The notes under the pieces: generated by a model
Seen by the model: the letters and a program-made list of their open reading frames with translations, nothing else
Databases searched by the model: none
What the model was told of the DNA's origin: nothing
NCBI GenBank assembly: GCA_023666615.1
Contig: JAMPBQ010000001.1
Location: 309,186 to 373,122, forward strand
Source of the DNA: Clostridium sp.
GTDB lineage: Bacteria; Bacteroidota; Bacteroidia; Bacteroidales; Muribaculaceae
Length of the DNA stretch: 63,937 nt
Reading direction: 5' to 3'
Position numbers and translations under genes: made by a program
Shown: in pieces, positions 1 to 63,937 of the stretch
How positions within the stretch are numbered: position 1 is the stretch's first letter
Layout: each line of letters starts with the position of its first letter

Positions 1-19
1 AGAGTAGGTCATCGCCACC
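1..19 (+). rRNA. rrf: 5S rRNA, 3' end only
   Basis: The first bases, AGAGTAGGTCATCGCC, match the conserved 3' end of bacterial 5S rRNA, and an intrinsic terminator follows within seven bases, as expected at the end of an rRNA operon. The rest of the gene lies left of the window. The fragment is short, so the call rests on this motif plus the terminator. Confidence 0.7.
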
Positions 20-25
20 CTTTCA

Positions 26-55
26 GGGGGCATCCATCCGGATGCCCCCTTTTTT
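26..55 (+). terminator. rRNA operon terminator
   Basis: A perfect 10-bp stem (GGGGGCATCC at 26-35, GGATGCCCCC at 40-49) with a 4-base loop is followed by six T. It ends the transcript that contains the 5S tail. Confidence 0.9.
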
Positions 56-112
56 GTATGCTGAAAATGCGTTAATATTTTTGTTTATGATGTATGTTTG
101 GGGATTTTTTAT

Positions 113-120
113 TAATTTTG
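113..120 (+). promoter_or_regulatory. Bacteroidetes -7 box for lptD
   Basis: TAATTTTG fits the phylum consensus TAnnTTTG. TTTG at 97-100 could serve as the -33 element. It lies about 30 bases upstream of the lptD start. Confidence 0.55.
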
Positions 121-148
121 TGGCTGATTTTAGTTTATCGGATTTCTC

Positions 149-3067
149 TTGAGAAGTATTCTTGTATATATATTATCAATCTTATTGGTTTTTATTGCGA
201 TGTCGGTTGCGACGTCGTGCGCCACTGGTTCGTCCGCTCCCCAAAGGGCGGGTGTGGATGGCGTGGCTTTGCCAGGGGGATTGGTGGCTCACAGGGATAG
301 TTCGGGCATTTCCTTTGATGCTTCGCATGTGAATGCCGATAGCATTGCAGATTACATAAATCAAGCTGAGGCGTTGCTTGAAAGCATTTCCGATACGGCT
401 GAAAACGAGCGCGTCCTCTCTGAACTTTCAGACACATCATTCCTTTCGGCTGATACGGCCTCAATCGATTCCATAGACGAAAAGCCCATGGCTGCGAAGC
501 GGCCATCGAGGTTTATACGCAAGAAGATGGATTTGGACGCGAAGGTGGATTTCTCGTCAACAGACTCAATGATACTTGTGGGTCGGGACACGGCCTTTAT
601 GTACGGTTCGGGCTCTGTTTCTTACGGAAGCCTGAAGCTTGACGCCGACAACATTGAGATGGATATGCAGAACAGCAATGTCTTTGCCGTGGGCACTGTG
701 GATTCGCTTGGGGAGGTGATAGGGCGCCCTGTTTTCAATGAGAACGGCACTGACTATGAGGCGCAGACCATGCGATATAATTTCAAGACGCGCAAAGGCC
801 TTATCACAAATGTGGTGACAGAGCAGGGGGAGGGATTCCTCACCGGCGGCATTACAAAGAAGGGGGAGGGAGACGACTACTACACGAAGGATGGAAAATA
901 TACGACGTGCGACAAGCATGACGATCCACACTTCTATTTTCAGCTTACAAAGGCCAAGATGAAGCCTGGAAAGAATGTTGTGTCAGGCCCCGCATATATG
1001 GTGCTGGCCGGCTTGCCTCTGCCAATTGCCGTGCCATTTGGCTTCTTCCCGTTCACCAGCAGTTACCAGTCGGGTGTGATTGTGCCGACGTTCGGCGACG
1101 ACTATCAGCGCGGCTTCTATTTGGCTGACGGCGGGTATTACTTTGCGATCAATGACAATGTGGATTTGGCCCTTACCGGCGAGATTTACACCAAGGGCTC
1201 ATGGGGGCTCAGGGCGCAGTCGAGCTATGTGAAGAGATACAAATACAGTGGCAGCTTCAATGTGAGCTACCTGAAGTCAATTTACGGTGAGAAGGGTTCG
1301 CCCGACTATTCGGCGCAGACCAATTTCCAAGTGCTTTGGAGCCACACCCAAGATTCGAAGGCCAACCCTAACATGACGCTTTCGGCGAGCGTGAACTTCA
1401 CCACCAGCGGTTATTCACGAAACAATCTAGGCACGTATTATTCCGGTTCGTTCACTGAAAACACAAAGAGTTCTACGGTGAATATGACGTACCGTTTCCC
1501 CAACTCCAAGTGGTCACTCTCAACAACGATGAACATCACGCAGCGGTCGCAGGATTCTACATTGGCTGTGTCATTCCCCAACGTCACGGTGACGATGAGC
1601 CAGCTTTACCCCTTTAAGCGCAAGAAGGCCATCGGCGACGAGAAATGGTACGAGAAGATACGCATGTCTTATTCAGGCCAGCTGCAGAACTCCCTGACCA
1701 GCAAGCAAGACCAATTCTTTAAGAAGTCGCTGATAAAGGACTGGCGCAACGGCATGCGCCACAGCATCCCGATTTCGGCCACATTCAATGTGATGAAATA
1801 CATCAACATCACGCCCTCTATTAACTTCACCGACCGCATGTACACGTCGAAAGTTAACAAGCAGTGGGACCCTGTGCGAGGAATTGAACAATCGGATACC
1901 ACCTACAGTTTCTACAATGTATGGGATTTTACGGCGTCTGTCTCAGCCGATACGAAAATTTACGGATTCTTCCAGCCCCTGCCTTTCCTGGGCGATAAGG
2001 TGAAGATGATCCGCCATGTGCTGACTCCTACCATTTCATTCAGCGGCAATCCTGATTTTGGCTCATCCTTCTTTGGCTATTATGGCTCATACCAGCGACC
2101 GCTGGCCGATGGGCAAATGCAGAAGGTGCAGTACTCAAAATTCCCCAACTCGCTGTTTGGCGTTCCGGGATCGGGAAAGTCAGGCGCAGTAAGCCTCTCG
2201 CTCGCCAATAACCTTGAAATGAAGGTGAAGACTGACAACGACTCTATTGGCGAAAAGAAGATATCGCTTATTGAAAACTTGACTCTCTCGCAAAGCTACA
2301 ACTTTGCGGCCGACTCTCTGCGGCTGTCTGACCTCAACACATCGCTTCTACTGCGCCTTACCAAGGGATTCAACCTCAACCTCAACGCAACTTGGGACGT
2401 ATACACTTACGCCTTGAACGAGTACGGAAACCCGGTGCGTGTGAACAAGCTGCGCATTTCACAGGGCAAGGGCTACGGCAAGCTCAGGTCCACCGGCACG
2501 TCATTCTCGTACACATTCAACAATGACACTTTCGGCAAGCTCTTCGGGAAAAAGAGCAAGAGCGGAGACAAAAATAAGGGGAAGGGAAATGAAAACGATG
2601 ATGATGAGAATTGGGGCGACAATGCGTATGACAACGTCAACCGCAATCGAGGCCACAGCCACGAAGATGAAGCCACGGAATTCGGCACGGACGGGTATGC
2701 ACAATGGTCGGTGCCTTGGAATTTGACTTTCAATTATTCGATTAATTATGGCTATGGCACGTTCAATAAGAAAAAAATGGAATACAATGGGCGCGTCACG
2801 CAGAACCTGAGCTTCTCGGGCAACATCCGCCCCACGAAGAATTGGAATTTCTCCTTTTCGGCCAGCTATAATTTCGATACGCACAAGATTGCGTATATGA
2901 ATTGCAACATATCGCGTGATTTGCACTGCTTTACGATGTCGGCGTCGTTTGTGCCGGTTGGTCCCTACAAGAGCTATAATTTCCATATAGCGGTGAAATC
3001 GGCATTGCTTTCAGACTTCAAGTACGACAAGCGCTCTTCAATCCAAAATGGCGTGCAATGGTATTGA
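149..3067 (+). CDS. lptD: LptD-like LPS assembly outer-membrane protein
   Basis: Outer-membrane beta-barrel that would insert lipopolysaccharide into the outer leaflet. After an N-terminal hydrophobic stretch comes a Ser/Asp-rich linker, then an OstA/LptD jelly-roll region at about residues 140-290, including VGRDTAFMYGSG and the downstream YYTKDGKYTTCD segment. The rest is a long beta-rich barrel ending in the aromatic NGVQWY, as outer-membrane proteins do. A charged low-complexity insert (Lys/Gly then Asp/Glu/Asn) sits near residues 800-850, probably a loop. The start used is TTG at 149, giving a signal-like MRSILVYILSILLVF; an ATG at 200 would shorten it. Length of 972 is usual for Bacteroidetes members. 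Confidence 0.85.
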   Translation: MRSILVYILSILLVFIAMSVATSCATGSSAPQRAGVDGVALPGGLVAHRDSSGISFDASHVNADSIADYINQAEALLESISDTAENERVLSELSDTSFLSADTASIDSIDEKPMAAKRPSRFIRKKMDLDAKVDFSSTDSMILVGRDTAFMYGSGSVSYGSLKLDADNIEMDMQNSNVFAVGTVDSLGEVIGRPVFNENGTDYEAQTMRYNFKTRKGLITNVVTEQGEGFLTGGITKKGEGDDYYTKDGKYTTCDKHDDPHFYFQLTKAKMKPGKNVVSGPAYMVLAGLPLPIAVPFGFFPFTSSYQSGVIVPTFGDDYQRGFYLADGGYYFAINDNVDLALTGEIYTKGSWGLRAQSSYVKRYKYSGSFNVSYLKSIYGEKGSPDYSAQTNFQVLWSHTQDSKANPNMTLSASVNFTTSGYSRNNLGTYYSGSFTENTKSSTVNMTYRFPNSKWSLSTTMNITQRSQDSTLAVSFPNVTVTMSQLYPFKRKKAIGDEKWYEKIRMSYSGQLQNSLTSKQDQFFKKSLIKDWRNGMRHSIPISATFNVMKYINITPSINFTDRMYTSKVNKQWDPVRGIEQSDTTYSFYNVWDFTASVSADTKIYGFFQPLPFLGDKVKMIRHVLTPTISFSGNPDFGSSFFGYYGSYQRPLADGQMQKVQYSKFPNSLFGVPGSGKSGAVSLSLANNLEMKVKTDNDSIGEKKISLIENLTLSQSYNFAADSLRLSDLNTSLLLRLTKGFNLNLNATWDVYTYALNEYGNPVRVNKLRISQGKGYGKLRSTGTSFSYTFNNDTFGKLFGKKSKSGDKNKGKGNENDDDENWGDNAYDNVNRNRGHSHEDEATEFGTDGYAQWSVPWNLTFNYSINYGYGTFNKKKMEYNGRVTQNLSFSGNIRPTKNWNFSFSASYNFDTHKIAYMNCNISRDLHCFTMSASFVPVGPYKSYNFHIAVKSALLSDFKYDKRSSIQNGVQWY

Positions 3068-3071
3068 TGCG

Positions 3072-4217
3072 ATGGCGCGCGTGCATCTTTTCAATCCGGA
3101 GAATGACCTGGCGCTTGCGGCCAACATAGCCAACTATACGCCCCCAAGGGCAGCGGCGAGGCTGGCCCAGGCCGGAGCTTTGTTGCCACTGTGGTACTCA
3201 CAGGATGGCGACATGATATTGTGCTACGGCGCCCCGGCAGAGTGGTGGGATGGCATTATTGAGGCATTCGGGATGGGCGCGCGGCTTTATCCGCACAGTG
3301 CGCAGGGGCTGAATGTTTCCCCTTCGCCCTGGGGGTGGTCGCTCTCGGCGAGAAAGGCCTTTGCCGACGATGGCTTTCCCCTTTCAAGCTTGCCTGACGA
3401 TGATAGGTTGGCCGCATTGCGCATGCTTTCGCACAGGCGCACGGCTTCGGCGCTGGCTTCGGATTTGGCGGCGGACGGCATAGACGGCCTATTGCCTGCG
3501 GCTGTTGAAATCTCGACAGCCGAGGGGCTTGAGGGCGCTTTGCGCAAAACCAACGAGTTGATGCTTAAGATGCCGTGGTCCAGCAGCGGGCGCGGCGTCC
3601 TTGATTGCCGAAAGGCTGGCAAGGACAAGGCGTTGAAGTTCGGGCTTGACAGCATCCGAAAGCAAGGCTGCGTTATGGCTGAGAGGGCCTTCAGCCGCGT
3701 TCTTGATTTCGCAAAGCTTTTCGAATGCCGCAATGGCGAATGCGAGTGTGTGGGCACGTCGGTGTTTAAGGCCGATGGGCGCGGCGCCTACATAGGAAAT
3801 GTTCTTGCCAATGAGAACGAGCGCAGGCGAATCGTAGCGGACAAGACTGATGCCGGGGCGCTTGACACCGTCACGAAATCATTGCGGAAGGCCATTGAGA
3901 AGAGGATTGCGCCATTTTATGACGGAGTGCTGGGCGTGGATATGCTCGTTGACGACAGTGGGAGGCTTGCGCCGTGCATTGAGCTGAACTTGAGGCGAAC
4001 GATGGGGCATGTGGCCAACAGCATCGCCGACCGATACGTTGGGGAAGGATGCGCGGGCATATTCAGGGTTGAGCCAAAACGAGACATGCCGGCAGCGGGG
4101 CGCGCGTCCGCTGCAATTGAAAATGGCAAGCTTGTTGCGGGCAGGCTGGATTTGATACCAGAGAATCCTTACTTTTCAATCTTCGCCCAGGTAGGGGACA
4201 AAGGCATAGAAACATAA
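3072..4217 (+). CDS. ATP-grasp-like conserved protein
   Basis: Conserved Bacteroidetes protein of unknown substrate. The N-terminus HLFNPENDLALA is a hallmark of the family. Two parts resemble ATP-grasp enzymes: a Lys plus glycine loop (LKMPWSSSGRGVL, about residues 170-185) and a late acidic/Asn metal-binding strand (CIELNLRRTMGH, about 302-313). That suggests an ATP-dependent carboxylate-amine ligase fold, but no substrate can be named. An upstream ATG at 3048 would overlap lptD by 20 bases; the ATG at 3072 follows the lptD stop by four bases and begins right at the conserved block, so I prefer it. Its 3' end overlaps the convergent cupin gene. Confidence 0.65.
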   Translation: MARVHLFNPENDLALAANIANYTPPRAAARLAQAGALLPLWYSQDGDMILCYGAPAEWWDGIIEAFGMGARLYPHSAQGLNVSPSPWGWSLSARKAFADDGFPLSSLPDDDRLAALRMLSHRRTASALASDLAADGIDGLLPAAVEISTAEGLEGALRKTNELMLKMPWSSSGRGVLDCRKAGKDKALKFGLDSIRKQGCVMAERAFSRVLDFAKLFECRNGECECVGTSVFKADGRGAYIGNVLANENERRRIVADKTDAGALDTVTKSLRKAIEKRIAPFYDGVLGVDMLVDDSGRLAPCIELNLRRTMGHVANSIADRYVGEGCAGIFRVEPKRDMPAAGRASAAIENGKLVAGRLDLIPENPYFSIFAQVGDKGIET

Positions 4218-4514
4218 GTCCTCATCGCCGGTGTTTATGAGGGTATGCTCCGAGCCTTTGGGGCAGAATGTGCATTGGCCCGGAGCAAGCCGCTCCTCGG
4301 CGCCATCGCATATGGCCATGCCATGGCCTGAAATCATGAATATCGCCTCGGATGAGTCTTCGTGCTTGTGCAGGCCAATGGAGGCGCCGGCTGGCAGGCG
4401 GTTGCGCATGATTTTATCCATTCCGTGGCATATCATTTTCGACATCATCACGCCATCGCCACCCTTAAAGCGCTCTAGCGGCTGTTCGGCCATAGAGTTA
4501 TAATCAATCTTCAT
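4176..4514 (-). CDS. small cupin-domain protein
   Basis: A 112-residue single-domain cupin. Motif 1 is visible as GLHKHEDSSEAIFMISG (metal-binding His, His, Glu) and motif 2 as PKGSEHTLINTG with its His. Such small cupins bind a metal and a small sugar or acid; no substrate can be inferred here. The gene is convergent with the ATP-grasp-like gene, and the last 42 bases of the two overlap. Confidence 0.8.
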   Translation of the reverse strand: MKIDYNSMAEQPLERFKGGDGVMMSKMICHGMDKIMRNRLPAGASIGLHKHEDSSEAIFMISGHGMAICDGAEERLAPGQCTFCPKGSEHTLINTGDEDLCFYAFVPYLGED

Positions 4515-4641
4515 AATAAAAAGCTAAAGAAATACGGCACAAAAATAAGCAATCAAATCGGAAAATCATAAAAAATCGTCCCGCAAAATGATTTAAAGGA
4601 AAAAACTTTTGCCAAAATTTTGTTGACCGCCCAAAAAGCCG

Positions 4642-4649
4642 TAACTTTG
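4642..4649 (+). promoter_or_regulatory. -7 box for tRNA-Arg(UCU)
   Basis: TAACTTTG, with TTTTG about 20 bases upstream at 4618-4622. It lies ten bases ahead of the mature tRNA. Confidence 0.7.
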
Positions 4650-4659
4650 CAAACGGAAA

Positions 4660-4733
4660 GGTTCGGTAGCTCAGCTGGATAGAGCAACAGCCTTCTAAGC
4701 TGTGGGTCCCGGGTTCGAATCCCGGCCGAATCA
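4660..4733 (+). tRNA. tRNA-Arg (anticodon UCU)
   Basis: A complete cloverleaf reads by eye: acceptor GGTTCGG/CCGAATC (one G-U pair), D stem GCTC/GAGC, anticodon stem ACAGC/GCTGT with loop CTTCTAA, and T arm CCGGG-TTCGAAT-CCCGG. The discriminator is A; CCA is not encoded. The anticodon TCT reads AGA/AGG arginine codons. Confidence 0.95.
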
Positions 4734-4734
4734 C
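4717..4734 (+). repeat. tRNA 3'-end direct repeat, copy 1
   Basis: GAATCCCGGCCGAATCAC, the end of the tRNA-Arg gene, recurs exactly at 4797-4814. This is the kind of repeat left when an element integrates at a tRNA 3' end. Confidence 0.8.
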
Positions 4735-4796
4735 GAAGTGGGAGGACGGGGTTCGAACCCTGAGGGTTCGTCACCGCGAAGCGCTTGGCTTGCCAA

Positions 4797-4814
4797 GAAT
4801 CCCGGCCGAATCAC
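4797..4814 (+). repeat. tRNA 3'-end direct repeat, copy 2
   Basis: Exact 18-bp copy of 4717-4734, 80 bases downstream. The bases between do not form a second tRNA, although they contain a T-arm-like GGGTTCGAACCC. Confidence 0.8.
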
Positions 4815-4823
4815 AAAGCCTGC

Positions 4824-4866
4824 GAAGGCGAGAGAACAACTTCTCCCGCCTTCAATTGTTTTTATA
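4824..4866 (+). terminator. terminator after tRNA-Arg
   Basis: GAAGGCG (4824-4830) pairs with CGCCTTC (4847-4853), extended inward by AGAGAA/TTCTC around a bulge, followed by a T-rich run. Confidence 0.6.
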
Positions 4867-4893
4867 GTATGAAAATTTTATAAATATTTTGAT

Positions 4894-5103
4894 ATGACAC
4901 AAATAACTCTGACCATTTCTAATCCGAGAGATGCCTCGTTGATAAAGAAGCTGTTGGCTAAATTTGACAGCGTCACTATTTCAAAATCTGCGCACAAGCG
5001 CAAGACAGGGCTCGATGAAGCTCTTGATGATGTTGCCGCAGGTAGAATTACAACCTACGATTCCGTAGACGACATGTTCACAAAATTAGGAATCGAATTA
5101 TGA
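4894..5103 (+). CDS. RelB/DinJ-type antitoxin
   Basis: A 69-residue protein with an N-terminal beta-strand (MTQITLTISN) and a helical C-terminus with TTYDSVDDMFTKLGIEL, the layout of RelB-family antitoxins that bind DNA as dimers and wrap the toxin with their C-terminal helix. Its stop codon overlaps the start of the next gene, which encodes a YafQ-type toxin, so the two are almost certainly co-translated. The family is recognised mainly from size, architecture and partner. By analogy it would repress its own promoter together with the toxin. Confidence 0.75.
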   Translation: MTQITLTISNPRDASLIKKLLAKFDSVTISKSAHKRKTGLDEALDDVAAGRITTYDSVDDMFTKLGIEL

Positions 5104-5384
5104 AATACACGATTCGAAACACTAAAAAGTTTGACAAGGACTTAAAAAGATGCGCAAAGAGAGGCTTGCCAATGAGATTGATTGCGGAAGCCCTAAAAAT
5201 CCTTGAGGCAACAGGGACACTGCCTAATGAGTATCGTCCGCACAAGCTAGTTGGGAAATATGCCGGCAAATGGGAATGTCATATTGATGGCCGCAACAGC
5301 GACTGGATTATGGTTTGGGAGCAGAACGAAACAGAACTTACGTTGCTTATGCTCCGTACAGGATCGCACTCTGACATCTTTTAA
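5100..5384 (+). CDS. YafQ-family mRNA-cleaving toxin
   Basis: A 94-residue RelE-superfamily ribosome-dependent ribonuclease. The active-site residues known from E. coli YafQ can be placed: His48 (YRPHKL), His61 (WECHIDG), Asp68 (SDWIMVW), His90 and the terminal Phe94 (RTGSHSDIF). All are intact, so the toxin should be active. It overlaps the antitoxin by four bases. The pair sits next to the tRNA-Arg repeat and outside the main island, in AT-richer DNA than lptD. Confidence 0.85.
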   Translation: MKYTIRNTKKFDKDLKRCAKRGLPMRLIAEALKILEATGTLPNEYRPHKLVGKYAGKWECHIDGRNSDWIMVWEQNETELTLLMLRTGSHSDIF

Positions 5385-5403
5385 ATTAAAATTCAATTTT
5401 AAT
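5385..5403. terminator. AT-only inverted repeat between convergent genes
   Basis: ATTAAAATT and AATTTTAAT flank one C, a perfect 9-bp palindrome between the toxin stop and the convergent lipoprotein gene. It could act as a weak two-way terminator; it has no GC pairs. Confidence 0.35.
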
Positions 5404-5432
5404 CTTATTAGCTGGAATGCGGCTTGCGGACG

Positions 5433-5942
5433 TTAATTTGAGGATAGGATTGATGATTTAAAGCGGTAGAAAGTGGCGTCTTGGTTGGGGTGCAAGATGG
5501 GGTCTTGGGGTGTCCACTGCGCCCATAATTCAGATGCGGTGAGCTTTTGGATTAGCCAGAAGCCCTCGATGGCATTGCCGGTGGTTTGGATTACTGAGAA
5601 TGTGGGATTGGTGAACGCCCATTGAAAATAGGTTTTGCCGGAAATGGGCGAGGCGTCGGCCATTGACCCCCATGCGGTCCAGCCCTTTCCGTCCCGCGAA
5701 AACTTATAGATCCTTGATTCCCCCTCGTAAGTCTTTACGCCGAATATTTCTGACTCCTCGCTCTGGAGAATCCACTCTGCCGCCGCCAGCTTTTCCAAAA
5801 TGGCCTCTTGTCCGTCATTGATATAGCCTTCGCGCCCATCGCAAGAGAGCATGGCGATGCACATGGCAAGGATTGAGCCGAACACCCACAGCTTGGCCAC
5901 CTTGTGCTTTTTGCACAGGGCGATAATCTTCTCCATATTCAT
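5433..5942 (-). CDS. lipoprotein with nucleotidyltransferase-derived N-terminus
   Basis: Secreted lipoprotein of unknown role. The mature part after Cys (IAMLSC, residue 34 from this start) is about 135 residues, with Trp/Phe-rich blocks such as KGWTAWGSM and KTYFQWAF, like small Bacteroidetes surface lipoproteins. The first part is odd: MEKIIALCKKHKVAKLWVFGS is the usual N-terminus of a MNT-type nucleotidyltransferase up to its GS motif, after which the sequence changes to a hydrophobic run and lipobox. The fused stretch still works on paper as a signal peptide (basic, hydrophobic, Cys). A -7 box at 5962-5969 would start transcription near 5957, so I prefer the ATG at 5942 over those at 5957 or 5975. 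Confidence 0.6.
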   Translation of the reverse strand: MNMEKIIALCKKHKVAKLWVFGSILAMCIAMLSCDGREGYINDGQEAILEKLAAAEWILQSEESEIFGVKTYEGESRIYKFSRDGKGWTAWGSMADASPISGKTYFQWAFTNPTFSVIQTTGNAIEGFWLIQKLTASELWAQWTPQDPILHPNQDATFYRFKSSILSSN

Positions 5943-5961
5943 CTCTATCAGCTTCATGCCA

Positions 5962-5969
5962 CAAAGATA
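5962..5969 (-). promoter_or_regulatory. -7 box for the chimeric lipoprotein
   Basis: On the minus strand this reads TATCTTTG. It lies so close to the ATG at 5957 that translation probably begins at 5942 or 5936. Confidence 0.5.
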
Positions 5970-6102
5970 CAGCAATTATGCAAACACAACAAACTATTTG
6001 GGCTAATTTTCAAATCTTCCCGCCGAAAATTAGCCTTTGGAATTTTTGATGGGCATTCTCGAAAATGCCAAAATAAAATTTGTGAATGTCATAAAAATAC
6101 CA

Positions 6103-6110
6103 TAATTTTG
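6103..6110 (+). promoter_or_regulatory. -7 box of structured RNA copy 1
   Basis: TAATTTTG, with TTG at 6080-6082. The 23-base distance between the TTG and the box start is the same as in copy 2. Confidence 0.65.
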
Positions 6111-6115
6111 CGTTG

Positions 6116-6420
6116 ACCTTACGCCGTGAGACTTCGCAAGAAGCCGGAGCGAGGGAGGTCATTACATAATGGAAAGCGTTTATTGGCGCTTTGTTCTTGA
6201 CAATTGAGAACCTGGAAAATTCTTAACGGAAAGCCAAGAATGAGGCAACAGTAGATGCCTTGGGTATGATAAATATCCCAAGGAGGATTGTATCTGCGGA
6301 TGCTTTCCCCTTTGGAGTATCATACGGCGTAGGCTCTGCGTGTTGCTCGTTCGACTTTCCGGGCAATTCCAGGGCCTTCAATTGTAGGACGAGCAACCAG
6401 TACGGATCCTGCGCTTTTTT
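6116..6420 (+). ncRNA. structured non-coding RNA, copy 1
   Basis: A ~305-nt transcription unit with its own promoter and a terminator-like end. Shared with copy 2 (53932-54247): AAGCGTTTAT (6174-6183) and GTAGATGCC (6251-6259) exactly 77 bases apart in both copies. Hairpin GGCTCTG/CAGGGCC (6332-6338/6370-6376) carries in its loop GTTGCTCG (6342-6349), which can pair with CGAGCAAC (6390-6397) in the loop of the terminal hairpin GTAGGA/TCCTGC (6384-6389/6407-6412), ahead of a T run. The sequences of these helices differ between copies but pairing is kept. I do not recognise the family; it is not RNase P, tmRNA or SRP RNA by their signature motifs. It lies directly upstream of the accessory operon beginning at 6474. 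Confidence 0.7.
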
Positions 6421-6473
6421 ATTGAATCAAAATTTTGCCCAGTTGGGGGTCTATGGGCATTGAAATTTTGCTA

Positions 6474-7280
6474 ATGGAAGAGACTAGAATAAAGTTTCCT
6501 ACATGGTTGGATAACTACATCTTCAATGAACTAAATGCCGATTATGTGAAATCTAAAAAGGATATGGTCGTCCTTGAATGGGGTAAGGATGACATTCTCA
6601 AGTATTTAGGAACGTACTTTCCAAGAAGTTACACCGAATCTTACTGTATTATTTCACAATACATTAAACAATCTAATTCTTTTTCAGGAAAAAATGAAAT
6701 TTCTTTGTTCGATTTTGGTTGTGGCACCGGAGGAGAGATTTTTGGTACATTAACCGCAATTATCGAACACTATCCCAACATACGCCAAATACGCATTTTC
6801 GCACTGGACGGAAATCATCACGCATTGCAAATATTTGAAAAGGTTTTGGAAAAGTACAAGGTTCAACATAAGAAAGACTTTCATTGTCAACTAATACCCA
6901 TTACAATTGATGATTTTTACGATTTGTCAATATTGGATCGAACACTGACGCGTAAATTTGACATTGTCCTATCTTTCAAAGCAATTTGTGAATTCGCGAC
7001 AAGAGGTAGATTTGAAAAAGACTACCCTTACGCTCATTTGGCAAAGTTCTTCCTCCCGAGAATGAATGGAAATGGAATACTTGTTCTATCTGACATTACA
7101 TCATTCAACGATACCTTTCAAAAATGGATCCCCAAAATGATGGATGATGGTTTATCAAAGGTTTGCTGTCAAATCGTGTCACAAAACGAAGGATACAATC
7201 AAACATTTTGCGTCACCCATTCAAAGAAAGATAATGATATCAGCAAAATAGCGTGGCGAATAGTTGTCAATAATTATTGA
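6474..7280 (+). CDS. SAM-dependent methyltransferase-like protein
   Basis: Class I (Rossmann) methyltransferase candidate, 268 residues. Motif I is DFGCGTGGE (residues 80-88), preceded by a beta-strand; a later FDIVLSFKAICEF and NGILVLSDI fit motifs IV/V. The target (DNA, RNA, protein or small molecule) cannot be read: there is no DPPY/NPPY or PC motif typical of DNA methylases. First gene of a four-gene run, 11 bases ahead of the helicase. Upstream ATGs at 6435 and 6453 lie too close to the RNA terminator; 6474 has an AT-rich leader like other genes here. The gene is AT-rich relative to lptD. Confidence 0.7.
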   Translation: MEETRIKFPTWLDNYIFNELNADYVKSKKDMVVLEWGKDDILKYLGTYFPRSYTESYCIISQYIKQSNSFSGKNEISLFDFGCGTGGEIFGTLTAIIEHYPNIRQIRIFALDGNHHALQIFEKVLEKYKVQHKKDFHCQLIPITIDDFYDLSILDRTLTRKFDIVLSFKAICEFATRGRFEKDYPYAHLAKFFLPRMNGNGILVLSDITSFNDTFQKWIPKMMDDGLSKVCCQIVSQNEGYNQTFCVTHSKKDNDISKIAWRIVVNNY

Positions 7281-7291
7281 AACACTAGCAT

Positions 7292-8341
7292 ATGGCAAAA
7301 GATTTTACAGTAAAAGAGTCTGAACTAGATGATATTCAGCAAAGAGTCCTTGATTTGACATTGGACAAATCATGCATTGTGACTGGATGTGCCGGAAGCG
7401 GCAAATCTGTCATTGCTTTGCATAAAGCAAAACGCATACAAAACGAAAGAGGCAACAATTATAAAATCATAGTATTCACTAAAGCTCTTTGTGACTATAT
7501 GAGAGGAGGCAAAGAGCAATTAGGGCTCACTCAACCATTTTATTACCACTGGCGTTGGCGAAATAGGCTAAACAAGCAAAAAGCTGACTACATAATAGTG
7601 GATGAAATCCAGGACTTCACAAAGGATGAAATCCAAGAATTTATCAACGCAACAAACAAAAATTTCTTTTTCTTTGGAGATACGGGTCAAACCATATACG
7701 ATGGATTAAAGGAAACACTGCCGGTTGAACAAATTCGATCAATGTCTCCTTCCTCAAAGGAATTTCCGCTTTATTACAATTATCGACTTCCTAAACCTGT
7801 GGCAAAAATTACACAAGACTATATAGGAGTTGATGTAGATCATTATGGGGATGGTAGCGTTTACATGAGCATAGAAAACAAAATTCCTTTTATCTTGCGG
7901 TACGCCAATCTTGAAGAACAAATCAAGGCTATCTCGCGCATAATCAAACAAGATACATTGACAGATGTAGGCATATTGCTCCCAAACAATGATAATGTTT
8001 TAAATGTTAGCGCGCTTTTAAACCGAGAGGGTATAAACCATGAAGTTCGCTACAATGATTCAAACAACTGGACACAGAGCAAGGATACATTAGACTTTTC
8101 AACTTCTAATCCCAAATTAATGACATATCATAGCTCCAAAGGGCTTCAGTTTGAGACCGTATTTCTCCCTAACGTGATAGGCGCGATTAATGATACCGCA
8201 AAAAAAACCTTATACGTGGCAATGACAAGGACGTACAGGTATCTTTATATCATGTACAGTGGTAATCTCCCCGCTCCTTTGTCAGAAGTGCCCAAATCCC
8301 TTTATCTAGACACAGAATCACAAAAGTTAAACGATTTATAA
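7292..8341 (+). CDS. compact SF1 (UvrD/Rep-type) helicase
   Basis: A 349-residue ATPase with the superfamily 1 motif set: Walker A GCAGSGKS (Lys38), Walker B YIIVDEIQD (Asp104-Glu105), motif III FFFGDTGQTIYD, motif IV NYRLP, motif V YHSSKGLQFETV and motif VI YVAMTRTYRYLYI. It is half the length of UvrD, lacking most 1B/2B insertions, so it resembles the small SF1 ATPases found in accessory and defence gene sets. It could translocate on DNA or act as a nucleic-acid sensor. It is separated from the next gene by a single base, so the products probably work together. Confidence 0.85.
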   Translation: MAKDFTVKESELDDIQQRVLDLTLDKSCIVTGCAGSGKSVIALHKAKRIQNERGNNYKIIVFTKALCDYMRGGKEQLGLTQPFYYHWRWRNRLNKQKADYIIVDEIQDFTKDEIQEFINATNKNFFFFGDTGQTIYDGLKETLPVEQIRSMSPSSKEFPLYYNYRLPKPVAKITQDYIGVDVDHYGDGSVYMSIENKIPFILRYANLEEQIKAISRIIKQDTLTDVGILLPNNDNVLNVSALLNREGINHEVRYNDSNNWTQSKDTLDFSTSNPKLMTYHSSKGLQFETVFLPNVIGAINDTAKKTLYVAMTRTYRYLYIMYSGNLPAPLSEVPKSLYLDTESQKLNDL

Positions 8342-8342
8342 A

Positions 8343-10490
8343 ATGAAAACTCTCTATATACCTACTACTACTCTCAACTTCAATAACATAATGTCAAGCG
8401 AGAGCATTTCGCCCAAAGCATTTTATGCTGTTAGGGGATTTGGATATAGAACTTGGCATCTAATAAATGAAAATCCTTACGATAACAGCATTCTTTTTTA
8501 TGAAGAAATGCCAAAAGTGGTTCGACAAGAAAGTGATTACGATGACTACCCTATGGTCATAGCTATATCTGTATCTGACGAATTGCTCAACAAACTGTCA
8601 CGTACCGTTGTTGATGGTGTTTACCAATATTCAGGGACGGTTTACTTGAATCCATTTAATACGGCTTTCATTTTTGATGCAAAAGAGCGCAAACAAATCG
8701 CCTTGTCTAAATCAGAAAGCAGCGCTGAATCAAAGATGGTAAGTCTTTACCAATATCAAATGAAATGCGCTGAATCTTTCTGTTCGTATGACATTTCTTT
8801 ATGTAAAGATCTTGCCTTTAACCGTGAGGCTATGCAAAAGGATCAGCGAATAAATAAAATCAAGGGATTTCTTTATGGTTATTATGTAGGCGCAGCCTTA
8901 TCAATGTCTCCAGCTGACGTTGAGAAGCTTAATATTTTATACAATATAAAAAACGTCATTGCCGCAATTATATCCAGCATCAACGGCGGCACAAAAGAGC
9001 ATTATGAACAAATAGACAAATATTTCTCTCTTCTAAAGAAATTTGATCCTGTTAGAGCCGAAATATATAAATTGATTGAAGCAAATACTTTGTCCACACA
9101 AGAAAAAGTCGATTTAATTTTCTCAAGACTGGAGAATTACAAGGACAATATATCCACTGCGATTCCGTTCATAATTAAAGAAGCACAAAAAAGAACGTCG
9201 GGAAATGGAGATAATCAAGCAATGCTTTGGATTAACAAACAGATAGAGAACAATCGTCTCAAATCTAAGACGCATCCATCCTTATTGTCTATTGACAATA
9301 AGGAAGTCATCATATCCAACCTTGAATTGTCCGTCATTAACAATAACTTTATACAAAAAGAAATTGCAAAAAAGGTATTCCTATCCATTGTCAATGACAT
9401 ATTGGCTTCCAATAAATACAATGGAAAAATCAGCACATTCCAATTAGAGCTTGCAACTGAAATCACAATTCGGGCTAAGGAAATTTATGGTGACGCATGG
9501 AATGACACATGTCGTACGCGAGCATACTTAAATGCATTGCGTAGACATATAGCTGGTGAGGCCTTCAATTACGCATGGGATTCCGGCGTTTTAAGTTCTG
9601 TGGCGGCCGTCATCCTTAAAGGCGATGACTGGGAGAAACTTCTTGGATTTTTGCAGGTGAAAAATTTGGCTGATTACCGAATTGCCTTTGCTTTATATGG
9701 CGAGCTTAACGGGTTCGCAAACCTCACGCGAGATTTCACAGATATTCTTCTTATGAATGAAGATAGTTATGTGTATGATATACTAAGGAACTTCTTCTAT
9801 CAAATCCATGGTGAAGAATTAAAGAACATCAATGTTTCCAATCTTAAAATTGTCCGAAAATCACAGCAAGCGAGTGTGTTCCCAACGGCGAAAACGCCAA
9901 CGATTGAAAAAACACCAATCTCGTCGGCTACGCCCACTCTTTTTGAACGGTTTTTGGCATTCCTAAAAAAATCTTTAAATCCACGAACAACAATTTTCAA
10001 AGAAATAAAGAAAAACTATCAAGGGCAAATAGTTGAAGTAAGTGATCTAAATGATTTAGTTAATGGGGTGCTGGACAATAATAAAAATAGACCCGACCAA
10101 TGCGAAAAAGCAAAGCAGGCCTTAGAACAGTTCAACAAGGAATATGCTGCAGAAAATGCAGTAGGCGAGGCTGTTGCGGCATCTCTAAAATTCATCTTTG
10201 ACAAAGACGCTTCAAAACTGGTGATGAATTCTAATATACTTCCCTGTGAACTAAAAGAATCAATGATTAAAGATTTAGTTTATATTCAAAGAGAATATGA
10301 ACCAGGTGGAAGGCATGAGGCGCAAGATCATGCTAATTGGCAGACGATAAAACATTTTATAAATCTTAGCAGAAAAAATCTAAAACGACAAAGAATTTAT
10401 TTGGAAAGTTACGAGGTCGTTTTAGAAGATTTTAAAAAATATTTAGATCAACATTATGGTGTCGACAGAAAAGATGCCAATTATCACTGA
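8343..10490 (+). CDS. large uncharacterised protein of the helicase operon
   Basis: A 715-residue protein I do not recognise. The start MKTLYIPTTTLNFNN leads into a beta-rich N-terminal part (about 1-130) with AFYAVRGFGYRTWH, followed by a mostly helical middle (150-500), a Pro/Ser/Thr linker near 515-540 and a helical, charged C-terminus. No signal peptide, membrane segment, nuclease or nucleotide-binding motif is visible. The gene begins one base after the helicase stop and its end overlaps the DUF1848 gene, which argues for coupled translation and a shared function. By position it could be the effector or scaffold of the set; that is inference. Confidence 0.7.
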   Translation: MKTLYIPTTTLNFNNIMSSESISPKAFYAVRGFGYRTWHLINENPYDNSILFYEEMPKVVRQESDYDDYPMVIAISVSDELLNKLSRTVVDGVYQYSGTVYLNPFNTAFIFDAKERKQIALSKSESSAESKMVSLYQYQMKCAESFCSYDISLCKDLAFNREAMQKDQRINKIKGFLYGYYVGAALSMSPADVEKLNILYNIKNVIAAIISSINGGTKEHYEQIDKYFSLLKKFDPVRAEIYKLIEANTLSTQEKVDLIFSRLENYKDNISTAIPFIIKEAQKRTSGNGDNQAMLWINKQIENNRLKSKTHPSLLSIDNKEVIISNLELSVINNNFIQKEIAKKVFLSIVNDILASNKYNGKISTFQLELATEITIRAKEIYGDAWNDTCRTRAYLNALRRHIAGEAFNYAWDSGVLSSVAAVILKGDDWEKLLGFLQVKNLADYRIAFALYGELNGFANLTRDFTDILLMNEDSYVYDILRNFFYQIHGEELKNINVSNLKIVRKSQQASVFPTAKTPTIEKTPISSATPTLFERFLAFLKKSLNPRTTIFKEIKKNYQGQIVEVSDLNDLVNGVLDNNKNRPDQCEKAKQALEQFNKEYAAENAVGEAVAASLKFIFDKDASKLVMNSNILPCELKESMIKDLVYIQREYEPGGRHEAQDHANWQTIKHFINLSRKNLKRQRIYLESYEVVLEDFKKYLDQHYGVDRKDANYH

Positions 10491-11511
10491 TAATGGTGAA
10501 AGGGTTGAGGTGATTGCGCCTGTCGTCATATCGGCTAGCCGCTCAACCGATATACCCGCCTTCTATGCCAAATGGTTTTTCAATCGTTTGGCGAAAGGAT
10601 ATTGTGTATGGATAAATCCTTTTAACCAACTGAAGCAATACGTATCTTTCGTAAATTGTAAGGTAATTGTCTTTTGGACTAAGAATCCATCCCCGATAAT
10701 TCCATACCTACACATCTTGAATGAAATGGGCATACACTATTATTTTCAAGTTACACTTAACGATTATGTTAAAGAGAGGCTTGAGCCCAACTTGCCGTCT
10801 CTTGAAAAGCGGATTGAAACTTTCAAAAAACTTTCATCTGTTGTCGGTCCGGATAGAGTAATCTGGAGATTTGACCCCATCTTAATTTGTCCTGAAATAT
10901 CCCCAAGAATCATTCTGTCAAAGATTTGGCGTATAGGCAATCAATTAGAGGGCTCTACAAAAAAATTTGTATTTAGCTTCGTTGATATAAAGGCTTATCG
11001 TAAGGTCCGGAATAATCTTGTTAAGGAAACGAGGTTGTTTAATATAGACAATGTTGACAAGGGAGAAGGAGATGAATTTCAACGAATGGAAATTATTGAA
11101 GGTCTAGTTAAGATTCGTGATATCTGGAAACAAAGAGGCTGGGATTTGGCGCTTGCCACGTGTGCTGAATCCGTTGATTTAGAAGAATATGGGATTGAGC
11201 ATAATAGATGTATTGATGAGCGACTAATGGAAAAAATTTTTGCTGACGACAAGGAGTTGGTTTATTATCTGCGGACAGGCAAACTTGTTCAGCCCAACCT
11301 ATTTGGTGAAATGCCCGATTTGCCAGAAACCTATAGAAACCTCAGGGATAGGGGTCAGCGGAAACTTTGCGGATGTATGATTAGCAAAGATATCGGCATG
11401 TATAACACTTGTCGACATTTTTGTGCGTACTGCTACGCGAATACAAGCAAAAAGATTGTGATTGAAAATGAAGCTAAACACTTTGATGAAAGTGAAAGCT
11501 TAATTAATTAG
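10474..11511 (+). CDS. DUF1848 protein with C-terminal CX3CX2C cluster
   Basis: A 345-residue DUF1848-family protein (ISASRSTDIPAFY, VFWTKNP and VIWRFDPI are family hallmarks). Near the C-terminus lie Cys299 and Cys301, then Cys313-x3-Cys317-x2-Cys320 (CRHFCAYCYA). CX3CX2C is the spacing used by radical SAM enzymes to hold a 4Fe-4S cluster, although here it is at the C-terminal end. The substrate is unknown. It overlaps the 715-residue gene by 17 bases from this ATG; an ATG at 10456 would give a 35-base overlap. It ends the first operon of the island; a 111-base gap follows. Confidence 0.75.
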   Translation: MPIITDNGERVEVIAPVVISASRSTDIPAFYAKWFFNRLAKGYCVWINPFNQLKQYVSFVNCKVIVFWTKNPSPIIPYLHILNEMGIHYYFQVTLNDYVKERLEPNLPSLEKRIETFKKLSSVVGPDRVIWRFDPILICPEISPRIILSKIWRIGNQLEGSTKKFVFSFVDIKAYRKVRNNLVKETRLFNIDNVDKGEGDEFQRMEIIEGLVKIRDIWKQRGWDLALATCAESVDLEEYGIEHNRCIDERLMEKIFADDKELVYYLRTGKLVQPNLFGEMPDLPETYRNLRDRGQRKLCGCMISKDIGMYNTCRHFCAYCYANTSKKIVIENEAKHFDESESLIN

Positions 11512-11622
11512 GGTTTGCTGAATAATATCCATTTTATTGGCACTCATTAAAATAAATTCTTGAAAAGTTTGGAGTTTTAACAAAAAAGCACAAACTTTGT
11601 TGTTAAAAGAAGACCATCCGAA

Positions 11623-11829
11623 ATGAAAATCGTATCCTCACAAGGCCAAACGGCCATCAATGAAATGAAGGGTTTGGACTTCTTAGCGGATAAGATTGCC
11701 AAATTGGGCTATGGTCTCAACTGCCCAAATTGTGGCAGCGATTTATATTCTTGGAATGCCATTGACTGCAAGTGTCCCAAATGTAATTCGGCGCTTGAAG
11801 ACACCGGCGAATTTATAATGGCTGACTGA
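11623..11829 (+). CDS. small zinc-ribbon protein
   Basis: A 68-residue protein with a basic/hydrophobic first half and a four-cysteine zinc ribbon: Cys34-x2-Cys37 (CPNC) and Cys51-x2-Cys54 (CPKC), with an extra Cys49. Such ribbons mediate nucleic-acid or protein contacts; nothing more can be said. It begins a second operon, three bases ahead of the next gene. The upstream AAACTTTG at about 11594 is only a partial match to the -7 consensus. Confidence 0.6.
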   Translation: MKIVSSQGQTAINEMKGLDFLADKIAKLGYGLNCPNCGSDLYSWNAIDCKCPKCNSALEDTGEFIMAD

Positions 11830-11831
11830 TT

Positions 11832-12995
11832 ATGACACCGAATCCCAAAGCCCCTCGGTTTATTCGTAATGAAGTGCCTGCTGAGGCTCCACAAAATATG
11901 GTACATCTCTATGATGAATACCAAACAATAAAGCAACTTGCGAAAATAGGGAATTGGCCTGGCGTTTTGCCCGAGAACTTTGTTTTTGAATACAGTACCT
12001 ATGATAATAATGCTGAAATCTTGTTCAAGTTTATCGACAAGAATCAGCATATTCATAGGATTACAGTGGCATTTTATGGTGATAGTGTTTCTACCGCCTG
12101 TTGGTTCTCTTACCTTTTTAAAGCAGATAACTTTTATGAAAATGCCATTACCGTGCAATCCTTCGCTGAGTACCTAATGGTTCAACTGTGGGATAAAGGC
12201 ATAGACGCTAATTTGTGCAATTGTGACTGGGGATTAGAGTTTACATCTTCCATTGATGAAGTTGCGCTAAACATGAATACGTTTGTTAATGCGATAGTTT
12301 CATCTCTCAAACCCATGGAATGGTTTTATTCTGATGAGACTATATGGAAATTTTATCCTATACACTCTCATCTTTTGAATATTCTTCCTCAATTACAACA
12401 AGAAGCGAAGACCGGTAGGTGGAGATGCGTTAGACCGGAAAACTTTACCATACTTCGTGACAAAACACAAGCCTACATCGTTCTGACATATCAAGAACCG
12501 AATATCTATGATATGACTTTCAAGGTGGGATTTAACGAAAATGGTTTTGACCCGGACGTTTCCGGCAAATTGTTCGCTTGTGAATACAACTTTTCTATTC
12601 GTTCAAACGATAGTGAGGTGTCTGATTACTATGTAAGCGAGCAGAAACAGTGCTGTAAAATAGCCTCTACCATTCTTGATATTATAAGCTACAACGCATT
12701 ATTCGCTTATGACCAAGAGGATATGGCACTTGCATTTTTTGTTGATCGCAAATGGGCTTTCCAAAAATATTGTCAGATGCTTGATGTCGTGCTTCCTGTA
12801 ATATTCAAACATGAAGCCTCCAAACCTTTGGTGACCCAAAGCACTTTAGGGCAAAAGGCTAAGTTAGAATCGCTCTTCAATACGTCAATGGAAATTGTAG
12901 AAGACAAAGATTCAAAATACATTTTTGACCATGGCGAATTTCTTGCGAAGCAGGAAGACCCTAACACAATTTATAACGAAGATTTACCATTCTGA
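11832..12995 (+). CDS. unknown protein with internal duplication
   Basis: A 387-residue soluble protein I do not recognise. It contains two related halves: AKIGNWPGVLPENFVF near residues 37-52 and AKTGRWRCVRPENFTI near 191-206, each preceded by a helical stretch and followed by a beta-rich segment. No catalytic motif, signal peptide or membrane segment is visible. It lies two bases from the phosphatase-like gene and two from the zinc-ribbon gene, so the three form one transcript. AT-rich like its neighbours. Confidence 0.65.
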   Translation: MTPNPKAPRFIRNEVPAEAPQNMVHLYDEYQTIKQLAKIGNWPGVLPENFVFEYSTYDNNAEILFKFIDKNQHIHRITVAFYGDSVSTACWFSYLFKADNFYENAITVQSFAEYLMVQLWDKGIDANLCNCDWGLEFTSSIDEVALNMNTFVNAIVSSLKPMEWFYSDETIWKFYPIHSHLLNILPQLQQEAKTGRWRCVRPENFTILRDKTQAYIVLTYQEPNIYDMTFKVGFNENGFDPDVSGKLFACEYNFSIRSNDSEVSDYYVSEQKQCCKIASTILDIISYNALFAYDQEDMALAFFVDRKWAFQKYCQMLDVVLPVIFKHEASKPLVTQSTLGQKAKLESLFNTSMEIVEDKDSKYIFDHGEFLAKQEDPNTIYNEDLPF

Positions 12996-12997
12996 CT

Positions 12998-13507
12998 ATG
13001 AATTTTCTGTTTCGTAAAAGCACAAAAGATTGGTTCATCAAAAACGTCCATGTCCGTAGTTTTCTTAAGCCTGCTGACTTACAGAATAAATGGATAATTG
13101 ACGGTATTAAATGTGTCGTAAACGTTTCCTCAGATCAAGATGAAGAGGTTTCCCATGAATTGCAAAAACGTGGTATCGCATACTATTGGTTTCCGATGTT
13201 GGAACAAAATGAGGATATGGGCCTACATTCTATCTATGGCGCATTAAAAGTTCTGCAAACATTCATTGACAGAAAAGACTCTGTAATCATCCACTGTTTC
13301 GGAGGCAACAATCGCTCAAAGGTGATATTTGAGTCCTCATTCTATCTCAACTTCTGCTCATGGCCTAATGACGATGTTAATTGTAAAACGCTGACAAATT
13401 GTCTTACTGGCCACCTGTCGCTTATAAATTTTTATCAATCCTTTATACAAGAAGTCAAAAGAGGAAAATCTCTGGATGAATGCCTAAAAACAATATACAA
13501 TGCCTAA
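12998..13507 (+). CDS. dual-specificity protein phosphatase-like protein
   Basis: A 169-residue protein of the cysteine-phosphatase fold. The signature HCFGGNNRS places Cys100 as nucleophile and Arg106 as phosphate-binding residue (CX5R). The upstream strand KCVVNVSSDQDEEV resembles the start of dual-specificity phosphatases. It could act on phosphoprotein, RNA or nucleotides; the target is not evident. The short spacing to the previous gene and the ATG at 13500 overlapping its stop suggest the operon once continued downstream into the decayed gene. Confidence 0.75.
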   Translation: MNFLFRKSTKDWFIKNVHVRSFLKPADLQNKWIIDGIKCVVNVSSDQDEEVSHELQKRGIAYYWFPMLEQNEDMGLHSIYGALKVLQTFIDRKDSVIIHCFGGNNRSKVIFESSFYLNFCSWPNDDVNCKTLTNCLTGHLSLINFYQSFIQEVKRGKSLDECLKTIYNA

Positions 13508-14077
13508 AGATTATTCTAAATTCCTTCACGTTTTCGCATCTGGTGCAGAAGCAGGTTGCTTTTGGGAAGCTTTAACTATACGGTATCCAGTCACTTCTTG
13601 GCGGGTAAATATCAAGCCTTGCCACACAATTTTCCATGTATTAAAAACTATTTTAACAATAAGTTTTCAATAATAAGCAAGGAGAAACCTAAACAACGTA
13701 TTCTAAAATATATGACATCTACCCCTAAAGGTAGATGGTTTGCTGCCAGTAAAGCTATGGCATACTAAAAATCGGGGGAATTTTACCCTTCGACACTTTG
13801 GGAATGCCTTACGTTAGAACTTGCTTGTGAGGGACGTATTATTATTTCCGAAATGTTATTTACTCCCGGGCCAGGGCAGCTTCACCCCTTAATCCATCTC
13901 ACCAACCCGTATATACTTAATGGGTTTGACCTTAGAAGGTTATGCGGCTTTAAATGTTTTAAGCCGAGGATACGCCCTAATTACATAATCAAAAATCCTT
14001 ACTTGACTGAGTTGCAGTTGGACATATTAAATATACTATATGATATTTCCACACCTTACAAACATACGAATCTTTGA
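13500..14077 (+). pseudogene. decayed accessory gene
   Basis: An ATG at 13500 overlaps the phosphatase stop and gives 58 residues (MPKDYSKFLHVFASGAEAG...) before a stop. A second frame open from about 13556 continues with ILKYMTSTPKGRWFAASK, meets TAA at 13766-13768, and then reads on in the same frame without further stops for 102 residues (EGRIIISEMLFTPGPGQLH and beyond) to 14077. The long protein-like runs joined across one frame change and one in-frame stop indicate a broken gene of about 190 residues. The family is not recognised. Confidence 0.5.
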
Positions 14078-14420
14078 CTTACCGTCAAATTCCGTAAATG
14101 GGATGACGGTGTTGGACGAACTTCATAGCCAAGGTGAAACTATATTCTCCTTTGGCGTCAATCATTATTGGCTTAAATTTCAAGATGTGTGGAACGTGGC
14201 TGAAGCAATTAAATATGCATGAGGCGACGAAACTGATTCAGGTTGGACGATTACCAAGCATCGAGGCAATTACATTGGGACACTCTCAATCTCGCTAAAG
14301 GACAGTTCAGGTCAATTACGCTATTCAGAAAATCAAAAGTAATTATGGTTTGGTTTGGGCTTAATATATGCCCGGACAAACTTAAGCCGTTATATAGAGG
14401 TTTGGCAAAAGAAGAAGCTT
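14040..14420 (+). pseudogene. second decayed gene fragment
   Basis: One frame reads IRIFDLPSNSVNGMTVLDEL to WNVAEAIKYA, hits TGA at 14220-14222, and continues (GDETDSGWTITKHRGNYIG) to a stop near 14342. A different frame then reads MVWFGLNICPDKLKPLYRG to a stop near 14422. The pieces look like parts of one former protein, or of the gene before it, split by a nonsense codon and a frameshift. No family is recognised. Confidence 0.4.
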
Positions 14421-14515
14421 AATTCAACACTTTTCTTTTGCGTTGCGCCCTTGCGGCTGACCCCGAGATGAGATGGAGGTGATGCTCGGAAAAGAGGCCA
14501 AGACAGTTAATAATC

Positions 14516-14562
14516 AATAAAACCGCCCAAATTTAACCGAAATGGGCGTAAATTTGGGCGGT
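14516..14562 (-). terminator. terminator of the DUF4160/DUF2442 pair
   Basis: ACCGCCCAAATTTA (14522-14535) and TAAATTTGGGCGGT (14549-14562) form a perfect 14-bp stem. Read on the minus strand it ends in GGTTTTATTG, so it terminates the minus-strand genes. The bases 14563-14705 between it and the DUF2442 stop show no clear gene. Confidence 0.75.
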
Positions 14563-14705
14563 GGTCTTGTAGTTTGTTGATTGTCAACTTGTCTTGTGGA
14601 GTATAGCGGACTAAATTTAATAGATTCCACCAAGAGAATTCGGTAGTTTCCAGAGCCTCCGCGACCTGTCTTTTGGCGTTACTGTCCGATATTTGTCTGC
14701 GGACT

Positions 14706-14933
14706 CTACTCGCCAACTGGCTTATTGAAAAAGCCTTGGAAAGATAAATCCTCATCAATTGTCGGCCAATGGATTCCAAAAAAGGAGAGTGTATAGTCTT
14801 CCCTCTCCTCCTTGGTAGCGTCGGCCAAACGTGAGTAATCGCTGAACAGCTCACGCTCTATCTGGCCATTGTTTAATTCTACATACACGGCATCATCGGT
14901 AAGCCATACCCTTGCAACATCATTTTGATTCAT
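14706..14933 (-). CDS. DUF2442 protein
   Basis: A 75-residue DUF2442 protein: VWLTDDAVYVELNNGQ at the start and the family block HWPTIDEDLSFQGFF near the end. The start at 14933 has a good AGGAA ribosome site four bases upstream and overlaps the end of the DUF4160 gene by 14 bases, so I prefer it to the ATG at 14996. DUF4160/DUF2442 neighbours occur as toxin-antitoxin-like pairs in many bacteria; here the order is DUF4160 first. Confidence 0.75.
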   Translation of the reverse strand: MNQNDVARVWLTDDAVYVELNNGQIERELFSDYSRLADATKEEREDYTLSFFGIHWPTIDEDLSFQGFFNKPVGE

Positions 14934-15174
14934 TTTTCCTCCCTTTTTTAAAATATTCATTCCATCGCTCGATGATAATTTCTTTGTTTTCTTCAACTAT
15001 TGACTCGATCATGCTTAGTTCGTTCTTTTTAAAACCATGGTTCTCAACTAATTCAAGCGTGAGAACATTGTATTTGGCTTCTGCGTCCCCCTTTGCGATA
15101 TGCACGTGAATTGGGTCATGTTCATTTGACCAAAAGAAGAACCTGAAACCGAAAAGAATGAATAGTGTTGGCAT
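14920..15174 (-). CDS. DUF4160 protein
   Basis: An 84-residue DUF4160 protein, recognised from FFFWSNEHDPIHVHIAKGD, with its conserved EH-P-HVH pattern, and an acidic helical C-terminus (SIVEENKEIIIERWNEYF). The function of the family is not settled; the coupling to DUF2442 suggests a toxin-antitoxin-type or regulatory pair. It begins just beyond the terminator of the upstream tRNA-Ala. Confidence 0.75.
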   Translation of the reverse strand: MPTLFILFGFRFFFWSNEHDPIHVHIAKGDAEAKYNVLTLELVENHGFKKNELSMIESIVEENKEIIIERWNEYFKKGRKNESK

Positions 15175-15197
15175 AATTAGATATTATGGAATTAGAC

Positions 15198-15233
15198 AAA
15201 AGCGAGTTCGGAAGAAATTCTGAACTCGCTTTT
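15198..15233 (-). terminator. terminator after tRNA-Ala
   Basis: AAAAGCGAGTTC and GAACTCGCTTTT form a 12-bp stem with U runs on either side. It lies just past the 3' end of the minus-strand tRNA. Confidence 0.8.
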
Positions 15234-15237
15234 CAAT

Positions 15238-15314
15238 TGGTGGAGTATAGCGGACTCGAACCGCTCACCTCGACACTGCCAGTGTCGCGCTCTAGCCAGA
15301 TGAGCTAATACCCC
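15238..15314 (-). tRNA. tRNA-Ala (anticodon GGC), CCA encoded
   Basis: On the minus strand: acceptor GGGGTAT/ATACTCC, D stem GCTC/GAGC, anticodon stem CGACA/TGTCG with loop CTGGCAG, T arm AGCGG-TTCGAGT-CCGCT, discriminator A and encoded CCA (15238-15240). Anticodon GGC reads GCC/GCU alanine codons. Confidence 0.95.
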
Positions 15315-15327
15315 GATGATTGTGACG

Positions 15328-15335
15328 CAAAGTTA
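15328..15335 (-). promoter_or_regulatory. -7 box for tRNA-Ala
   Basis: Minus-strand TAACTTTG, 14 bases ahead of the tRNA 5' end. Confidence 0.65.
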
Positions 15336-15420
15336 GGCGTTTTTTTTTGTTTGTACAAGAATTTGGAAAAATTTTGTGGAGAGTAAGCATATTTTAGCGC
15401 AATTGTCCGTTTTTTAGGGC

Positions 15421-15428
15421 TATCTTTG
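15421..15428 (+). promoter_or_regulatory. -7 box for the NamZ-like gene
   Basis: TATCTTTG, with TTG near 15403 as possible -33 element. The leader to the start codon is about 40 bases. Confidence 0.65.
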
Positions 15429-15475
15429 CAGTGGACGGAATGGTCCGTGAAATTTTGCCTTAAATTTTTTCATTT

Positions 15476-16687
15476 ATGAATAGCAGGATTTTTTTGTTGG
15501 CGGCTTTGCTTCTTTGCCTGAGCGCATGCGGCAAGCCGAAGGGCACCGCCTCGGAGGCGGTTCAGGCCGCGGAGGAGGCAGAGTTGACGCTTGGTGCAGA
15601 GCGCGTGGGCGAGTATTTGCCTATGCTTGAGGGCAAGCGAGTGGCTTTGTTTTCGAATCACACCGGCATATTGCCTGATGGCAGGCATACGCTGGATGTG
15701 TTGATTGACAGCGGTATGAATGTGCAATGCGTGTTCTCGCCCGAGCATGGATTCCGAGGCACGGCCGACGCTGGCGAGCAGGTGAGCAGTGGTGTTGACG
15801 AGCAGACCGGCGTGTCGTTGGTGTCGCTCTATGGCAAGGGCCACGCCCAAGCCATGGAGGAGGCTCTTGATTCTGTAGACGCGGTGGTGGTTGACATTCA
15901 GGACGTTGGCCTGCGTTACTATACCTATTACTGCACGATGATAGAATTGATGGACGCCTGCGCTCGCCGAGGGCTTGACTTCGTGGTGCTTGACCGCCCA
16001 AATCCCAACGGCATGTACGTCGATGGCCCGATTCTTGACATGAAATACGAGTCTGGGGTGGGGAGGCTGCCCATACCCGTGGTGCATGGCCTGACGCTAG
16101 GCGAGATGGCGCAGATGGCCAATGGCGAAGGCTGGCTTAAGAGCGGAGAGAAGGCCAATCTGAAGGTGGTGCCTTTGAAGGGATACGGGCATCAGACGCG
16201 ATATGAGCTGCCGGTGCCCCCGTCGCCCAATCTCCCCAACATGAAATCAATCTATCTTTATCCGTCACTGTGCTATTTTGAAGCAACTCCCGTCAGCCTC
16301 GGACGCGGCACTGACAAGCCCTTTCAGATTTATGGGCATCCTGACATGAAGAACCGCGACTTTAGCTTCACGCCGCGAAGCGTGCCCGGGGCGAAAAACC
16401 CGCCACAGCTCGACGTGCTCTGCTACGGCGTGGACTTGAGCGGCCTTGACGATGAAGAGATTATAGGCAAGGGCATAAACCTTGAATATGTCATTGACGC
16501 ATACCGTGACCTCGGAATGCCGGAAAACGAATTTTTCAGGTCGTTTTTTGAACTCTTGATAGGCGACGGCGATATACGCGGCATGATAGTTGATGGCAAG
16601 TCGGCCGATGAGATAAAGGCCACTTGGGCCGAAGATGTCGAGAGCTTCAAGCAACAGCGTCGCAAGTATCTTCTATATTCAGAATAA
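15476..16687 (+). CDS. DUF1343 / NamZ-like exo-muramidase lipoprotein
   Basis: Family DUF1343, whose characterised members (NamZ) release N-acetylmuramic acid from the non-reducing end of peptidoglycan glycans. A lipoprotein signal ends at LLLCLSAC (Cys18). Family blocks are plain: VALFSNHTGILPDG, FSPEHGFRGTADAGE, DIQDVGLRYYTYYCTM, VLDRPNPNG and SLGRGTDKPFQ. The 403-residue length is typical. It would act in the periplasm or at the surface in wall recycling. A symporter gene follows after about 100 bases and a WYL regulator after that, so a MurNAc or amino-sugar uptake role for the set is plausible but inferred. Confidence 0.85.
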   Translation: MNSRIFLLAALLLCLSACGKPKGTASEAVQAAEEAELTLGAERVGEYLPMLEGKRVALFSNHTGILPDGRHTLDVLIDSGMNVQCVFSPEHGFRGTADAGEQVSSGVDEQTGVSLVSLYGKGHAQAMEEALDSVDAVVVDIQDVGLRYYTYYCTMIELMDACARRGLDFVVLDRPNPNGMYVDGPILDMKYESGVGRLPIPVVHGLTLGEMAQMANGEGWLKSGEKANLKVVPLKGYGHQTRYELPVPPSPNLPNMKSIYLYPSLCYFEATPVSLGRGTDKPFQIYGHPDMKNRDFSFTPRSVPGAKNPPQLDVLCYGVDLSGLDDEEIIGKGINLEYVIDAYRDLGMPENEFFRSFFELLIGDGDIRGMIVDGKSADEIKATWAEDVESFKQQRRKYLLYSE

Positions 16688-16787
16688 AATCTGAAAAAGG
16701 CAGCGTAAATCATTAAGCGATAGAAAATTCCATTCCGATTTCCTTGGACTAAAGAATCTCGTTTATAATCAAAGCAATAAGAATCAA

Positions 16788-18242
16788 GTGTCTACTTCAA
16801 TAATAGTAATCATAACTATCGCGGCGTATTTCGCCCTGCTTATGTTTGTGTCATGGCGGGCAGGGCGCGGCAGCGACAACTCAACATTTTTCACCGGCAA
16901 CCGCAAGGCGCCGTGGCCGCTTGTGGCCTTGGCCACCATTGGCGCGGCCATATCGGGCGTCACGTTCATATCCGTTCCCGGTATGGTGGCGGCCAAGGGC
17001 TACAGCTATCTGCAAATGATGCTGGGCTTCATAGTGGGGTATATGGTTGTGGCCTTTGTGCTCGTGCCGATGTTCTACAAGAGGAATCTAATTTCCATTT
17101 ACGGCTATTTGGAGCAAAGGTTTGGCGCCAATACATACAAGTCCGGGGCATGGATATTTTTCATCTCCAAGATGCTTGGGGCTGCGGTGCGTTTCTTTGT
17201 CGTGTGCGCGGTGCTTCAGCTCCTCGTGTTCGGCCCTCTGCATGTGCCGTTTGAGCTCAACGTGATAGTGACCATAGCTCTGATATGGCTCTACACGATG
17301 CAGGGCGGAGTAAAGACCGTGCTGTGGACCGATTCCATAAAGAGCTTTTGCCTTGTGGCCTCGGTGGTCTTGTGCATATATTTTGTATCGGTTAACTTGG
17401 GCTATAGCGCTGGCGACGCCGTGAGCTCAATATTCAGCCACCCCACTAGCCGAATGTTCTATTTCGACGACCCGTCCTCGCCGTTGTACTTTTGGAAGCA
17501 GTTCATTGCGGGAATATTCATGGTCATCGCCATGACCGGGCTTGACCAGGATATGATGCAGCGCAACCTTGCCTGCGCCAACTCAAAAAACTCGCAGAAG
17601 AACATCATTGTGAGCAGCATCGTGCAATTCTTTGTGATCGCGCTCTTCCTCCTTTTGGGCACGCTGTTGGTTATCTTCCTTGACAGCAATGGCATAGAAC
17701 GGCCTGAAAAGAGCGATGATATATTCGGGCTTGTCGCCACGCATTCTTCTATGCCGGTGATTGTCACCATTTTATTTATCTTGGGTCTTGTAGCCGCGGC
17801 GTACTCTGCGGCCGGGTCAGCCTTGACGTCGCTCACCACCTCCTTCACCGTGGATGTGCTGCAGGCGCACAAAAAGAACGACGAAGAGAAGCTGACGCGC
17901 ACACGCAAGGGCGTGCATGTGGCAATGTCAGTGATAATGGGCTTGATAATAATAGCCTTCTACTACATAAGCGAGCAGGACGCCATATCGGCCGTGTACA
18001 CCTTCGCCTCCTACACCTACGGGCCTATCCTCGGCCTCTTCGCCTTTGGCATGCTAAGCAAGCATCAGGTGAAGGACCATATGGTGCCGGTGGCGTGCAT
18101 TATGGCGCCTATCCTCAGCTGGTGCCTGCAATGGGCGCTCAATCGATGGTTTGGCTATCACATAAGCTTTGAGCTTCTTCTGATTAACGCCCTCTTCACG
18201 ATGGGCGGCCTGTGGCTCTTGCGGAAAAGATCAACAAACTGA
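16788..18242 (+). CDS. sodium:solute symporter (SSS family)
   Basis: A 484-residue inner-membrane symporter with about 13 hydrophobic segments. SSS features: WRAGRGSDNSTFFTGNRK after the first helix, then ATIGAAISGVTFISVPG, MQGGVKTVLWTDSIK and AAYSAAGSALTSLTTSF. Members import sugars, sialic acids or amino acids with Na+. The substrate is not readable, but the place behind a NamZ-like muramidase points to an amino sugar or peptidoglycan product. The start is GTG at 16788; no ATG fits as well. Six bases separate it from the WYL regulator. Confidence 0.85.
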   Translation: MSTSIIVIITIAAYFALLMFVSWRAGRGSDNSTFFTGNRKAPWPLVALATIGAAISGVTFISVPGMVAAKGYSYLQMMLGFIVGYMVVAFVLVPMFYKRNLISIYGYLEQRFGANTYKSGAWIFFISKMLGAAVRFFVVCAVLQLLVFGPLHVPFELNVIVTIALIWLYTMQGGVKTVLWTDSIKSFCLVASVVLCIYFVSVNLGYSAGDAVSSIFSHPTSRMFYFDDPSSPLYFWKQFIAGIFMVIAMTGLDQDMMQRNLACANSKNSQKNIIVSSIVQFFVIALFLLLGTLLVIFLDSNGIERPEKSDDIFGLVATHSSMPVIVTILFILGLVAAAYSAAGSALTSLTTSFTVDVLQAHKKNDEEKLTRTRKGVHVAMSVIMGLIIIAFYYISEQDAISAVYTFASYTYGPILGLFAFGMLSKHQVKDHMVPVACIMAPILSWCLQWALNRWFGYHISFELLLINALFTMGGLWLLRKRSTN

Positions 18243-18248
18243 TACGTT

Positions 18249-19142
18249 ATGGCACGCGACCTCCTTTCACGTTACCTTTGGCTTATCGATCTTATTAAGA
18301 GATACGGGCGAGTTAGCCGCGCGGAAATCAACGAGCAATGGAAGAAATCGCGCCTTGGCAACGGGGAGGACATGCCGAGACGCACCTTCTACAACTACCG
18401 CGAGGCGATAGCCGAACTCTTCAACATTGAAATCCAGTGCGACGCGTCGACTTATGAATATTACATCGATGAGGGCACCGCGCAACAAGAGAGCGTGACG
18501 GCATGGCTGCTTGATTCCACGGCCACCAACAATATGATCACATCCTCGCGCGATATCGCCGACAAGGTGTTTTTGGAGAACGTGCCTTCAGCGCGCCAGC
18601 ACCTGCCCACGGTGATGGAATCCTTGAGGGGAAACATATCCCTGCTTTTTGACTATCACCCTTACAGCCGGAGCCGGGCCACCAAGGACGTGGAGCTAGA
18701 GCCATATTTCACGAAGATATTCAAGCAAAGGTGGTACGTTGTCGGGCGCAATGTGCAAGATGAGAAAATAAAGACTTACGCCTTGGACCGCATCACCGAC
18801 ATAAAGCTTACTGGGCGCAAATTCAAGACGCCGGCCGATTTCTGCGCGGCGGATTATTTCAAGCACGCGTTTGGCATCATTGTGGACCAAGGGGAGGTGA
18901 AGACGATAAGGCTAAGCGCAAATTCCACCCAGGCGAAATATTTCCGCGCCTTGCCGCTGCACCCCTCGCAGCAGGAATACGCCCATGACCAATATTCAAT
19001 TTTTGAATACCGCATGCGCATCACCCCCGACCTTGTCAACGAGCTCCTGAGCTATGGCTCGAGAATCACCATATTGGGCCCGGCCGAGCTGAAGGCGGCA
19101 ATCACCACCGAGCTGCGAAAATCGCTTTCGAATTACGAATAG
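18249..19142 (+). CDS. WYL-domain transcriptional regulator
   Basis: A 297-residue regulator. An N-terminal helix-turn-helix-like region (LIDLIKRYGRVSRAEINEQW, MPRRTFYNYREAIAELF) leads to a WYL domain centred on KQRWYVVGRN and IKTYALDRI (about residues 158-180) and a C-terminal WCX-like region. WYL proteins bind nucleic-acid-like or small ligands and control DNA binding. It is six bases behind the symporter and ahead of the SusC promoter, so it may control one or both. Confidence 0.85.
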   Translation: MARDLLSRYLWLIDLIKRYGRVSRAEINEQWKKSRLGNGEDMPRRTFYNYREAIAELFNIEIQCDASTYEYYIDEGTAQQESVTAWLLDSTATNNMITSSRDIADKVFLENVPSARQHLPTVMESLRGNISLLFDYHPYSRSRATKDVELEPYFTKIFKQRWYVVGRNVQDEKIKTYALDRITDIKLTGRKFKTPADFCAADYFKHAFGIIVDQGEVKTIRLSANSTQAKYFRALPLHPSQQEYAHDQYSIFEYRMRITPDLVNELLSYGSRITILGPAELKAAITTELRKSLSNYE

Positions 19143-19328
19143 CGAGGCGGGCAGTGTCTCGCAATCCCATCCAATATTTCGTTTCAGCGAGTCTCAACTT
19201 ATTTGAAGCTCACTGGTTGATGTAGTATAAGCCATTGCTTGATAGTACGTTTTACGACATTTTGTTTCAAGATAACTGATGAGACATATTAGGGGGCGGA
19301 AATTTTTAATTTCGGCATAGGTTGGCGT

Positions 19329-19336
19329 TAACTTTG
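19329..19336 (+). promoter_or_regulatory. -7 box for the susCD operon
   Basis: TAACTTTG, followed by a ~70-base leader to susC. The 267-base gap upstream (19143-19409) shows no gene; it is the natural place for a regulator site. Confidence 0.6.
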
Positions 19337-19409
19337 CGAAAAATCAAAACAACGAAACGGCAATCTGATACCAATCATTAGCCATGAAACAAATCATCAA
19401 CATTCAACT

Positions 19410-22400
19410 ATGAAGCAGTGCAAATCATCATTCACGAGGATTGCTTTTAAGTCGCTGTCAGCAGCGGCTCTGCTGGCGATAGGATGCCCCACCGCAATCC
19501 ACGCCAACAGCTATCCATCAGCCTCTGCCCAAACATCATCTGTAATTGCCGGCATGGTGACGGATGAGAACGGCGAACCGATAATCGGCGCGTCAGTGCG
19601 CGTGAAGGGAGGCAAAGACGCCGTAACAACAGACATTGACGGCAAATTCCGAATCAACGCGTCGGCCGGCCAGCAGCTGGAATTCGCCTACGTAGGCTGC
19701 AAGCCTGTGACAGCCGCGGCCTCGGAGGGCATGGTCATCAAGCTCAGCGAGGATTCGCAAGTGCTGGGCGAAGTGGTGGTGCTTGGCTACAACACAGTGA
19801 AGAAATCAGACTTGACCGGCTCAGTTGCCTCGATGGGCAACGCCGACCTCCTGCGCAGCGGCCTCACCAACGCCGCAGGCTCAATGCAGGGCAGCATTCC
19901 CGGCGTCACGATCCAAAAGGCCAACAACAAGCCGGGCGGCGACTACAACATATTGATTCGCGGCCTTAACACCATCAGCGGCTCCACCGCGCCTCTGGTA
20001 GTGGTCGACGGCGTGCCCGGGGCATCCTTGGCCAACATTAATCCTGACGACATTGAACAAATCGACATTCTGAAGGACGCCTCCTCTACGGCCATCTACG
20101 GTTCGCGCGCCACCAACGGCGTTGTCATCGTCACCACAAAGCGAGGCAAGGAAGGCAAGCCCACCATCAGCTACAGCGGCTATGTGGGCTTCAGGGAATA
20201 TATGAACATCCCTGAATTCATGAGCGGGCCCGAATACGTGCAGCTGGCGCGCGAGGCCGCGAGAGCAAGCAATAACAACAATTATAAGGACGACGCCAAT
20301 GTGTTCACGGCGTCAGAGCTCGAGGCCATAGCCACGGGCAACTATTTTGATTGGGTGGAAGCCGGCTCGAAGAACGCCTTCACCACTAACCATACCATAC
20401 AGGCCTCCGGCGGCAATAACTACGTGACCTACGCCCTCTCAGGCGGCGTAGCCTACGACGACGGCCTGGTGAAGCCCCAGACATACACGCGCTATAACAT
20501 CCGCTCAGTTGTTGACGTTCGGCTCAACGAAAAATTCAGCTTCGGCATCAACCTCTACGGCACGCATTCCATCCGCGACACGGGCAACTCTGACGTGCTG
20601 CAGGACCTTCTGCGCATGCGCCCCACTTACCACCCCAATGACCTGGTGACAGGCGAAGAGTGCTGGGCATACTCCAACGGCCAGTACAACCCGTTGATTG
20701 CCATGAAGAACGAATACAATAAGACAAAGCAGTACAATCTTCTTGGCAACATCTATCTCTCCCTTACCCCGGTGAAGGGCCTGACGCTTAAGACAATGTT
20801 CTCGCCGAACATCACCATGAATGAAATAGGGCAATACCGAGGCAAATACACGAAGGCCAACAAGGGGCAGAACGATGACACGAGCAACTACGCTAAAAAT
20901 ACATATACCAACTGGGTATGGGACAACGTGGCCAATTATTCCCTTAACATTCAGGACAAGCACCGCATCGACCTCACCGGCGTATTCTCAATGCTCCAAA
21001 ACCAATACGAGCGCCTCTATGGCCTTGGCAATGGACTTTCATTCAACTCCCTTTGGTACAACCTGCAGGGCGGTTCGGCAAAGAACTCCTCGCAATCCGA
21101 CTATACGAAGAGCAATCTGATGTCCTACCTCGGCCGCGTACAATACGCCTACGATGAAAGATACATCCTTACAGCCAGCATCCGCTTTGATGGTTCGTCA
21201 AAGCTCGCCGACGGACACAAGTGGGCAAGCTTCCCCTCAGTGGCTGTGGCATGGCGCGCTTCCAACGAGGCATTCCTGCGCGAGCTGACATGGCTCAACA
21301 ACCTCAAGCTGAGGATAAGCTATGGCCAGACCGGCAATGACAACACCAGCCCCTACGGCACGGCCGGCTCAATCAGCGGCGCACAGTACTATACATTCGG
21401 CACCGGCGATGTAATCGGCTATCTGCCCAACAACCTTCGCAACCTCGAGCTCGGCTGGGAACGCACAAAGGAATGGAACTACGGCATCGACTTCGGATTC
21501 TTCGGCGGACGCCTGGCCGGCAGCATCGACTACTACCGGCGCACCACCAGCGACCTGATCATGAACAAGACCGTGCCCGTCACTTCCGGCTACACTTCAG
21601 TTAAGGCCAACGTAGGTACAGTGCGCAACGAAGGCTTTGAGTTTAGCCTTAGCACCGAAAACATCCACACAAAGGACTTCACTTGGCACACGACATTCAA
21701 TGTATCGTACAACAAGAATAAAATCGTAGACCTGCAATATAAGGAAGACCTCTCCTCAAGGGCCCAGGCATTCGACGGCATGCAAGGCGACTACAGCAAC
21801 CTGTGGATAATAGGCCAGCCCATCGACCTCAACTTCAACCTCGTGCAGACCGGCATCTGGCAGCTCGACGAGGCGGAAGAGGCCGCAAAATACGGCTGCA
21901 AGCCCGGACAATACAAATTCCTTGACGTAAACGGAGATGGAGCATACACCGACGCCGACCGCCAGATCGACGGCAAGCGCACGCCCGACTGGATAGGCGG
22001 CATGACCAACACATTCACATACCGCGGATTCGACCTTGCCTTCGCCCTCAACTTCCAGACCGGGGCCCGCATGCGCAACCAATTCTTCGTGTCTTACGCA
22101 TCAGAAGGAAATGCCCTCAACTTCAACAACCTTCGCCGCGACTACTGGACGCCTGAAAATCCGACCAACGCTTATGCACAACCCTCAAACCAAGGCAGCT
22201 ACGTGGGCAAGGCAGGCTCATGGGGCAACGCCAAATCGGAATCCACAGTGCGATTCACAAGCACCGACTATTTGAAGATCGGCTACATCACCCTTGGCTA
22301 CTCGCTCCCCAAAAATTGGATTGGCAAGGCCGGAATGACAAACCTGCGCGTATACGCCACGGTGCAGAACCCGTTCATCTGGAACGCCAAGTATGTGTTT

Positions 22401-22484
22401 GACCCCGAGCAGACAAACACCAGCATCAACACCACCGACTTTATGACACGCAATTGGCTCCTCGGCGTCAATGTATCATTCTAA
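19410..22484 (+). CDS. susC: SusC/RagA-type TonB-dependent transporter
   Basis: Outer-membrane importer of oligosaccharides. The order is signal peptide (about 1-33), carboxypeptidase-D-like domain (about 44-118, GMVTDENGEPIIGASVRVKG), TonB-box region (LGEVVVLGYNTVKKSDLTGS), plug with IRGLNTISG and VVDGVPG and the SusC hallmark DILKDASSTAIYGSRATNG, then the 22-strand barrel ending LLGVNVSF. 1024 residues is usual. SusD follows 12 bases later, and the two form the bag-lid complex. The enzymes downstream suggest a uronic-acid-containing glycan as cargo. Confidence 0.95.
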   Translation: MKQCKSSFTRIAFKSLSAAALLAIGCPTAIHANSYPSASAQTSSVIAGMVTDENGEPIIGASVRVKGGKDAVTTDIDGKFRINASAGQQLEFAYVGCKPVTAAASEGMVIKLSEDSQVLGEVVVLGYNTVKKSDLTGSVASMGNADLLRSGLTNAAGSMQGSIPGVTIQKANNKPGGDYNILIRGLNTISGSTAPLVVVDGVPGASLANINPDDIEQIDILKDASSTAIYGSRATNGVVIVTTKRGKEGKPTISYSGYVGFREYMNIPEFMSGPEYVQLAREAARASNNNNYKDDANVFTASELEAIATGNYFDWVEAGSKNAFTTNHTIQASGGNNYVTYALSGGVAYDDGLVKPQTYTRYNIRSVVDVRLNEKFSFGINLYGTHSIRDTGNSDVLQDLLRMRPTYHPNDLVTGEECWAYSNGQYNPLIAMKNEYNKTKQYNLLGNIYLSLTPVKGLTLKTMFSPNITMNEIGQYRGKYTKANKGQNDDTSNYAKNTYTNWVWDNVANYSLNIQDKHRIDLTGVFSMLQNQYERLYGLGNGLSFNSLWYNLQGGSAKNSSQSDYTKSNLMSYLGRVQYAYDERYILTASIRFDGSSKLADGHKWASFPSVAVAWRASNEAFLRELTWLNNLKLRISYGQTGNDNTSPYGTAGSISGAQYYTFGTGDVIGYLPNNLRNLELGWERTKEWNYGIDFGFFGGRLAGSIDYYRRTTSDLIMNKTVPVTSGYTSVKANVGTVRNEGFEFSLSTENIHTKDFTWHTTFNVSYNKNKIVDLQYKEDLSSRAQAFDGMQGDYSNLWIIGQPIDLNFNLVQTGIWQLDEAEEAAKYGCKPGQYKFLDVNGDGAYTDADRQIDGKRTPDWIGGMTNTFTYRGFDLAFALNFQTGARMRNQFFVSYASEGNALNFNNLRRDYWTPENPTNAYAQPSNQGSYVGKAGSWGNAKSESTVRFTSTDYLKIGYITLGYSLPKNWIGKAGMTNLRVYATVQNPFIWNAKYVFDPEQTNTSINTTDFMTRNWLLGVNVSF

Positions 22485-22496
22485 TCAAATGCCAAT

Positions 22497-24320
22497 ATGA
22501 AAACTTTCAATATAATCGCCAAAGCCACGCTGGCCTCCGCGCTGATCGCATCGACGGCCTGCAGCGACTTCCTTGATGAAACCAATTACCACAGCCAATC
22601 GGCAGAGGATTACTACAAAACCGCCGTGGGCTATGAATCCCTGGTGAATGGCGCCTACAGCACCCTAAAGAGCGTCTATAACACCACCAACTACTATAGC
22701 CTCACCCAGCTTGGCACCGACATGAGCACCCAGGGCAACGGCAATGCCACAAACGCCCTCAACCAGTACACTGTGGACTATATGGCCGACAATGGGACAG
22801 TCTACAGCCAATGGACCGCTCTGTACACCGCGCTGAAAAACGTGAACGCCGCCATCAACCGAGCTGAATTTGTGACGACAAAATCACAGGACTTGCTCAA
22901 CGGCATGGACGAGACAAAGCTGGAGCAGCGAGTGGCCGAGGCGAAATTCATCCGCGCCCTCTACCTGTTTGAGATAGTTAAGAACTGGCACCAGGCTCCC
23001 CTAATCACAGAAGAGCCCACTTCGGCCTCAACTACCTCTCAGTTGGACAGCGCAGAGGACTTCTACACGCAGATTCTGGCGGACCTCAACGACGTGATTG
23101 GCTCGAAATTGCCTTGGAAGCAGACCTCGGCCGACTATGGCCGCGTATCGAAGGCTGCCGCCAAGCACCTGAAGGCCCTCGTGCTCCTCACCCGCGGATA
23201 CGAATCATTCGGCACGGCCGACGACTTCAAAAACGCTTACAGCCTGGCTGTAGACGTAATCAACAATTCGGGCCACCGCCTGCTTGACGACTACGCCGCT
23301 GTGCATCGCCAGAGCAATGAACAAAACGACGAAATCATCTTCCCGATCAATTTCTCGAGCGGCAATGGCGCCAACAACAATATCTGGACCGAATTCTACC
23401 TCTTCGTTTACCGCGAAGGTTGGGAGGATCTGAGCTTCTCAGGCATCTACTGCTGCGACTGGGCCACAGTCATGCCCACAAAATACACCTACCTGGCATT
23501 CGACTGGAAGAAGGACCACCGCACCGAGGTTACGTTCATGAGCCCCTACAACGGCGATCCCGCCACTTCGGTCGACGGCAGGGAATACGGCCAAAACTGG
23601 TTTGTAAGCACCGAGGGCATCAAGGTGCCCAAGGGCGAGCCCGTAATCCTCTTCCCCGAGCCCATTGAAAGCAACTACAAGCAATACACCGACGCCGAGA
23701 AGAGCGCATCAGTGGCCGACGGCCTCTATATCTTCAACTATCCCGAAGGATCATACGCTGATTGCGCCAACGATGACTATTACAAGGTGGGCTACCAGTC
23801 ATACAACGCAGCATGCCGCACATGGCTGCCCGTATGGAAATTCAAGGACGCCAACACCCGCTACAACTCTTCAGGCACAGTTGAGAACGGCACCCGAGAC
23901 ATCTACCTCTACCGCCTGGCCGAGACTTACCTCATCGCAGCCGAGGCAGCAGTCAAGGCCGGCGACAACGCCAACGCCCTGAAATACATCAACGCTGTGC
24001 GCAACCGCGCGTCAAACTATGCTTCAGAGTCTGGCCTGCCCGAATACACCGGCACTGTCACCCTTGACGACATCCTCGACGAGCGCGGCCTTGAGCTCTT
24101 TGGCGAGGCTCCCCGCTGGAACGACCTTCAGCGCACCGGCAAGCTTGCAGAGCGCGTGCTGAAATACAATTGGGACGCCAACAACATCACTGGCGGCCTG
24201 ATCAAGACCCAGCTCAGCCAGAGCACATTTGACAGCAAATACAAATATCGCCCCATCCCCACCTCATGGCTCAACACCCTGAGCAACGGCGCAGAGCTTG
24301 GCAACAACCCCGGCTGGTAA
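22497..24320 (+). CDS. susD: SusD/RagB glycan-binding lipoprotein
   Basis: Surface lipoprotein that captures glycan and closes the SusC channel. The lipobox ends at ASTAC (Cys22), followed by SDFLDETNYHSQSAEDYYKT, the typical SusD start. TPR-like helical repeats follow, with KFIRALYLFEIVKNWHQAPL and the C-terminal RNRASNYAS, ILDERGLELFGEAPRWNDL and FDSKYKYRPIPTSWLN blocks of the RagB/SusD family. 607 residues is average. It is co-transcribed with susC. Confidence 0.95.
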   Translation: MKTFNIIAKATLASALIASTACSDFLDETNYHSQSAEDYYKTAVGYESLVNGAYSTLKSVYNTTNYYSLTQLGTDMSTQGNGNATNALNQYTVDYMADNGTVYSQWTALYTALKNVNAAINRAEFVTTKSQDLLNGMDETKLEQRVAEAKFIRALYLFEIVKNWHQAPLITEEPTSASTTSQLDSAEDFYTQILADLNDVIGSKLPWKQTSADYGRVSKAAAKHLKALVLLTRGYESFGTADDFKNAYSLAVDVINNSGHRLLDDYAAVHRQSNEQNDEIIFPINFSSGNGANNNIWTEFYLFVYREGWEDLSFSGIYCCDWATVMPTKYTYLAFDWKKDHRTEVTFMSPYNGDPATSVDGREYGQNWFVSTEGIKVPKGEPVILFPEPIESNYKQYTDAEKSASVADGLYIFNYPEGSYADCANDDYYKVGYQSYNAACRTWLPVWKFKDANTRYNSSGTVENGTRDIYLYRLAETYLIAAEAAVKAGDNANALKYINAVRNRASNYASESGLPEYTGTVTLDDILDERGLELFGEAPRWNDLQRTGKLAERVLKYNWDANNITGGLIKTQLSQSTFDSKYKYRPIPTSWLNTLSNGAELGNNPGW

Positions 24321-24366
24321 TGGCTATTCAGGAAAGGAATTAGTTTTGGTATAATTGTTCTTGATT

Positions 24367-24400
24367 TGGGCTGTCGGTGTGATCAGCAGCGGCAGCCCTT
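24367..24400 (+). terminator. hairpin after susD
   Basis: GGGCTGTCG and CGGCAGCCC pair (one bulge) and are followed by TTATCTTT. It could attenuate transcription between susCD and the enzyme genes. Confidence 0.4.
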
Positions 24401-24433
24401 ATCTTTAACCCTTTATTATTTGCAAGAAAAAAT

Positions 24434-26356
24434 ATGCGTTTGTTTTCCAGTCTTTTAGTACTTATGGCAGCATCGTTGGCGATGCGGGCCGAGGTGGTGA
24501 ACGTATCCTCTCCCAATGGAAGGTACGCCATTGCGATTGACGACAGCGGTGATTATCCCCGATACAGCGTGGAGTTTGACGGCAAGCAAGTGATCGCGCC
24601 TTCGCGCCTTGACATCAAATGGAACGGCGAAGGGCCAACTCGGCGCGATCCAATGCGGGTAGACGACCTCAAAGGCATGAAAATAGCGGAGACCACGACC
24701 GAAAGCTGCGACAGCGCCTGGGCGCCTGCTTATGGAGAGAGGGCTGAAATCCCTGAGCGCTACAACGGCGCGCGCATCTCCTTGCGTAGGGAGTCTGACC
24801 GTTGGGCGCCAATCGCCATCGACGCGCGGGCATACGATGAAGGCGTGGCCCTGCGCTACACCTTCGCCGCCGGCAGCTATCTGCGCATCCTTGCTGAAGG
24901 CACAGAGTTCGCCCTGCCCGAAGGGAGCATGGCTTGGCATACCCCCAGGGCGCAAACAGTCTATTCGCGCATTGGCCTAAGCGACTGGCCGGGAGAGGCT
25001 GAGCGCCCGCTGCTGATAGAATTGCCCGACGGGCGATACGCATGCTTGGGAGAAGCCGGGGTGGTGGATTACGTGCGCACGAAATTCACTCTCTCAGACG
25101 AAAGGCCCAACACAGTGCTAACCTCAATGTACGGCGAGGCCGAGGACATTGCTCCTTACTCAACGCCGTGGAGGCTCGTGATGTGCGGCAACAGCGCCGG
25201 CGAGATTCTGGAAAACAACTATATTTACTATAACCTCAATGCCCCGGCGGCGTTCGACGCCAGCTGGATTCACCCGGGCAAGATGATGCGCGAGACCACC
25301 CTCAGCACCGAGGGCGCCCTGAGCTGCATTGATTTCGCCAAGAGGCATGGCATAAGCTATCTGCTCTTCGATACCGGCTGGTACGGTGTCGAAGCCTCAA
25401 AGGATTCCGACGCCACGACTGTTTCAGTTGACCCAAGGAAAAATCCAAATCCCGATTGCCTCGACATGCAAAAAGTGGTGGCAAAGGCCGATTCGGCCGG
25501 CATAGGCGTGGTGCTCTACGTCAACCAGCGAGCCTTGCAGCAGCAGCTCGACAGCATCATCCCCACATTCAAGAGATGGGGCATCGCCGGCATAAAGTTC
25601 GGATTCGTAAGAGTGGGGTCGCAGGTGTGGACAAAGTGGATGCATGACGCCGTGCGCAAATGCGGCGAGGCCGGCCTGCTGGTAGACATTCACGACGAAT
25701 ATCGCCCCACAGGCGCCAGCCGCACATATCCCAACTTGATGACGCAAGAAGGCATCCGCGGCAACGAGGAATTTCCGGACGCTGAGCAAAACAGCATTCT
25801 GCCATTCACGCGCTACGTGTGCGGCCCGGCCGACTATACGATATGCTATTACAGGCAAGACTTTGACCGCCTGGCCATGCCCGAGCATGGCGCCGCGCGG
25901 CCTAAAAGCATCCAAAACACCCCCGCCCACCAGCTGGCCCTGTCGGTGGTCTATTACAGCCCGATGCAAGTGCTGTATTGGTACGACAAGCCTTCAGACA
26001 GCCGCGAAGAGCCCGAATTGAAATTCTTTGACGATGTGCCCACTGTCTGGGATGAGACAAGGGTGCTGGAAGGAAGGCCTGGAGAGTACGCCACAGTGGC
26101 AAGGCGCAAAGGCGATGACTGGTTTGTCGGCTCAATCAACGGCAGCGTTTCGGATTGGCGCCAGGCGGAGATTGCCCTTCCTTTCCTTGGAGAAGGAAAA
26201 TATAAGGCTGAGGTTTATGAGGATGGCTCAGCCGATGTGCCAACCCGCACCAAAGTGGTTGTAAGCGAGAAAAAAGTGAAGAAGGGCGACAAGCTCAAAT
26301 TCAAGCTTCGCCCCTCCGGCGGCGTGGCCATAAGAATATCCAAAGCCGAGATTTGA
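24434..26356 (+). CDS. GH97 glycoside hydrolase
   Basis: Secreted alpha-glycosidase of family GH97 (640 residues; signal peptide MRLFSSLLVLMAASLAMRA). The N-terminal beta-sandwich is followed by the TIM barrel with FAKRHGISYLLFDTGWYG, GIKFGF (386-391), IHDEYRPTGASRTYPNL (His420) and QEGIRGNEEF (Glu439). The position occupied by the Asp nucleophile in retaining members is Gly390 here, as in inverting members, while Asp421 stands where SusB has a catalytic Glu. That makes inverting chemistry likely but the exact specificity (alpha-glucoside, galactoside or other) open. It is first in the enzyme run behind susCD. Confidence 0.85.
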   Translation: MRLFSSLLVLMAASLAMRAEVVNVSSPNGRYAIAIDDSGDYPRYSVEFDGKQVIAPSRLDIKWNGEGPTRRDPMRVDDLKGMKIAETTTESCDSAWAPAYGERAEIPERYNGARISLRRESDRWAPIAIDARAYDEGVALRYTFAAGSYLRILAEGTEFALPEGSMAWHTPRAQTVYSRIGLSDWPGEAERPLLIELPDGRYACLGEAGVVDYVRTKFTLSDERPNTVLTSMYGEAEDIAPYSTPWRLVMCGNSAGEILENNYIYYNLNAPAAFDASWIHPGKMMRETTLSTEGALSCIDFAKRHGISYLLFDTGWYGVEASKDSDATTVSVDPRKNPNPDCLDMQKVVAKADSAGIGVVLYVNQRALQQQLDSIIPTFKRWGIAGIKFGFVRVGSQVWTKWMHDAVRKCGEAGLLVDIHDEYRPTGASRTYPNLMTQEGIRGNEEFPDAEQNSILPFTRYVCGPADYTICYYRQDFDRLAMPEHGAARPKSIQNTPAHQLALSVVYYSPMQVLYWYDKPSDSREEPELKFFDDVPTVWDETRVLEGRPGEYATVARRKGDDWFVGSINGSVSDWRQAEIALPFLGEGKYKAEVYEDGSADVPTRTKVVVSEKKVKKGDKLKFKLRPSGGVAIRISKAEI

Positions 26357-26377
26357 AAAATATTGACAGTGACTTTT

Positions 26378-29059
26378 ATGACAATTAGTCGCAGACTGAG
26401 GATGAAAGCTGTAATAATGCTTATTTTGGCGCTGGCTTGCGCCGGGAAAATGGGGGCCGAAGCCAATAGGCCTTCAATATTGGCCGATGCCAGCCAGAAA
26501 GAAGCTGTGCGAACCAAGATCAGCGCTCAGCCTTGGGCATCAGAAATATTCTCCCGCCTGAAATCTGAAGTAGACCCATACGCCGACAGGCATGCGTCAG
26601 ACCCTCAATGGATTCTATCGAGGATGGCTATGTACTGGAAGGACGGCGAGCGCTATACGCAATGCTATCTTAAAGACGAGATTTGGGAGCGCGGCGAAGG
26701 CAACGCCCCCGTGCCCACGGTGCGCATGCCCGGCATGCGCACTTGGAACAAGTATGCCAACGTGCCCCTTGAAGAGCGCACGCCCTACAACGAAACCGGC
26801 GACATGTGGGCTTTGAGCATAAACGACACTTCCGCGCCGAAAACGCTTGTGCCTTACAGGGAGTCGGGCCATCTTATTCGCGGCAACAATGTGGAGATAC
26901 TCACTCTTGCCGAAAAGTCAGCCTTCCTATATTGGCTCACCGAAGAAGAGAAGTACGCCAAATTGGCCAGCGACATATTCTACCAATGGATGGAGGGCAC
27001 ATATTATATGAACCCTATCATCAACCTCGACGAATCGAAGATAAGGAAAGGATTTGGCCTGCATCCGGGAGGCATCGTAGGCTATTATGACTACGAGCAG
27101 ATACATGACGACCTGGCTTTGCACGCAGCAACAGCCTACGACTTCGCCTACGGATACATCAAAGCGCATCCCTCTGCCCACATGCAGGAGATAGGCATGG
27201 AGCTTGAGCAGATGGCAGGAGTGGTGTTCAAGCGGTTTGTCGACATTGGCTTCGTGCGCGGCGGGAAGTCTGGCAATTGGAACGTCAACGGATGGAACAT
27301 GATGCTCAAGCCTATCCTTGCCCTTGAAGACAATGACTTTTACGCTGATGGAAAAGGCCGGCAGCACTATCTGCATTACCTAACATCGGAATCGACCATG
27401 TACCACGACGCCATTCCCGACATAATAAAGGGATATAACAAAGTCACGGGGCTATGGCCCGAGTCGCCCGGCTATTCATTCAGCACTATAGACATGCTCC
27501 TTGACTTCGCCGCTTTGCTCAAGCGCCAGGACATAGACATCATAGCCGAAAATCCGATACTCCAAAAGGCGGCCATGGCCGTATTCCCATGGATGGACGG
27601 CCGCGGCAACATGATAATATTCGGCGATTCGCGCGGAGGCCCGGCCAACTTCCAGACTCTTGAGCGCCTGCTGAAATATTATGCTGAGAAAGGAGACGCA
27701 GACAACGCGGCCAAGGTCTCGGCAGCCCTTAATGCTGGCATATCAGGCGGCGGCTATGACAGGGGCGCCAACGGCATTGAGGCCCTTCTATTCTATGAAG
27801 ACGCAATTCCGGCGTCGGAGGGCGCGCTTAAGGCAGAGCGCACATCCCATTCGGCCCACCACCGCGTTGTGACGATGAAGGGAAAAGACCCAGAGGCGGG
27901 ATTAATGGCTGTGCTCTACGGAGGCAAGAGGGGATTTCACCTTTCGGCCAATGGTCTGGCCCTGCAGCTCTACGGCTTTGGCTACGCATTGGCTCCTGAC
28001 GCCTCGGGCTATGAATCATACTGGAGCGCTGACAACAGGTATCACCAGTCGGCCACGGGCAGCAATACGATCTTGCCGGGCTATGAAGAAGGCGAAGTCA
28101 CGATCAACCACCTTGAGCCTTATGTTGGCGAAGATGAATTTGTTAATTCCACAGAGCTCAACCCCCATATAAACATGTGTGACATGGCTGCGGGCGAAAA
28201 GCGCCGCGTAGTGGCGCTGATCGGCCATGAAGGCGGCCAGGGATATTACGTTGACTTGTTCCGCTCCGGCCTGGAGGATAATGACTATCTCTTCCACAAT
28301 GTGGGCAAGGGCCTGAGCGCATACGGCGCCGATGGAAGCGAGCTCCAATTCGCTATGGTTGACTCAATCGACAAAAAGCGCAGCGACGCCTACGATTGGT
28401 TTAAGAATGTACGGAAGGCGCAGTGCGACGGCGATTTCAAGGCTGTATGGACAGTGGCTGACGGCGAGGCTCCGATTGAGATGAACATGTGGATGGCCGC
28501 CGGAAAGGGGCGTGAAATATACCTTATGGATGCTCCCTACACTACGCTGTATCCTGCCATCACACCAGAAGGCGCGAGCGCGGCCCCCAGCCCAACGCCC
28601 ACCATAATCGTAAGGCAAGAAAACAAAAGCGGATGGGATAGCCCATTCGCGGCGGTTTATCAGCCTGCGAAAGGCAATAATGGAGATGTGCGGAATGTGG
28701 CGTGCCTGAAGGCCGACAAATCGCAAATAGTGATGAAAATCGAATCCGACGGGAATAGGAAAGACCTGGTGTTCAGCTCAGTTGATTCAGAGGAATTTCC
28801 CAAGACAGAAAAATGCCATTTCATCGGAAGCTTTGGAGTGGTGTCAGAAAAGGACGGCGTGCCCACCAGGCTTTACATGGTCGATTCGCAAAAGATTTCA
28901 AATGGGAAATATTCCATAACCTCTGCCGAGCCTGTTTCGGCGTCGATTTATATGGAGGACGGAAAATGGCATTATTCATCTACGGGAGATGCCCAGGCCA
29001 CCATAGGCGGCAAAAAATACGCGCTGCAGCGGGGCTTTGGCATGCCTTTGGAGGATTAA
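26378..29059 (+). CDS. heparinase II/III-like secreted protein
   Basis: About 893 residues. A signal peptide (MKAVIMLILALACAG) is followed by an alpha/alpha toroid (GNWNVNGWNMMLKPILALE, LWPESPGYSFSTIDMLLDFA) and then a beta-sandwich C-terminal half (HSAHHRVVTMKG, ANGLALQLYGFGYAL). That is the architecture of heparinase II/III-type lyases, which cleave uronic-acid glycans by beta-elimination. I cannot assign a PL family. ATG at 26378 or 26402 are both possible starts; the reading frame also opens with a TTG at 26363. It lies 21 bases behind GH97 and ahead of the PL38-GH88 fusion, so the set probably degrades one uronate-rich glycan. Confidence 0.65.
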   Translation: MTISRRLRMKAVIMLILALACAGKMGAEANRPSILADASQKEAVRTKISAQPWASEIFSRLKSEVDPYADRHASDPQWILSRMAMYWKDGERYTQCYLKDEIWERGEGNAPVPTVRMPGMRTWNKYANVPLEERTPYNETGDMWALSINDTSAPKTLVPYRESGHLIRGNNVEILTLAEKSAFLYWLTEEEKYAKLASDIFYQWMEGTYYMNPIINLDESKIRKGFGLHPGGIVGYYDYEQIHDDLALHAATAYDFAYGYIKAHPSAHMQEIGMELEQMAGVVFKRFVDIGFVRGGKSGNWNVNGWNMMLKPILALEDNDFYADGKGRQHYLHYLTSESTMYHDAIPDIIKGYNKVTGLWPESPGYSFSTIDMLLDFAALLKRQDIDIIAENPILQKAAMAVFPWMDGRGNMIIFGDSRGGPANFQTLERLLKYYAEKGDADNAAKVSAALNAGISGGGYDRGANGIEALLFYEDAIPASEGALKAERTSHSAHHRVVTMKGKDPEAGLMAVLYGGKRGFHLSANGLALQLYGFGYALAPDASGYESYWSADNRYHQSATGSNTILPGYEEGEVTINHLEPYVGEDEFVNSTELNPHINMCDMAAGEKRRVVALIGHEGGQGYYVDLFRSGLEDNDYLFHNVGKGLSAYGADGSELQFAMVDSIDKKRSDAYDWFKNVRKAQCDGDFKAVWTVADGEAPIEMNMWMAAGKGREIYLMDAPYTTLYPAITPEGASAAPSPTPTIIVRQENKSGWDSPFAAVYQPAKGNNGDVRNVACLKADKSQIVMKIESDGNRKDLVFSSVDSEEFPKTEKCHFIGSFGVVSEKDGVPTRLYMVDSQKISNGKYSITSAEPVSASIYMEDGKWHYSSTGDAQATIGGKKYALQRGFGMPLED

Positions 29060-29103
29060 GCCATTTATGATAAATTGCAAAGAACAATCTTTTTGAAAAA
29101 AGC

Positions 29104-31374
29104 ATGACAATTAAGAAATTATTAATGATTTTCGCCGCAGCGGCTGCTGCGATGGCCGCGCAGGCGAGGGAGTTTGTGCATCCCGGTGTGCTGCACACCG
29201 ACGCCTCAATAGAGAGAATGAAAGCCTTGGTTGACGCCAAAGTTGAGCCAGCCTACGGCTCCTACCAGCAGCTTCGCGACCATGAGTGCTCGCAGGCCGA
29301 CTATAAAATGTACGGCCCATTCAAGACAATATCCCGCGACGGGGAATACGCATGGACCAAAACCAAGATGGAGCATGACTTCAGCGCCGCTTACCAAAAC
29401 TCGCTGATGTGGGCCATCACCGGCGATGAGCGCCACGCCCGCAAAGCTCTTGACGTGCTTTTGGGCTATGCGAACACGCTGGAAACCATACCTTCGACAA
29501 ACGACGCCCCACTGCTGGTGGGCCTCGAAGGGCTGAAGATTGCTTACGCCGCCGAAATGCTCAAGCATACATATCCGGGCATCACCAAGAAGGACATGAA
29601 GGCCATAGACAAGATGGCGCGCGAGAAATTCATCCCGGTGATGGAGAAATTCTACGCCACCCCGGCCTATACCAACGGCAATTGGGGCCCAATCGTCACA
29701 AAGGCCTACATGGCATTCGCAATACTGTGGGACGACGAAAAGATGTACGACAAGGCCGTGGACTTCTACCTGCACGCAAACGACAATGGCACGATAGAGA
29801 ACTACATAGACGGCGCCACGGGCCAAATCCAGGAGAGCGGCCGCGACCAGGGGCATGCCCAGCTGGGCATAGCCGCAATGGCCACCATATGCGAAATGGC
29901 TTGGAAGCAGGGCACCGACCTGTATTCCGCCCTCGACAACCGCCTGCTCAAGGGATTTGAATACACAGCCAAATACAATCTCGGCGAGGACGTGCCCTTC
30001 AAGACATGGGCCGACGTTACCGGCAAATACGCCGCGTGGCCAATGCTTTCTGAAGAGAGCCGTGGGCAGTTCAAGCCCGTCTACGAAATGGTGTGGAATC
30101 ATTACGCCGTGCGCAAGGGCTTGCCTATGCCTTACACCGAGAGGGTGCTTGCTATTGTGCGCCCAGAAGGCTACGACCGCGACCAGCCTGCTTTTGGCTC
30201 GCTCCTATTCAATGACTGGTCAAAGACTGAAGGCGCCTTTGACGTAGACGAAGCCTTGGCATATTGCCACGGCAAGGTGAAGCAAGCCCTCGGCCATTGG
30301 GAAGGCTGCGCAGATGGCCAGGGCCTTCTGCCGGTAATCATAGAAAACGGCGACAGCCTTTGGGCTTGCGGATCGCAAAGAGACTGGCGCCTGGGCTTTT
30401 GGCCCGGAATCCTATGGATGGACTATAAGGCCACGGGCGACCGGGATGTTGCCCTCCACGCCGAGAAATGCACCGACGCCCTGGAATTCCTGTCGCAAAA
30501 AAAGGCCGGAGGTCATGACCTGGGATTCCTGGTATATTGCGCCTATGGCAAGGAGCTGGAGTGCGGCAATCCGTCGACCGCAAGGGAGATGCATTGCCGA
30601 AAGGTGATCATGGACACAGCCGACACCCTGGCCACTCTATACAGCGACAAAGTGGGCACCATCTGCTCTTGGCCCAACAACCGCCAATTCGCGGGGCACA
30701 ACACTATCATTGACAATATGATGAACCTCGAGCTCATGTTCCGTGCCGGAAAGATGAGGCGCGACCGCAGGATGACGGGGATGGCTGCAAGGCACGCTGC
30801 AACCACTATGGCCAACCATTTCCGCGAAGACGGATCGGCCTACCATGTGGTGGTTTACGACCCCGAGACCGGCCAGCCTGTGCGCAAGGCCACACATCAG
30901 GGATATGCCGACGAATCGATGTGGGCGCGCGGGCAGGCATGGGCAATCTACGGATTCACCATGGCTTACCGCGAGACCGGCAATAAGCATTTCCTTGACC
31001 AGGCGCGCAAATCGGCCAAGATTTATCTCGACCGCCTGCCGGAAGACCATGTGCCATATTGGGATTTTGACGCTCCCGCCAATTCGGATACGCCCCGCGA
31101 CGCCTCTGCCGCCGCCGTCACCGCTTCGGCATTGCTTGAGCTGGCTGGCTACGTTGAGCCCGAAGCCGGCGCCCATTACACAGATGCAGCCGCTAAAATG
31201 TTGGCATCCCTCAGCTCGCAGGCCTACCGCAGCGGCGACGCCAACGACGCATTCCTGCTGCACTCAACCGGGCATCATCCCGCCGGCAAGGAGATTGACT
31301 CCTCGCTCACCTACGCCGACTATTATTACCTTGAAGCCCTGCTGAGGCTTAAAAAATTGAAGGAAGGCGTCTGA
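29104..31374 (+). CDS. PL38-GH88 fusion: uronate lyase plus unsaturated uronyl hydrolase
   Basis: A two-enzyme polypeptide of 756 residues with signal peptide (cleavage near AQA-REF). Residues about 24-375 match alginate-lyase-like alpha/alpha enzymes of PL38: HPGVLHTDASIERMKALV, TNGNWG (190-195), and the catalytic-type motif ESGRDQGHAQLG (244-255). Residues about 385-755 match GH88 unsaturated glucuronyl hydrolase: GGHDLGFL with Asp472, HNTIIDNMMNLEL with Asp537, GYADESMWARGQAW, RDASAAAVTASALLELA. The first half would cut a uronate polymer to leave 4,5-unsaturated ends and the second would remove them. PL38 activities known are on glucuronan and alginate. Both active sites look complete. Confidence 0.85.
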   Translation: MTIKKLLMIFAAAAAAMAAQAREFVHPGVLHTDASIERMKALVDAKVEPAYGSYQQLRDHECSQADYKMYGPFKTISRDGEYAWTKTKMEHDFSAAYQNSLMWAITGDERHARKALDVLLGYANTLETIPSTNDAPLLVGLEGLKIAYAAEMLKHTYPGITKKDMKAIDKMAREKFIPVMEKFYATPAYTNGNWGPIVTKAYMAFAILWDDEKMYDKAVDFYLHANDNGTIENYIDGATGQIQESGRDQGHAQLGIAAMATICEMAWKQGTDLYSALDNRLLKGFEYTAKYNLGEDVPFKTWADVTGKYAAWPMLSEESRGQFKPVYEMVWNHYAVRKGLPMPYTERVLAIVRPEGYDRDQPAFGSLLFNDWSKTEGAFDVDEALAYCHGKVKQALGHWEGCADGQGLLPVIIENGDSLWACGSQRDWRLGFWPGILWMDYKATGDRDVALHAEKCTDALEFLSQKKAGGHDLGFLVYCAYGKELECGNPSTAREMHCRKVIMDTADTLATLYSDKVGTICSWPNNRQFAGHNTIIDNMMNLELMFRAGKMRRDRRMTGMAARHAATTMANHFREDGSAYHVVVYDPETGQPVRKATHQGYADESMWARGQAWAIYGFTMAYRETGNKHFLDQARKSAKIYLDRLPEDHVPYWDFDAPANSDTPRDASAAAVTASALLELAGYVEPEAGAHYTDAAAKMLASLSSQAYRSGDANDAFLLHSTGHHPAGKEIDSSLTYADYYYLEALLRLKKLKEGV

Positions 31375-31391
31375 ATGACGCATAAAATTCA

Positions 31392-31399
31392 TATCTTTG
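31392..31399 (+). promoter_or_regulatory. -7 box for the propeller/AraC regulator
   Basis: TATCTTTG, 20 bases ahead of the start codon; the regulator appears to have its own promoter. Confidence 0.6.
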
Positions 31400-31418
31400 T
31401 GGCAACGTATTTTTTGCC

Positions 31419-34160
31419 ATGCGTATGACCCGAATCATGACATTTCTTTTCGCCATGCTGTTGGCGTGCGCAGGAGCGCGCGCCAACAGCATGCGTGAAT
31501 TGACTATGCGCGACGGCCTTGCCGACCTCACCATCAATGTGGTCTACAAAGATGCGCAGGGCTATATATATTTTGGCACAGACATATCCGTCGACCGATT
31601 CGACGGCGAGCGCATACGCAGATTTCCCTTGCCCGGCAGCAACGAGGTGGCCAGGAGGGTGCAGGCTGTAACTGCCGGGCCCGACGGCGCCATATACGCC
31701 GGAAACGGCGACGGGCTCTGGAGGCTTGAAGAGGACGGATTTGAGAAAGTGGCCGAAAAGACTGTGCAATACGCAGTCAACAGCATGCTCACAGAGGGGG
31801 ATTCAATGTTCGTAGCCACCAACAATGGCCTCTACATCATGAGCGGCGGCGCATTCAAGCATATCCTGCCAGGCAATGCGTCGGTGGTGTCAAACACCAA
31901 CCACATATTGGGGCTCTGCCTGTCGGCCGACAAGAAAACGCTGTGGGGCACGACAGTGGGGGGCGTATTGACAATCGACCTTCCTTCGGGCAAGGTGAAA
32001 AAAATGCTTGACATTGGGCATCCCGGGCGTCTTTACAAGAAAATAGCCAGGGATGGCGACAAAATCTACGTTTCGGCGCGGGCGGAAGGCATATTCATCT
32101 TCGATCCATCCAAAGGCGAATTTTCGCCATTCAGGGATTGGGGAAATTATGACGTCACCGCCTTGTCGAGCGACGGCCGCGGCACTCTGCGCGTGGGCAT
32201 AAACGGCGAAGGAGTGCGGTTTGTCGATGCCGGCAGCGGAGAGGATATTGCCGCATACGCATCCTCGCTTGGCGGCAGCAACAGGTTGAGGTCTAATTCG
32301 GTATATTCGCTTTTGGTGGAGGAGTCAGGCCAAATGTGGGTGGGCTATTATCAGGTGGGAGTCGACTATTCGGTGCTGTCGCGCTCGCTATTCGACATTT
32401 ATGCCCCGCCGGGGGTGCTCGACACCGAAAACCTCGCCGTAAGGTCCTTGTCGATAGAGGATGGCCTAAAGCTGATAGGCACTCGCGACGGCCTATACGC
32501 CGTAGATGAAAACAAAAAGAGCTGCACAGTATTCGGCAAGTCTGCCATAGGCTCCGGCATGGTGTTCGCCATAAAGAAGCACAAAGGAGAATATTACATT
32601 GGCACTGGGGCGGGCCTTTACGTATACAATCGCTCAACCAACAGCCTTCGCCCTTTCCTTCACGACAACCGCCAGCTGCGTTCGTCGATCCAGGCCTTCA
32701 GCGAAGACGGATTGGGCCGCCTGTGGGTAGGAAGCGCGTCGGGGGTGGCCTGCATCGAAGACGGCAAGGTGGCCTATGCATTTGACGACACCAACTCCCA
32801 GCTGCCAAACCGGATAGTGTATGAGATTTTCTTCGATTCGGCAGGCACCGGATGGATATGCACCGAGCAGGGCGTGGCGATTTTCGATGGGAAGAACGTA
32901 AGATCAAAAGGGTTCAGGCTGGCCGACGGAAAATTCAACCATGAAAAAATCAGGTCAGTCTACGAAGATTCGCGCCACAACCTATTCTTTCTCCCTGACC
33001 GGGGCCTGCCGCTTCGCACCAATCTGCAGCTCTCAGAATATGAATTTGTGAAAAATGCCGGCATCACTGGCCCGCTGCCGTCGTCAATCAATCCGATGTT
33101 TGTGATTGAAGACGCAGACAGCCTGCTATGGATAGGCTCATCCGACGGACTGGTATGCACCGACTTGCAAAACAGGTACAGCCACTTCACCCGCTTTGAC
33201 GGCCTGCCAAGTCTTTCATTCACCCTTTGCAAGCCTGTGCGCGACGATAAGGGCAACCTTTGGCTGGGCAACACCCGCGGCCTCGTGAGGCTCGACAGAG
33301 ACAAATTCCTGACAATGCGTCAAGAGCTTAATCCGGTGAAGGTGACTGAAGTGAGGGCCAACGGCAAAATTTTGGTCAACGGCGGCAAGCCAATAGAGAA
33401 CCTTGGCATAAGGAATGGGGAAAAGTCGCTGCAGGTGCTGTTCTCTGATTTCAGCTTTACCTCGCCAGAATACCAAAGCTTTGAATATCGCCTGAGCCCA
33501 AAGATGGCCGAAGACGAGTGGGAGAGGGTGCATGGAGAGTCGGAGATATATCTCTATGGCCTTGACAATGGCGACTATACGCTGCACATAAGGCATATGG
33601 GCGATCCGGCCTCGGAGGCCACTCTGCCAATACATGTGGCGAATTATGGCGAAATATTGTCGGCGCCTGTGATTGCGCTGGGCGTCTTGGCCATAGCCCT
33701 TATAGCCTGCTTGCTCTACGGCTGGCGCAAATTGCGCATGCTTAGGGAGGCTGCCGGCGAGAAGGAGACGGATGACAAATACAAGGCGGCAAACATCAAT
33801 ACCGACAATTGCCGCAGGCTGCAGCGCCGGCTCGAAAAGCTGATGGCCGACAAGCAGCCATATCTTGACCCAAAGCTCAAGATCAGCGATTTGGCCCAAA
33901 TGCTCGACAGCACCCCGGTGGCCATGTCGCACTTATTCAATCAATACCTTGACACAAACTATTATGACTATGTCAATTCCTACCGCATAAGGCATTTTTG
34001 CAAGATGGCGGAGGAAGGGGGCGACAGCCGCTATACGCTGACCGCCATGAGCGAAAAGTGCGGGTTCAGCTCGAGGGCGTCATTTTTCAGGTCGTTCGGC
34101 AAAAGCATGGGGGTGTCGCCCGGCGAGTATATCAGAAGACTGCACGAGAAGGAGGGATAA
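31419..34160 (+). CDS. membrane-spanning propeller-Y_Y_Y-AraC regulator
   Basis: A 913-residue one-piece sensor-regulator. Signal/anchor at 1-23; two-component-type propeller repeats to about 640 (GLADLTINVVYKDAQGYIYFG, GLGRLWVGSASGVACIEDG, GNLWLGNTRGLVRLD); a Y_Y_Y domain (about 645-740, FSFTSPEYQSFEYRLSP); one membrane helix (about 748-770, ALGVLAIALIACLLYG); and an AraC-type helix-turn-helix (about 800-910, FSSRASFFRSFGKSMGVSPGEYI). The histidine kinase and receiver of the hybrid sensors usual in Bacteroidetes are absent. It would sense the glycan product in the periplasm and bind DNA directly. As last gene of the susCD locus it likely controls it. Confidence 0.85.
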   Translation: MRMTRIMTFLFAMLLACAGARANSMRELTMRDGLADLTINVVYKDAQGYIYFGTDISVDRFDGERIRRFPLPGSNEVARRVQAVTAGPDGAIYAGNGDGLWRLEEDGFEKVAEKTVQYAVNSMLTEGDSMFVATNNGLYIMSGGAFKHILPGNASVVSNTNHILGLCLSADKKTLWGTTVGGVLTIDLPSGKVKKMLDIGHPGRLYKKIARDGDKIYVSARAEGIFIFDPSKGEFSPFRDWGNYDVTALSSDGRGTLRVGINGEGVRFVDAGSGEDIAAYASSLGGSNRLRSNSVYSLLVEESGQMWVGYYQVGVDYSVLSRSLFDIYAPPGVLDTENLAVRSLSIEDGLKLIGTRDGLYAVDENKKSCTVFGKSAIGSGMVFAIKKHKGEYYIGTGAGLYVYNRSTNSLRPFLHDNRQLRSSIQAFSEDGLGRLWVGSASGVACIEDGKVAYAFDDTNSQLPNRIVYEIFFDSAGTGWICTEQGVAIFDGKNVRSKGFRLADGKFNHEKIRSVYEDSRHNLFFLPDRGLPLRTNLQLSEYEFVKNAGITGPLPSSINPMFVIEDADSLLWIGSSDGLVCTDLQNRYSHFTRFDGLPSLSFTLCKPVRDDKGNLWLGNTRGLVRLDRDKFLTMRQELNPVKVTEVRANGKILVNGGKPIENLGIRNGEKSLQVLFSDFSFTSPEYQSFEYRLSPKMAEDEWERVHGESEIYLYGLDNGDYTLHIRHMGDPASEATLPIHVANYGEILSAPVIALGVLAIALIACLLYGWRKLRMLREAAGEKETDDKYKAANINTDNCRRLQRRLEKLMADKQPYLDPKLKISDLAQMLDSTPVAMSHLFNQYLDTNYYDYVNSYRIRHFCKMAEEGGDSRYTLTAMSEKCGFSSRASFFRSFGKSMGVSPGEYIRRLHEKEG

Positions 34161-34189
34161 GGCTGAAAAGGCGGGGGGAAATCAACCAC

Positions 34190-34400
34190 GGATTTCACAC
34201 CCCAGCCTCCACTCGCTTTGCTCGCTGCAGCTGGGGTTTGCTCACAATATCGCCCCTACGGGGCTTTGGGGGGCAGCAGAGCTGCCTCACTCAACGAAAC
34301 ATTGGGATGGGACGGGACGCGCGGGTTACAACCCGCGCGGGCTTATAATTTTGTGGGGATTTGATGTTTTACCACGGATTACACGGATTTTAATTGCGCG
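34190..34400. repeat. cluster of REP-like hairpins
   Basis: The gap 34161-34487 holds no gene. It carries several inverted repeats: CCCCAGC/GCTGGGG, GCCCC/GGGGC, GGCAGC/GCTGCC and GCGCGGGTT/AACCCGCGC, then ACCACGGATTACACGGATT, a string common in dispersed Bacteroidetes repeats, with a partial copy at 34187. Confidence 0.55.
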
Positions 34401-34487
34401 GATTTTGTTGATTAGAAATGATTTATTGTGGTTATCCGTTTGACTTGAGGTGTTTGGCGGTGGGTTTTTCGACAGTTTTGTGAATTG

Positions 34488-34559
34488 TACCTCGATGGAG
34501 AATCGAACTCCAATCTAAAGTTTAGGAAACTTCTATTCTATCCGTTGAACTATCGAGGC
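34488..34559 (-). tRNA. tRNA-Arg (anticodon CCU)
   Basis: Minus strand: acceptor GCCTCGA/TCGAGGT, anticodon stem GAAGT/ACTTT with loop TTCCTAA, and a T arm with GTTCGATTC, discriminator A. CCA is not encoded. Anticodon CCT reads AGG arginine. Confidence 0.9.
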
Positions 34560-34577
34560 GAGAATGATTGAATAGCG

Positions 34578-34585
34578 CAAAGGTA
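34578..34585 (-). promoter_or_regulatory. -7 box for tRNA-Arg(CCU)
   Basis: Minus-strand TACCTTTG, 19 bases ahead of the tRNA. Confidence 0.6.
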
Positions 34586-34629
34586 GCGATTTTTTTTCAA
34601 TATATAACTCAAAGGCTGAAAAAATTTCG

Positions 34630-34637
34630 TAACTTTG
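34630..34637 (+). promoter_or_regulatory. -7 box for the ROK kinase operon
   Basis: TAACTTTG, followed by a purine-rich leader of about 115 bases that shows no obvious structure. Confidence 0.6.
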
Positions 34638-34756
34638 TCGGAGAAAGAGAAAATAGACTAAAGCATGAGAGACTGTAAAAGAGACAATAAATAAGAAATG
34701 ATAATAAGTTAGGCATAAAAAGCAAACCAGAAAAAAATAATAAAACCAGACATACC

Positions 34757-35866
34757 ATGTATCGTTTCGACAATCGCACAGTGCTGACGCTCGACGCAGG
34801 AGGCACAAATTTCGTGTTCGGCGCCATGAGGGGCAATGAATATGTGGCCGACCCCATAACCTATCCGTCAAATTCGCAGGACCTTGACGCGTGCCTATCC
34901 ACAATGGTCAAGGGGTTTGAGGAAGTGATGGGCAAGCTTGAGAGCAAGCCCGTGGCCATCAGCTTCGCCTTCCCCGGCCCGGCCGACTACCCTAATGGCA
35001 TCATCGGCGGCTATCTGCCCAACTTCCCGTCGTTCCGCAGCGGAGTGGCGCTTGGGCCGTACCTTGAGAAGAAATTCGGGATGCCGGTGTACATCAACAA
35101 CGATGGCGACCTTTTCGCCTACGGCGAGGCGATGGCCGGAGCGCTGCCTGAAATAAACAGGAGGCTAGAACAGCTGGGCAGCCCCAAACGCTACCGCAAC
35201 ATGCTGGGGTACACCTTCGGCACCGGCTTTGGCATAGGCATGGTGATAGACGGCAAGCTCAACCGCGGCAACAACTCGTGCGTCGAGACCTTCTGCCTGC
35301 GGCACAAGTATGACCCCGAGATGATAGTTGAGGCCGGCGTGTCGGTGAAGGCCGTGAAGAGGCTTTACGCCGAATACTCCGGAACGACAGACGAAAGCCT
35401 TGAGCCAAAGGACATATGCGACATCGCAGCCGGCAAGCGGGCGGGCGACGCCGAGGCCGCCAAGAAGGCGTTCAGGACATTTGGAGAAGTGGCGGGCGAC
35501 GCCATGGCCACGGCCGTAACCCTTACCGACTCCATCGTGGTGATAGGCGGCGGCCTGACCGGGGCGGCGGAATACTACAAGCCAGGGCTTCTTGGTCAGA
35601 TGCGCGGGACTCTGCGCACAATAGCGGGCGAGACTGTGGACCGCATACCGCTGAAAGTGTTTGATTTGGACAATCCTGATGAGTTCGCCCAATTCGCGGC
35701 CGGCGCGGCCAGGCCTCTAAAGATTTACGGGTCGGAAGAGACCGTGATCTACGATCCGCAGAAATCCACCGGCATCATCAAGTCGACGCTTGGGGCCAGC
35801 AAAGCAATCTCAATCGGCGCGTACTCATTCGCGCTCTCGCAGCTTGACGCGCAAAATTGTGAATAA
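34757..35866 (+). CDS. ROK-family sugar kinase
   Basis: A 369-residue cytoplasmic sugar kinase. The ATP-binding start LDAGGTNFVFGAM, the sugar-binding INNDGDLFAYGE with its catalytic Asp, and GTGFGIGMVIDG are ROK/hexokinase features. The zinc-binding Cys cluster found in many ROK proteins is not present in its usual form (SCVETFCLRHKYDPE). With manA two genes downstream it could phosphorylate mannose or fructose; another hexose from galactan breakdown is also possible. It is one base ahead of the CE1-GH53 gene. Confidence 0.8.
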   Translation: MYRFDNRTVLTLDAGGTNFVFGAMRGNEYVADPITYPSNSQDLDACLSTMVKGFEEVMGKLESKPVAISFAFPGPADYPNGIIGGYLPNFPSFRSGVALGPYLEKKFGMPVYINNDGDLFAYGEAMAGALPEINRRLEQLGSPKRYRNMLGYTFGTGFGIGMVIDGKLNRGNNSCVETFCLRHKYDPEMIVEAGVSVKAVKRLYAEYSGTTDESLEPKDICDIAAGKRAGDAEAAKKAFRTFGEVAGDAMATAVTLTDSIVVIGGGLTGAAEYYKPGLLGQMRGTLRTIAGETVDRIPLKVFDLDNPDEFAQFAAGAARPLKIYGSEETVIYDPQKSTGIIKSTLGASKAISIGAYSFALSQLDAQNCE

Positions 35867-35867
35867 A

Positions 35868-38579
35868 ATGAAGCTAATATACCGAATTATAGCAGCGGCC
35901 GCCATTGCCGTAGCGCTACCCGCATTCGGCCAAGGCCTGAAAGAAGGGCAAGTGGCTAAAATTCCCGCGGGCTACGCCAAGGCGGCAGAGCGCATGGGGA
36001 GAATAGACACGCTGAAATACAGCGTTAAGGCCGGCGGCCAGGAGTTGGAAAAAGAGGCCTACGTATACTTGCCGGCAGGCTACGACGCGGCAGACAAAAA
36101 GACGCGCTACAACGTGCTCTACCTGGCGCATGGCGGCGGCGACTACCAGGGCTCATTCTTTGACAAGGACAGGACGCCTTATCCGCTGAACTATGTGGCC
36201 GACCATTTGATAGAAGAGGGCAAGCTGGCGCCGATGATAATCGTGAGCGCCAGCTACTATCCGCCCAAATCCACCGGGGCGGACAAGGGGATGGCCAACA
36301 GCATTGAAAACTGCCGAGACTTCAACAAAGAGGTGCGTTCGCGGCTGATACCGGCGGTGGGGAAGGCCTACAACACCTACCTGAAATCGCAGGACGAGAG
36401 CGGCATAACGGCCAGCCGGGACCACAGGGCCTACGGCGGCTTCTCGATGGGAGCGCTCTCCACGTGGTACCAGCTGGCATACGATCCCGACGCCTTCAGC
36501 ATGTATTTGCCGCTGAGCGGCGACCTTTGGATCTATGACGAGGCCGGAAAGAAAAAAACGGCGGCCGAGGCCGCGAGCTGGCTAGACGCGCAGATAGCCG
36601 CCACGCCCTATAGGGGAGGCGACATAAAAATCTACGGGTACTCCGGCACCAAGGACATAGCCTACCAGGCGCAGCGCGATTTGACAGAGGCATTGGCCAA
36701 CGGGGCAAAGACGCTGCAATACTCCGACGAATACGGCGAAGGCAATCTGCATTTCGGCGCATGGCCCGAGGGCGTACACAATTACGAGTACATCTCACAA
36801 TACCTGATGGACGCCCTGCCCAGGCTTTGGCCCAAAGAAAGGACAACGCCGTACTGGCTTGGAGCCGACATCAGCGGCACCACATCGAGCGAGGCGCGGG
36901 GCGCGAAATTCTACAACGCGGCCGGCGAAGAGCGCGAAAACACTGCGCTGATGAAAGAGCTGGGGATGAACGCCGTAAGGCTGCGCGTATGGGTAGACCC
37001 CCGCGGCGGCTACAGCGGCAAAGAAGACGTGCTGGAGATGGCCAAGCGCGCCAAAGCAAACGGTATGGAGATAATGCTGTGCTTCCATTACGCAGATTCG
37101 TGGGCCGACCCCGGCAAGCAGCCCGTGCCCAAGGCGTGGGAGGGGATGAGCTACCCCAAGATGAAGAAGGCACTCTACAACCACACGAAAGAGACCCTTC
37201 AGCTATTGAAGGACAACGGCATAGAAGTGAAGTGGATGCAGCAGGGCAACGAGACGACCCACGGGATGCTCTGGGACCACGGGCGCGCCGAGACCAACAT
37301 GAAGCAATACGCGGGATTCACCGACGCCGCATATGAGGCGGCCAAGAAGGTTTTTCCCGGCATAACGTGCATCGTGCATCTGGACTGCGGGGCTGACATA
37401 GACCGCTACCACCGAATATTCGACGCCTTCAAAGAATACGGGACGCGCTACGACATGATAGGCATGAGCGTATACCCATACTGGGACTTTCAGGCCAAGC
37501 GGGCAAGCCGCGACGAAGAGACTTTGGAAAAAGTATGCGCGAACATACAGGCCTTGGCGAAAGAATACGGCAAGCCCGTGATGATCGTAGAGACCGGCTA
37601 CGAGGCCCTGCGGCCCAACGAAGGCTACGCTTTCATGCGCAAGCTGATGGACAGGACCTATCCCATGGAAGAATGCCACGGAGTGTTCTATTGGGCTCCC
37701 GAAATGCAGCATTACTATCCCCTCGGGGCATTTGAGAATGACCGTCCAACCCGCATCCTCGACGCCTTCAGCGAGACTGCGCAAAGGGCGCAGGCCGGCG
37801 ACACGACCTTCTACAGCCAAAGGCCAATAGACTGCCGGACGCCCAACGGGCTTGTGAGAGGAATGCTCTACCTGCCGCATGAATCCAAATACGCAAAAGA
37901 CGGCAAGCTGCCCGTGACGATAATGTCGCATGGCTTCAACGGGACTTTCAGAGAGACACAGAAATACGCTGAGTGCTTGGCCAGCAACGGCATCGCCGCC
38001 TATATCTTTGACTACTGGGGAGGGTCGATGTACACGACAAGCGAGGGCAAGACCACAGAGATGAGCCCCTACACAGAGCTGCGCGACCTTGAGGCCATAA
38101 CCGACAGGATAGAAAAGATGCCCAACATAGACGGCGACAGGATGATGCTCCTGGGCTGCAGCCAGGGCTCGCTGGTGTCGACAATGACCGCACATGAGAA
38201 TCCGGGGCGCTACAAGGCGCTGATGCTGATGTATCCGGCCTTGGGCATTCCCGAAACAGCGCCCAACATGCTGGCGCAGACAAAAGAGACACCCGAAGAA
38301 TTTGAGTTTTGGGGCGTGAAGCTCAGCCAGAAATACTACCGGTCAATCAATGGCATCGACGCGGTGAAGAGGCTTGGGGAGTTTGACGGGCCGGTGCTCC
38401 TGGTGTACGGCGAAGACGACGACATCACTCCGGGGGAGACCGTGGAAAGAGTGAAAGAAAGCGTGGCAGCCGCCACGATACACAAGATAGAGAAAGGCAA
38501 GCACGGATTCCCTGATCCGTTCAACCACAGGGTGTCCGAGGCGCATGTGCTTAGATTCGTGAAGAAAATACTTAATTAG
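35868..38579 (+). CDS. three-domain CE1 esterase - GH53 galactanase - alpha/beta hydrolase
   Basis: A secreted 903-residue enzyme with three catalytic modules. The first (about 25-315) is a CE1-type esterase: GGFSMG with Ser193 and GVHNYEY with His304. The second (about 325-645) is GH53 endo-beta-1,4-galactanase: LGMNAVRLRVWVDP, acid/base Glu462 in QQGNETTHG and nucleophile Glu575 in MIVETGYE. The third (about 655-903) is an alpha/beta hydrolase: GCSQGS with Ser765, YGEDDDITP with the acid, and GKHGF with His879. It would strip feruloyl or acetyl esters and cut galactan side chains of RG-I. The ATG at 35868 begins the signal peptide MKLIYRIIAAAAIAVALPAFG; earlier starts lie inside the kinase gene. 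Confidence 0.85.
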   Translation: MKLIYRIIAAAAIAVALPAFGQGLKEGQVAKIPAGYAKAAERMGRIDTLKYSVKAGGQELEKEAYVYLPAGYDAADKKTRYNVLYLAHGGGDYQGSFFDKDRTPYPLNYVADHLIEEGKLAPMIIVSASYYPPKSTGADKGMANSIENCRDFNKEVRSRLIPAVGKAYNTYLKSQDESGITASRDHRAYGGFSMGALSTWYQLAYDPDAFSMYLPLSGDLWIYDEAGKKKTAAEAASWLDAQIAATPYRGGDIKIYGYSGTKDIAYQAQRDLTEALANGAKTLQYSDEYGEGNLHFGAWPEGVHNYEYISQYLMDALPRLWPKERTTPYWLGADISGTTSSEARGAKFYNAAGEERENTALMKELGMNAVRLRVWVDPRGGYSGKEDVLEMAKRAKANGMEIMLCFHYADSWADPGKQPVPKAWEGMSYPKMKKALYNHTKETLQLLKDNGIEVKWMQQGNETTHGMLWDHGRAETNMKQYAGFTDAAYEAAKKVFPGITCIVHLDCGADIDRYHRIFDAFKEYGTRYDMIGMSVYPYWDFQAKRASRDEETLEKVCANIQALAKEYGKPVMIVETGYEALRPNEGYAFMRKLMDRTYPMEECHGVFYWAPEMQHYYPLGAFENDRPTRILDAFSETAQRAQAGDTTFYSQRPIDCRTPNGLVRGMLYLPHESKYAKDGKLPVTIMSHGFNGTFRETQKYAECLASNGIAAYIFDYWGGSMYTTSEGKTTEMSPYTELRDLEAITDRIEKMPNIDGDRMMLLGCSQGSLVSTMTAHENPGRYKALMLMYPALGIPETAPNMLAQTKETPEEFEFWGVKLSQKYYRSINGIDAVKRLGEFDGPVLLVYGEDDDITPGETVERVKESVAAATIHKIEKGKHGFPDPFNHRVSEAHVLRFVKKILN

Positions 38580-38587
38580 GAAAAAAT

Positions 38588-39616
38588 ATGACATTATATC
38601 CATTGAAATTCCTTCCCATCCTGAAGACAGTGATATGGGGAGGGCATGACATAAGGCCGTTCAAGGGAATGGCCGCTAACGATGAGCTGATAGGCGAAAG
38701 CTGGGAAGTGTCGGCGGTGCCCGGGCATGAATCGGTTGTGGCCAACGGGCCATTGGCCGGCCGCAACCTGCGCAGCCTCACAGAAGAATATCCGAGGCAA
38801 ATGCTTGGGGAGAAGCTTGGCGGGGCAGAGCATCCTGAATTTCCGCTTTTGATCAAGCTGATAGACGCTCAGCAGAACCTCTCGCTGCAGGTGCATCCAG
38901 ACGACGCACTGGCTCGTGAAAGGCACAATTGCCTCGGTAAGAACGAAATGTGGCACATCATATCGACGAAGCCAGGGGCGAAGATTTTGGCGGGCATGTC
39001 GAAGGAAGTGGAAAAGGACAAATACCCCGAGCTTGTGGCATCGGGAGAAATCCTCGATTATGTGGCACAGCATGAATCGCACCCCGGCGATACATTTTAC
39101 ATTCCGGCCGGGCGCGTGCATGGAATCGGCGCCGGCAACATGCTGATAGAAGTGCAGCAATCGTCGGACATCACCTACCGCATATTTGACTACAACCGTC
39201 GCGACGCCAACGGGAAAACTCGCGAGCTGCATACAGAACAGGCACTTGACGCCATAGACTTTAAGGTATACGACGAATACAGGGCGCAGGCCGGCGTGCC
39301 GCAGGCGGTGGCACCCGGATGCGAGGCGACGCTACTGGTGGAATCTCCATTCTTCGTGGTGAAAAAGCTCAGCCTTTCGGCCAAGGCCCCCGTGGGAGTT
39401 GAGCCGTCAGGATCATTCGTGAGCTTGACCAGCATAGAAGGCACGGCCTGCTGCAGGGTGCGGATTGCCGAGATGGGCGAAGACGAGGCGCAGGAGACCA
39501 CCTTCACCACTACAATCCAAAAAGGCGAAAGCGCGCTGATACCGGCAAGCTGCGTAGCGAACGCTACCATATCAGGCAATGCCACGCTGATATACGCCGC
39601 GCCGGCCGTGGGCTAA
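38588..39616 (+). CDS. manA: mannose-6-phosphate isomerase, class I
   Basis: Interconverts mannose-6-P and fructose-6-P in the cytoplasm. A 342-residue type I enzyme: FLPILKTVIWGGHDI at the start, zinc ligands in LSLQVHPDD (Gln, His), GKNEMW (Glu) and PAGRVHGIGAG (His), with DITYRIFDYNRRD near the active site. It follows the esterase-galactanase gene by eight bases and shares its operon with the ROK kinase. An odd partner for a galactan/RG-I locus; the pair could serve mannose from the same plant material. Confidence 0.9.
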   Translation: MTLYPLKFLPILKTVIWGGHDIRPFKGMAANDELIGESWEVSAVPGHESVVANGPLAGRNLRSLTEEYPRQMLGEKLGGAEHPEFPLLIKLIDAQQNLSLQVHPDDALARERHNCLGKNEMWHIISTKPGAKILAGMSKEVEKDKYPELVASGEILDYVAQHESHPGDTFYIPAGRVHGIGAGNMLIEVQQSSDITYRIFDYNRRDANGKTRELHTEQALDAIDFKVYDEYRAQAGVPQAVAPGCEATLLVESPFFVVKKLSLSAKAPVGVEPSGSFVSLTSIEGTACCRVRIAEMGEDEAQETTFTTTIQKGESALIPASCVANATISGNATLIYAAPAVG

Positions 39617-39638
39617 GGCGATATCCTCATAAAGTAAA

Positions 39639-39679
39639 GCCCCCTGCGATAGACTAGAAATTGAGCCTATCGCGGGGGC
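39639..39679 (+). terminator. hairpin after manA
   Basis: GCCCCC-T-GCGATAG pairs with CTATCGCGGGGGC (one bulged T), a strong stem, followed by a weak T-rich stretch. It probably ends the ROK-esterase-manA transcript. Confidence 0.6.
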
Positions 39680-39750
39680 GCAATTTGTTCAAAAGGGGTG
39701 GAAATTTCGCAGAGAAAAGCATTGCAGTTGTTAAATTCGGCATTTGTCAT

Positions 39751-39758
39751 TATCTTTG
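39751..39758 (+). promoter_or_regulatory. -7 box for the PL11 operon
   Basis: TATCTTTG, about 38 bases ahead of the PL11 start used here; this placement supports the later ATG. Confidence 0.65.
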
Positions 39759-39796
39759 CGATAAAGATTTTAAAGAAATATCAAAAAAGCATATCC

Positions 39797-41650
39797 ATGA
39801 AAAAGGCAATGGCGCTGGGAGCGCTTGCAACAATCGCGCTGGCGGCGAACGCGCAGAGCGCATACGATTTCAACAAGCTTCAGAAAGAGCCCCTGAACAG
39901 GGGAGTAGTGGCGGTGAGAGAGTCTCCCGCTAAGGTGGCCGTGTCGTGGCGATATCTTGACAGTGACCCCGAGAATGTGGAATTTGACGTGTACCGCAAC
40001 GGAAAGAAGATCAACTCCAAGCCCATTTCGTCGGCTACCTTCTTCATCGACGACTATGCCGGTGCCGATGCGACGCAATACGAAATAAAGGCCAAGGGCA
40101 AGGCGGCAGGCGGGACGTACACCCTCCCCGCCAACGCGCCGATAGGCTACATAGACATACCTTTGGATAGGCCCGAGCTGGGAGTGGACGTGTTTGGCAA
40201 AGAATATTTCTACACGGCCAATGACGCAAGCATAGGCGACGTAGACGGCGACGGACAATATGAGATATTCCTGAAATGGGACCCGACCAACTCGCATGAC
40301 AACGCGCACGACGGATTCACCGGGCCGACGCTCATAGACTGCTACAGGATGGACGGCACGCGGCTGTGGCGGATAGACCTTGGCGACAACATACGGTCAG
40401 GGGCGCATTACACGCCTTTCCTTGTGGCCGACTTTGACGGCGACGGACGCGCGGAATTGATATGCAAGACCGGGGACGGGAGCCTGGACGCGAACAACAA
40501 ATTGATAGGCGACCGCAAGGCCGACTACCGCAATATGAAAGGGCGCATCATAGCCGGGCCCGAATACTTGACCGTGTTCAACGGGCTGACCGGCGAGGCG
40601 ATGGCCACCGTGGACTATCAGCCCGCGCGAGGCGAGCTCAAGGATTGGGGCGACGGATACGCCAACCGCTCAGAACGCTATCTTGCCGCCGTGGCTTATC
40701 TTGACGGACAGAAGCCATCGGCTGTAATGTGCAGAGGCTATTACGCCAAGACCGGGCTGGCGGCATACGACTGGGACGGAAAAGAGCTGAAGCTTCGCTG
40801 GCTGTTTGACAGCACAGTGCCCGGCAATGAGGCTTATGGCGGCCAGGGCAACCACAACCTGAGGGTGGCTGACGTGGATGGCGACGGCTGCGATGAGATA
40901 ATCTATGGTCAGATGGCGGTGGACAATGACGGCACGGGCCTATACTCCACGGGAATGTACCACGGCGACGCAATCCACCTTCTGTCAGACATCAACAATG
41001 AGAAATATTACGTGTGGGGCTGCCACGAGAATAAGAAAGACGGCACCTCGCTGAGGGACGCCGCAACGGGCGAGGTAATATTCCAATATCCGAGCAACAA
41101 GGACATAGGGCGCTGCATGGCCGCCGACATAGACCCCAACCATGAGGGCGTGGAGCTGTGGTCGCCCAACACGGAAGGCGTAAGGGCATTTGACGGCACG
41201 CTGATTTCCCCGAAGATGGAATTTAAGACCGAGGTATCGGCAGGGGTGCCTGTGAACATGGCCGTGTGGTGGGATGGCGACCTTCTGCGCGAGCTTTTGG
41301 ACCAAAACTTCGTGTGCAAATACAATCCGGCCACAGGGGGCTGCGACGAGCTGATCAAATTTGAAGGCTGCGCCTGGAACAACGGCACCAAGGCCAATCC
41401 GTGCATAGCAGGCGACATCATCGGCGACTGGCGCGAGGAGGTGCTGATGCGCACGGCAGACAATGAGCACCTGCGGCTGTACATTAGCACTATCCCAACG
41501 GAATATCGATTCCACACCTTCCTGACAGACCCCGCCTATCGCACCAGCATGGCCAACCAAAACGTTGGCTACAACCAGCCGGCGGAGCCCGGATTCTACT
41601 TCGGACCTGACCTCAAGGGCAAAAAATTCCGCGGAACCAACATCAAATAA
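39797..41650 (+). CDS. PL11 rhamnogalacturonan lyase
   Basis: Secreted endo- or exo-lyase that cuts the Rha-GalA bond of the RG-I backbone, leaving an unsaturated galacturonate. 617 residues from the ATG at 39797, whose signal peptide MKKAMALGALATIALAANAQ is clear; the longer frame from 39698 would begin upstream of the promoter. PL11 features: RGVVAVRESPAKVAVSWRYL, Ca-binding propeller repeats DVDGDGQYE, DFDGDGRAE and DVDGDGCDE, GGQGNHNLRVAD and IGDWREEVL. It precedes the triple acetylesterase by three bases. Confidence 0.93.
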   Translation: MKKAMALGALATIALAANAQSAYDFNKLQKEPLNRGVVAVRESPAKVAVSWRYLDSDPENVEFDVYRNGKKINSKPISSATFFIDDYAGADATQYEIKAKGKAAGGTYTLPANAPIGYIDIPLDRPELGVDVFGKEYFYTANDASIGDVDGDGQYEIFLKWDPTNSHDNAHDGFTGPTLIDCYRMDGTRLWRIDLGDNIRSGAHYTPFLVADFDGDGRAELICKTGDGSLDANNKLIGDRKADYRNMKGRIIAGPEYLTVFNGLTGEAMATVDYQPARGELKDWGDGYANRSERYLAAVAYLDGQKPSAVMCRGYYAKTGLAAYDWDGKELKLRWLFDSTVPGNEAYGGQGNHNLRVADVDGDGCDEIIYGQMAVDNDGTGLYSTGMYHGDAIHLLSDINNEKYYVWGCHENKKDGTSLRDAATGEVIFQYPSNKDIGRCMAADIDPNHEGVELWSPNTEGVRAFDGTLISPKMEFKTEVSAGVPVNMAVWWDGDLLRELLDQNFVCKYNPATGGCDELIKFEGCAWNNGTKANPCIAGDIIGDWREEVLMRTADNEHLRLYISTIPTEYRFHTFLTDPAYRTSMANQNVGYNQPAEPGFYFGPDLKGKKFRGTNIK

Positions 41651-41653
41651 GAC

Positions 41654-44461
41654 ATGCGACTGAATTACATATTGGCGGCCATCGCTTCCGCATGCGTCGC
41701 AATATCGGCCCATGGCCAGAGCCACGTGCCCCCGCCAATGGAGGATGTGAACCATGTGGTTGACAATACGCTCGACAGCCTGAACAAGGCGCGGACGGCA
41801 AGGCCCGAGGCCGGAAGCACGCGCAGGGGGAATAACCCTGTGCTATTCCTTGTGGGCAATTCCACTATGCGCACCGGAACGCTGGGCAACGGCGACAACG
41901 GACAGTGGGGGTGGGGATACTTTATGCCCGAATATTTCGACCCTGAGAAGATAACCGTTGAGAACCACGCCCTTGGCGGAATGAGCAGCCGTACGTTCTA
42001 CACAAGGCTTTGGGCAGATGTGGTGAAGGGCATACGCCCCGGCGACTGGGTGATAATCGAGCTTGGGCATAACGACAACGGCCCTTACGACAGCGGGCGG
42101 GCCCGCGCGTCGATACGCGGCATCGGAAAGGACAGCCTAAACGTGACCATAAAGGAAACGGGCGAAAAGGAGACTGTACACACATACGGCGAATACATGC
42201 GCAGATACATAGACGATGTGAGGCGAGCCGGAGGCAACCCTATACTGATGTCGCTGACGCCGCGCTGCGCCTGGGACGACAAGGACAGCACCAAGGTAAC
42301 GAGGGTGAATGAGACGTTTGGGCTTTGGGCAAAACAAGTGGCCGAGGAGAAGAATGTGCCGTTTGTGGACCTGAATGAGATAACCGCGAGCAAATTTGAA
42401 CGTTTTGGGAAGGACAAGGTGAAGACCATGTTCTACCTTGACCGAATACACACATCGGAATTTGGCGCGAGGGTCAATGCCGAATCGGCCGTTGAGGGGC
42501 TGAAAGGGCTGGCGGATGTACCGCTTAAGGACTGGATGCTGCCCGAGGAGGTGGATGACGTCACGGGGCATACGCGCAAGCCCGGCCGGCCAGTGGTTTT
42601 CACCATCGGCGACAGCACGGTGAAGAATGAGGACAGCGGCGACGACTCAATGTGGGGATGGGGCAGCGTTATAGAAGAGCTGTTTGACACCACGCTGGTG
42701 AGCGTTGAGAATTACGCCTTCCCCGGCCGCAGCGCGCGCACCTTTATCGATGAAGGGCGCTGGGAGAGGGTTTATAAGGCCTTGCAGCCCGGCGACTACG
42801 TGCTGATACAATTTGGGCATAACGACGGCGGCGACATCAACGTGGGCAAGGCCAGAGGCGAGCTGCACGGGGCAGGCCCCGAGAGCAAGGTGATGAAGAT
42901 GGAGGCCACGGGCAAGAACAAGGTGATTTACACCTACGGATGGTACCTGCGCAAATACATAATGGACGCCAAAGAAAAGGGCGCCATTCCAATTATCCTC
43001 AGCCATACGCCAAGGAACAAATGGCAGAACGGGAGGATAGAAAGCAACCGCGACGACTTTGGGCTTTGGGCCAGGCAAGCCGCCATGCAGGGCGGGGCCT
43101 ACTTCATAGACCTCAATGAGATTAGCGGCAAGAAACTGCAAGAGCTGGGCGAGGGCAACACCGGAAAATACTTTAAAAATGACCATACGCACGCCTCCAA
43201 GGCCGGCGCCAGGCTCAACGCGCGCAGCATAGCCGAAGGGCTGGCCAAGACTGATTGCGGATTGAAGAAATGTCTCAAGCCCCTTTATCCCGCTTCATTT
43301 GAAATGAAGGGCATGGTCGCATACAATGAGATGGACGGGTATGGATTCGATTTCAACACTTCGCCTGACAAGGATGGCATGCGTCCGTACTATTTCTCTG
43401 TGAAGGTGCCTGATGGCAATTACAAGGTGACTGTTACCCTTGGCGACCGTAAGAGGGCAGGCCACACGATGGCGCGCGCCGAGAATCGCCGCCTGATGCT
43501 TGAGCCGGTGGCCACCCGCAAGGGAGAGACAAAGACGGTGACGATTAACGTAAACAAGCGCGAAGCGGCCATCAATCTTGTGGATTCCGTTAGGCTTAAT
43601 CCCCGCGAAGTTGGAACACCTACGTGGGATGAAAAGCTTACGCTTGAGTTTACCGGCGACGCTCCAGCGGTGCAGGAGGTGAAGATTGAGCCTTTAGAGG
43701 ATGTGACCACCATCTTCCTGTGCGGCAACAGCACCGTGGTGGACCAAAAGGACGAGCCGTGGTGCAGCTGGGGGCAGATTATCCCCGCATACTTCGACAA
43801 GTCAGTGGTTATTTCAAACCAAGCCGAAAGCGGTGAGCGCACAACTTCGTTTATGAACACAAAGCGACTGGACAAAGTGCTGTCGATGGCCAAGCCAGGA
43901 GATTGGATAATCATGGAATTTGGGCACAATGACGAAAAGGACAGGCAGGACGGCGCCGGGGCATGGTACAACTTCTCCACAAACCTGAAGATATTCCTCG
44001 ACCGCGCACGCAGGGCCGGGCTGAATCCTGTATTCATTACACCTACCGCCCGCAGATTCTTTGACGAGAACGGGAAGGTGAGCAATACGCATGGGGAATA
44101 TCCCGCGGCAATGAAGGCTGTGGCGCAGAGGGAAGGCGTGCCTGTGATTGACCTTACAGAAATGTCGACTGAGCTCTACGAAACCCTCGGCGTGGAGGGA
44201 TCGAAGAAAGCCTTCGTCCACTATCCCGCAGGCACTTTCCCCGGCCAGGCATCCGCCTTGGCCGACAATACCCACTTCAATCCCTACGGCGCCACGCAGA
44301 TTGCAAAGTGCGTAGTGAAGGGAATAAAGGAAAAGGTGCCCGTTCTGGCCGAGCACATTACCCTGCAGCAGGACTACGCGCCTGCCTCGCCCGACTCCCC
44401 CGAAGCCTTCGTTTGGTATCCCGCCCCGGGATTCGACTCTGAAAAGCCCTACGGCAACTAG
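41654..44461 (+). CDS. triple-domain CE12 rhamnogalacturonan acetylesterase
   Basis: A 935-residue secreted protein with three complete SGNH esterase domains of the CE12 kind. Domain 1 (about 62-295): GNSTM with Ser70, ELGHNDNG, DRIH with Asp263-His266. Domain 2 (about 313-535): GDSTVKN with Ser321, FGHNDGG, DHTH with Asp510-His513. A beta-rich module (about 545-665) follows. Domain 3 (about 685-900): GNSTVVDQ with Ser693, FGHNDEK, DNTH with Asp871-His874. It would remove acetyl groups from RG-I galacturonate so that PL11 can act. Signal peptide MRLNYILAAIASACVAISAHG. The last residues form a Pro/Ser-rich tail. Confidence 0.9.
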   Translation: MRLNYILAAIASACVAISAHGQSHVPPPMEDVNHVVDNTLDSLNKARTARPEAGSTRRGNNPVLFLVGNSTMRTGTLGNGDNGQWGWGYFMPEYFDPEKITVENHALGGMSSRTFYTRLWADVVKGIRPGDWVIIELGHNDNGPYDSGRARASIRGIGKDSLNVTIKETGEKETVHTYGEYMRRYIDDVRRAGGNPILMSLTPRCAWDDKDSTKVTRVNETFGLWAKQVAEEKNVPFVDLNEITASKFERFGKDKVKTMFYLDRIHTSEFGARVNAESAVEGLKGLADVPLKDWMLPEEVDDVTGHTRKPGRPVVFTIGDSTVKNEDSGDDSMWGWGSVIEELFDTTLVSVENYAFPGRSARTFIDEGRWERVYKALQPGDYVLIQFGHNDGGDINVGKARGELHGAGPESKVMKMEATGKNKVIYTYGWYLRKYIMDAKEKGAIPIILSHTPRNKWQNGRIESNRDDFGLWARQAAMQGGAYFIDLNEISGKKLQELGEGNTGKYFKNDHTHASKAGARLNARSIAEGLAKTDCGLKKCLKPLYPASFEMKGMVAYNEMDGYGFDFNTSPDKDGMRPYYFSVKVPDGNYKVTVTLGDRKRAGHTMARAENRRLMLEPVATRKGETKTVTINVNKREAAINLVDSVRLNPREVGTPTWDEKLTLEFTGDAPAVQEVKIEPLEDVTTIFLCGNSTVVDQKDEPWCSWGQIIPAYFDKSVVISNQAESGERTTSFMNTKRLDKVLSMAKPGDWIIMEFGHNDEKDRQDGAGAWYNFSTNLKIFLDRARRAGLNPVFITPTARRFFDENGKVSNTHGEYPAAMKAVAQREGVPVIDLTEMSTELYETLGVEGSKKAFVHYPAGTFPGQASALADNTHFNPYGATQIAKCVVKGIKEKVPVLAEHITLQQDYAPASPDSPEAFVWYPAPGFDSEKPYGN

Positions 44462-44485
44462 CTATGCAGCTCAACATCAATGCAG

Positions 44486-44557
44486 GGATGCACCCGGGCG
44501 CATCCGACTCCACAAGTTTTCGCGATATTCCGCAATCGGACGCACCAGGGTGCGTCC
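44486..44557. repeat. two REP-like hairpins ahead of rhaM
   Basis: GGATGC-ACCCGGGC-GCATCC (44486-44505) and GGACGCACC-AG-GGTGCGTCC (44538-44557). The second is a perfect 9-bp stem. They resemble each other and may attenuate read-through from the secreted enzymes into the rhamnose genes. Confidence 0.55.
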
Positions 44558-44593
44558 CTACAATTTACTAATAAATTCTACATAAATAAAATC

Positions 44594-44911
44594 ATGAAAA
44601 GATTTGCGTTTAAGATGTACCTCAAGTCCGGATGCGAGGCTGAGTACGAAAAGAGGCATGCCGCCTTGTGGCCTGAGCTTAAGGAAAGAATCACGGCATC
44701 GGGCGTGAAGAACTATTCCATCTATTGGGATAAGGACACCAACATCCTCTTTGGCTATCAGGAGGTGGAGGGCGAGGCCAATTCGCAGGACGCTGAGGCC
44801 GCGGACGAAATCACACACAAGTGGTGGGACTATATGGCCGACATTATGGAGGTCAACCCTGACAACTCGCCGGTGACCGTGCCTATCAAGGAAGTGTTCC
44901 ACCTGGACTGA
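44594..44911 (+). CDS. rhaM: L-rhamnose mutarotase
   Basis: Interconverts alpha and beta anomers of L-rhamnose ahead of the isomerase. 105 residues from the ATG at 44594; the earlier start would add 38 residues with no family match. The catalytic His22 known in E. coli RhaM is present (YEKRHAALWPEL), as are NYSIYWDKDTNILFGY and the TrpTrp of HKWWDYMADIM. First gene of the rhamnose set, nine bases ahead of rhaB. Confidence 0.93.
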   Translation: MKRFAFKMYLKSGCEAEYEKRHAALWPELKERITASGVKNYSIYWDKDTNILFGYQEVEGEANSQDAEAADEITHKWWDYMADIMEVNPDNSPVTVPIKEVFHLD

Positions 44912-44920
44912 TCCAAAGAA

Positions 44921-46348
44921 ATGAAAGAAACCACATATCATCTGGCAATAGACCTTGGCGCCACGTCGGGACGCAGCATCTTGGCGGCGTTTGACGACGA
45001 AAAGGTGGAAATGCAGGAGCTTACGCGGTTCAAGTATCCGATGATTCCGCTGAATGGGCACCTGCATTGGAATCTTCCGCTCATATACGAAGAGATCCTC
45101 AAGGCCATCAAGAAAGGCACGGAAGAGCTGCGGAGCAAGGGCGCGGAGCTGAAGTCGATAGGCATTGACAGCTGGGGCTGCGACGTGGCTTTCTTCCACA
45201 AGAGCGGGGCGTTGTCGTGCCTGCCGTTCTGCTACCGCGACAGCCACACTGAAGGGGCGGCCGAGCGATTCTGCGAGAGAATGCCGAAGGAAGAGGTGTA
45301 TGCCCGCACCGGCATACAGTTTATGGACTTCAATACTCTTTTCCAGCTTGACACGATAAAAACGCATTCGCCGGAGATAATAGAGAGCGCGGACAAAATC
45401 CTCTTTATCCCCGACGCGCTGGCCTATATGCTCACGGGCAATGCAGTGATGGAGTACACCGTAGCGTCGACGTCGCAGATGATCAATCCGAACCTCGCTG
45501 CACTTGACGAAAAAATCTTGGCGGAGCTGGGCATTCCCAGAGAGAAATTTGGGCGTTTGGCGGTTGCGAGCGATGAGATAGGCACGCTTACCCGGCAGGT
45601 GCAGGAAGCGACGGGCGCCGGACCGTTGCCGGTGATAGCGGTGGCCGGCCATGACACGGCATCAGCCGTAATCGGCATCCCTACGCCGGACAAGGACTAC
45701 GCCTATCTGAGCTGCGGCACGTGGTCGCTGCTTGGCATAGAGTCGGAAAGCCCCATAATCAACGAAAAGAGCCTGGAGTACAACATCACGAACGAGGGCG
45801 GCATAGAGGGACTGACCCGCTTTTTGAAGAACATATGCGGGATGTGGCTCTTTGAGCGCTGCCGCGAGGAATTCAAGGACGCGCCATCGGACGTGGCGGA
45901 GCTTGCCGCCCTTTGGCGCGAATCGAGCTGCGAAAGCCTTATCAACCCTGACGATCCCGCCTTCGCCCATCCGACCAGCATGACGAAGGCCATCAGCGAA
46001 TACTGCAAGGCCACGGGGCAGGCCGCGCCGGAGACCCCGGCCGACTATGTGCGCGTGATATTCCGCAGCCTTGCAAAGCGATACAAGCAGGTGCTGGGAT
46101 GGATCAAGGAGCTGTCGCCGATTGAGATAAAACGGCTGCACGTGATAGGGGGAGGCTCGCTCAACAGCCATCTTATGCAGATGACGGCCGACGAGCTTGG
46201 GATACCCGTGATAGCTGGCCCTACAGAATCGACGGCCCTGGGCAATGTGCTGGCGCAGCTCTTCGGCACCGGCCGCGCCAAAAGCTATGCTGCGATGAAG
46301 AGAATCGCGATAAATTCCACTAAGACAAAAACATACTTACCGAAATAA
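44921..46348 (+). CDS. rhaB: rhamnulokinase
   Basis: Phosphorylates L-rhamnulose at O1. A 475-residue FGGY kinase: N-terminal phosphate loop LAIDLGATSGR, IDSWGCDVAF, VAGHDTASAV, LSCGTWSLLGIE and C-terminal HVIGGGSLNSHLMQMTAD. Length fits RhaB. It lies between rhaM and rhaA in the same direction, so the steps mutarotation, isomerisation and phosphorylation are encoded together. Confidence 0.93.
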   Translation: MKETTYHLAIDLGATSGRSILAAFDDEKVEMQELTRFKYPMIPLNGHLHWNLPLIYEEILKAIKKGTEELRSKGAELKSIGIDSWGCDVAFFHKSGALSCLPFCYRDSHTEGAAERFCERMPKEEVYARTGIQFMDFNTLFQLDTIKTHSPEIIESADKILFIPDALAYMLTGNAVMEYTVASTSQMINPNLAALDEKILAELGIPREKFGRLAVASDEIGTLTRQVQEATGAGPLPVIAVAGHDTASAVIGIPTPDKDYAYLSCGTWSLLGIESESPIINEKSLEYNITNEGGIEGLTRFLKNICGMWLFERCREEFKDAPSDVAELAALWRESSCESLINPDDPAFAHPTSMTKAISEYCKATGQAAPETPADYVRVIFRSLAKRYKQVLGWIKELSPIEIKRLHVIGGGSLNSHLMQMTADELGIPVIAGPTESTALGNVLAQLFGTGRAKSYAAMKRIAINSTKTKTYLPK

Positions 46349-46364
46349 CAAATTTACAAATATT

Positions 46365-47618
46365 ATGAAAGAAGAACTTATCGAGCGGGCGTATGAGATA
46401 GCCCGCGAGCGCTATGCCGCCATCGGAGTTGACACTGAAAAAGTGCTCGGACAAATGCAGGATTTTCACTTGAGCATGCACTGCTGGCAGGCCGATGACG
46501 TGGCCGGCTTTGAGAACCAGGGCGGGCAGCTGACCGGCGGCATCCAGGTGAACGGCAATTATCCCGGCAAGGCGCGCAACATGGAGGAGCTTCGCGCCGA
46601 CATCCTCTACGCCATGAGCCTGATTCCCGGCAAGCACCGCCTGAACCTGCACGAGATATATGGCGATTTTGGGGGCAAGTACGTTGACCGCGACGAGGTG
46701 ACCGTAGAACACTTCCAAAGCTGGATTGACTGGGGAAAGGCCAACGACATAAAGCTCGACTTCAACTCCACTTCGTTTTCTCACCCCAAGAGCGGCGATT
46801 TGAGCCTGGCGAACCCCGACAAGGCAATCCGCGATTTTTGGATAGAGCACAGCAAGCGCTGCCGCGCGATATCGCAGGCCATCGGCGAAGCTCAGCAAGA
46901 CCCCTGCATCATGAACACGTGGGTGCATGACGGAAGCAAGGACATCACCGTAAACCGCTATCTCTACCGCGAGCTTCTGAAGGACTCGCTGGACCAAATC
47001 TTTGAGCACAGGTATGACTGGATGAAGGATTGCGTTGAATCAAAGGTGTTCGGCATCGGCCTTGAGAGCTACACCGTGGGCAGCAACGACTTCTACACTG
47101 CCTACGCGGCAAAGAACAATATGATGATCACCCTCGACACGGGTCATTTCCACCCCACTGAGAGCGTGGCGGACAAGGTGAGCGCCATGCTGCTGTTCGT
47201 GCCCGAGCTGATGCTGCACGTGAGCCGCCCCGTGCGCTGGGACTCCGACCACGTGACCATCATGGACGACCCCACCATGGACCTCTTCAGCGAAATCGTG
47301 CGCGCCGGCGCCCTGAACCGCGTGCATTACGGCCTTGACTATTTCGACGGCACCCTCAATCGCATCGGCGCATACGTGATAGGCAGCCGCGCAGCGCAGA
47401 AGTGCATGCTCCGCGCTCTGCTGGAGCCCATAGCCACTCTGCGCCAGTATGAGCTTGAAGACAAGAAATTCCAGCGCCTGGCGCTGCTTGAGGAGTGCAA
47501 GAACCTGCCATGGAACGCAGTGTATGACGAATTCTGCCGCCGCAACGGCGTGCCCGCCGGCGAGGCATACATCTCAGAAGTAGAGAAATACGAGAAGGAC
47601 GTAACATCGAAAAGGTAA
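46365..47618 (+). CDS. rhaA: L-rhamnose isomerase
   Basis: Converts L-rhamnose to L-rhamnulose with a divalent metal. 417 residues, the normal size. Family blocks are GLGIESYTVGSNDFY-like GIGLESYTVGSND, LDTGHFHPTESVADK, RWDSDHVTIMDDPTM and FDGTLNRIGAYVIGSRA, which carry the metal ligands. The 3' end is unusual: the last codons and stop are part of a 30-bp unit that is repeated in tandem just downstream (47606-47665). Confidence 0.95.
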   Translation: MKEELIERAYEIARERYAAIGVDTEKVLGQMQDFHLSMHCWQADDVAGFENQGGQLTGGIQVNGNYPGKARNMEELRADILYAMSLIPGKHRLNLHEIYGDFGGKYVDRDEVTVEHFQSWIDWGKANDIKLDFNSTSFSHPKSGDLSLANPDKAIRDFWIEHSKRCRAISQAIGEAQQDPCIMNTWVHDGSKDITVNRYLYRELLKDSLDQIFEHRYDWMKDCVESKVFGIGLESYTVGSNDFYTAYAAKNNMMITLDTGHFHPTESVADKVSAMLLFVPELMLHVSRPVRWDSDHVTIMDDPTMDLFSEIVRAGALNRVHYGLDYFDGTLNRIGAYVIGSRAAQKCMLRALLEPIATLRQYELEDKKFQRLALLEECKNLPWNAVYDEFCRRNGVPAGEAYISEVEKYEKDVTSKR

Positions 47619-47665
47619 GGCAGGCAAGTGGCCTAATCGAAAAGGTAAGGCAGGCAAGTGGCCTA
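47606..47665 (+). repeat. 30-bp perfect tandem duplication at the rhaA stop
   Basis: The unit starting ATCGAAAAGGTAAGGCAGGC and ending AAGTGGCCTA occurs at 47606-47635 and again at 47636-47665 with no mismatch. The first copy contains the final rhaA codons and stop. Confidence 0.9.
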
Positions 47666-47671
47666 TGGCCT

Positions 47672-47739
47672 AGGCAAGTGCCGCTTCGCGGCGCTTGCCT
47701 TGCGGACGCAGTCCGCATTTGCCTTGCGGCGTAACCGCA
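47672..47739. repeat. three hairpins between rhaA and rhaT
   Basis: AGGCAAGTGCCGC-TTCG-CGGCGCTTGCCT (stem 12-13 bp with a TTCG loop), then TGCGGAC-GCA-GTCCGCA, then TGCGG-CGTAA-CCGCA. They lie inside the operon and could set differential mRNA stability or attenuate rhaT. Confidence 0.75.
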
Positions 47740-47768
47740 CTTACCTGTATACATCAACTAACGTTTAT

Positions 47769-48797
47769 ATGGAAATATTAATAGGGCTGCTGATAATAGC
47801 GGCGGGGGCTTTTTGCCAATCGAGCTGCTATGTGCCCATCAACAAGATAAAGAGCTGGAGCTGGGAGAGCTATTGGATAGTGCAGGGCGTGTTCGCATGG
47901 CTGGCGCTTCCGCTGCTTGGGGCATTGCTGGCGGTGCCGCAAGGACATTCACTCGGCGAGCTGTTCCAGGCCAGCCCGAGTTCAACGCTTCTCACAATTT
48001 TCTTTGGCGCGCTTTGGGGCGTCGGGGGCTTGACGTTCGGGCTTTCGATGCGCTACCTCGGCGTGGCCCTTGGGCAGTCAATTGCCCTGGGCACCTGCGC
48101 GGGTCTTGGCACTATACTTGGCCCTGTGGCGCTCAATATGCTCTATCCGGGGCAGGGCATGCTCTCCAGCCTCACGTGGTCGGTGATCATAGGCGTGGCG
48201 GTGACGCTCTTGGGCATAGCCGTGATAGGCGCGGCGGGGTCGATGAAGGCTTCGTCGCTGAGCGAAGAAGAGAAAAAGAAAGCCGTTAAGGACTTCAATT
48301 TCGGCAAGGGCATAGCCGTGGCTCTTCTGTGCGGCCTTATGAGCGCCTGCTTCAACATAGGTCTTGCGGTGGGCGGCGAAATACGGTTTGAGGGCGTCAA
48401 CCCTATGTATGAAACCCTTCCCGCCACCTTCCTGGTGACATTGGGCGGGTTCATCACCAATGCCGCGTATTGCTTCGCTCAAAACACGAAGAACAAGACC
48501 TGGGGCGACTATGCCAAAGGGTCGGTGTGGGGCAACAATCTTTTGTTTTGCCTTTTGGCCGGCGCATTGTGGTACAGCCAATTCTTCGGGTTGTCGCTTG
48601 GCAAGGGATTTTTGACCTCTTCCCCGGCGCTGTTGGCCTTCGCGTGGTGCATACTGATGGCGCTCAACGTAGTGTTCTCCAACCTATGGGGAGTGATATT
48701 GAAAGAATGGGCGGGATGCTCCAAGAAGACGATCGCCACGCTTGTGGCCGGCATCGTTATACTTGTGATCTCTACGTTCCTGCCCCAAATTTTGTAA
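47769..48797 (+). CDS. rhaT: L-rhamnose:proton symporter
   Basis: Inner-membrane importer of L-rhamnose, 342 residues with about ten hydrophobic helices. RhaT blocks: FCQSSCYVPINKIKSWSWE, WGVGGLTFGLSMRYLGVALG, FGKGIAVALLCGLMSACFN and NVVFSNLWGVILKEWAG. The ATG at 47769 follows a short AT-rich leader beyond the hairpin cluster; the upstream start at 47658 would translate the hairpins and is rejected. rhaD begins 18 bases later. Confidence 0.93.
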   Translation: MEILIGLLIIAAGAFCQSSCYVPINKIKSWSWESYWIVQGVFAWLALPLLGALLAVPQGHSLGELFQASPSSTLLTIFFGALWGVGGLTFGLSMRYLGVALGQSIALGTCAGLGTILGPVALNMLYPGQGMLSSLTWSVIIGVAVTLLGIAVIGAAGSMKASSLSEEEKKKAVKDFNFGKGIAVALLCGLMSACFNIGLAVGGEIRFEGVNPMYETLPATFLVTLGGFITNAAYCFAQNTKNKTWGDYAKGSVWGNNLLFCLLAGALWYSQFFGLSLGKGFLTSSPALLAFAWCILMALNVVFSNLWGVILKEWAGCSKKTIATLVAGIVILVISTFLPQIL

Positions 48798-48815
48798 AAA
48801 TCAAAGATAAATATT

Positions 48816-49625
48816 ATGTCGATTCTTGACACTCGCGCGGCCTTGGCAAAGGAGGTGGCGCAAATAGCCGAAGCGGCGGGCTACCTGTGGCAGAAGGGCT
48901 GGGCCGAGCGCAACGGCGGAAACATTACCGTAAACATTACCGAGCATGCTGACGAAGAGATGCGCGCCATGCTGGCCATCAGCCCGGCCTATCCGATAGG
49001 CATCACTCTGCCCCACCTGAAGGGATGCTATTTCTTTTGCAAGGGCACGCAGATGCGCATGCGCGACTTGGCCCGCTGGCCTATGGAAAACGGCTCCATC
49101 ATCCGCATACTCGATGACTGCGCCAGCTATGAAATCATAGCGGACAACCCTGTGAAGCCCACATCGGAGCTGCCATCGCACTTGGCCGTACACAATTACC
49201 TGATAGGGAAGGGATCAACATTCAAGGCATCGCTGCATACGCATCCGATAGAGCTGGTGGCCATGAGCCACAACAAGGCATTCCTCAATGAAGAAGTAAT
49301 CTCCAAGCTGCTGTGGTCGATGATACCCGAGACGAAGGCCTTCGCACCGCGCGGGCTTGGCGTAGTGCCCTACATGCTGCCCTCCTCGTCGGCTTTGGCC
49401 GATGAGACCATAAAGGCCATTGAAAGGAATTTTGACGTGGTGATGTGGGAGAAGCACGGAGTGTTTGCGGTGGACAATGACATTATGTCGGCCTTCGACC
49501 AGGTGGACGTGCTCAACAAGAGCGCCAACATCTATATGTGCGCGAGGTCGATGGGATTCGTCCCTGACGGCATGAGCGACGAGCAAATGACCGAGCTATC
49601 AACAGTGTTCAACTTGCCCAAATAA
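48816..49625 (+). CDS. rhaD: rhamnulose-1-phosphate aldolase
   Basis: Class II aldolase that splits rhamnulose-1-P into dihydroxyacetone phosphate and L-lactaldehyde. 269 residues, near the usual length. Zinc-ligand and active-site blocks are seen: KGWAERNGGNIT, SELPSHLAVHNYL, ASLHTHPIELVAMSH (His-x-His) and VVMWEKHGVFAVDND (His). No lactaldehyde reductase or dehydrogenase is present in the window, so that step must be encoded elsewhere. Confidence 0.94.
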   Translation: MSILDTRAALAKEVAQIAEAAGYLWQKGWAERNGGNITVNITEHADEEMRAMLAISPAYPIGITLPHLKGCYFFCKGTQMRMRDLARWPMENGSIIRILDDCASYEIIADNPVKPTSELPSHLAVHNYLIGKGSTFKASLHTHPIELVAMSHNKAFLNEEVISKLLWSMIPETKAFAPRGLGVVPYMLPSSSALADETIKAIERNFDVVMWEKHGVFAVDNDIMSAFDQVDVLNKSANIYMCARSMGFVPDGMSDEQMTELSTVFNLPK

Positions 49626-49628
49626 GAC

Positions 49629-50993
49629 ATGAGACATACAGCCATTTACGCCCTTGCGGCCTTTGCGCTGGCATCCTGCGGACAAGGCGGGAAGGATGGG
49701 GCTCAGACGGAAATCAACGATTCGACCACTCCGCTGCATTTGCTGCAGCCCGACTATGCAACCCCCTACGGGAAGCTGGACGCGGATTCGGTGAAGGCGG
49801 ATGTAGACCGCGTATTCGCTTACATTGACCGCGTGACGCCGGCCAAGATGACAGACGGGAAGGTGAACCAAGGCACATACCGCCTTACCAGCTATGAGTG
49901 GGGCGTGATGTACGACGCGCTTTTGGACGCGGCGAAAATCACGGGCGACAAGAAATATTCCGACTATGTGAGCGACCGCATAGGATTCTTGGCCCGCCAG
50001 GCAGACGCCTTTGAAGGAGACGCAAAGGCTGACGGCCAGCTAAGGCAAGTGAAGATGCCATTGACCCTCGACGACGCCGGGGCCATGTCGGGGGCATGGA
50101 TGCGCGCGGCGATGGCAGACACGACGCTTGACTTAGGCAAATACATTGAATCATATTGGAAGGTGGTGGAGACGGCGCCGGTGCATCTGGCTGACGGCAC
50201 GATAGCGCGCAACCGCCCACACTACAACTCAGTATGGCTTGATGACATGTTCATGGCTCTGCCATCGATGGCCGTGCGCAGCCAGTACGCGTCAGACCCG
50301 CGGCAGCTTGACGAGGCTGCGGACATAGCCGCGGGCTTCATAAAGCGCATGTGGATGCCCGAGAAAGGAATCTTCAGGCATGGATATGTGGAAGGGGCGG
50401 AATTTCAGCCCTCCATGGCCTGGGGGCGCGCCAACGGGTGGGCCATCCTGACGCTCAGCCAGCTCTTGGACTATCTGCCGGAGAATCACCCGCGAAGGGC
50501 AGAACTGCTGGATGTATTTCAGAAGCATGCGGCAGGCTTGGCTAGGCTGCAGGGCATAGACGGGTTTTGGCACCAGCTGCTGGACAGGCCCGAGACATAT
50601 GAAGAGACGTCGGCCACCGCAATTTTCACCTACGCGCTGGCGCACGGCATAAACCAAGGATGGCTGGATCCGGCCACTTTCGGGCCGGTGGCCCAGCTGG
50701 GCTGGGAGGCCGTGGCCTCGAAGATCAACGGAGAAGGCGAGGTGGAGGACGTGTGCGTAGGCACGGGCATGGGGTTCGACCCGGCATTCTACGCCTATCG
50801 CCCCGTGAGCGTAAAGGCCGCGCACGGTTATGGCCCGGCCATTTGGGCGGGCGTGGAGATGATAAGGCTCATCAATGCCCAGCATCCCTACCTGAACGAC
50901 AGCGCCATCCACTATTATGCCGTTGACCCCGAGGCTGAGGTGCCCTTGTTCAGCCTTGACTCCAACGGAAAAGCCACAGAAGTGCTGCATTAA
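49629..50993 (+). CDS. GH105 unsaturated rhamnogalacturonyl hydrolase
   Basis: A 454-residue lipoprotein (lipobox LASC, Cys17) of GH105. It removes the 4,5-unsaturated galacturonate left by PL11 from rhamnose-containing oligosaccharides. The alpha/alpha barrel carries YNSVWLDDMFMALP with Asp205-Asp206 (catalytic region), FQPSMAWGRANGWA and LDRPETYEETSATAIF, all GH105 landmarks. It follows rhaD by three bases, which ties release of rhamnose to its catabolism. The lipid anchor places it at a membrane, probably the periplasmic or surface side. Confidence 0.9.
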   Translation: MRHTAIYALAAFALASCGQGGKDGAQTEINDSTTPLHLLQPDYATPYGKLDADSVKADVDRVFAYIDRVTPAKMTDGKVNQGTYRLTSYEWGVMYDALLDAAKITGDKKYSDYVSDRIGFLARQADAFEGDAKADGQLRQVKMPLTLDDAGAMSGAWMRAAMADTTLDLGKYIESYWKVVETAPVHLADGTIARNRPHYNSVWLDDMFMALPSMAVRSQYASDPRQLDEAADIAAGFIKRMWMPEKGIFRHGYVEGAEFQPSMAWGRANGWAILTLSQLLDYLPENHPRRAELLDVFQKHAAGLARLQGIDGFWHQLLDRPETYEETSATAIFTYALAHGINQGWLDPATFGPVAQLGWEAVASKINGEGEVEDVCVGTGMGFDPAFYAYRPVSVKAAHGYGPAIWAGVEMIRLINAQHPYLNDSAIHYYAVDPEAEVPLFSLDSNGKATEVLH

Positions 50994-51052
50994 ATATGGT
51001 TAAATAGTGTTAACAAACATTTATCCGTTAACTATTTTAAAACGATAAGCAT

Positions 51053-51060
51053 TAAATTTG
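51053..51060 (+). promoter_or_regulatory. -7 box for the GNAT pair
   Basis: TAAATTTG in an AT-rich 150-base gap after GH105, about 85 bases ahead of the small upstream gene. Confidence 0.5.
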
Positions 51061-51145
51061 TGTTTTAAAATAGACAAATTGTATTTTTTGAAGTTGAAGC
51101 TGCAAATACAGTTTTTTCTAATAAGAGGCTAAATAAATCAGACTA

Positions 51146-51331
51146 ATGTTGCCAACCAATCCAAATCCGCCAATGACAGGGCTTGAAATAAGTCGTTTCC
51201 GTAAGGAGATGGCTCGCAAAATGCGTGGTGACTTCACCTCCCAAGAAAAGGAACGTTATATCCAAGCGCAAGGCGTCTATGAAGCAATATTAAAAAACAA
51301 TGGAGGGAAGAACCCAATTTTCGGCTACTGA
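51146..51331 (+). CDS. small protein ahead of GNAT, possible antitoxin
   Basis: A 61-residue protein, Pro-rich at the start (MLPTNPNPPM), then helical and charged (SRFRKEMARKMRGDFTSQEK). It is not the ribbon-helix-helix DUF1778 type usually found with GNAT toxins. It overlaps the acetyltransferase gene by 32 bases in a different frame, which suggests translational coupling and a partner role, possibly as antitoxin. This is inferred from position only. Confidence 0.5.
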   Translation: MLPTNPNPPMTGLEISRFRKEMARKMRGDFTSQEKERYIQAQGVYEAILKNNGGKNPIFGY

Positions 51332-51872
51332 AATTAAAATATCACCAATAACGGAGAGCGACTATCAATCGCTCTCCACTTTTTATTGTGGAGAATCAGA
51401 GATTGACAGATTCTTCCATGAAGAAGTGTCACTATGCTCAAAATATAAATATCTTTCGCCGTACAAATGTACATTTAGTGAGACCGGCGAAATTGTAGGC
51501 GCATTCACTTTATGCAATGATATCTTGAGATTGGAGTATGAGGACAAAGTGGATTTCCCAAATTTGAGCGCTGAATATGATAGCATATTTCAGAGACAAA
51601 CCACCTATCCCGCCATTAATATAGGGCATTTGGCCATCAGGCAAGATTGCCAATCGAAAGGTATAGGCGCTATTATTGTTTATTTCGTGCAGATGACGTT
51701 TGCGCGATACAGAATGTCAGGCTGTCAATTTGTCACTGTTGATGCTCTCAACAATCCTCGCGCCATACGTTTTTATCAAGATAAAGTTGGATTTGAATTT
51801 CAGACCGTTTCCGATTTAAGCAATCATACGCGCAGGATGTATTCAGACATATTCACGCATGCGATGCAATAA
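51300..51872 (+). CDS. GNAT acetyltransferase, toxin-like
   Basis: A 190-residue GCN5-related acetyltransferase. The acetyl-CoA loop reads IGHLAIRQDCQSKGIGAI (Q/R-x-x-G-x-G/A type), followed by DALNNPRAIRFYQDKVGFE, the pattern seen in TacT-like toxins that acetylate aminoacyl-tRNA. The N-terminus (SPITESDYQSLSTFYCGESE, with IDRFFHEEV) also resembles that group. The target is not proven. AT-rich compared with the flanking GH105 and DUF4861 genes, so it is probably a later insertion. Confidence 0.7.
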   Translation: MEGRTQFSATEIKISPITESDYQSLSTFYCGESEIDRFFHEEVSLCSKYKYLSPYKCTFSETGEIVGAFTLCNDILRLEYEDKVDFPNLSAEYDSIFQRQTTYPAINIGHLAIRQDCQSKGIGAIIVYFVQMTFARYRMSGCQFVTVDALNNPRAIRFYQDKVGFEFQTVSDLSNHTRRMYSDIFTHAMQ

Positions 51873-51886
51873 TAAACTATAAAATT

Positions 51887-52783
51887 ATGAGAAGGATGGC
51901 AATGATGGCGCTTGGCCTGATAGCGTGTTGTGGCGCTTTTGGGCAGACAGACGCCTACATAAAGCTTAACGACAAGGCAGGGAAGCATCCTAGGATAGTG
52001 TCAATCACATATCCGGGCGATGCCGACAACCTGGATATGTACAACAGTATATATGGGCATGGGGCCGTGATAGAGAACCCGTGGGTGGCATATCGCGTGT
52101 ACATGGACAATAGGCAGAGCCTTGACCTCTACGTGAAGCAAAAGCCGCAGCTGGAACTTGACGCTACGGGATTTTACACTACGCCTGAACAGTTAGCCGA
52201 GGGCTATGGCTGCGATGTGCTGTGGGCCGGAAAGTCGATAGGGGCGGGGTCGTTCCGCGGCTGGAAGGATAGGGAGCTCTTCACCATTGACCAAGTGGAG
52301 GAGAGGACGCAGACTGTGGTGTCGCCTTCTTGCGTAGAGGCGTATGACAAGGCGTGGCAATTCAACGGGCATGACATCAATATGACGCAGACGTACTCCA
52401 TGAGTGGCGATTCGGATGAGCTGACTGTGAAAATCAAGCTGGAAGGGTATGGCCCAGATGATTTGTTCTGCACCGGCATTCAAAAGCTGGAGCTTGACAA
52501 CAAGGGATTCATAAATCCAAAAGGCTTTGCGGCATCGCACGGGCGCAACGTGCCCGACAAGGCGCAGCCGGAGATGGTGGAGACCGTGGTGCTGGGAATA
52601 GCGGTGGACCCCAAAAATATTGTTGAGGCATATGAGGATGATTTGAACTATCTGTTTGTGGTGCGTCCAGACAGCGAGGGAGTGATTACATACAGGGTGT
52701 TTGCGTCGGGCTCTCGCGCCGAGGCGTTTAAGAATGACGGAGGCAAATCTTGGTTTGAATACATTTCTTCATTGGCCAAATAG
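51887..52783 (+). CDS. DUF4861-like secreted protein
   Basis: A 298-residue secreted protein (signal peptide to CCGAFGQ). Blocks such as YNSIYGHGAVIENPWVAYRV, WAGKSIGAGSFRGWKD and YSMSGDSDELTVKIKLEG resemble DUF4861 proteins, which are common in pectin-type utilization loci next to GH105. The catalytic activity of the family is not known to me. It sits 14 bases behind the GNAT gene but in GC-richer DNA; it probably belonged to the GH105 operon before the GNAT pair inserted. Confidence 0.6.
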   Translation: MRRMAMMALGLIACCGAFGQTDAYIKLNDKAGKHPRIVSITYPGDADNLDMYNSIYGHGAVIENPWVAYRVYMDNRQSLDLYVKQKPQLELDATGFYTTPEQLAEGYGCDVLWAGKSIGAGSFRGWKDRELFTIDQVEERTQTVVSPSCVEAYDKAWQFNGHDINMTQTYSMSGDSDELTVKIKLEGYGPDDLFCTGIQKLELDNKGFINPKGFAASHGRNVPDKAQPEMVETVVLGIAVDPKNIVEAYEDDLNYLFVVRPDSEGVITYRVFASGSRAEAFKNDGGKSWFEYISSLAK

Positions 52784-52863
52784 ATTAAAATCTGAGGGCG
52801 TCGCGAACAAAAGGCCTTGTTATTGAATTTTGATAATAAGGACAAAAAAAATATGCGATGATT

Positions 52864-53601
52864 ATGAAGAAGATAGTGGTAATGGGCGCCACCTCGGGCA
52901 TAGGGCTGAGGGTGGCTGTGAAGATGGCTCTTCTTGGCTGGAAAGTGGGCGCGGCCGGCCGCAACGCCGATGTGCTTAAACGCCTGAAGGAAAAATTTCC
53001 TGAAGGCATTGAAGTAGAGGAAATTGACGTTACGAAGGCTGAGGCTCCTGGGCGGCTTGGGGATTTGATAAAGAAGCTTGGCGGCATGGACGCGTACCTG
53101 CATGTGTCGGGCGTTGGATATGAAAATCCGCGGCTTGACCCGGCAGTGAGCCTTCGCACTGTAGAGACGAATGTGACGGGATTTGTGCGCATGATTGACG
53201 CGGCCTATTCCTATTTCCGCGATTTTAATCCGCGCGGTCATATCGCAGCCATAACAAGCGTTGCCGGCACACGCGGCATAGGGCAAATGGCGGCGTATTG
53301 CAGCTCGAAGAAGTTTGACCAAACTTATCTTGACGCCCTTGAACAATTGGCCAACAGCCAAGGGCTGCAATTGAAATTCACTGACATACGGCCCGGATGG
53401 GTGCGCACTCCGCTGATAGAGAAGGATAGGCAATACATGATGTGCATGAGCGCGGACAAAGCGGCCGACGGCGTAGTCAAGGCTATGCAAAGGCAAAAGC
53501 GCTCCACTTACCTTGATTGCCGCTGGCGCATGGTGGCGGCTCTGATGAGGGCGGTGCCGCAGCCTGTGTGGAAGCGACTGAACATCCCACTATACAAATA
53601 A
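52864..53601 (+). CDS. SDR-family oxidoreductase
   Basis: A 245-residue short-chain dehydrogenase/reductase. The NAD(P)-binding GATSGIG lies at the start, the active-site YCSSK (Tyr, Lys) with an upstream TSVAG Ser, and the family RPGWVRTPL. The C-terminal RQKRSTYLDCRWRMVAALMR resembles SDRs that associate with membranes. Substrate unknown. The ATG at 52858 would add two residues (MI); either start is possible. Confidence 0.85.
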   Translation: MKKIVVMGATSGIGLRVAVKMALLGWKVGAAGRNADVLKRLKEKFPEGIEVEEIDVTKAEAPGRLGDLIKKLGGMDAYLHVSGVGYENPRLDPAVSLRTVETNVTGFVRMIDAAYSYFRDFNPRGHIAAITSVAGTRGIGQMAAYCSSKKFDQTYLDALEQLANSQGLQLKFTDIRPGWVRTPLIEKDRQYMMCMSADKAADGVVKAMQRQKRSTYLDCRWRMVAALMRAVPQPVWKRLNIPLYK

Positions 53602-53668
53602 TCGCCGCCAACCTGGGGATTGACGAAAAACGTTTTTAAGTTTCTAATAGTATGAATATAATTTTTCA

Positions 53669-53727
53669 TTTGCAACACAAAGTTACTTAATCTTGGGGAG
53701 ACTTCGGTCTCCTTTTTTTGTGTTGCA
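53669..53727 (+). terminator. strong nested hairpin with T run
   Basis: GGAGAC-TTCG-GTCTCC (53697-53712) is followed by seven T. An outer stem, TTGCAACACAAA with TTTGTGTTGCAA, encloses it. It lies 95 bases past the SDR gene. Confidence 0.75.
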
Positions 53728-53765
53728 AGCTGAATCACGATGAAAAAGTTACCTACTTCGATGGT

Positions 53766-53802
53766 GCGCTCAACGGGGGCTTGCTCAGCCCCCGTTGAGC
53801 GC
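53766..53802. repeat. perfect 16-bp inverted repeat
   Basis: GCGCTCAACGGGGGCT and AGCCCCCGTTGAGCGC around a 5-base loop, with no T run. It looks like a REP-type element rather than a terminator. The rest of 53602-53918 shows no gene. Confidence 0.8.
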
Positions 53803-53918
53803 GGCCTTCCCCTGAGGAGGAGTGAGGAGAATAGCCGTTGCACTTCTTATTGGAAACTTTGCGTTTAAAAAAAATTCAATATTTTCCAATAAGGGTTGTG
53901 CATGTAAAAATAAAGCTG

Positions 53919-53926
53919 TAACTTTG
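53919..53926 (+). promoter_or_regulatory. -7 box of structured RNA copy 2
   Basis: TAACTTTG, with TTG at 53896-53898, the same 23-base spacing as in copy 1. Confidence 0.65.
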
Positions 53927-53931
53927 TGGGT

Positions 53932-54247
53932 GAAGACCGTCACCGCAGAAGCCCCGGTATGGGACAATGCGGGTGGGCGGCAGACATACTAATAAGCGTT
54001 TATCCGCGCTGATTCTTGGCTGCTTGAAATTCTCGCAAAATTTCGTGTCAAAGTCAGGGATTGAGCAACGGTAGATGCCCGTGGATATGTAAACAATGCA
54101 TTTGGGCGCTGTCTCGTGAGAGATGACGCTGAGTGATATGGTTGCATATACGAGCGTGGGCTTCTGCGTTGCCGTCCGACTTTGACAGGGCAATGCGAGA
54201 AGCCTCAAGCAGTAGGATGGCAACCGATACAGATTCCTACGCTTTTT
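53932..54247 (+). ncRNA. structured non-coding RNA, copy 2
   Basis: A ~316-nt relative of 6116-6420. AAGCGTTTAT (53994-54003) and GTAGATGCC (54071-54079) are again 77 bases apart. Hairpin GGCTTCT/AGAAGCC (54159-54165/54198-54204) holds GTTGCCGTCC (54168-54177), which can pair with GGATGGCAAC (54215-54224) in the terminal hairpin GTAGGA/TCCTAC (54212-54217/54235-54240), followed by five T. Several paired positions differ from copy 1 on both strands of the helix, so pairing is conserved. GTTGCC can also pair locally with GGCAAT, as in copy 1, which would make the two folds exclusive. It precedes the secreted unknown gene at 54324. Confidence 0.7.
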
Positions 54248-54323
54248 CGTATGCATATTAAATAGATAAGCGATAAAGGCATATGCTTTTGAGGTGAAAA
54301 AATCTGTAAAAATTTAACCATAT

Positions 54324-55988
54324 ATGAGAAAAATCATTTCAATCATTTTTGTGGCGTTAGTCTTTAACGTTGCCTGTGGTCTTAACAAAGACTCAATATA
54401 CCCATTTAACGAGAATGGGTTATGGGGCCTAAAAATTAATGGGGAGGTATGTTTGCTTCCCGGATTTGACAATCTTGAAAAAGTATTTGACATCAATTTG
54501 TTCATATATACACAAAATGGACGAAAAGGAATAATTTCGCCCTTCGGTGTAGTCTTTTCAGAAGAGCAAGCCGATTCTATCATTTCAGTGGGCACACAAA
54601 TAATCCGATTTATAAAAGACTCAAAAAACTACGCAGCTTTTATTGATGATAAAAACGGAATAGTTGGTAAACCTTTCCGATTGGACTCAATTAATTTTTG
54701 GGGCGACAGATTGATTACATATACAGTAGATGATACTCAGGGTGTCCGCCTCATAGGAGATACGGTCGACATAATTGTTCCCGGGCAATATAAGAAAATA
54801 ATAGGTGGGTGGGAGTTTATGCCCATGGAAGAACATGTGTATGGAGCATATTTCAAAGAATCTTATATTATAGCAGAGGATAATCAAAATGAGATCCACA
54901 TATTTGATACATATTATAAAAAAGAAGATGTCTCACCTTTTTTCTCTTTTTCCAACTTGGGAGGCAATTCAAAAAAGGTGGCTGAAGGGAAGGAGCCTCT
55001 TGAAAAATTATGGATTAAAACTGAGTCTTGGAAAATTAGAGACAAAATTGATAAAGAATATCGTAAATCAGCCAAGAATAACGGACCAAAAGGAGTAAAT
55101 ACCGGGTGGGGAAATTTTTCCTCAAAAGGTAAAAGCCTTTCTGTTGACTCTATTAAAGATGAAGATATAATGGATCAAATAGCAATAGGGGATTATAATG
55201 GTGTTATCACTTCATTTGGGACTATAACTATTCCCATAAAGTATAATTCAACTGGTGATTTAAAAAAACGCGACCCGTCAAATCCATATTCAATATATTT
55301 TGAAGTATCCGAACAGATGTCTGCAGATAAGCCTAAGCGTCACGATAGACCTTGGATACACTTTCCGAACTCAGATGTTGATTTTGAGATTTCCAGGAAA
55401 GAATATGCAGAAAAGACGCAGTATTACAAAGAGTACCTCGCAGTGTGGGAAATGTTGTATGACTATATAAAGGAAATCGGAATGGAGGACGATCCTATTT
55501 ATAAAGAAGTGGCGAAAGATGTATCTAAATGCAGAGACTTATACGATGAGAATGAAAGAAAATTGGATAGTTACAATCGTATTGCATCAATAACCAATTC
55601 GCTTAACTCTTTTGCCAATAATCTTTATAATATTGCGTCAAGCATGCAATCAGGCTCCTACAATTTGAATTCTTATAATTCTTATAATTCCTCCTCTATT
55701 CCCGCCTCCAACACAAATGGGGGCAAGGATTATCAAGGTGAATACAATCGATGGGCGCAAAGGGCTGAAGCTAACTATAATTCCATAACAAGATATTCAA
55801 ATACAAATAAAGCGGGAAAGAAAACATCTGGCAGCGCGGCTGGGAGTTCGTCTCCGGCTACTTACTCTCAGCAGAAAAAATCATATCGAACCGCACAGCA
55901 TGAGATGGCGCGCATAGCGCGTGAAGCCTCTAATGCAGGGGTGTCAATTGTGAGATCGGAATACGAGATGCTTACAATATCATACTGA
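54324..55988 (+). CDS. secreted protein of unknown function
   Basis: A 554-residue protein with a signal peptide or lipoprotein-like N-terminus (IIFVALVFNVACG, Cys18). The first 150 residues carry WG-type repeats (NENGLWGLKINGE, TQNGRKGIISPFG), then a beta-rich middle, a helical region (about 350-430) and a Ser/Asn-rich low-complexity stretch (SYNLNSYNSYNSSS) ahead of a basic helical C-terminus (RTAQHEMARIAREASN). No catalytic motif is seen. It is AT-rich, isolated between the structured RNA and a strong terminator, and is probably acquired. Confidence 0.6.
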   Translation: MRKIISIIFVALVFNVACGLNKDSIYPFNENGLWGLKINGEVCLLPGFDNLEKVFDINLFIYTQNGRKGIISPFGVVFSEEQADSIISVGTQIIRFIKDSKNYAAFIDDKNGIVGKPFRLDSINFWGDRLITYTVDDTQGVRLIGDTVDIIVPGQYKKIIGGWEFMPMEEHVYGAYFKESYIIAEDNQNEIHIFDTYYKKEDVSPFFSFSNLGGNSKKVAEGKEPLEKLWIKTESWKIRDKIDKEYRKSAKNNGPKGVNTGWGNFSSKGKSLSVDSIKDEDIMDQIAIGDYNGVITSFGTITIPIKYNSTGDLKKRDPSNPYSIYFEVSEQMSADKPKRHDRPWIHFPNSDVDFEISRKEYAEKTQYYKEYLAVWEMLYDYIKEIGMEDDPIYKEVAKDVSKCRDLYDENERKLDSYNRIASITNSLNSFANNLYNIASSMQSGSYNLNSYNSYNSSSIPASNTNGGKDYQGEYNRWAQRAEANYNSITRYSNTNKAGKKTSGSAAGSSSPATYSQQKKSYRTAQHEMARIAREASNAGVSIVRSEYEMLTISY

Positions 55989-56000
55989 TAAAAAGGGATA

Positions 56001-56050
56001 TCCCCACAAATAAAAAGCCACCTTTGATGGTGGCTTTTTATTTGTGGGGA
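56001..56050. terminator. 22-bp perfect two-way terminator
   Basis: The arms at 56001-56022 (TCCCCACAAATAAAAAGCCA, then CC) and 56029-56050 are exact reverse complements around TTTGAT. A/T runs inside the stem give U tracts on both strands. It separates convergent genes. Confidence 0.9.
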
Positions 56051-56056
56051 TGAGTT

Positions 56057-56392
56057 TTATCCGAAGATTAGGCCGAGAATCCAGCTGACTAGGGAGAAGA
56101 TTATGCTGTAGAGGAGGGCTGACCAGAAGCCGCTGACTTGGAAGCTGTCAAGGAGCCAGCTTGCCAGAAGGATTATTACGGCGTTGATGACCAGCAGGAA
56201 CAATCCGAGGGTCAGCACTGTCACAGGTATGGAGATGAACTGCAGGATGGGCTTGACGAAAACGTCGAGCAGGCCGAGGACCAAGGCCAGAAGGATAGCG
56301 GCCCAATAAGAAGTAATGTTTACGCCCGGGGTAAGCTTTGCCGCCAGGAAGGCTGCCAACGCGGTGAGCAGCAGTTGGAGTAAGAACATCAT
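56057..56392 (-). CDS. phage holin family 4-type membrane protein
   Basis: A 111-residue inner-membrane protein with four hydrophobic segments, of the widespread bacterial family annotated as phage holin superfamily IV. Landmarks are LTPGVNITSYWAAILLALVL, LDVFVKPIL and TLGLFLLVINA. No phage genes are nearby, so it is a chromosomal member whose role is unknown. It is convergent with the secreted gene across the strong terminator. Confidence 0.8.
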   Translation of the reverse strand: MMFLLQLLLTALAAFLAAKLTPGVNITSYWAAILLALVLGLLDVFVKPILQFISIPVTVLTLGLFLLVINAVIILLASWLLDSFQVSGFWSALLYSIIFSLVSWILGLIFG

Positions 56393-56546
56393 ATCATTGA
56401 AATTTATATTAAGCTATTTATCAAACAATCTCAAGGGAGGAAATGTTTCAGACGGGCATTCCGTTGCCTGTCTTGACGATTCCTTTTTTTTCCGCTTGGG
56501 GCAATCATTTTGCTTGCTAGATGGCCGTATATCGGGGAATTTGACG

Positions 56547-56554
56547 TAACTTTG
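56547..56554 (+). promoter_or_regulatory. -7 box for the S9 peptidase
   Basis: TAACTTTG, 50 bases ahead of the start codon. Confidence 0.65.
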
Positions 56555-56603
56555 CGCATAGCTTGGAATTAACCGCAAACATAATCTACAACCATACATT
56601 ATC

Positions 56604-59069
56604 ATGAACAAAATAGCTGTCTTTTCTTTGGCGTTGGCCGCGTCAGCGTCAATGCGTGGCGAAGTCATAGACGTAAAGCGAGTTGCCTACGCCGGGCCAT
56701 TCGAGATTGTAGCTCCCGCGCAACTTGGGAGGCCTTTGCCAGCAGGGATGGACAAGAAAGAGGACTTGGCCATTTATCCCTCCGCCGCATACGAGACAAT
56801 CACGCTAGATTCCATCGCGCCGGGCTGCGAAGAGGCCGAGGCCGCGCATGTGATCTCGTTTGATGTGGACGCAAGGCGCTACACCGGCGCGAAGCTGATT
56901 GTGGAAGGGCTGGAGAACGTTGAGGCGACTCTTGACGGAGAAAAGCTCTCGGATATCAGCATGAAGCTTTCGCCGGCCACGCACCGCATAGAAGTGAAAT
57001 ATGCGTCAAGGCCCTCCACGCGGCAGAAAATATCCATAAGGATTGACGCGGAAAAGGATGGCGCCATTTCGCTGCCTGAGGACGGCACGCGCATGATGAC
57101 CCTTTCCGACATTATGTACGGCACGCGCATATCCGGCGCCTCCATTTCGCCATCCGGCAGATATATATTGGAGCGCAAGCAGGATGTGGACGAGAAGGGG
57201 CAAACGCGCAGTAGCGTTGTGCTCTATGACCTAAAGGCCAAGGGCGGCATGCAGAGCCGCGCGATAGGCGAGCAGGCGCGGTGGATGCCCAAATCCGACC
57301 TGATGTATGCCGTGCGCGAGGACTATGAACACAAAAGGTACTTGGTGACGATAGACCCGGCCACCGGGAGCGAAGCCATACTCTTCGAAAAGCTGCCTGA
57401 AGGGGCGTTTGAAGTATTGCCTACGGAGGACGCCTTGATATTCACCCTCGTAAGGGAAGGGCAAAAGGAAGATCCGAACGTGTACCAGGTACTTGAGCCG
57501 GACGACCGCCAGCCGGGCTGGCGCGACAGGTATTATCCCGCCCTGTACCGCAACGGCGTACTTTCTCCGATAACCACAGGCGTTGACAACGCTTATCTTC
57601 TCGATGTTTCCGACGATGGGCGAAAGGCTTTGGTTATGTCCTCGCATACAGGATTTGGAGTGGGCGAGAGTGGACAGCCTGTGCTCCGCCCCACCACGCT
57701 CAGCACCCTCACGCTGATTGACCTTAATACCTTCAAGGCGGACACATTGGTGGTTGACGACGGTTTTATCACCGGCGGAGCGTTGTCGCCCGATGCATCG
57801 AAGGTGTTGGTGAAAGGGACGCCCGAGGCATTCTCGCGCATAGGATGCACGCTGCCTGACTCTGTGACGCCGAGCATGGTGCAGCAAGAGCTTTTCATTG
57901 TGGATGCCAACACCAAGGAGGTGACTCCAATGTCGCGGGAGTTTAATCCGAATCCGGAGGAAATAGCTTGGGGGAAATATGACGGGAAAATATATTTCAG
58001 GGCGGAAAACAGGGACATGTACACCCTCTATTCGCTTGACCCCGCCACAGGCAAATACGCGGAAATAGAGATACCCGAAAACATCATCAAGGGATTTGAC
58101 CTGAGCCGCGGCAACGGGGGAATGGCCGTGTGGGCGCAGAGCGACAGCAACCCCGACCGCCTTTATTTCCTTGACGGCAAAAAAGGGGCGTCGGCCAAGC
58201 TTCTTGACTCGCCGTCGGAATCGCGGTTGGCCAACGTGCGGCTGGCGAAATGCATTGACTACAACTTCACCAACAGCATAGGCGACACGATATATGGGCG
58301 CTATTATTTGCCCGACAACTTCGACCCGGCTAAGAAATATCCGATGATTGTGAACTATTACGGTGGATGCAGCCCCACGCAGCGGTCGTTTGAGACGCGC
58401 TATCCATGGCATCTTTACGCGCAGATGGGGTATGTGGTGTATGTGCTGAATCCAAGCGGAGCCACAGGCTTTGGCCAGGAGTTCTCCAGCCGGCACGTGA
58501 GCACGGCCGGCGAGGGAGTGGCGCGCGACATCATCGAGGGCACGCGGAAATTCATAGCCGACCATGACTTTGTGGACGGCGGCAAAGTGGGGTGCATCGG
58601 AGCCAGCTACGGCGGATTCATGACCATGTACCTGCAGACAGTGACCGACCTCTTTGCGGCGGCCATTTCGCACGCCGGCATCAGCGACCACACCTCCTAT
58701 TGGGGGGAAGGCTACTGGGGCTACAGCTACAGCGAGACGTCGATGGGCAATGACTTGCCCTGGACCGCGACAGACCTTTACGTGAAGCAAAGCCCGCTGT
58801 ACAGGGCCGACAAAGTGAAGACGCCGATTCTTTTCCTGCACGGGGATGAGGACACGAACGTGCCGCCGGGCGAAAGCATACAAATGTTTACGGCCCTGAA
58901 GCTCCTTGGCGTTCCCACGGCGCTGGTGGAGGTGAAGGGGCAGAACCACCATATCACCGAGTACGGGAAACGCCAGAAGTGGCAAGACACCATCTTCGCA
59001 TGGTTTGCCCGTTATCTTCAGGATGATCCCTCTTGGTGGGACGCAATGTATCCCGCCAAAGGCTACTAA
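56604..59069 (+). CDS. S9-family dipeptidyl peptidase IV-like enzyme
   Basis: An 821-residue exported serine peptidase. Signal peptide at 1-19, an N-terminal beta region, a beta-propeller (about 180-560) and an alpha/beta hydrolase domain (about 570-821). The triad is Ser668 in GASYGGF, Asp in HGDEDTNVPPG and His in GQNHHI. Such enzymes cut Xaa-Pro or other dipeptides from peptides in the periplasm. Its stop is three bases from the end of the convergent glmS. Confidence 0.88.
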   Translation: MNKIAVFSLALAASASMRGEVIDVKRVAYAGPFEIVAPAQLGRPLPAGMDKKEDLAIYPSAAYETITLDSIAPGCEEAEAAHVISFDVDARRYTGAKLIVEGLENVEATLDGEKLSDISMKLSPATHRIEVKYASRPSTRQKISIRIDAEKDGAISLPEDGTRMMTLSDIMYGTRISGASISPSGRYILERKQDVDEKGQTRSSVVLYDLKAKGGMQSRAIGEQARWMPKSDLMYAVREDYEHKRYLVTIDPATGSEAILFEKLPEGAFEVLPTEDALIFTLVREGQKEDPNVYQVLEPDDRQPGWRDRYYPALYRNGVLSPITTGVDNAYLLDVSDDGRKALVMSSHTGFGVGESGQPVLRPTTLSTLTLIDLNTFKADTLVVDDGFITGGALSPDASKVLVKGTPEAFSRIGCTLPDSVTPSMVQQELFIVDANTKEVTPMSREFNPNPEEIAWGKYDGKIYFRAENRDMYTLYSLDPATGKYAEIEIPENIIKGFDLSRGNGGMAVWAQSDSNPDRLYFLDGKKGASAKLLDSPSESRLANVRLAKCIDYNFTNSIGDTIYGRYYLPDNFDPAKKYPMIVNYYGGCSPTQRSFETRYPWHLYAQMGYVVYVLNPSGATGFGQEFSSRHVSTAGEGVARDIIEGTRKFIADHDFVDGGKVGCIGASYGGFMTMYLQTVTDLFAAAISHAGISDHTSYWGEGYWGYSYSETSMGNDLPWTATDLYVKQSPLYRADKVKTPILFLHGDEDTNVPPGESIQMFTALKLLGVPTALVEVKGQNHHITEYGKRQKWQDTIFAWFARYLQDDPSWWDAMYPAKGY

Positions 59070-59072
59070 GCA

Positions 59073-60923
59073 TTATTCTACAGTGACGGACTTGGCCAAA
59101 TTCCTTGGGCGGTCCACATCTTTGCCCTTGCCGACGGCAATGTAATACGCCATCAGCTGCAGCGGGATGGATGCCACAATCGGGGTAAGGCATTCGGGCA
59201 CCCGCGGAATTTCGATGCAGTAATCCGCAATGTCAGCAATGGCCTTGTTGCCCTCGCTTACGATGGCCACAACAGCGCCGCCGCGGCTCTTCACCTGGCG
59301 CACATTTGATATGATTTTGTCGTAAAGCGAATCATTCGGGGCTATGATCACTGAAGGCATTTCATGGTCAATCAAGGCGATTGGCCCATGCTTCATTTCC
59401 GCAGCCGGATACCCTTCGGCATGGATGTAGGAAATTTCCTTAAGCTTTAGCGCGCCTTCGAGGGCAGTGGGGTAATTGTATCCGCGGCCAAGGTAAAGGA
59501 AATTGTGCGCGTAAGTGAAAATCCTTGAGATGTCGTGCACCTTTTCATCGCATTTAAGGGTCTCCTCGATGATTTGGGGCATTTCCCAAAGGGCGGTAGC
59601 CACAGCCTGCACGGCGGCCTTGTCTACCGTGCCGCGGAGCTGCCCTATGGCCAGGGCCAGCATCGCCAGTACCGTGACCTGGCCTGTAAAGGCCTTGGTT
59701 GAGGCCACGCCAATTTCAGGGCCAACGTGGATGTAGGTGCCGGCGTCGGTGTTGCGCGGAATCGAGGCTCCCACAACGTTGGTGACGCCATAGACGAATG
59801 CGCCTTTGGCGCGGGCAAGCTGAATGGCGGCGAGGGTGTCGGCCGTTTCGCCGGACTGTGAAATGGCTATGACGATATCCTTGTCGTTTACAAATGGATT
59901 GCCATATCGATATTCAGAGGCGTACTCTACGGATACGGGAATGTGGCAAAACTCCTGCAGAAGGCGCTTTCCGATTAGGGCGGCGTGCCAAGAGGTGCCG
60001 CAGGCGATTAGGGTGATTCTTTCGGCCTGCAAGAATTTGTCGCGGTGCATCTCCACGCCGGAGAGGACGATGCGCGAGCGGTCACGGGTGATTCTGCCAC
60101 GCAGGCAATCGCGCAGCGTTTGGGGCTGTTCGCAAATCTCCTTGTGCATGAAGGTGTCGTATCCGCCCTTTTCCAGCTGCGCCAGCGAAAGCTTGAGCTG
60201 CTGGATGTCAACCTTTCCAGGCTCATTTGACTCAATGGAGGCGATATTGATTTTGCCGTCACGGTGGATTTCGGCTATCTCATTGTCTTTTAGGTAAATG
60301 ACCTTGTCGGTGTAGCCTACGATTGGAGTGGCGTCAGAGGCTACGAATGTTTCGCCTTGTCCAACGCCAATCACCAAAGGCGAACTTTTGCGTGCCACAA
60401 CCATAAGGTCGGGATTGCCCTTCTCGACTACGGCGATTGCGTATGCGCCCTCCACTTGGAGCAAGGCTTCGCGCACAGCCTCGGTAAGCGAGCATTGGTT
60501 GGCGTCCTTTACGTATTCAATAAGCTGGGTGAGCACTTCAGTGTCGGTCTCCGACTTGAAGTCGAATCCATGCACAGTGAGCGCCTGCTTTAGGAGGGCG
60601 TAATTTTCGATGGTGCCGTTATGCACCAAGGCAATGTTGCCGCTCTGGCTCACGTGGGGATGGGCGTTTATGTCGTTAGGCTCGCCGTGCGTGGCCCACC
60701 TGGTGTGGGCTATTCCCAATATGCCGGAAGTGGCGCCGGAGGCGGCGGCAGTCTGTTCCAGATTGGCCACCATGCCCTTTGCCTTGCAAACCTTAAGATC
60801 GCCGCTCTCGTCCTCGAGCGCCACTCCGGCGCTGTCGTAGCCGCGGTATTCAAGGCGCTTGAGGCCTTGAATCAAAATATCGAACGCAGAATTAGAACCT
60901 ACGTATCCTACTATTCCACACAT
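59073..60923 (-). CDS. glmS: glutamine-fructose-6-phosphate aminotransferase
   Basis: Makes glucosamine-6-phosphate from fructose-6-phosphate and glutamine, the entry to amino-sugar and cell-wall synthesis. The 616-residue length is normal. The N-terminal amidotransferase starts CGIVGYVG with nucleophile Cys after the initiator Met, with HTRWATHGEPN and HNGTIENY; two SIS sugar-isomerase domains follow (ACGTSWHA, ISQSGETADTLAA, LGRGYNYPTALEGALKLKE) and the end PRNLAKSVTVE is the typical GlmS C-terminus. A -7 box lies at 61000-61007. Confidence 0.97.
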   Translation of the reverse strand: MCGIVGYVGSNSAFDILIQGLKRLEYRGYDSAGVALEDESGDLKVCKAKGMVANLEQTAAASGATSGILGIAHTRWATHGEPNDINAHPHVSQSGNIALVHNGTIENYALLKQALTVHGFDFKSETDTEVLTQLIEYVKDANQCSLTEAVREALLQVEGAYAIAVVEKGNPDLMVVARKSSPLVIGVGQGETFVASDATPIVGYTDKVIYLKDNEIAEIHRDGKINIASIESNEPGKVDIQQLKLSLAQLEKGGYDTFMHKEICEQPQTLRDCLRGRITRDRSRIVLSGVEMHRDKFLQAERITLIACGTSWHAALIGKRLLQEFCHIPVSVEYASEYRYGNPFVNDKDIVIAISQSGETADTLAAIQLARAKGAFVYGVTNVVGASIPRNTDAGTYIHVGPEIGVASTKAFTGQVTVLAMLALAIGQLRGTVDKAAVQAVATALWEMPQIIEETLKCDEKVHDISRIFTYAHNFLYLGRGYNYPTALEGALKLKEISYIHAEGYPAAEMKHGPIALIDHEMPSVIIAPNDSLYDKIISNVRQVKSRGGAVVAIVSEGNKAIADIADYCIEIPRVPECLTPIVASIPLQLMAYYIAVGKGKDVDRPRNLAKSVTVE

Positions 60924-60999
60924 AAATAGTCAAACAGAATAATGTACCTAAAATAAATGAATCATAACGTGGAGCATGTGATTAACTCCAATTATGTCG

Positions 61000-61007
61000 C
61001 AAAATTA
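61000..61007 (-). promoter_or_regulatory. -7 box for glmS
   Basis: Minus-strand TAATTTTG, about 77 bases ahead of the glmS start. No glmS ribozyme features are apparent in the short leader. Confidence 0.55.
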
Positions 61008-61041
61008 CTAAAAAATCGGATAAACCGCAATAAAATTTCTC

Positions 61042-61078
61042 AAAAAGAGAGCGTGACGCCTTTCGCGCCGCGCTCTCT
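61042..61078 (-). terminator. terminator of the Q-rich gene
   Basis: AGAGAGCG (61046-61053) pairs with CGCTCTCT (61071-61078), with further inner GC pairing. On the minus strand the stem is followed by TTTTTG. Confidence 0.7.
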
Positions 61079-61105
61079 TCGCTATTTATAAAATCATCTT
61101 CAAAC

Positions 61106-63262
61106 TCAGAATTTAAAAACCTGCGCCTGCTGGTACTGGTAGGGCTGCTGCACTTGATACTGGGGAACAGCCTGCTGAACTTGCTGGTATTGGGGAGCCG
61201 CCTGCTGCACTTGCTGGTACTGCTGAGGCGCAGCTTGCTGGTACTGCTGGGGAGCTGCCTGCTGAACCTGCTGGTACTGGGGCGCAGCTTGCTGGTACTG
61301 CTGGGGCGCTGCCTGCTGAACCTGCTGGTACTGGGAAGCCGCCTGCTGGTACTGCTGGGGAGCTGCTTGCTGCATCTGCTGGGGAACAGCCTGCTGGTAC
61401 TGCTGCTGAGGAACGGCTTGCTGGTACTGCACTTGCTGAACCGGCTGTTGAGGCACGGCTTGATATTGTGCGGCTGCGGCGGGGGCTGCCTGTGGCTGAA
61501 CCGTAGGCTGCTGCTCAGGCACGATCACTGCGGTAGCCGCGCCGGAATTTTCAAGTTCGAAAGGCATATTGATGGTGGGGCATCCGTCCTCGTTCATCAC
61601 AATCCATACCCTGTTGGCGCCCGGCATGAGGTTGGCCACCTTGAATTGGTACTTTGTTTCAGTGATTTTGCTGGAGCTCCAGGTGATGGGGCTCATAGGA
61701 GCCTCGGGCACAATTTGCACGTTGATGGGGTAATCGGCGCCGTCGGGCTGGTCCTTCTCAACGTTGACCACGAACTGCACGTTTCCGTATGCGTCAAGGG
61801 CATTGTCGGGGTCAGCGTCGATGGTCATAATGTAATTCTTTACATACCAGGCATTGGCCACTACATTTTGGCTTGACTGCTTTTCGCCTCCGATAATTAC
61901 GTCGATCGGGTAAGTGATCTCAGTCACTTGGTCGGTGATTGTGGGCGGTATGCGCAGGGTTACGGGATATGATACGCGGGTAATGCCGGAAGCGGTCTTT
62001 TCGGTGCGGTCAAATTCGTCAATGGTCATAAGCGAGGCCATGGAATCGGGGACCGATACGGCGAACTCAGCTGCGCTTACGCCGGCGGGAAGGTCCACGA
62101 TGAGCTCGGCTTTTGCCTTGGCGTGGCGGAAGGCGATATTGTCTTCATCGTTTGCGCCGCGGAGCACGAAGTCATAATTCACGGGAGCCACGTAAGTAAG
62201 GATGCCCCATTTTCCGGCTTCCTTGACGGCCGCATAGTCGCCAAACATCGACCCGTAGGCCTCGAATTTGCCCGAAGGGATGGCAGAGCCCTTGTATTTG
62301 AGGACGCTGTGGATTGAATCCACCTCTGCCAGGGAGAAATTGCTGGCGGGAAGGGTTGATTCTTTCACGGCGGCTTCGGCCTTTGCCTCTTCGGCCTGCT
62401 CAGGAGCGGAGAACTCAATGCGTACGTCGCCGCTGACAATCTTATCGGGCACAAATTCCTTCGTGAAAATCATTGTGACGGTGCGCTTGGGATCCATATG
62501 TCCGCGGAAGGTGTAGACGCCGGTCTTTCCGAAGTTCTTGAGGTCGTTGACAGTGCGCTCGGTGAGCGAGGGCTGGCTCCCTTCGATGATCATGTCTTCA
62601 AAAGCGCCCTTTGATGAATCGAACCAGTAGAGCTTGTCGCCGATAACTGCCACACCGCGTCCGTCGGGAGCAACGCTGGAGAGGAATTTGAGGTCGTCGC
62701 GGTCAAAATTCTTGCCGTTGATCGAATAGCTCACCTCGCTGCCCAGGCTGCTGTAGGCGTAATAAGGGTCTTTCTTTTTGTCGGGCTGAGCGTATGCCTG
62801 ATACATAGCATAGCCGTGGGAGTAGGGGAATGCTCGGATTACGCCCTGCGGCATATCGTGGCGATTGCCCTCGGTATCGACAGTGCCGTAGGCCCCATTG
62901 ACGTCGTACATCAGAAGGCCATCCTTGAAGGCGGCGTCGCCGATGGGCTTCACGGCGGGCAGGTCAAACTTCTTTCCGTCTGCGTTTACGAAGCCGGTGA
63001 TCATGCCCTTGTCGTCCAGGAGGATGATGTTGCCTTCGGCGTCGGTGGCGGCATCGCCCTTTGTTTCAAAGATTTTCTCGCCGTTGAGCGAATAGAACAC
63101 GGTGGATTCGGCATCCTTGGCTTGGATGATTGAATTGTTGCAAACCAGGCTGATGCTCTCATAAACGGGATCAACTACCCATTTCGTTGTCTGCGCCGCG
63201 GCTATCGCCGGGGAGACTGCGATTGCGGCAAGCGCAATGCTGAGTGAATGTGTGGATTTCAT
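61106..63262 (-). CDS. secreted protein with glutamine-rich repeat tail
   Basis: A 718-residue exported protein (signal peptide MKSTHSLSIALAAIAVSPAIAAAQ). The body has repeating beta motifs such as LLDDKGMITGFVNADGKKF and MYDVNGAYGTVDTEGN and two later Ig-like sandwich regions (ITYPIDVIIGG, VQFVVNVEKDQPDG). From about residue 584 the sequence becomes Gln/Ala/Pro/Tyr-rich, with many near-repeats of QQAAPQQYQQ and YQQVQQAAP, ending QAQVFKF. No enzyme motif is visible. The ATG at 63262 is chosen because the 53 residues before it (from 63421) do not look like protein and would bury the signal peptide. Confidence 0.75.
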   Translation of the reverse strand: MKSTHSLSIALAAIAVSPAIAAAQTTKWVVDPVYESISLVCNNSIIQAKDAESTVFYSLNGEKIFETKGDAATDAEGNIILLDDKGMITGFVNADGKKFDLPAVKPIGDAAFKDGLLMYDVNGAYGTVDTEGNRHDMPQGVIRAFPYSHGYAMYQAYAQPDKKKDPYYAYSSLGSEVSYSINGKNFDRDDLKFLSSVAPDGRGVAVIGDKLYWFDSSKGAFEDMIIEGSQPSLTERTVNDLKNFGKTGVYTFRGHMDPKRTVTMIFTKEFVPDKIVSGDVRIEFSAPEQAEEAKAEAAVKESTLPASNFSLAEVDSIHSVLKYKGSAIPSGKFEAYGSMFGDYAAVKEAGKWGILTYVAPVNYDFVLRGANDEDNIAFRHAKAKAELIVDLPAGVSAAEFAVSVPDSMASLMTIDEFDRTEKTASGITRVSYPVTLRIPPTITDQVTEITYPIDVIIGGEKQSSQNVVANAWYVKNYIMTIDADPDNALDAYGNVQFVVNVEKDQPDGADYPINVQIVPEAPMSPITWSSSKITETKYQFKVANLMPGANRVWIVMNEDGCPTINMPFELENSGAATAVIVPEQQPTVQPQAAPAAAAQYQAVPQQPVQQVQYQQAVPQQQYQQAVPQQMQQAAPQQYQQAASQYQQVQQAAPQQYQQAAPQYQQVQQAAPQQYQQAAPQQYQQVQQAAPQYQQVQQAVPQYQVQQPYQYQQAQVFKF

Positions 63263-63532
63263 AGTCAAAACAGTGTGTGTTGTACGTGTGTTGTGTATGT
63301 GTTTATTAATAAAACCCCAAAAGGGCGAATTTTGTTGAGGGGAGCCCAAGCTAAATAATGTAAACACCCGCGACGCATTGCAAACAGCCCCATATTTTGG
63401 GCGATGATAAATGAATGACATTAGTTTAAACGTAAATATGGGATAATGAGTTGGGGAAATGGAAAAATATTTTCATCTTCGCCAAACAATAGATGAAATA
63501 ATAGATATTGTCCAAATGGATAAAAAAACGCA

Positions 63533-63827
63533 TTGAAGAAGATAAGGGAGTTGTTTTTGAGGATAGCTTCGGAGACGAAGGCTATTTTATATGGATCGCA
63601 AGCAATAGATGATGCTAGTGAAGATTCCGACATAGACTTTTTGATTTTGCTTCCCGACAAATACGATGGTGGGGAGTATGTAAGAAAAAACATTTACATA
63701 TCAGACAAGCTGTATTCTCTTTCATTGGAACTTGGGATTGCCATTTCGCCGTTCATTCTTTTGAAAAAGATGTTTATGAAAGGAAAACACTGTTCACAAT
63801 CAATGTTATAAATGAGGGCATAGAGCT
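63533..63827 (+). pseudogene. frameshifted nucleotidyltransferase (MNT-type)
   Basis: The frame from 63533 has the nucleotidyltransferase motif YGSQAIDDASEDSDIDFLIL (GS then D-x-D), as in MNT antitoxins. It continues to SPFILLKK and then ends 13 residues later in an unrelated stretch (stop at 63811). Moving one base at the A run near 63762-63767 gives DVYERKTLFTINVINEGIEL and a stop at 63830, which is the expected C-terminus. The motif has Gln where most members have Arg after GS. A HEPN partner would be expected next; the ATG at 63828 opens only 28 residues before a stop, so the partner is broken or absent. Confidence 0.65.
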
Positions 63828-63937
63828 ATGAAAGAAAAACTTATGGAGCATGGGGCAATAAAGATTGAAAAATTTTGTAAATCCCGCAGATTCTACCTGC
63901 AAGTGCAAAATTAGGCAATATATTTGAAGAATTCAGC

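Follow-up and report, generated by a model that had tools for sequence, protein, structure and literature searches.

The window, by which we mean the whole 63,937-nucleotide stretch of DNA analysed here, contains two diverged copies of a segment of about 310 nt, and the question raised by this locus is what these copies are and what they do for the genes beside them. They had been taken, in the original prediction, for a structured RNA in two copies, of no recognised family, with helices kept by paired changes. By direct reading we located all the features on which this was based (Table 1): the word TANNTTTG with a TTG starting 23 bases earlier in each copy, the words AAGCGTTTAT (at 6174 and 53994) and GTAGATGCC (at 6251 and 54071) exactly 77 bases apart in both, the quoted helix strands at 6342-6352/6387-6397 in copy 1 and 54168-54177/54215-54224 in copy 2, GTAGGA/TCCTGC at 6384-6389/6407-6412 in copy 1 with GTAGGA/TCCTAC in copy 2, and the helices GGCTCTG/CAGGGCC and GGCTTCT/AGAAGCC. 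Both copies also fold well below dinucleotide shuffles (z of -5.96 for copy 1 and -4.93 for copy 2, with 0 of 100 shuffles as low), which supports a structured RNA.

We searched the whole window against Rfam 15 at the gathering threshold and obtained three tRNAs and no family for either RNA copy; each copy searched separately at E<=10 gave rows far below the gathering scores only, and 19 of 30 related loci of the order yielded one tRNA and nothing else. The Rfam covariance models therefore assigned the RNA to no existing family, whether in the window, the single copies or these 19 loci, and it can still be called unrecognised on this ground. Bacteroidales-1 (RF01693), Bacteroides-1 (RF01694) and 6S-flavo (RF01685) are structured RNAs of Bacteroidetes according to the available part of PMC2864571, and none of the three was matched at the gathering threshold in the window or in the 19 loci; the same two sets gave no match to JUMPstart or epsC/EAR. 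Outside subscription papers and preprints, which lay beyond the search, no title or abstract opening described this RNA. To our knowledge, few cis-regulatory RNA classes have been described in this gut-bacterial group.

The RNA is not confined to two copies. Using nucleotide and pattern searches together with a covariance model (R1) built from 39 sequences (alignment A2), whose E-values are rough, we found 16 copies above 90 bits in the window genome (2.87 Mb, an assembly of 91 contigs), of which one is partial and lies at a contig start, and therefore dropped the two-sequence reading. The scan with R1 gave 31 rows at E<=1; of the 15 weak rows beyond the 16 copies, 14 overlap copies on the opposite strand and 1 lies beside a copy. 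RNAalifold on alignment A2, made with MAFFT, gave a poor consensus of 36 pairs, and R1 was for this reason used solely as a search model. Two contigs of the window genome (C26 and C30) have RNA copies at their starts, which suggests that the repeated leader breaks assemblies and that the real copy number may exceed our count.

Homologues were found with models seeded from the window copies, and the window genome is included in each of the four genome tallies for family, genus, order and phylum. Copy 2 matches 101 of the 149 genomes of its own taxonomic family (E<=1e-4), in 23 of 30 genera. Of the 31 genomes of the genus, 28 match R1 at E<=1e-4; the rows per genome run from 0 to 18, the maximum being that of the window genome, where 2 of the 18 are weak opposite-strand rows; the number of RNA copies per genome in the genus is 0 to about 16. 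Across the order, 49 of 247 genomes match at E<=0.01, several via weak short rows alone, and in a sample of the phylum, searched with stricter filters, the 1 match among 296 genomes is the window genome itself. Relatives beyond the two original copies are thus found in the family and in the wider order. A pattern scan of named genomes matched at least 119 stretches; the matches listed (80 of at least 119) include Paraprevotella clara, P. xylaniphila, Phocaeicola oris, Duncaniella muris (DSM 103720), Xylanibacter rodentium, Barnesiella sp. WM24, Heminiphilus faecis, a Paludibacteraceae MAG and Prevotella-titled records. Three matching MAGs titled Clostridia, Clostridiales or Pseudoflavonifractor are presumably mixed bins. 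On contig C12 of genome G692 (L300, 1121-6321), three leader copies lie inside about 5 kb, with same-strand ORF starts about 46, 267 and 117 nt past the model match. Short variants of 161-162 nt occur in other Bacteroidales families (L174, 1501-1661; L175, 1502-1663, minus strand; L176, 383-543, minus strand); their middle is shorter, but they retain the core words, the U-run, a purine word that follows it and an ORF whose start is signal-like.

The surroundings of the copies bear on whether the RNA stands alone. The 249 loci gave 231 distinct copies with a 3' end, 222 of which have at least 350 nt behind them. A same-strand ORF of at least 60 aa starts no more than 100 nt from the RNA 3' end in 173 of these 222 copies; in 6 of them the distance is no more than 30 nt, and 103 copies form a sharp peak at 50-70 nt. 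The ORF starts farther away in 45 copies and is missing in 4. As a control, which does not match ordinary same-strand promoters, divergent upstream ORFs were counted, and 24 of 159 start within 100 nt. Because a same-strand gene sits close behind it, the RNA is, judged by position, the 5' leader of that gene rather than a free-standing RNA.

TANNTTTG is present at the model start in 150 of the 154 copies that reach the first 8 model positions (shuffled mean 0.93, maximum 5), a count that is favoured by the way these copies were selected, since the model itself begins with that word, and that leaves 77 of the 231 copies unjudged. In 218 of the 231 copies, 5 or more of the 8 nt that follow CGC are T, with 3' ends placed, among the CG[CT] sites near the model end, at the site followed by most T, a rule that favours this count; even so, 13 of the 231 have no good T run. 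Beyond the T run, a further (tail) hairpin is present in many of the copies; its stem varies, and it closes on a purine loop (GAGRGGA or GGGGARUY). Under a strict 4-bp rule it was detected in 96 of 161 leaders (letter-shuffled mean 21.6, maximum 31), and the purine word alone in 115 of the 161 (shuffled mean 28.2, maximum 43). The tail hairpin ends a median of 17 nt (quartiles 13 and 21) 5' of the start codon, and it probably adds a translational or protein-binding step. Copy 1 has such a hairpin; behind the U-run of copy 2 none was recognisable.

Table 1. Positions of the two leader copies, their pairing strands and the genes behind them in the window.
Feature	Position	Strand	Basis
Copy 1, promoter-like words TTG (6080) and TAATTTTG (6103-6110)	6080-6110	+	sequence
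Copy 1, leader RNA, 5' domain and core to U-run end	6111-6420	+	1 of the genome's 16 copies
Copy 1, P1 5' strand AAAGC, can pair with 6413-6417 (GCTTT)	6173-6177	+	sequence; columns canonical 0.966 (93 copies)
Copy 1, PA 5' strand, pairs with 6378-6384	6201-6207	+	covarying columns 104-108/292-296
Copy 1, PB 5' strand CGGAAAG, pairs with 6355-6361 (CTTTCCG)	6227-6233	+	covarying columns 131-135/266-270
Copy 1, strand U (GCAAC), upstream partner of S in the global state	6245-6249	+	U-S columns canonical 0.985
Copy 1, ATGCC, upstream partner of GGCGT (6326-6330) in the global state	6255-6259	+	columns 158-161/239-242, 95-98% canonical
Copy 1, strand G (GCGTAGG), can pair with ATGCC or 6408-6414 (CCTGCGC)	6327-6333	+	pairing counts
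Copy 1, strand S (GTTGCTCGTTC), can pair with U or D	6342-6352	+	column pairing and folds
Copy 1, strand D (GGACGAGCAAC), downstream partner of S	6387-6397	+	S-D columns canonical 0.986
Copy 1, CCTGCGC then TTTTTT, terminator-like hairpin arm adjoining the U-run	6408-6420	+	T-content count
Copy 1, tail hairpin GCCCA-(GTTGGGGGTCTA)-TGGGC, 5' of the start codon judged at 6474	6437-6458	+	purine-loop hairpin count
Copy 1, first operon gene, methyltransferase-like	6474-7280	+	Pfam below curated cut-offs; in-frame ATG at 6453 also possible
Copy 2, promoter-like words TTG (53896) and TAACTTTG (53919-53926)	53896-53926	+	sequence
Copy 2, leader RNA to U-run end	53927-54247	+	nucleotide and model searches
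Copy 2, 5' domain GCAGAAGCC, can pair with 54159-54167 (GGCTTCTGC)	53945-53953	+	columns 25-33/244-252 canonical 0.933 (judged in 60-73 of 93 copies)
Copy 2, PA 5' strand CTGCTTGA, pairs with 54205-54212	54020-54027	+	covariation
Copy 2, PB 5' strand TGTCAAAGTC, pairs with 54178-54187	54046-54055	+	covariation
Copy 2, strands G (54154-54160) and S (54168-54177)	54154-54177	+	column pairing and folds
Copy 2, strand D (54215-54224), CCTACGC (54236-54242) and U-run (54243-54247)	54215-54247	+	column pairing and folds
Copy 2, gene after the leader, 554 aa with lipoprotein-like signal (MRKIISIIFVALVFNVACG), without Pfam family	54324-55988	+	Pfam scan

RNAalifold gave a long nested fold for the 93 full-length copies. 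Covariation was assessed with our own script, not R-scape, using a G-test with APC and an exponential tail fit, against a null in which Fitch-derived substitutions were re-placed on a FastTree tree. With 93 sequences, 10 column pairs reached E<=0.05, every one of them in helix PA (columns 104-108/292-296, E 5.5e-7 to 1.1e-2) or PB (columns 131-135/266-270, E 6.5e-8 to 1.3e-2); they are 96-100% canonical, and 9 of the 10 contain all four Watson-Crick types. With 205 sequences, 10 pairs were significant; the 9 that reach 80% canonical pairing or more comprise five in PA, three in PA2, which lies beside PA, and one in PB. Covariation beyond the tree-based null was therefore detected; the helices first quoted as covarying are present, but the strongest signal falls in PA and PB, two long-range helices that were not among them. 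The helices formed by G, S, U, D and P1 vary too little for pair-by-pair significance in the 93 copies. As a whole, the counted helices other than PA and PB are 92-99% canonical but too invariant, or too weakly covarying, to be significant, and their best pairs are 299/323 (E 0.7), 87/311 (E 1.1) and 86/312 (E 1.4). The ten helices counted hold 323 G-U cells and 69 A-C cells on the plus strand, an excess that would fit this strand working as RNA, with 34 to 29 in hairpin H alone (columns 297-302/320-325), a rival use of the 3' arm that shows some covariation (pair 299/323). A 5' hairpin CAGACCG/CGGUCUG seen by eye was poor in the alignment (columns 14-20/35-41, 53-93% canonical) and was discarded. 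By eye, the 5' domain (model columns 9-75) is of two types, one with GCAGAAGCC, complementary to GGCUUCUGC, and a longer one in which CACGCC is complementary to GGCGUG; either type could dock onto one shared inner region.

Conserved partners exist both upstream and downstream for each of two strands of the core, G (GCGURRG) and S (GUUGCC...). In what we call the global state, U (GCAAC) is the partner of S and AUGCC that of G, both helices being nested within PA and PB; AAAGC can in addition pair with GCUUU over the point where the U-run begins. The local state crosses PA and PB: here the partner of S is D (GGACGGCAAC), and that of G is the CYYACGC that directly adjoins the U-run. The GTTGCTCG/CGAGCAAC helix of the original prediction is conserved and belongs to the local 3' hairpin state, but it is one among several pairings, and the global state uses others. 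G and CYYACGC are paired at 7 of 7 positions in 219 of 227 copies (mean 205.5 and maximum 212 over 2000 permutations), and GAG is matched by CTC in this arm in 12 of 12 copies. Of the 223 copies that could be used, 8 of the 231 having no anchor, 194 show an unbroken 10-base pairing of S with D, a count made without a shuffled control and with a lenient upstream search. Since the G/CYYACGC helix adjoins the U-run, the sequence has the layout of an intrinsic terminator; the hairpin is composite, with a long loop enclosed.

Compared without a shuffled control, minimum-energy folds of the 93 whole cores contained at least 70% of the global pairs in 84 copies and the local pairs in 4, and those of the isolated 3' segments contained at least 70% of the local pairs in 86; as such a segment lacks the upstream partners, its fold is evidence that the local hairpin can form, not that it prevails. 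With each state forced, the mean energy difference was 1.0 kcal/mol and the global state was lower in 50 of 93 copies, by 11 kcal/mol in copy 1 and by 0.3 in copy 2. In prefix folding, most global pairs (0.83 in copy 1 and 0.73 in copy 2) were formed before D was made. In silico, the helices are thus mutually exclusive in the manner of an expression platform. A competition between folds had been proposed through the pairing of GTTGC with GGCAAT. This pairing is conserved (columns 253-258/274-279, 95-100% canonical) and folds do compete, but the hairpin built on this pairing has the lowest energy in 0 of the 93 whole cores and in 4 of the 93 3' segments folded alone, and we rejected it as the main rival fold. 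Four short-variant loci were inspected (L173-L176), and three of them, L174-L176, show by eye the swap of partners kept with other letters: in place of S they have UCUUAUUU or UCUUGUUU, and the letters of U (AAAUAAGA) and of D (GGAUAAG or AAAUAAG) differ as well. As read from the sequences, this three-way change is beyond what a single static helix explains.

The reading we prefer, and which we judge an even call, is that the cis-acting 5' leader attenuates transcription of the gene or operon behind it. While RNA polymerase passes, the global fold (PA, PB, S-U, G-AUGCC and P1 over the start of the U-run) would form and hold away the hairpin arm next to the U-run, and transcription would read on. 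Where the global fold is missed or undone, G and S would pair downstream and form the composite hairpin, with 7 bp beside the U-run and about 10 bp above, as an intrinsic terminator. A trigger, be it a small molecule, a protein or a physiological state, would set the balance and could so impose one signal over some 16 scattered loci. As to which state is ON, our guess is that read-through would be the default and the terminator the alternative, which fits the prefix folds in that these reach most global pairs before D. The leader, a family without Rfam 15 match, would then act like an attenuator or a riboswitch expression platform. It has in common with such leaders the 5' position, the mutually exclusive helices, the U-run after a hairpin and the many loci per genome; c-di-GMP leaders are an example of a riboswitch leader used at many loci. 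It differs from them in a cargo without common pathway, in its length of about 250-310 nt, in having no Rfam match and in the extra hairpin before the start codon of many copies. Given an incoherent gene set, we do not claim a riboswitch class.

We examined the cargo in 145 proteins left after distance, length and duplicate filters, of which the 129 of at most 700 aa were scanned; they were chosen from earlier 3' ends (a later rule altered 58 of 231) as the longest nearby ORF, and a few may not be the first gene. The cargo is mixed and comprises secreted proteins, lipoproteins, BspA-LRR proteins and some defence genes. Pfam identified 69 families among the 129 proteins, the largest in the best 25 of 69 being the BspA-type LRR_5 (21 of 129), and 103 PADLOC families were matched, the best 25 of which have 1-2 members each, for instance DndC and type III methyltransferases. 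A crude rule of our own found a signal-like N-terminus in 113 of 166 cargo proteins, compared with a fraction of 0.370 of 422 other ORFs taken from the window and loci L177-L256. No coherent regulated gene set pointing to a ligand was found among the 129 proteins and their 69 Pfam families, and with a cargo so mixed no ligand suggests itself.

The methyltransferase-like gene behind copy 1 is followed by genes for an SF1 helicase (7292-8341), a 715-aa protein without Pfam family (8343-10490) and a DUF1848 protein (10456-11511) that we take to be radical-SAM-like; this operon (6474-11511) is possibly an undescribed defence or repair system. In a genome of another taxonomic family (L301), the same RNA (91 bits) precedes homologues of all four genes in the same order, plus one extra gene before DUF1848, with identities of 49, 58, 38 and 69% over 262, 343, 506 and 176 residues, the last alignment ending at the end of the stretch. 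Over all copies, 75 have a partner with homologous cargo, and in 10 of these such a partner is the nearest RNA neighbour, with 3.6 expected; the link between cargo and RNA type thus appears weak in general, and for copy 1 the leader and operon seem to have been kept as a unit between taxonomic families. A further RNA copy in the window genome (L305, 3-3276, minus strand) lies before a 606-aa gene and a helicase-like gene, which by eye look like a type III restriction-modification pair. In L049 (1423-4088, minus strand), a lipoprotein gene behind the leader is followed by a small TAT-like peptide and a radical-SAM maturase-like gene, a set that we assume to be akin to a modified-peptide cluster. 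Two small overlapping genes at 4894-5384 of the window, seen in sequence only, presumably resemble a YafQ/RelE-type toxin-antitoxin pair.

Other explanations of the leader have to be weighed against attenuation. It may act post-transcriptionally, with a fold that protects the mRNA or a tail hairpin that controls ribosome entry, and with an incidental U-run. The frequency of the purine-loop tail hairpin (96/161) and its median distance of 17 nt from the start codon point this way, as do the similar purine words that we saw by eye behind the U-run of the three short relatives; yet neither the layout from promoter to U-run nor a 3' arm that adjoins the U-run and has a second partner set is explained, and we consider this unlikely. 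The surface bias of the cargo (113/166 signal-like, against 0.370 of other ORFs) bears instead on processive antitermination, in which the leader would load a NusG-paralogue factor, or act on RNA polymerase itself, and let foreign accessory genes escape termination. Such a bias recalls the targets of RfaH/UpxY, and the known antitermination leader elements, put RNA, EAR (epsC, RF01735) and JUMPstart/ops with RfaH or UpxY, likewise serve accessory surface operons. With no Rfam match to JUMPstart or epsC/EAR in the window or the 19 loci, antitermination seems to us decidedly unlikely.

A promoter-like word together with a terminator-like end could also mark independent trans-acting sRNAs whose 3' ends are at the U-run and which owe their place in front of genes to an accident of insertion. 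Multicopy sRNA families do exist in Bacteroides: the FopS sRNAs of the order Bacteroidales, in the available part of PMC11697453, have 14 paralogues per genome with their own promoters, consist of a single-stranded 5' stretch and a terminator, act in trans and were deposited in Rfam. Multiple copies, an own promoter and the Bacteroidales are common to both as far as FopS is described there, but our RNA is large and folded, and we rejected membership in FopS because the architecture of copies of about 310 nt with long-range helices differs and, as far as release 15 includes FopS, there was no Rfam hit. The same-strand ORF mostly at 50-70 nt, the conservation of the leader with four operon genes in L301 and the hairpin beyond the U-run make an insertion accident quite improbable. 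We hardly credit a DNA element such as a recombination site or cassette end: the three copies within 5 kb in L300, the 0 to about 16 copies within one genus and the weak co-inheritance of RNA and cargo (10/75 against 3.6) would suit it, but the plus-strand excess of G-U over A-C (323 to 69, even if 34 to 29 in hairpin H) and the promoter-like word in front speak for RNA, and copy 2 has no match in plasmid or phage collections. A phage or plasmid mobile element was rejected on the same searches, copy 2 being unmatched in both collections; one IMG/VR contig does match a pattern.

Returning to the attenuating leader, it is possible, though we think it doubtful, that it forms a Bacteroidales-wide global switch RNA through which one physiological signal, perhaps stress or infection, sets a scattered accessory arsenal; equally doubtful is that surface proteins, lipoproteins and defence operons alike would be served in this way, with cargo freely exchanged behind a constant leader. 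If the attenuation reading is right, one large RNA class would govern a sizeable accessory gene set in abundant gut bacteria, and common control over unrelated acquired genes would be explained. The leader would then also serve to flag accessory and defence operons that have no known name, and would offer a clear three-strand switch for bench study.
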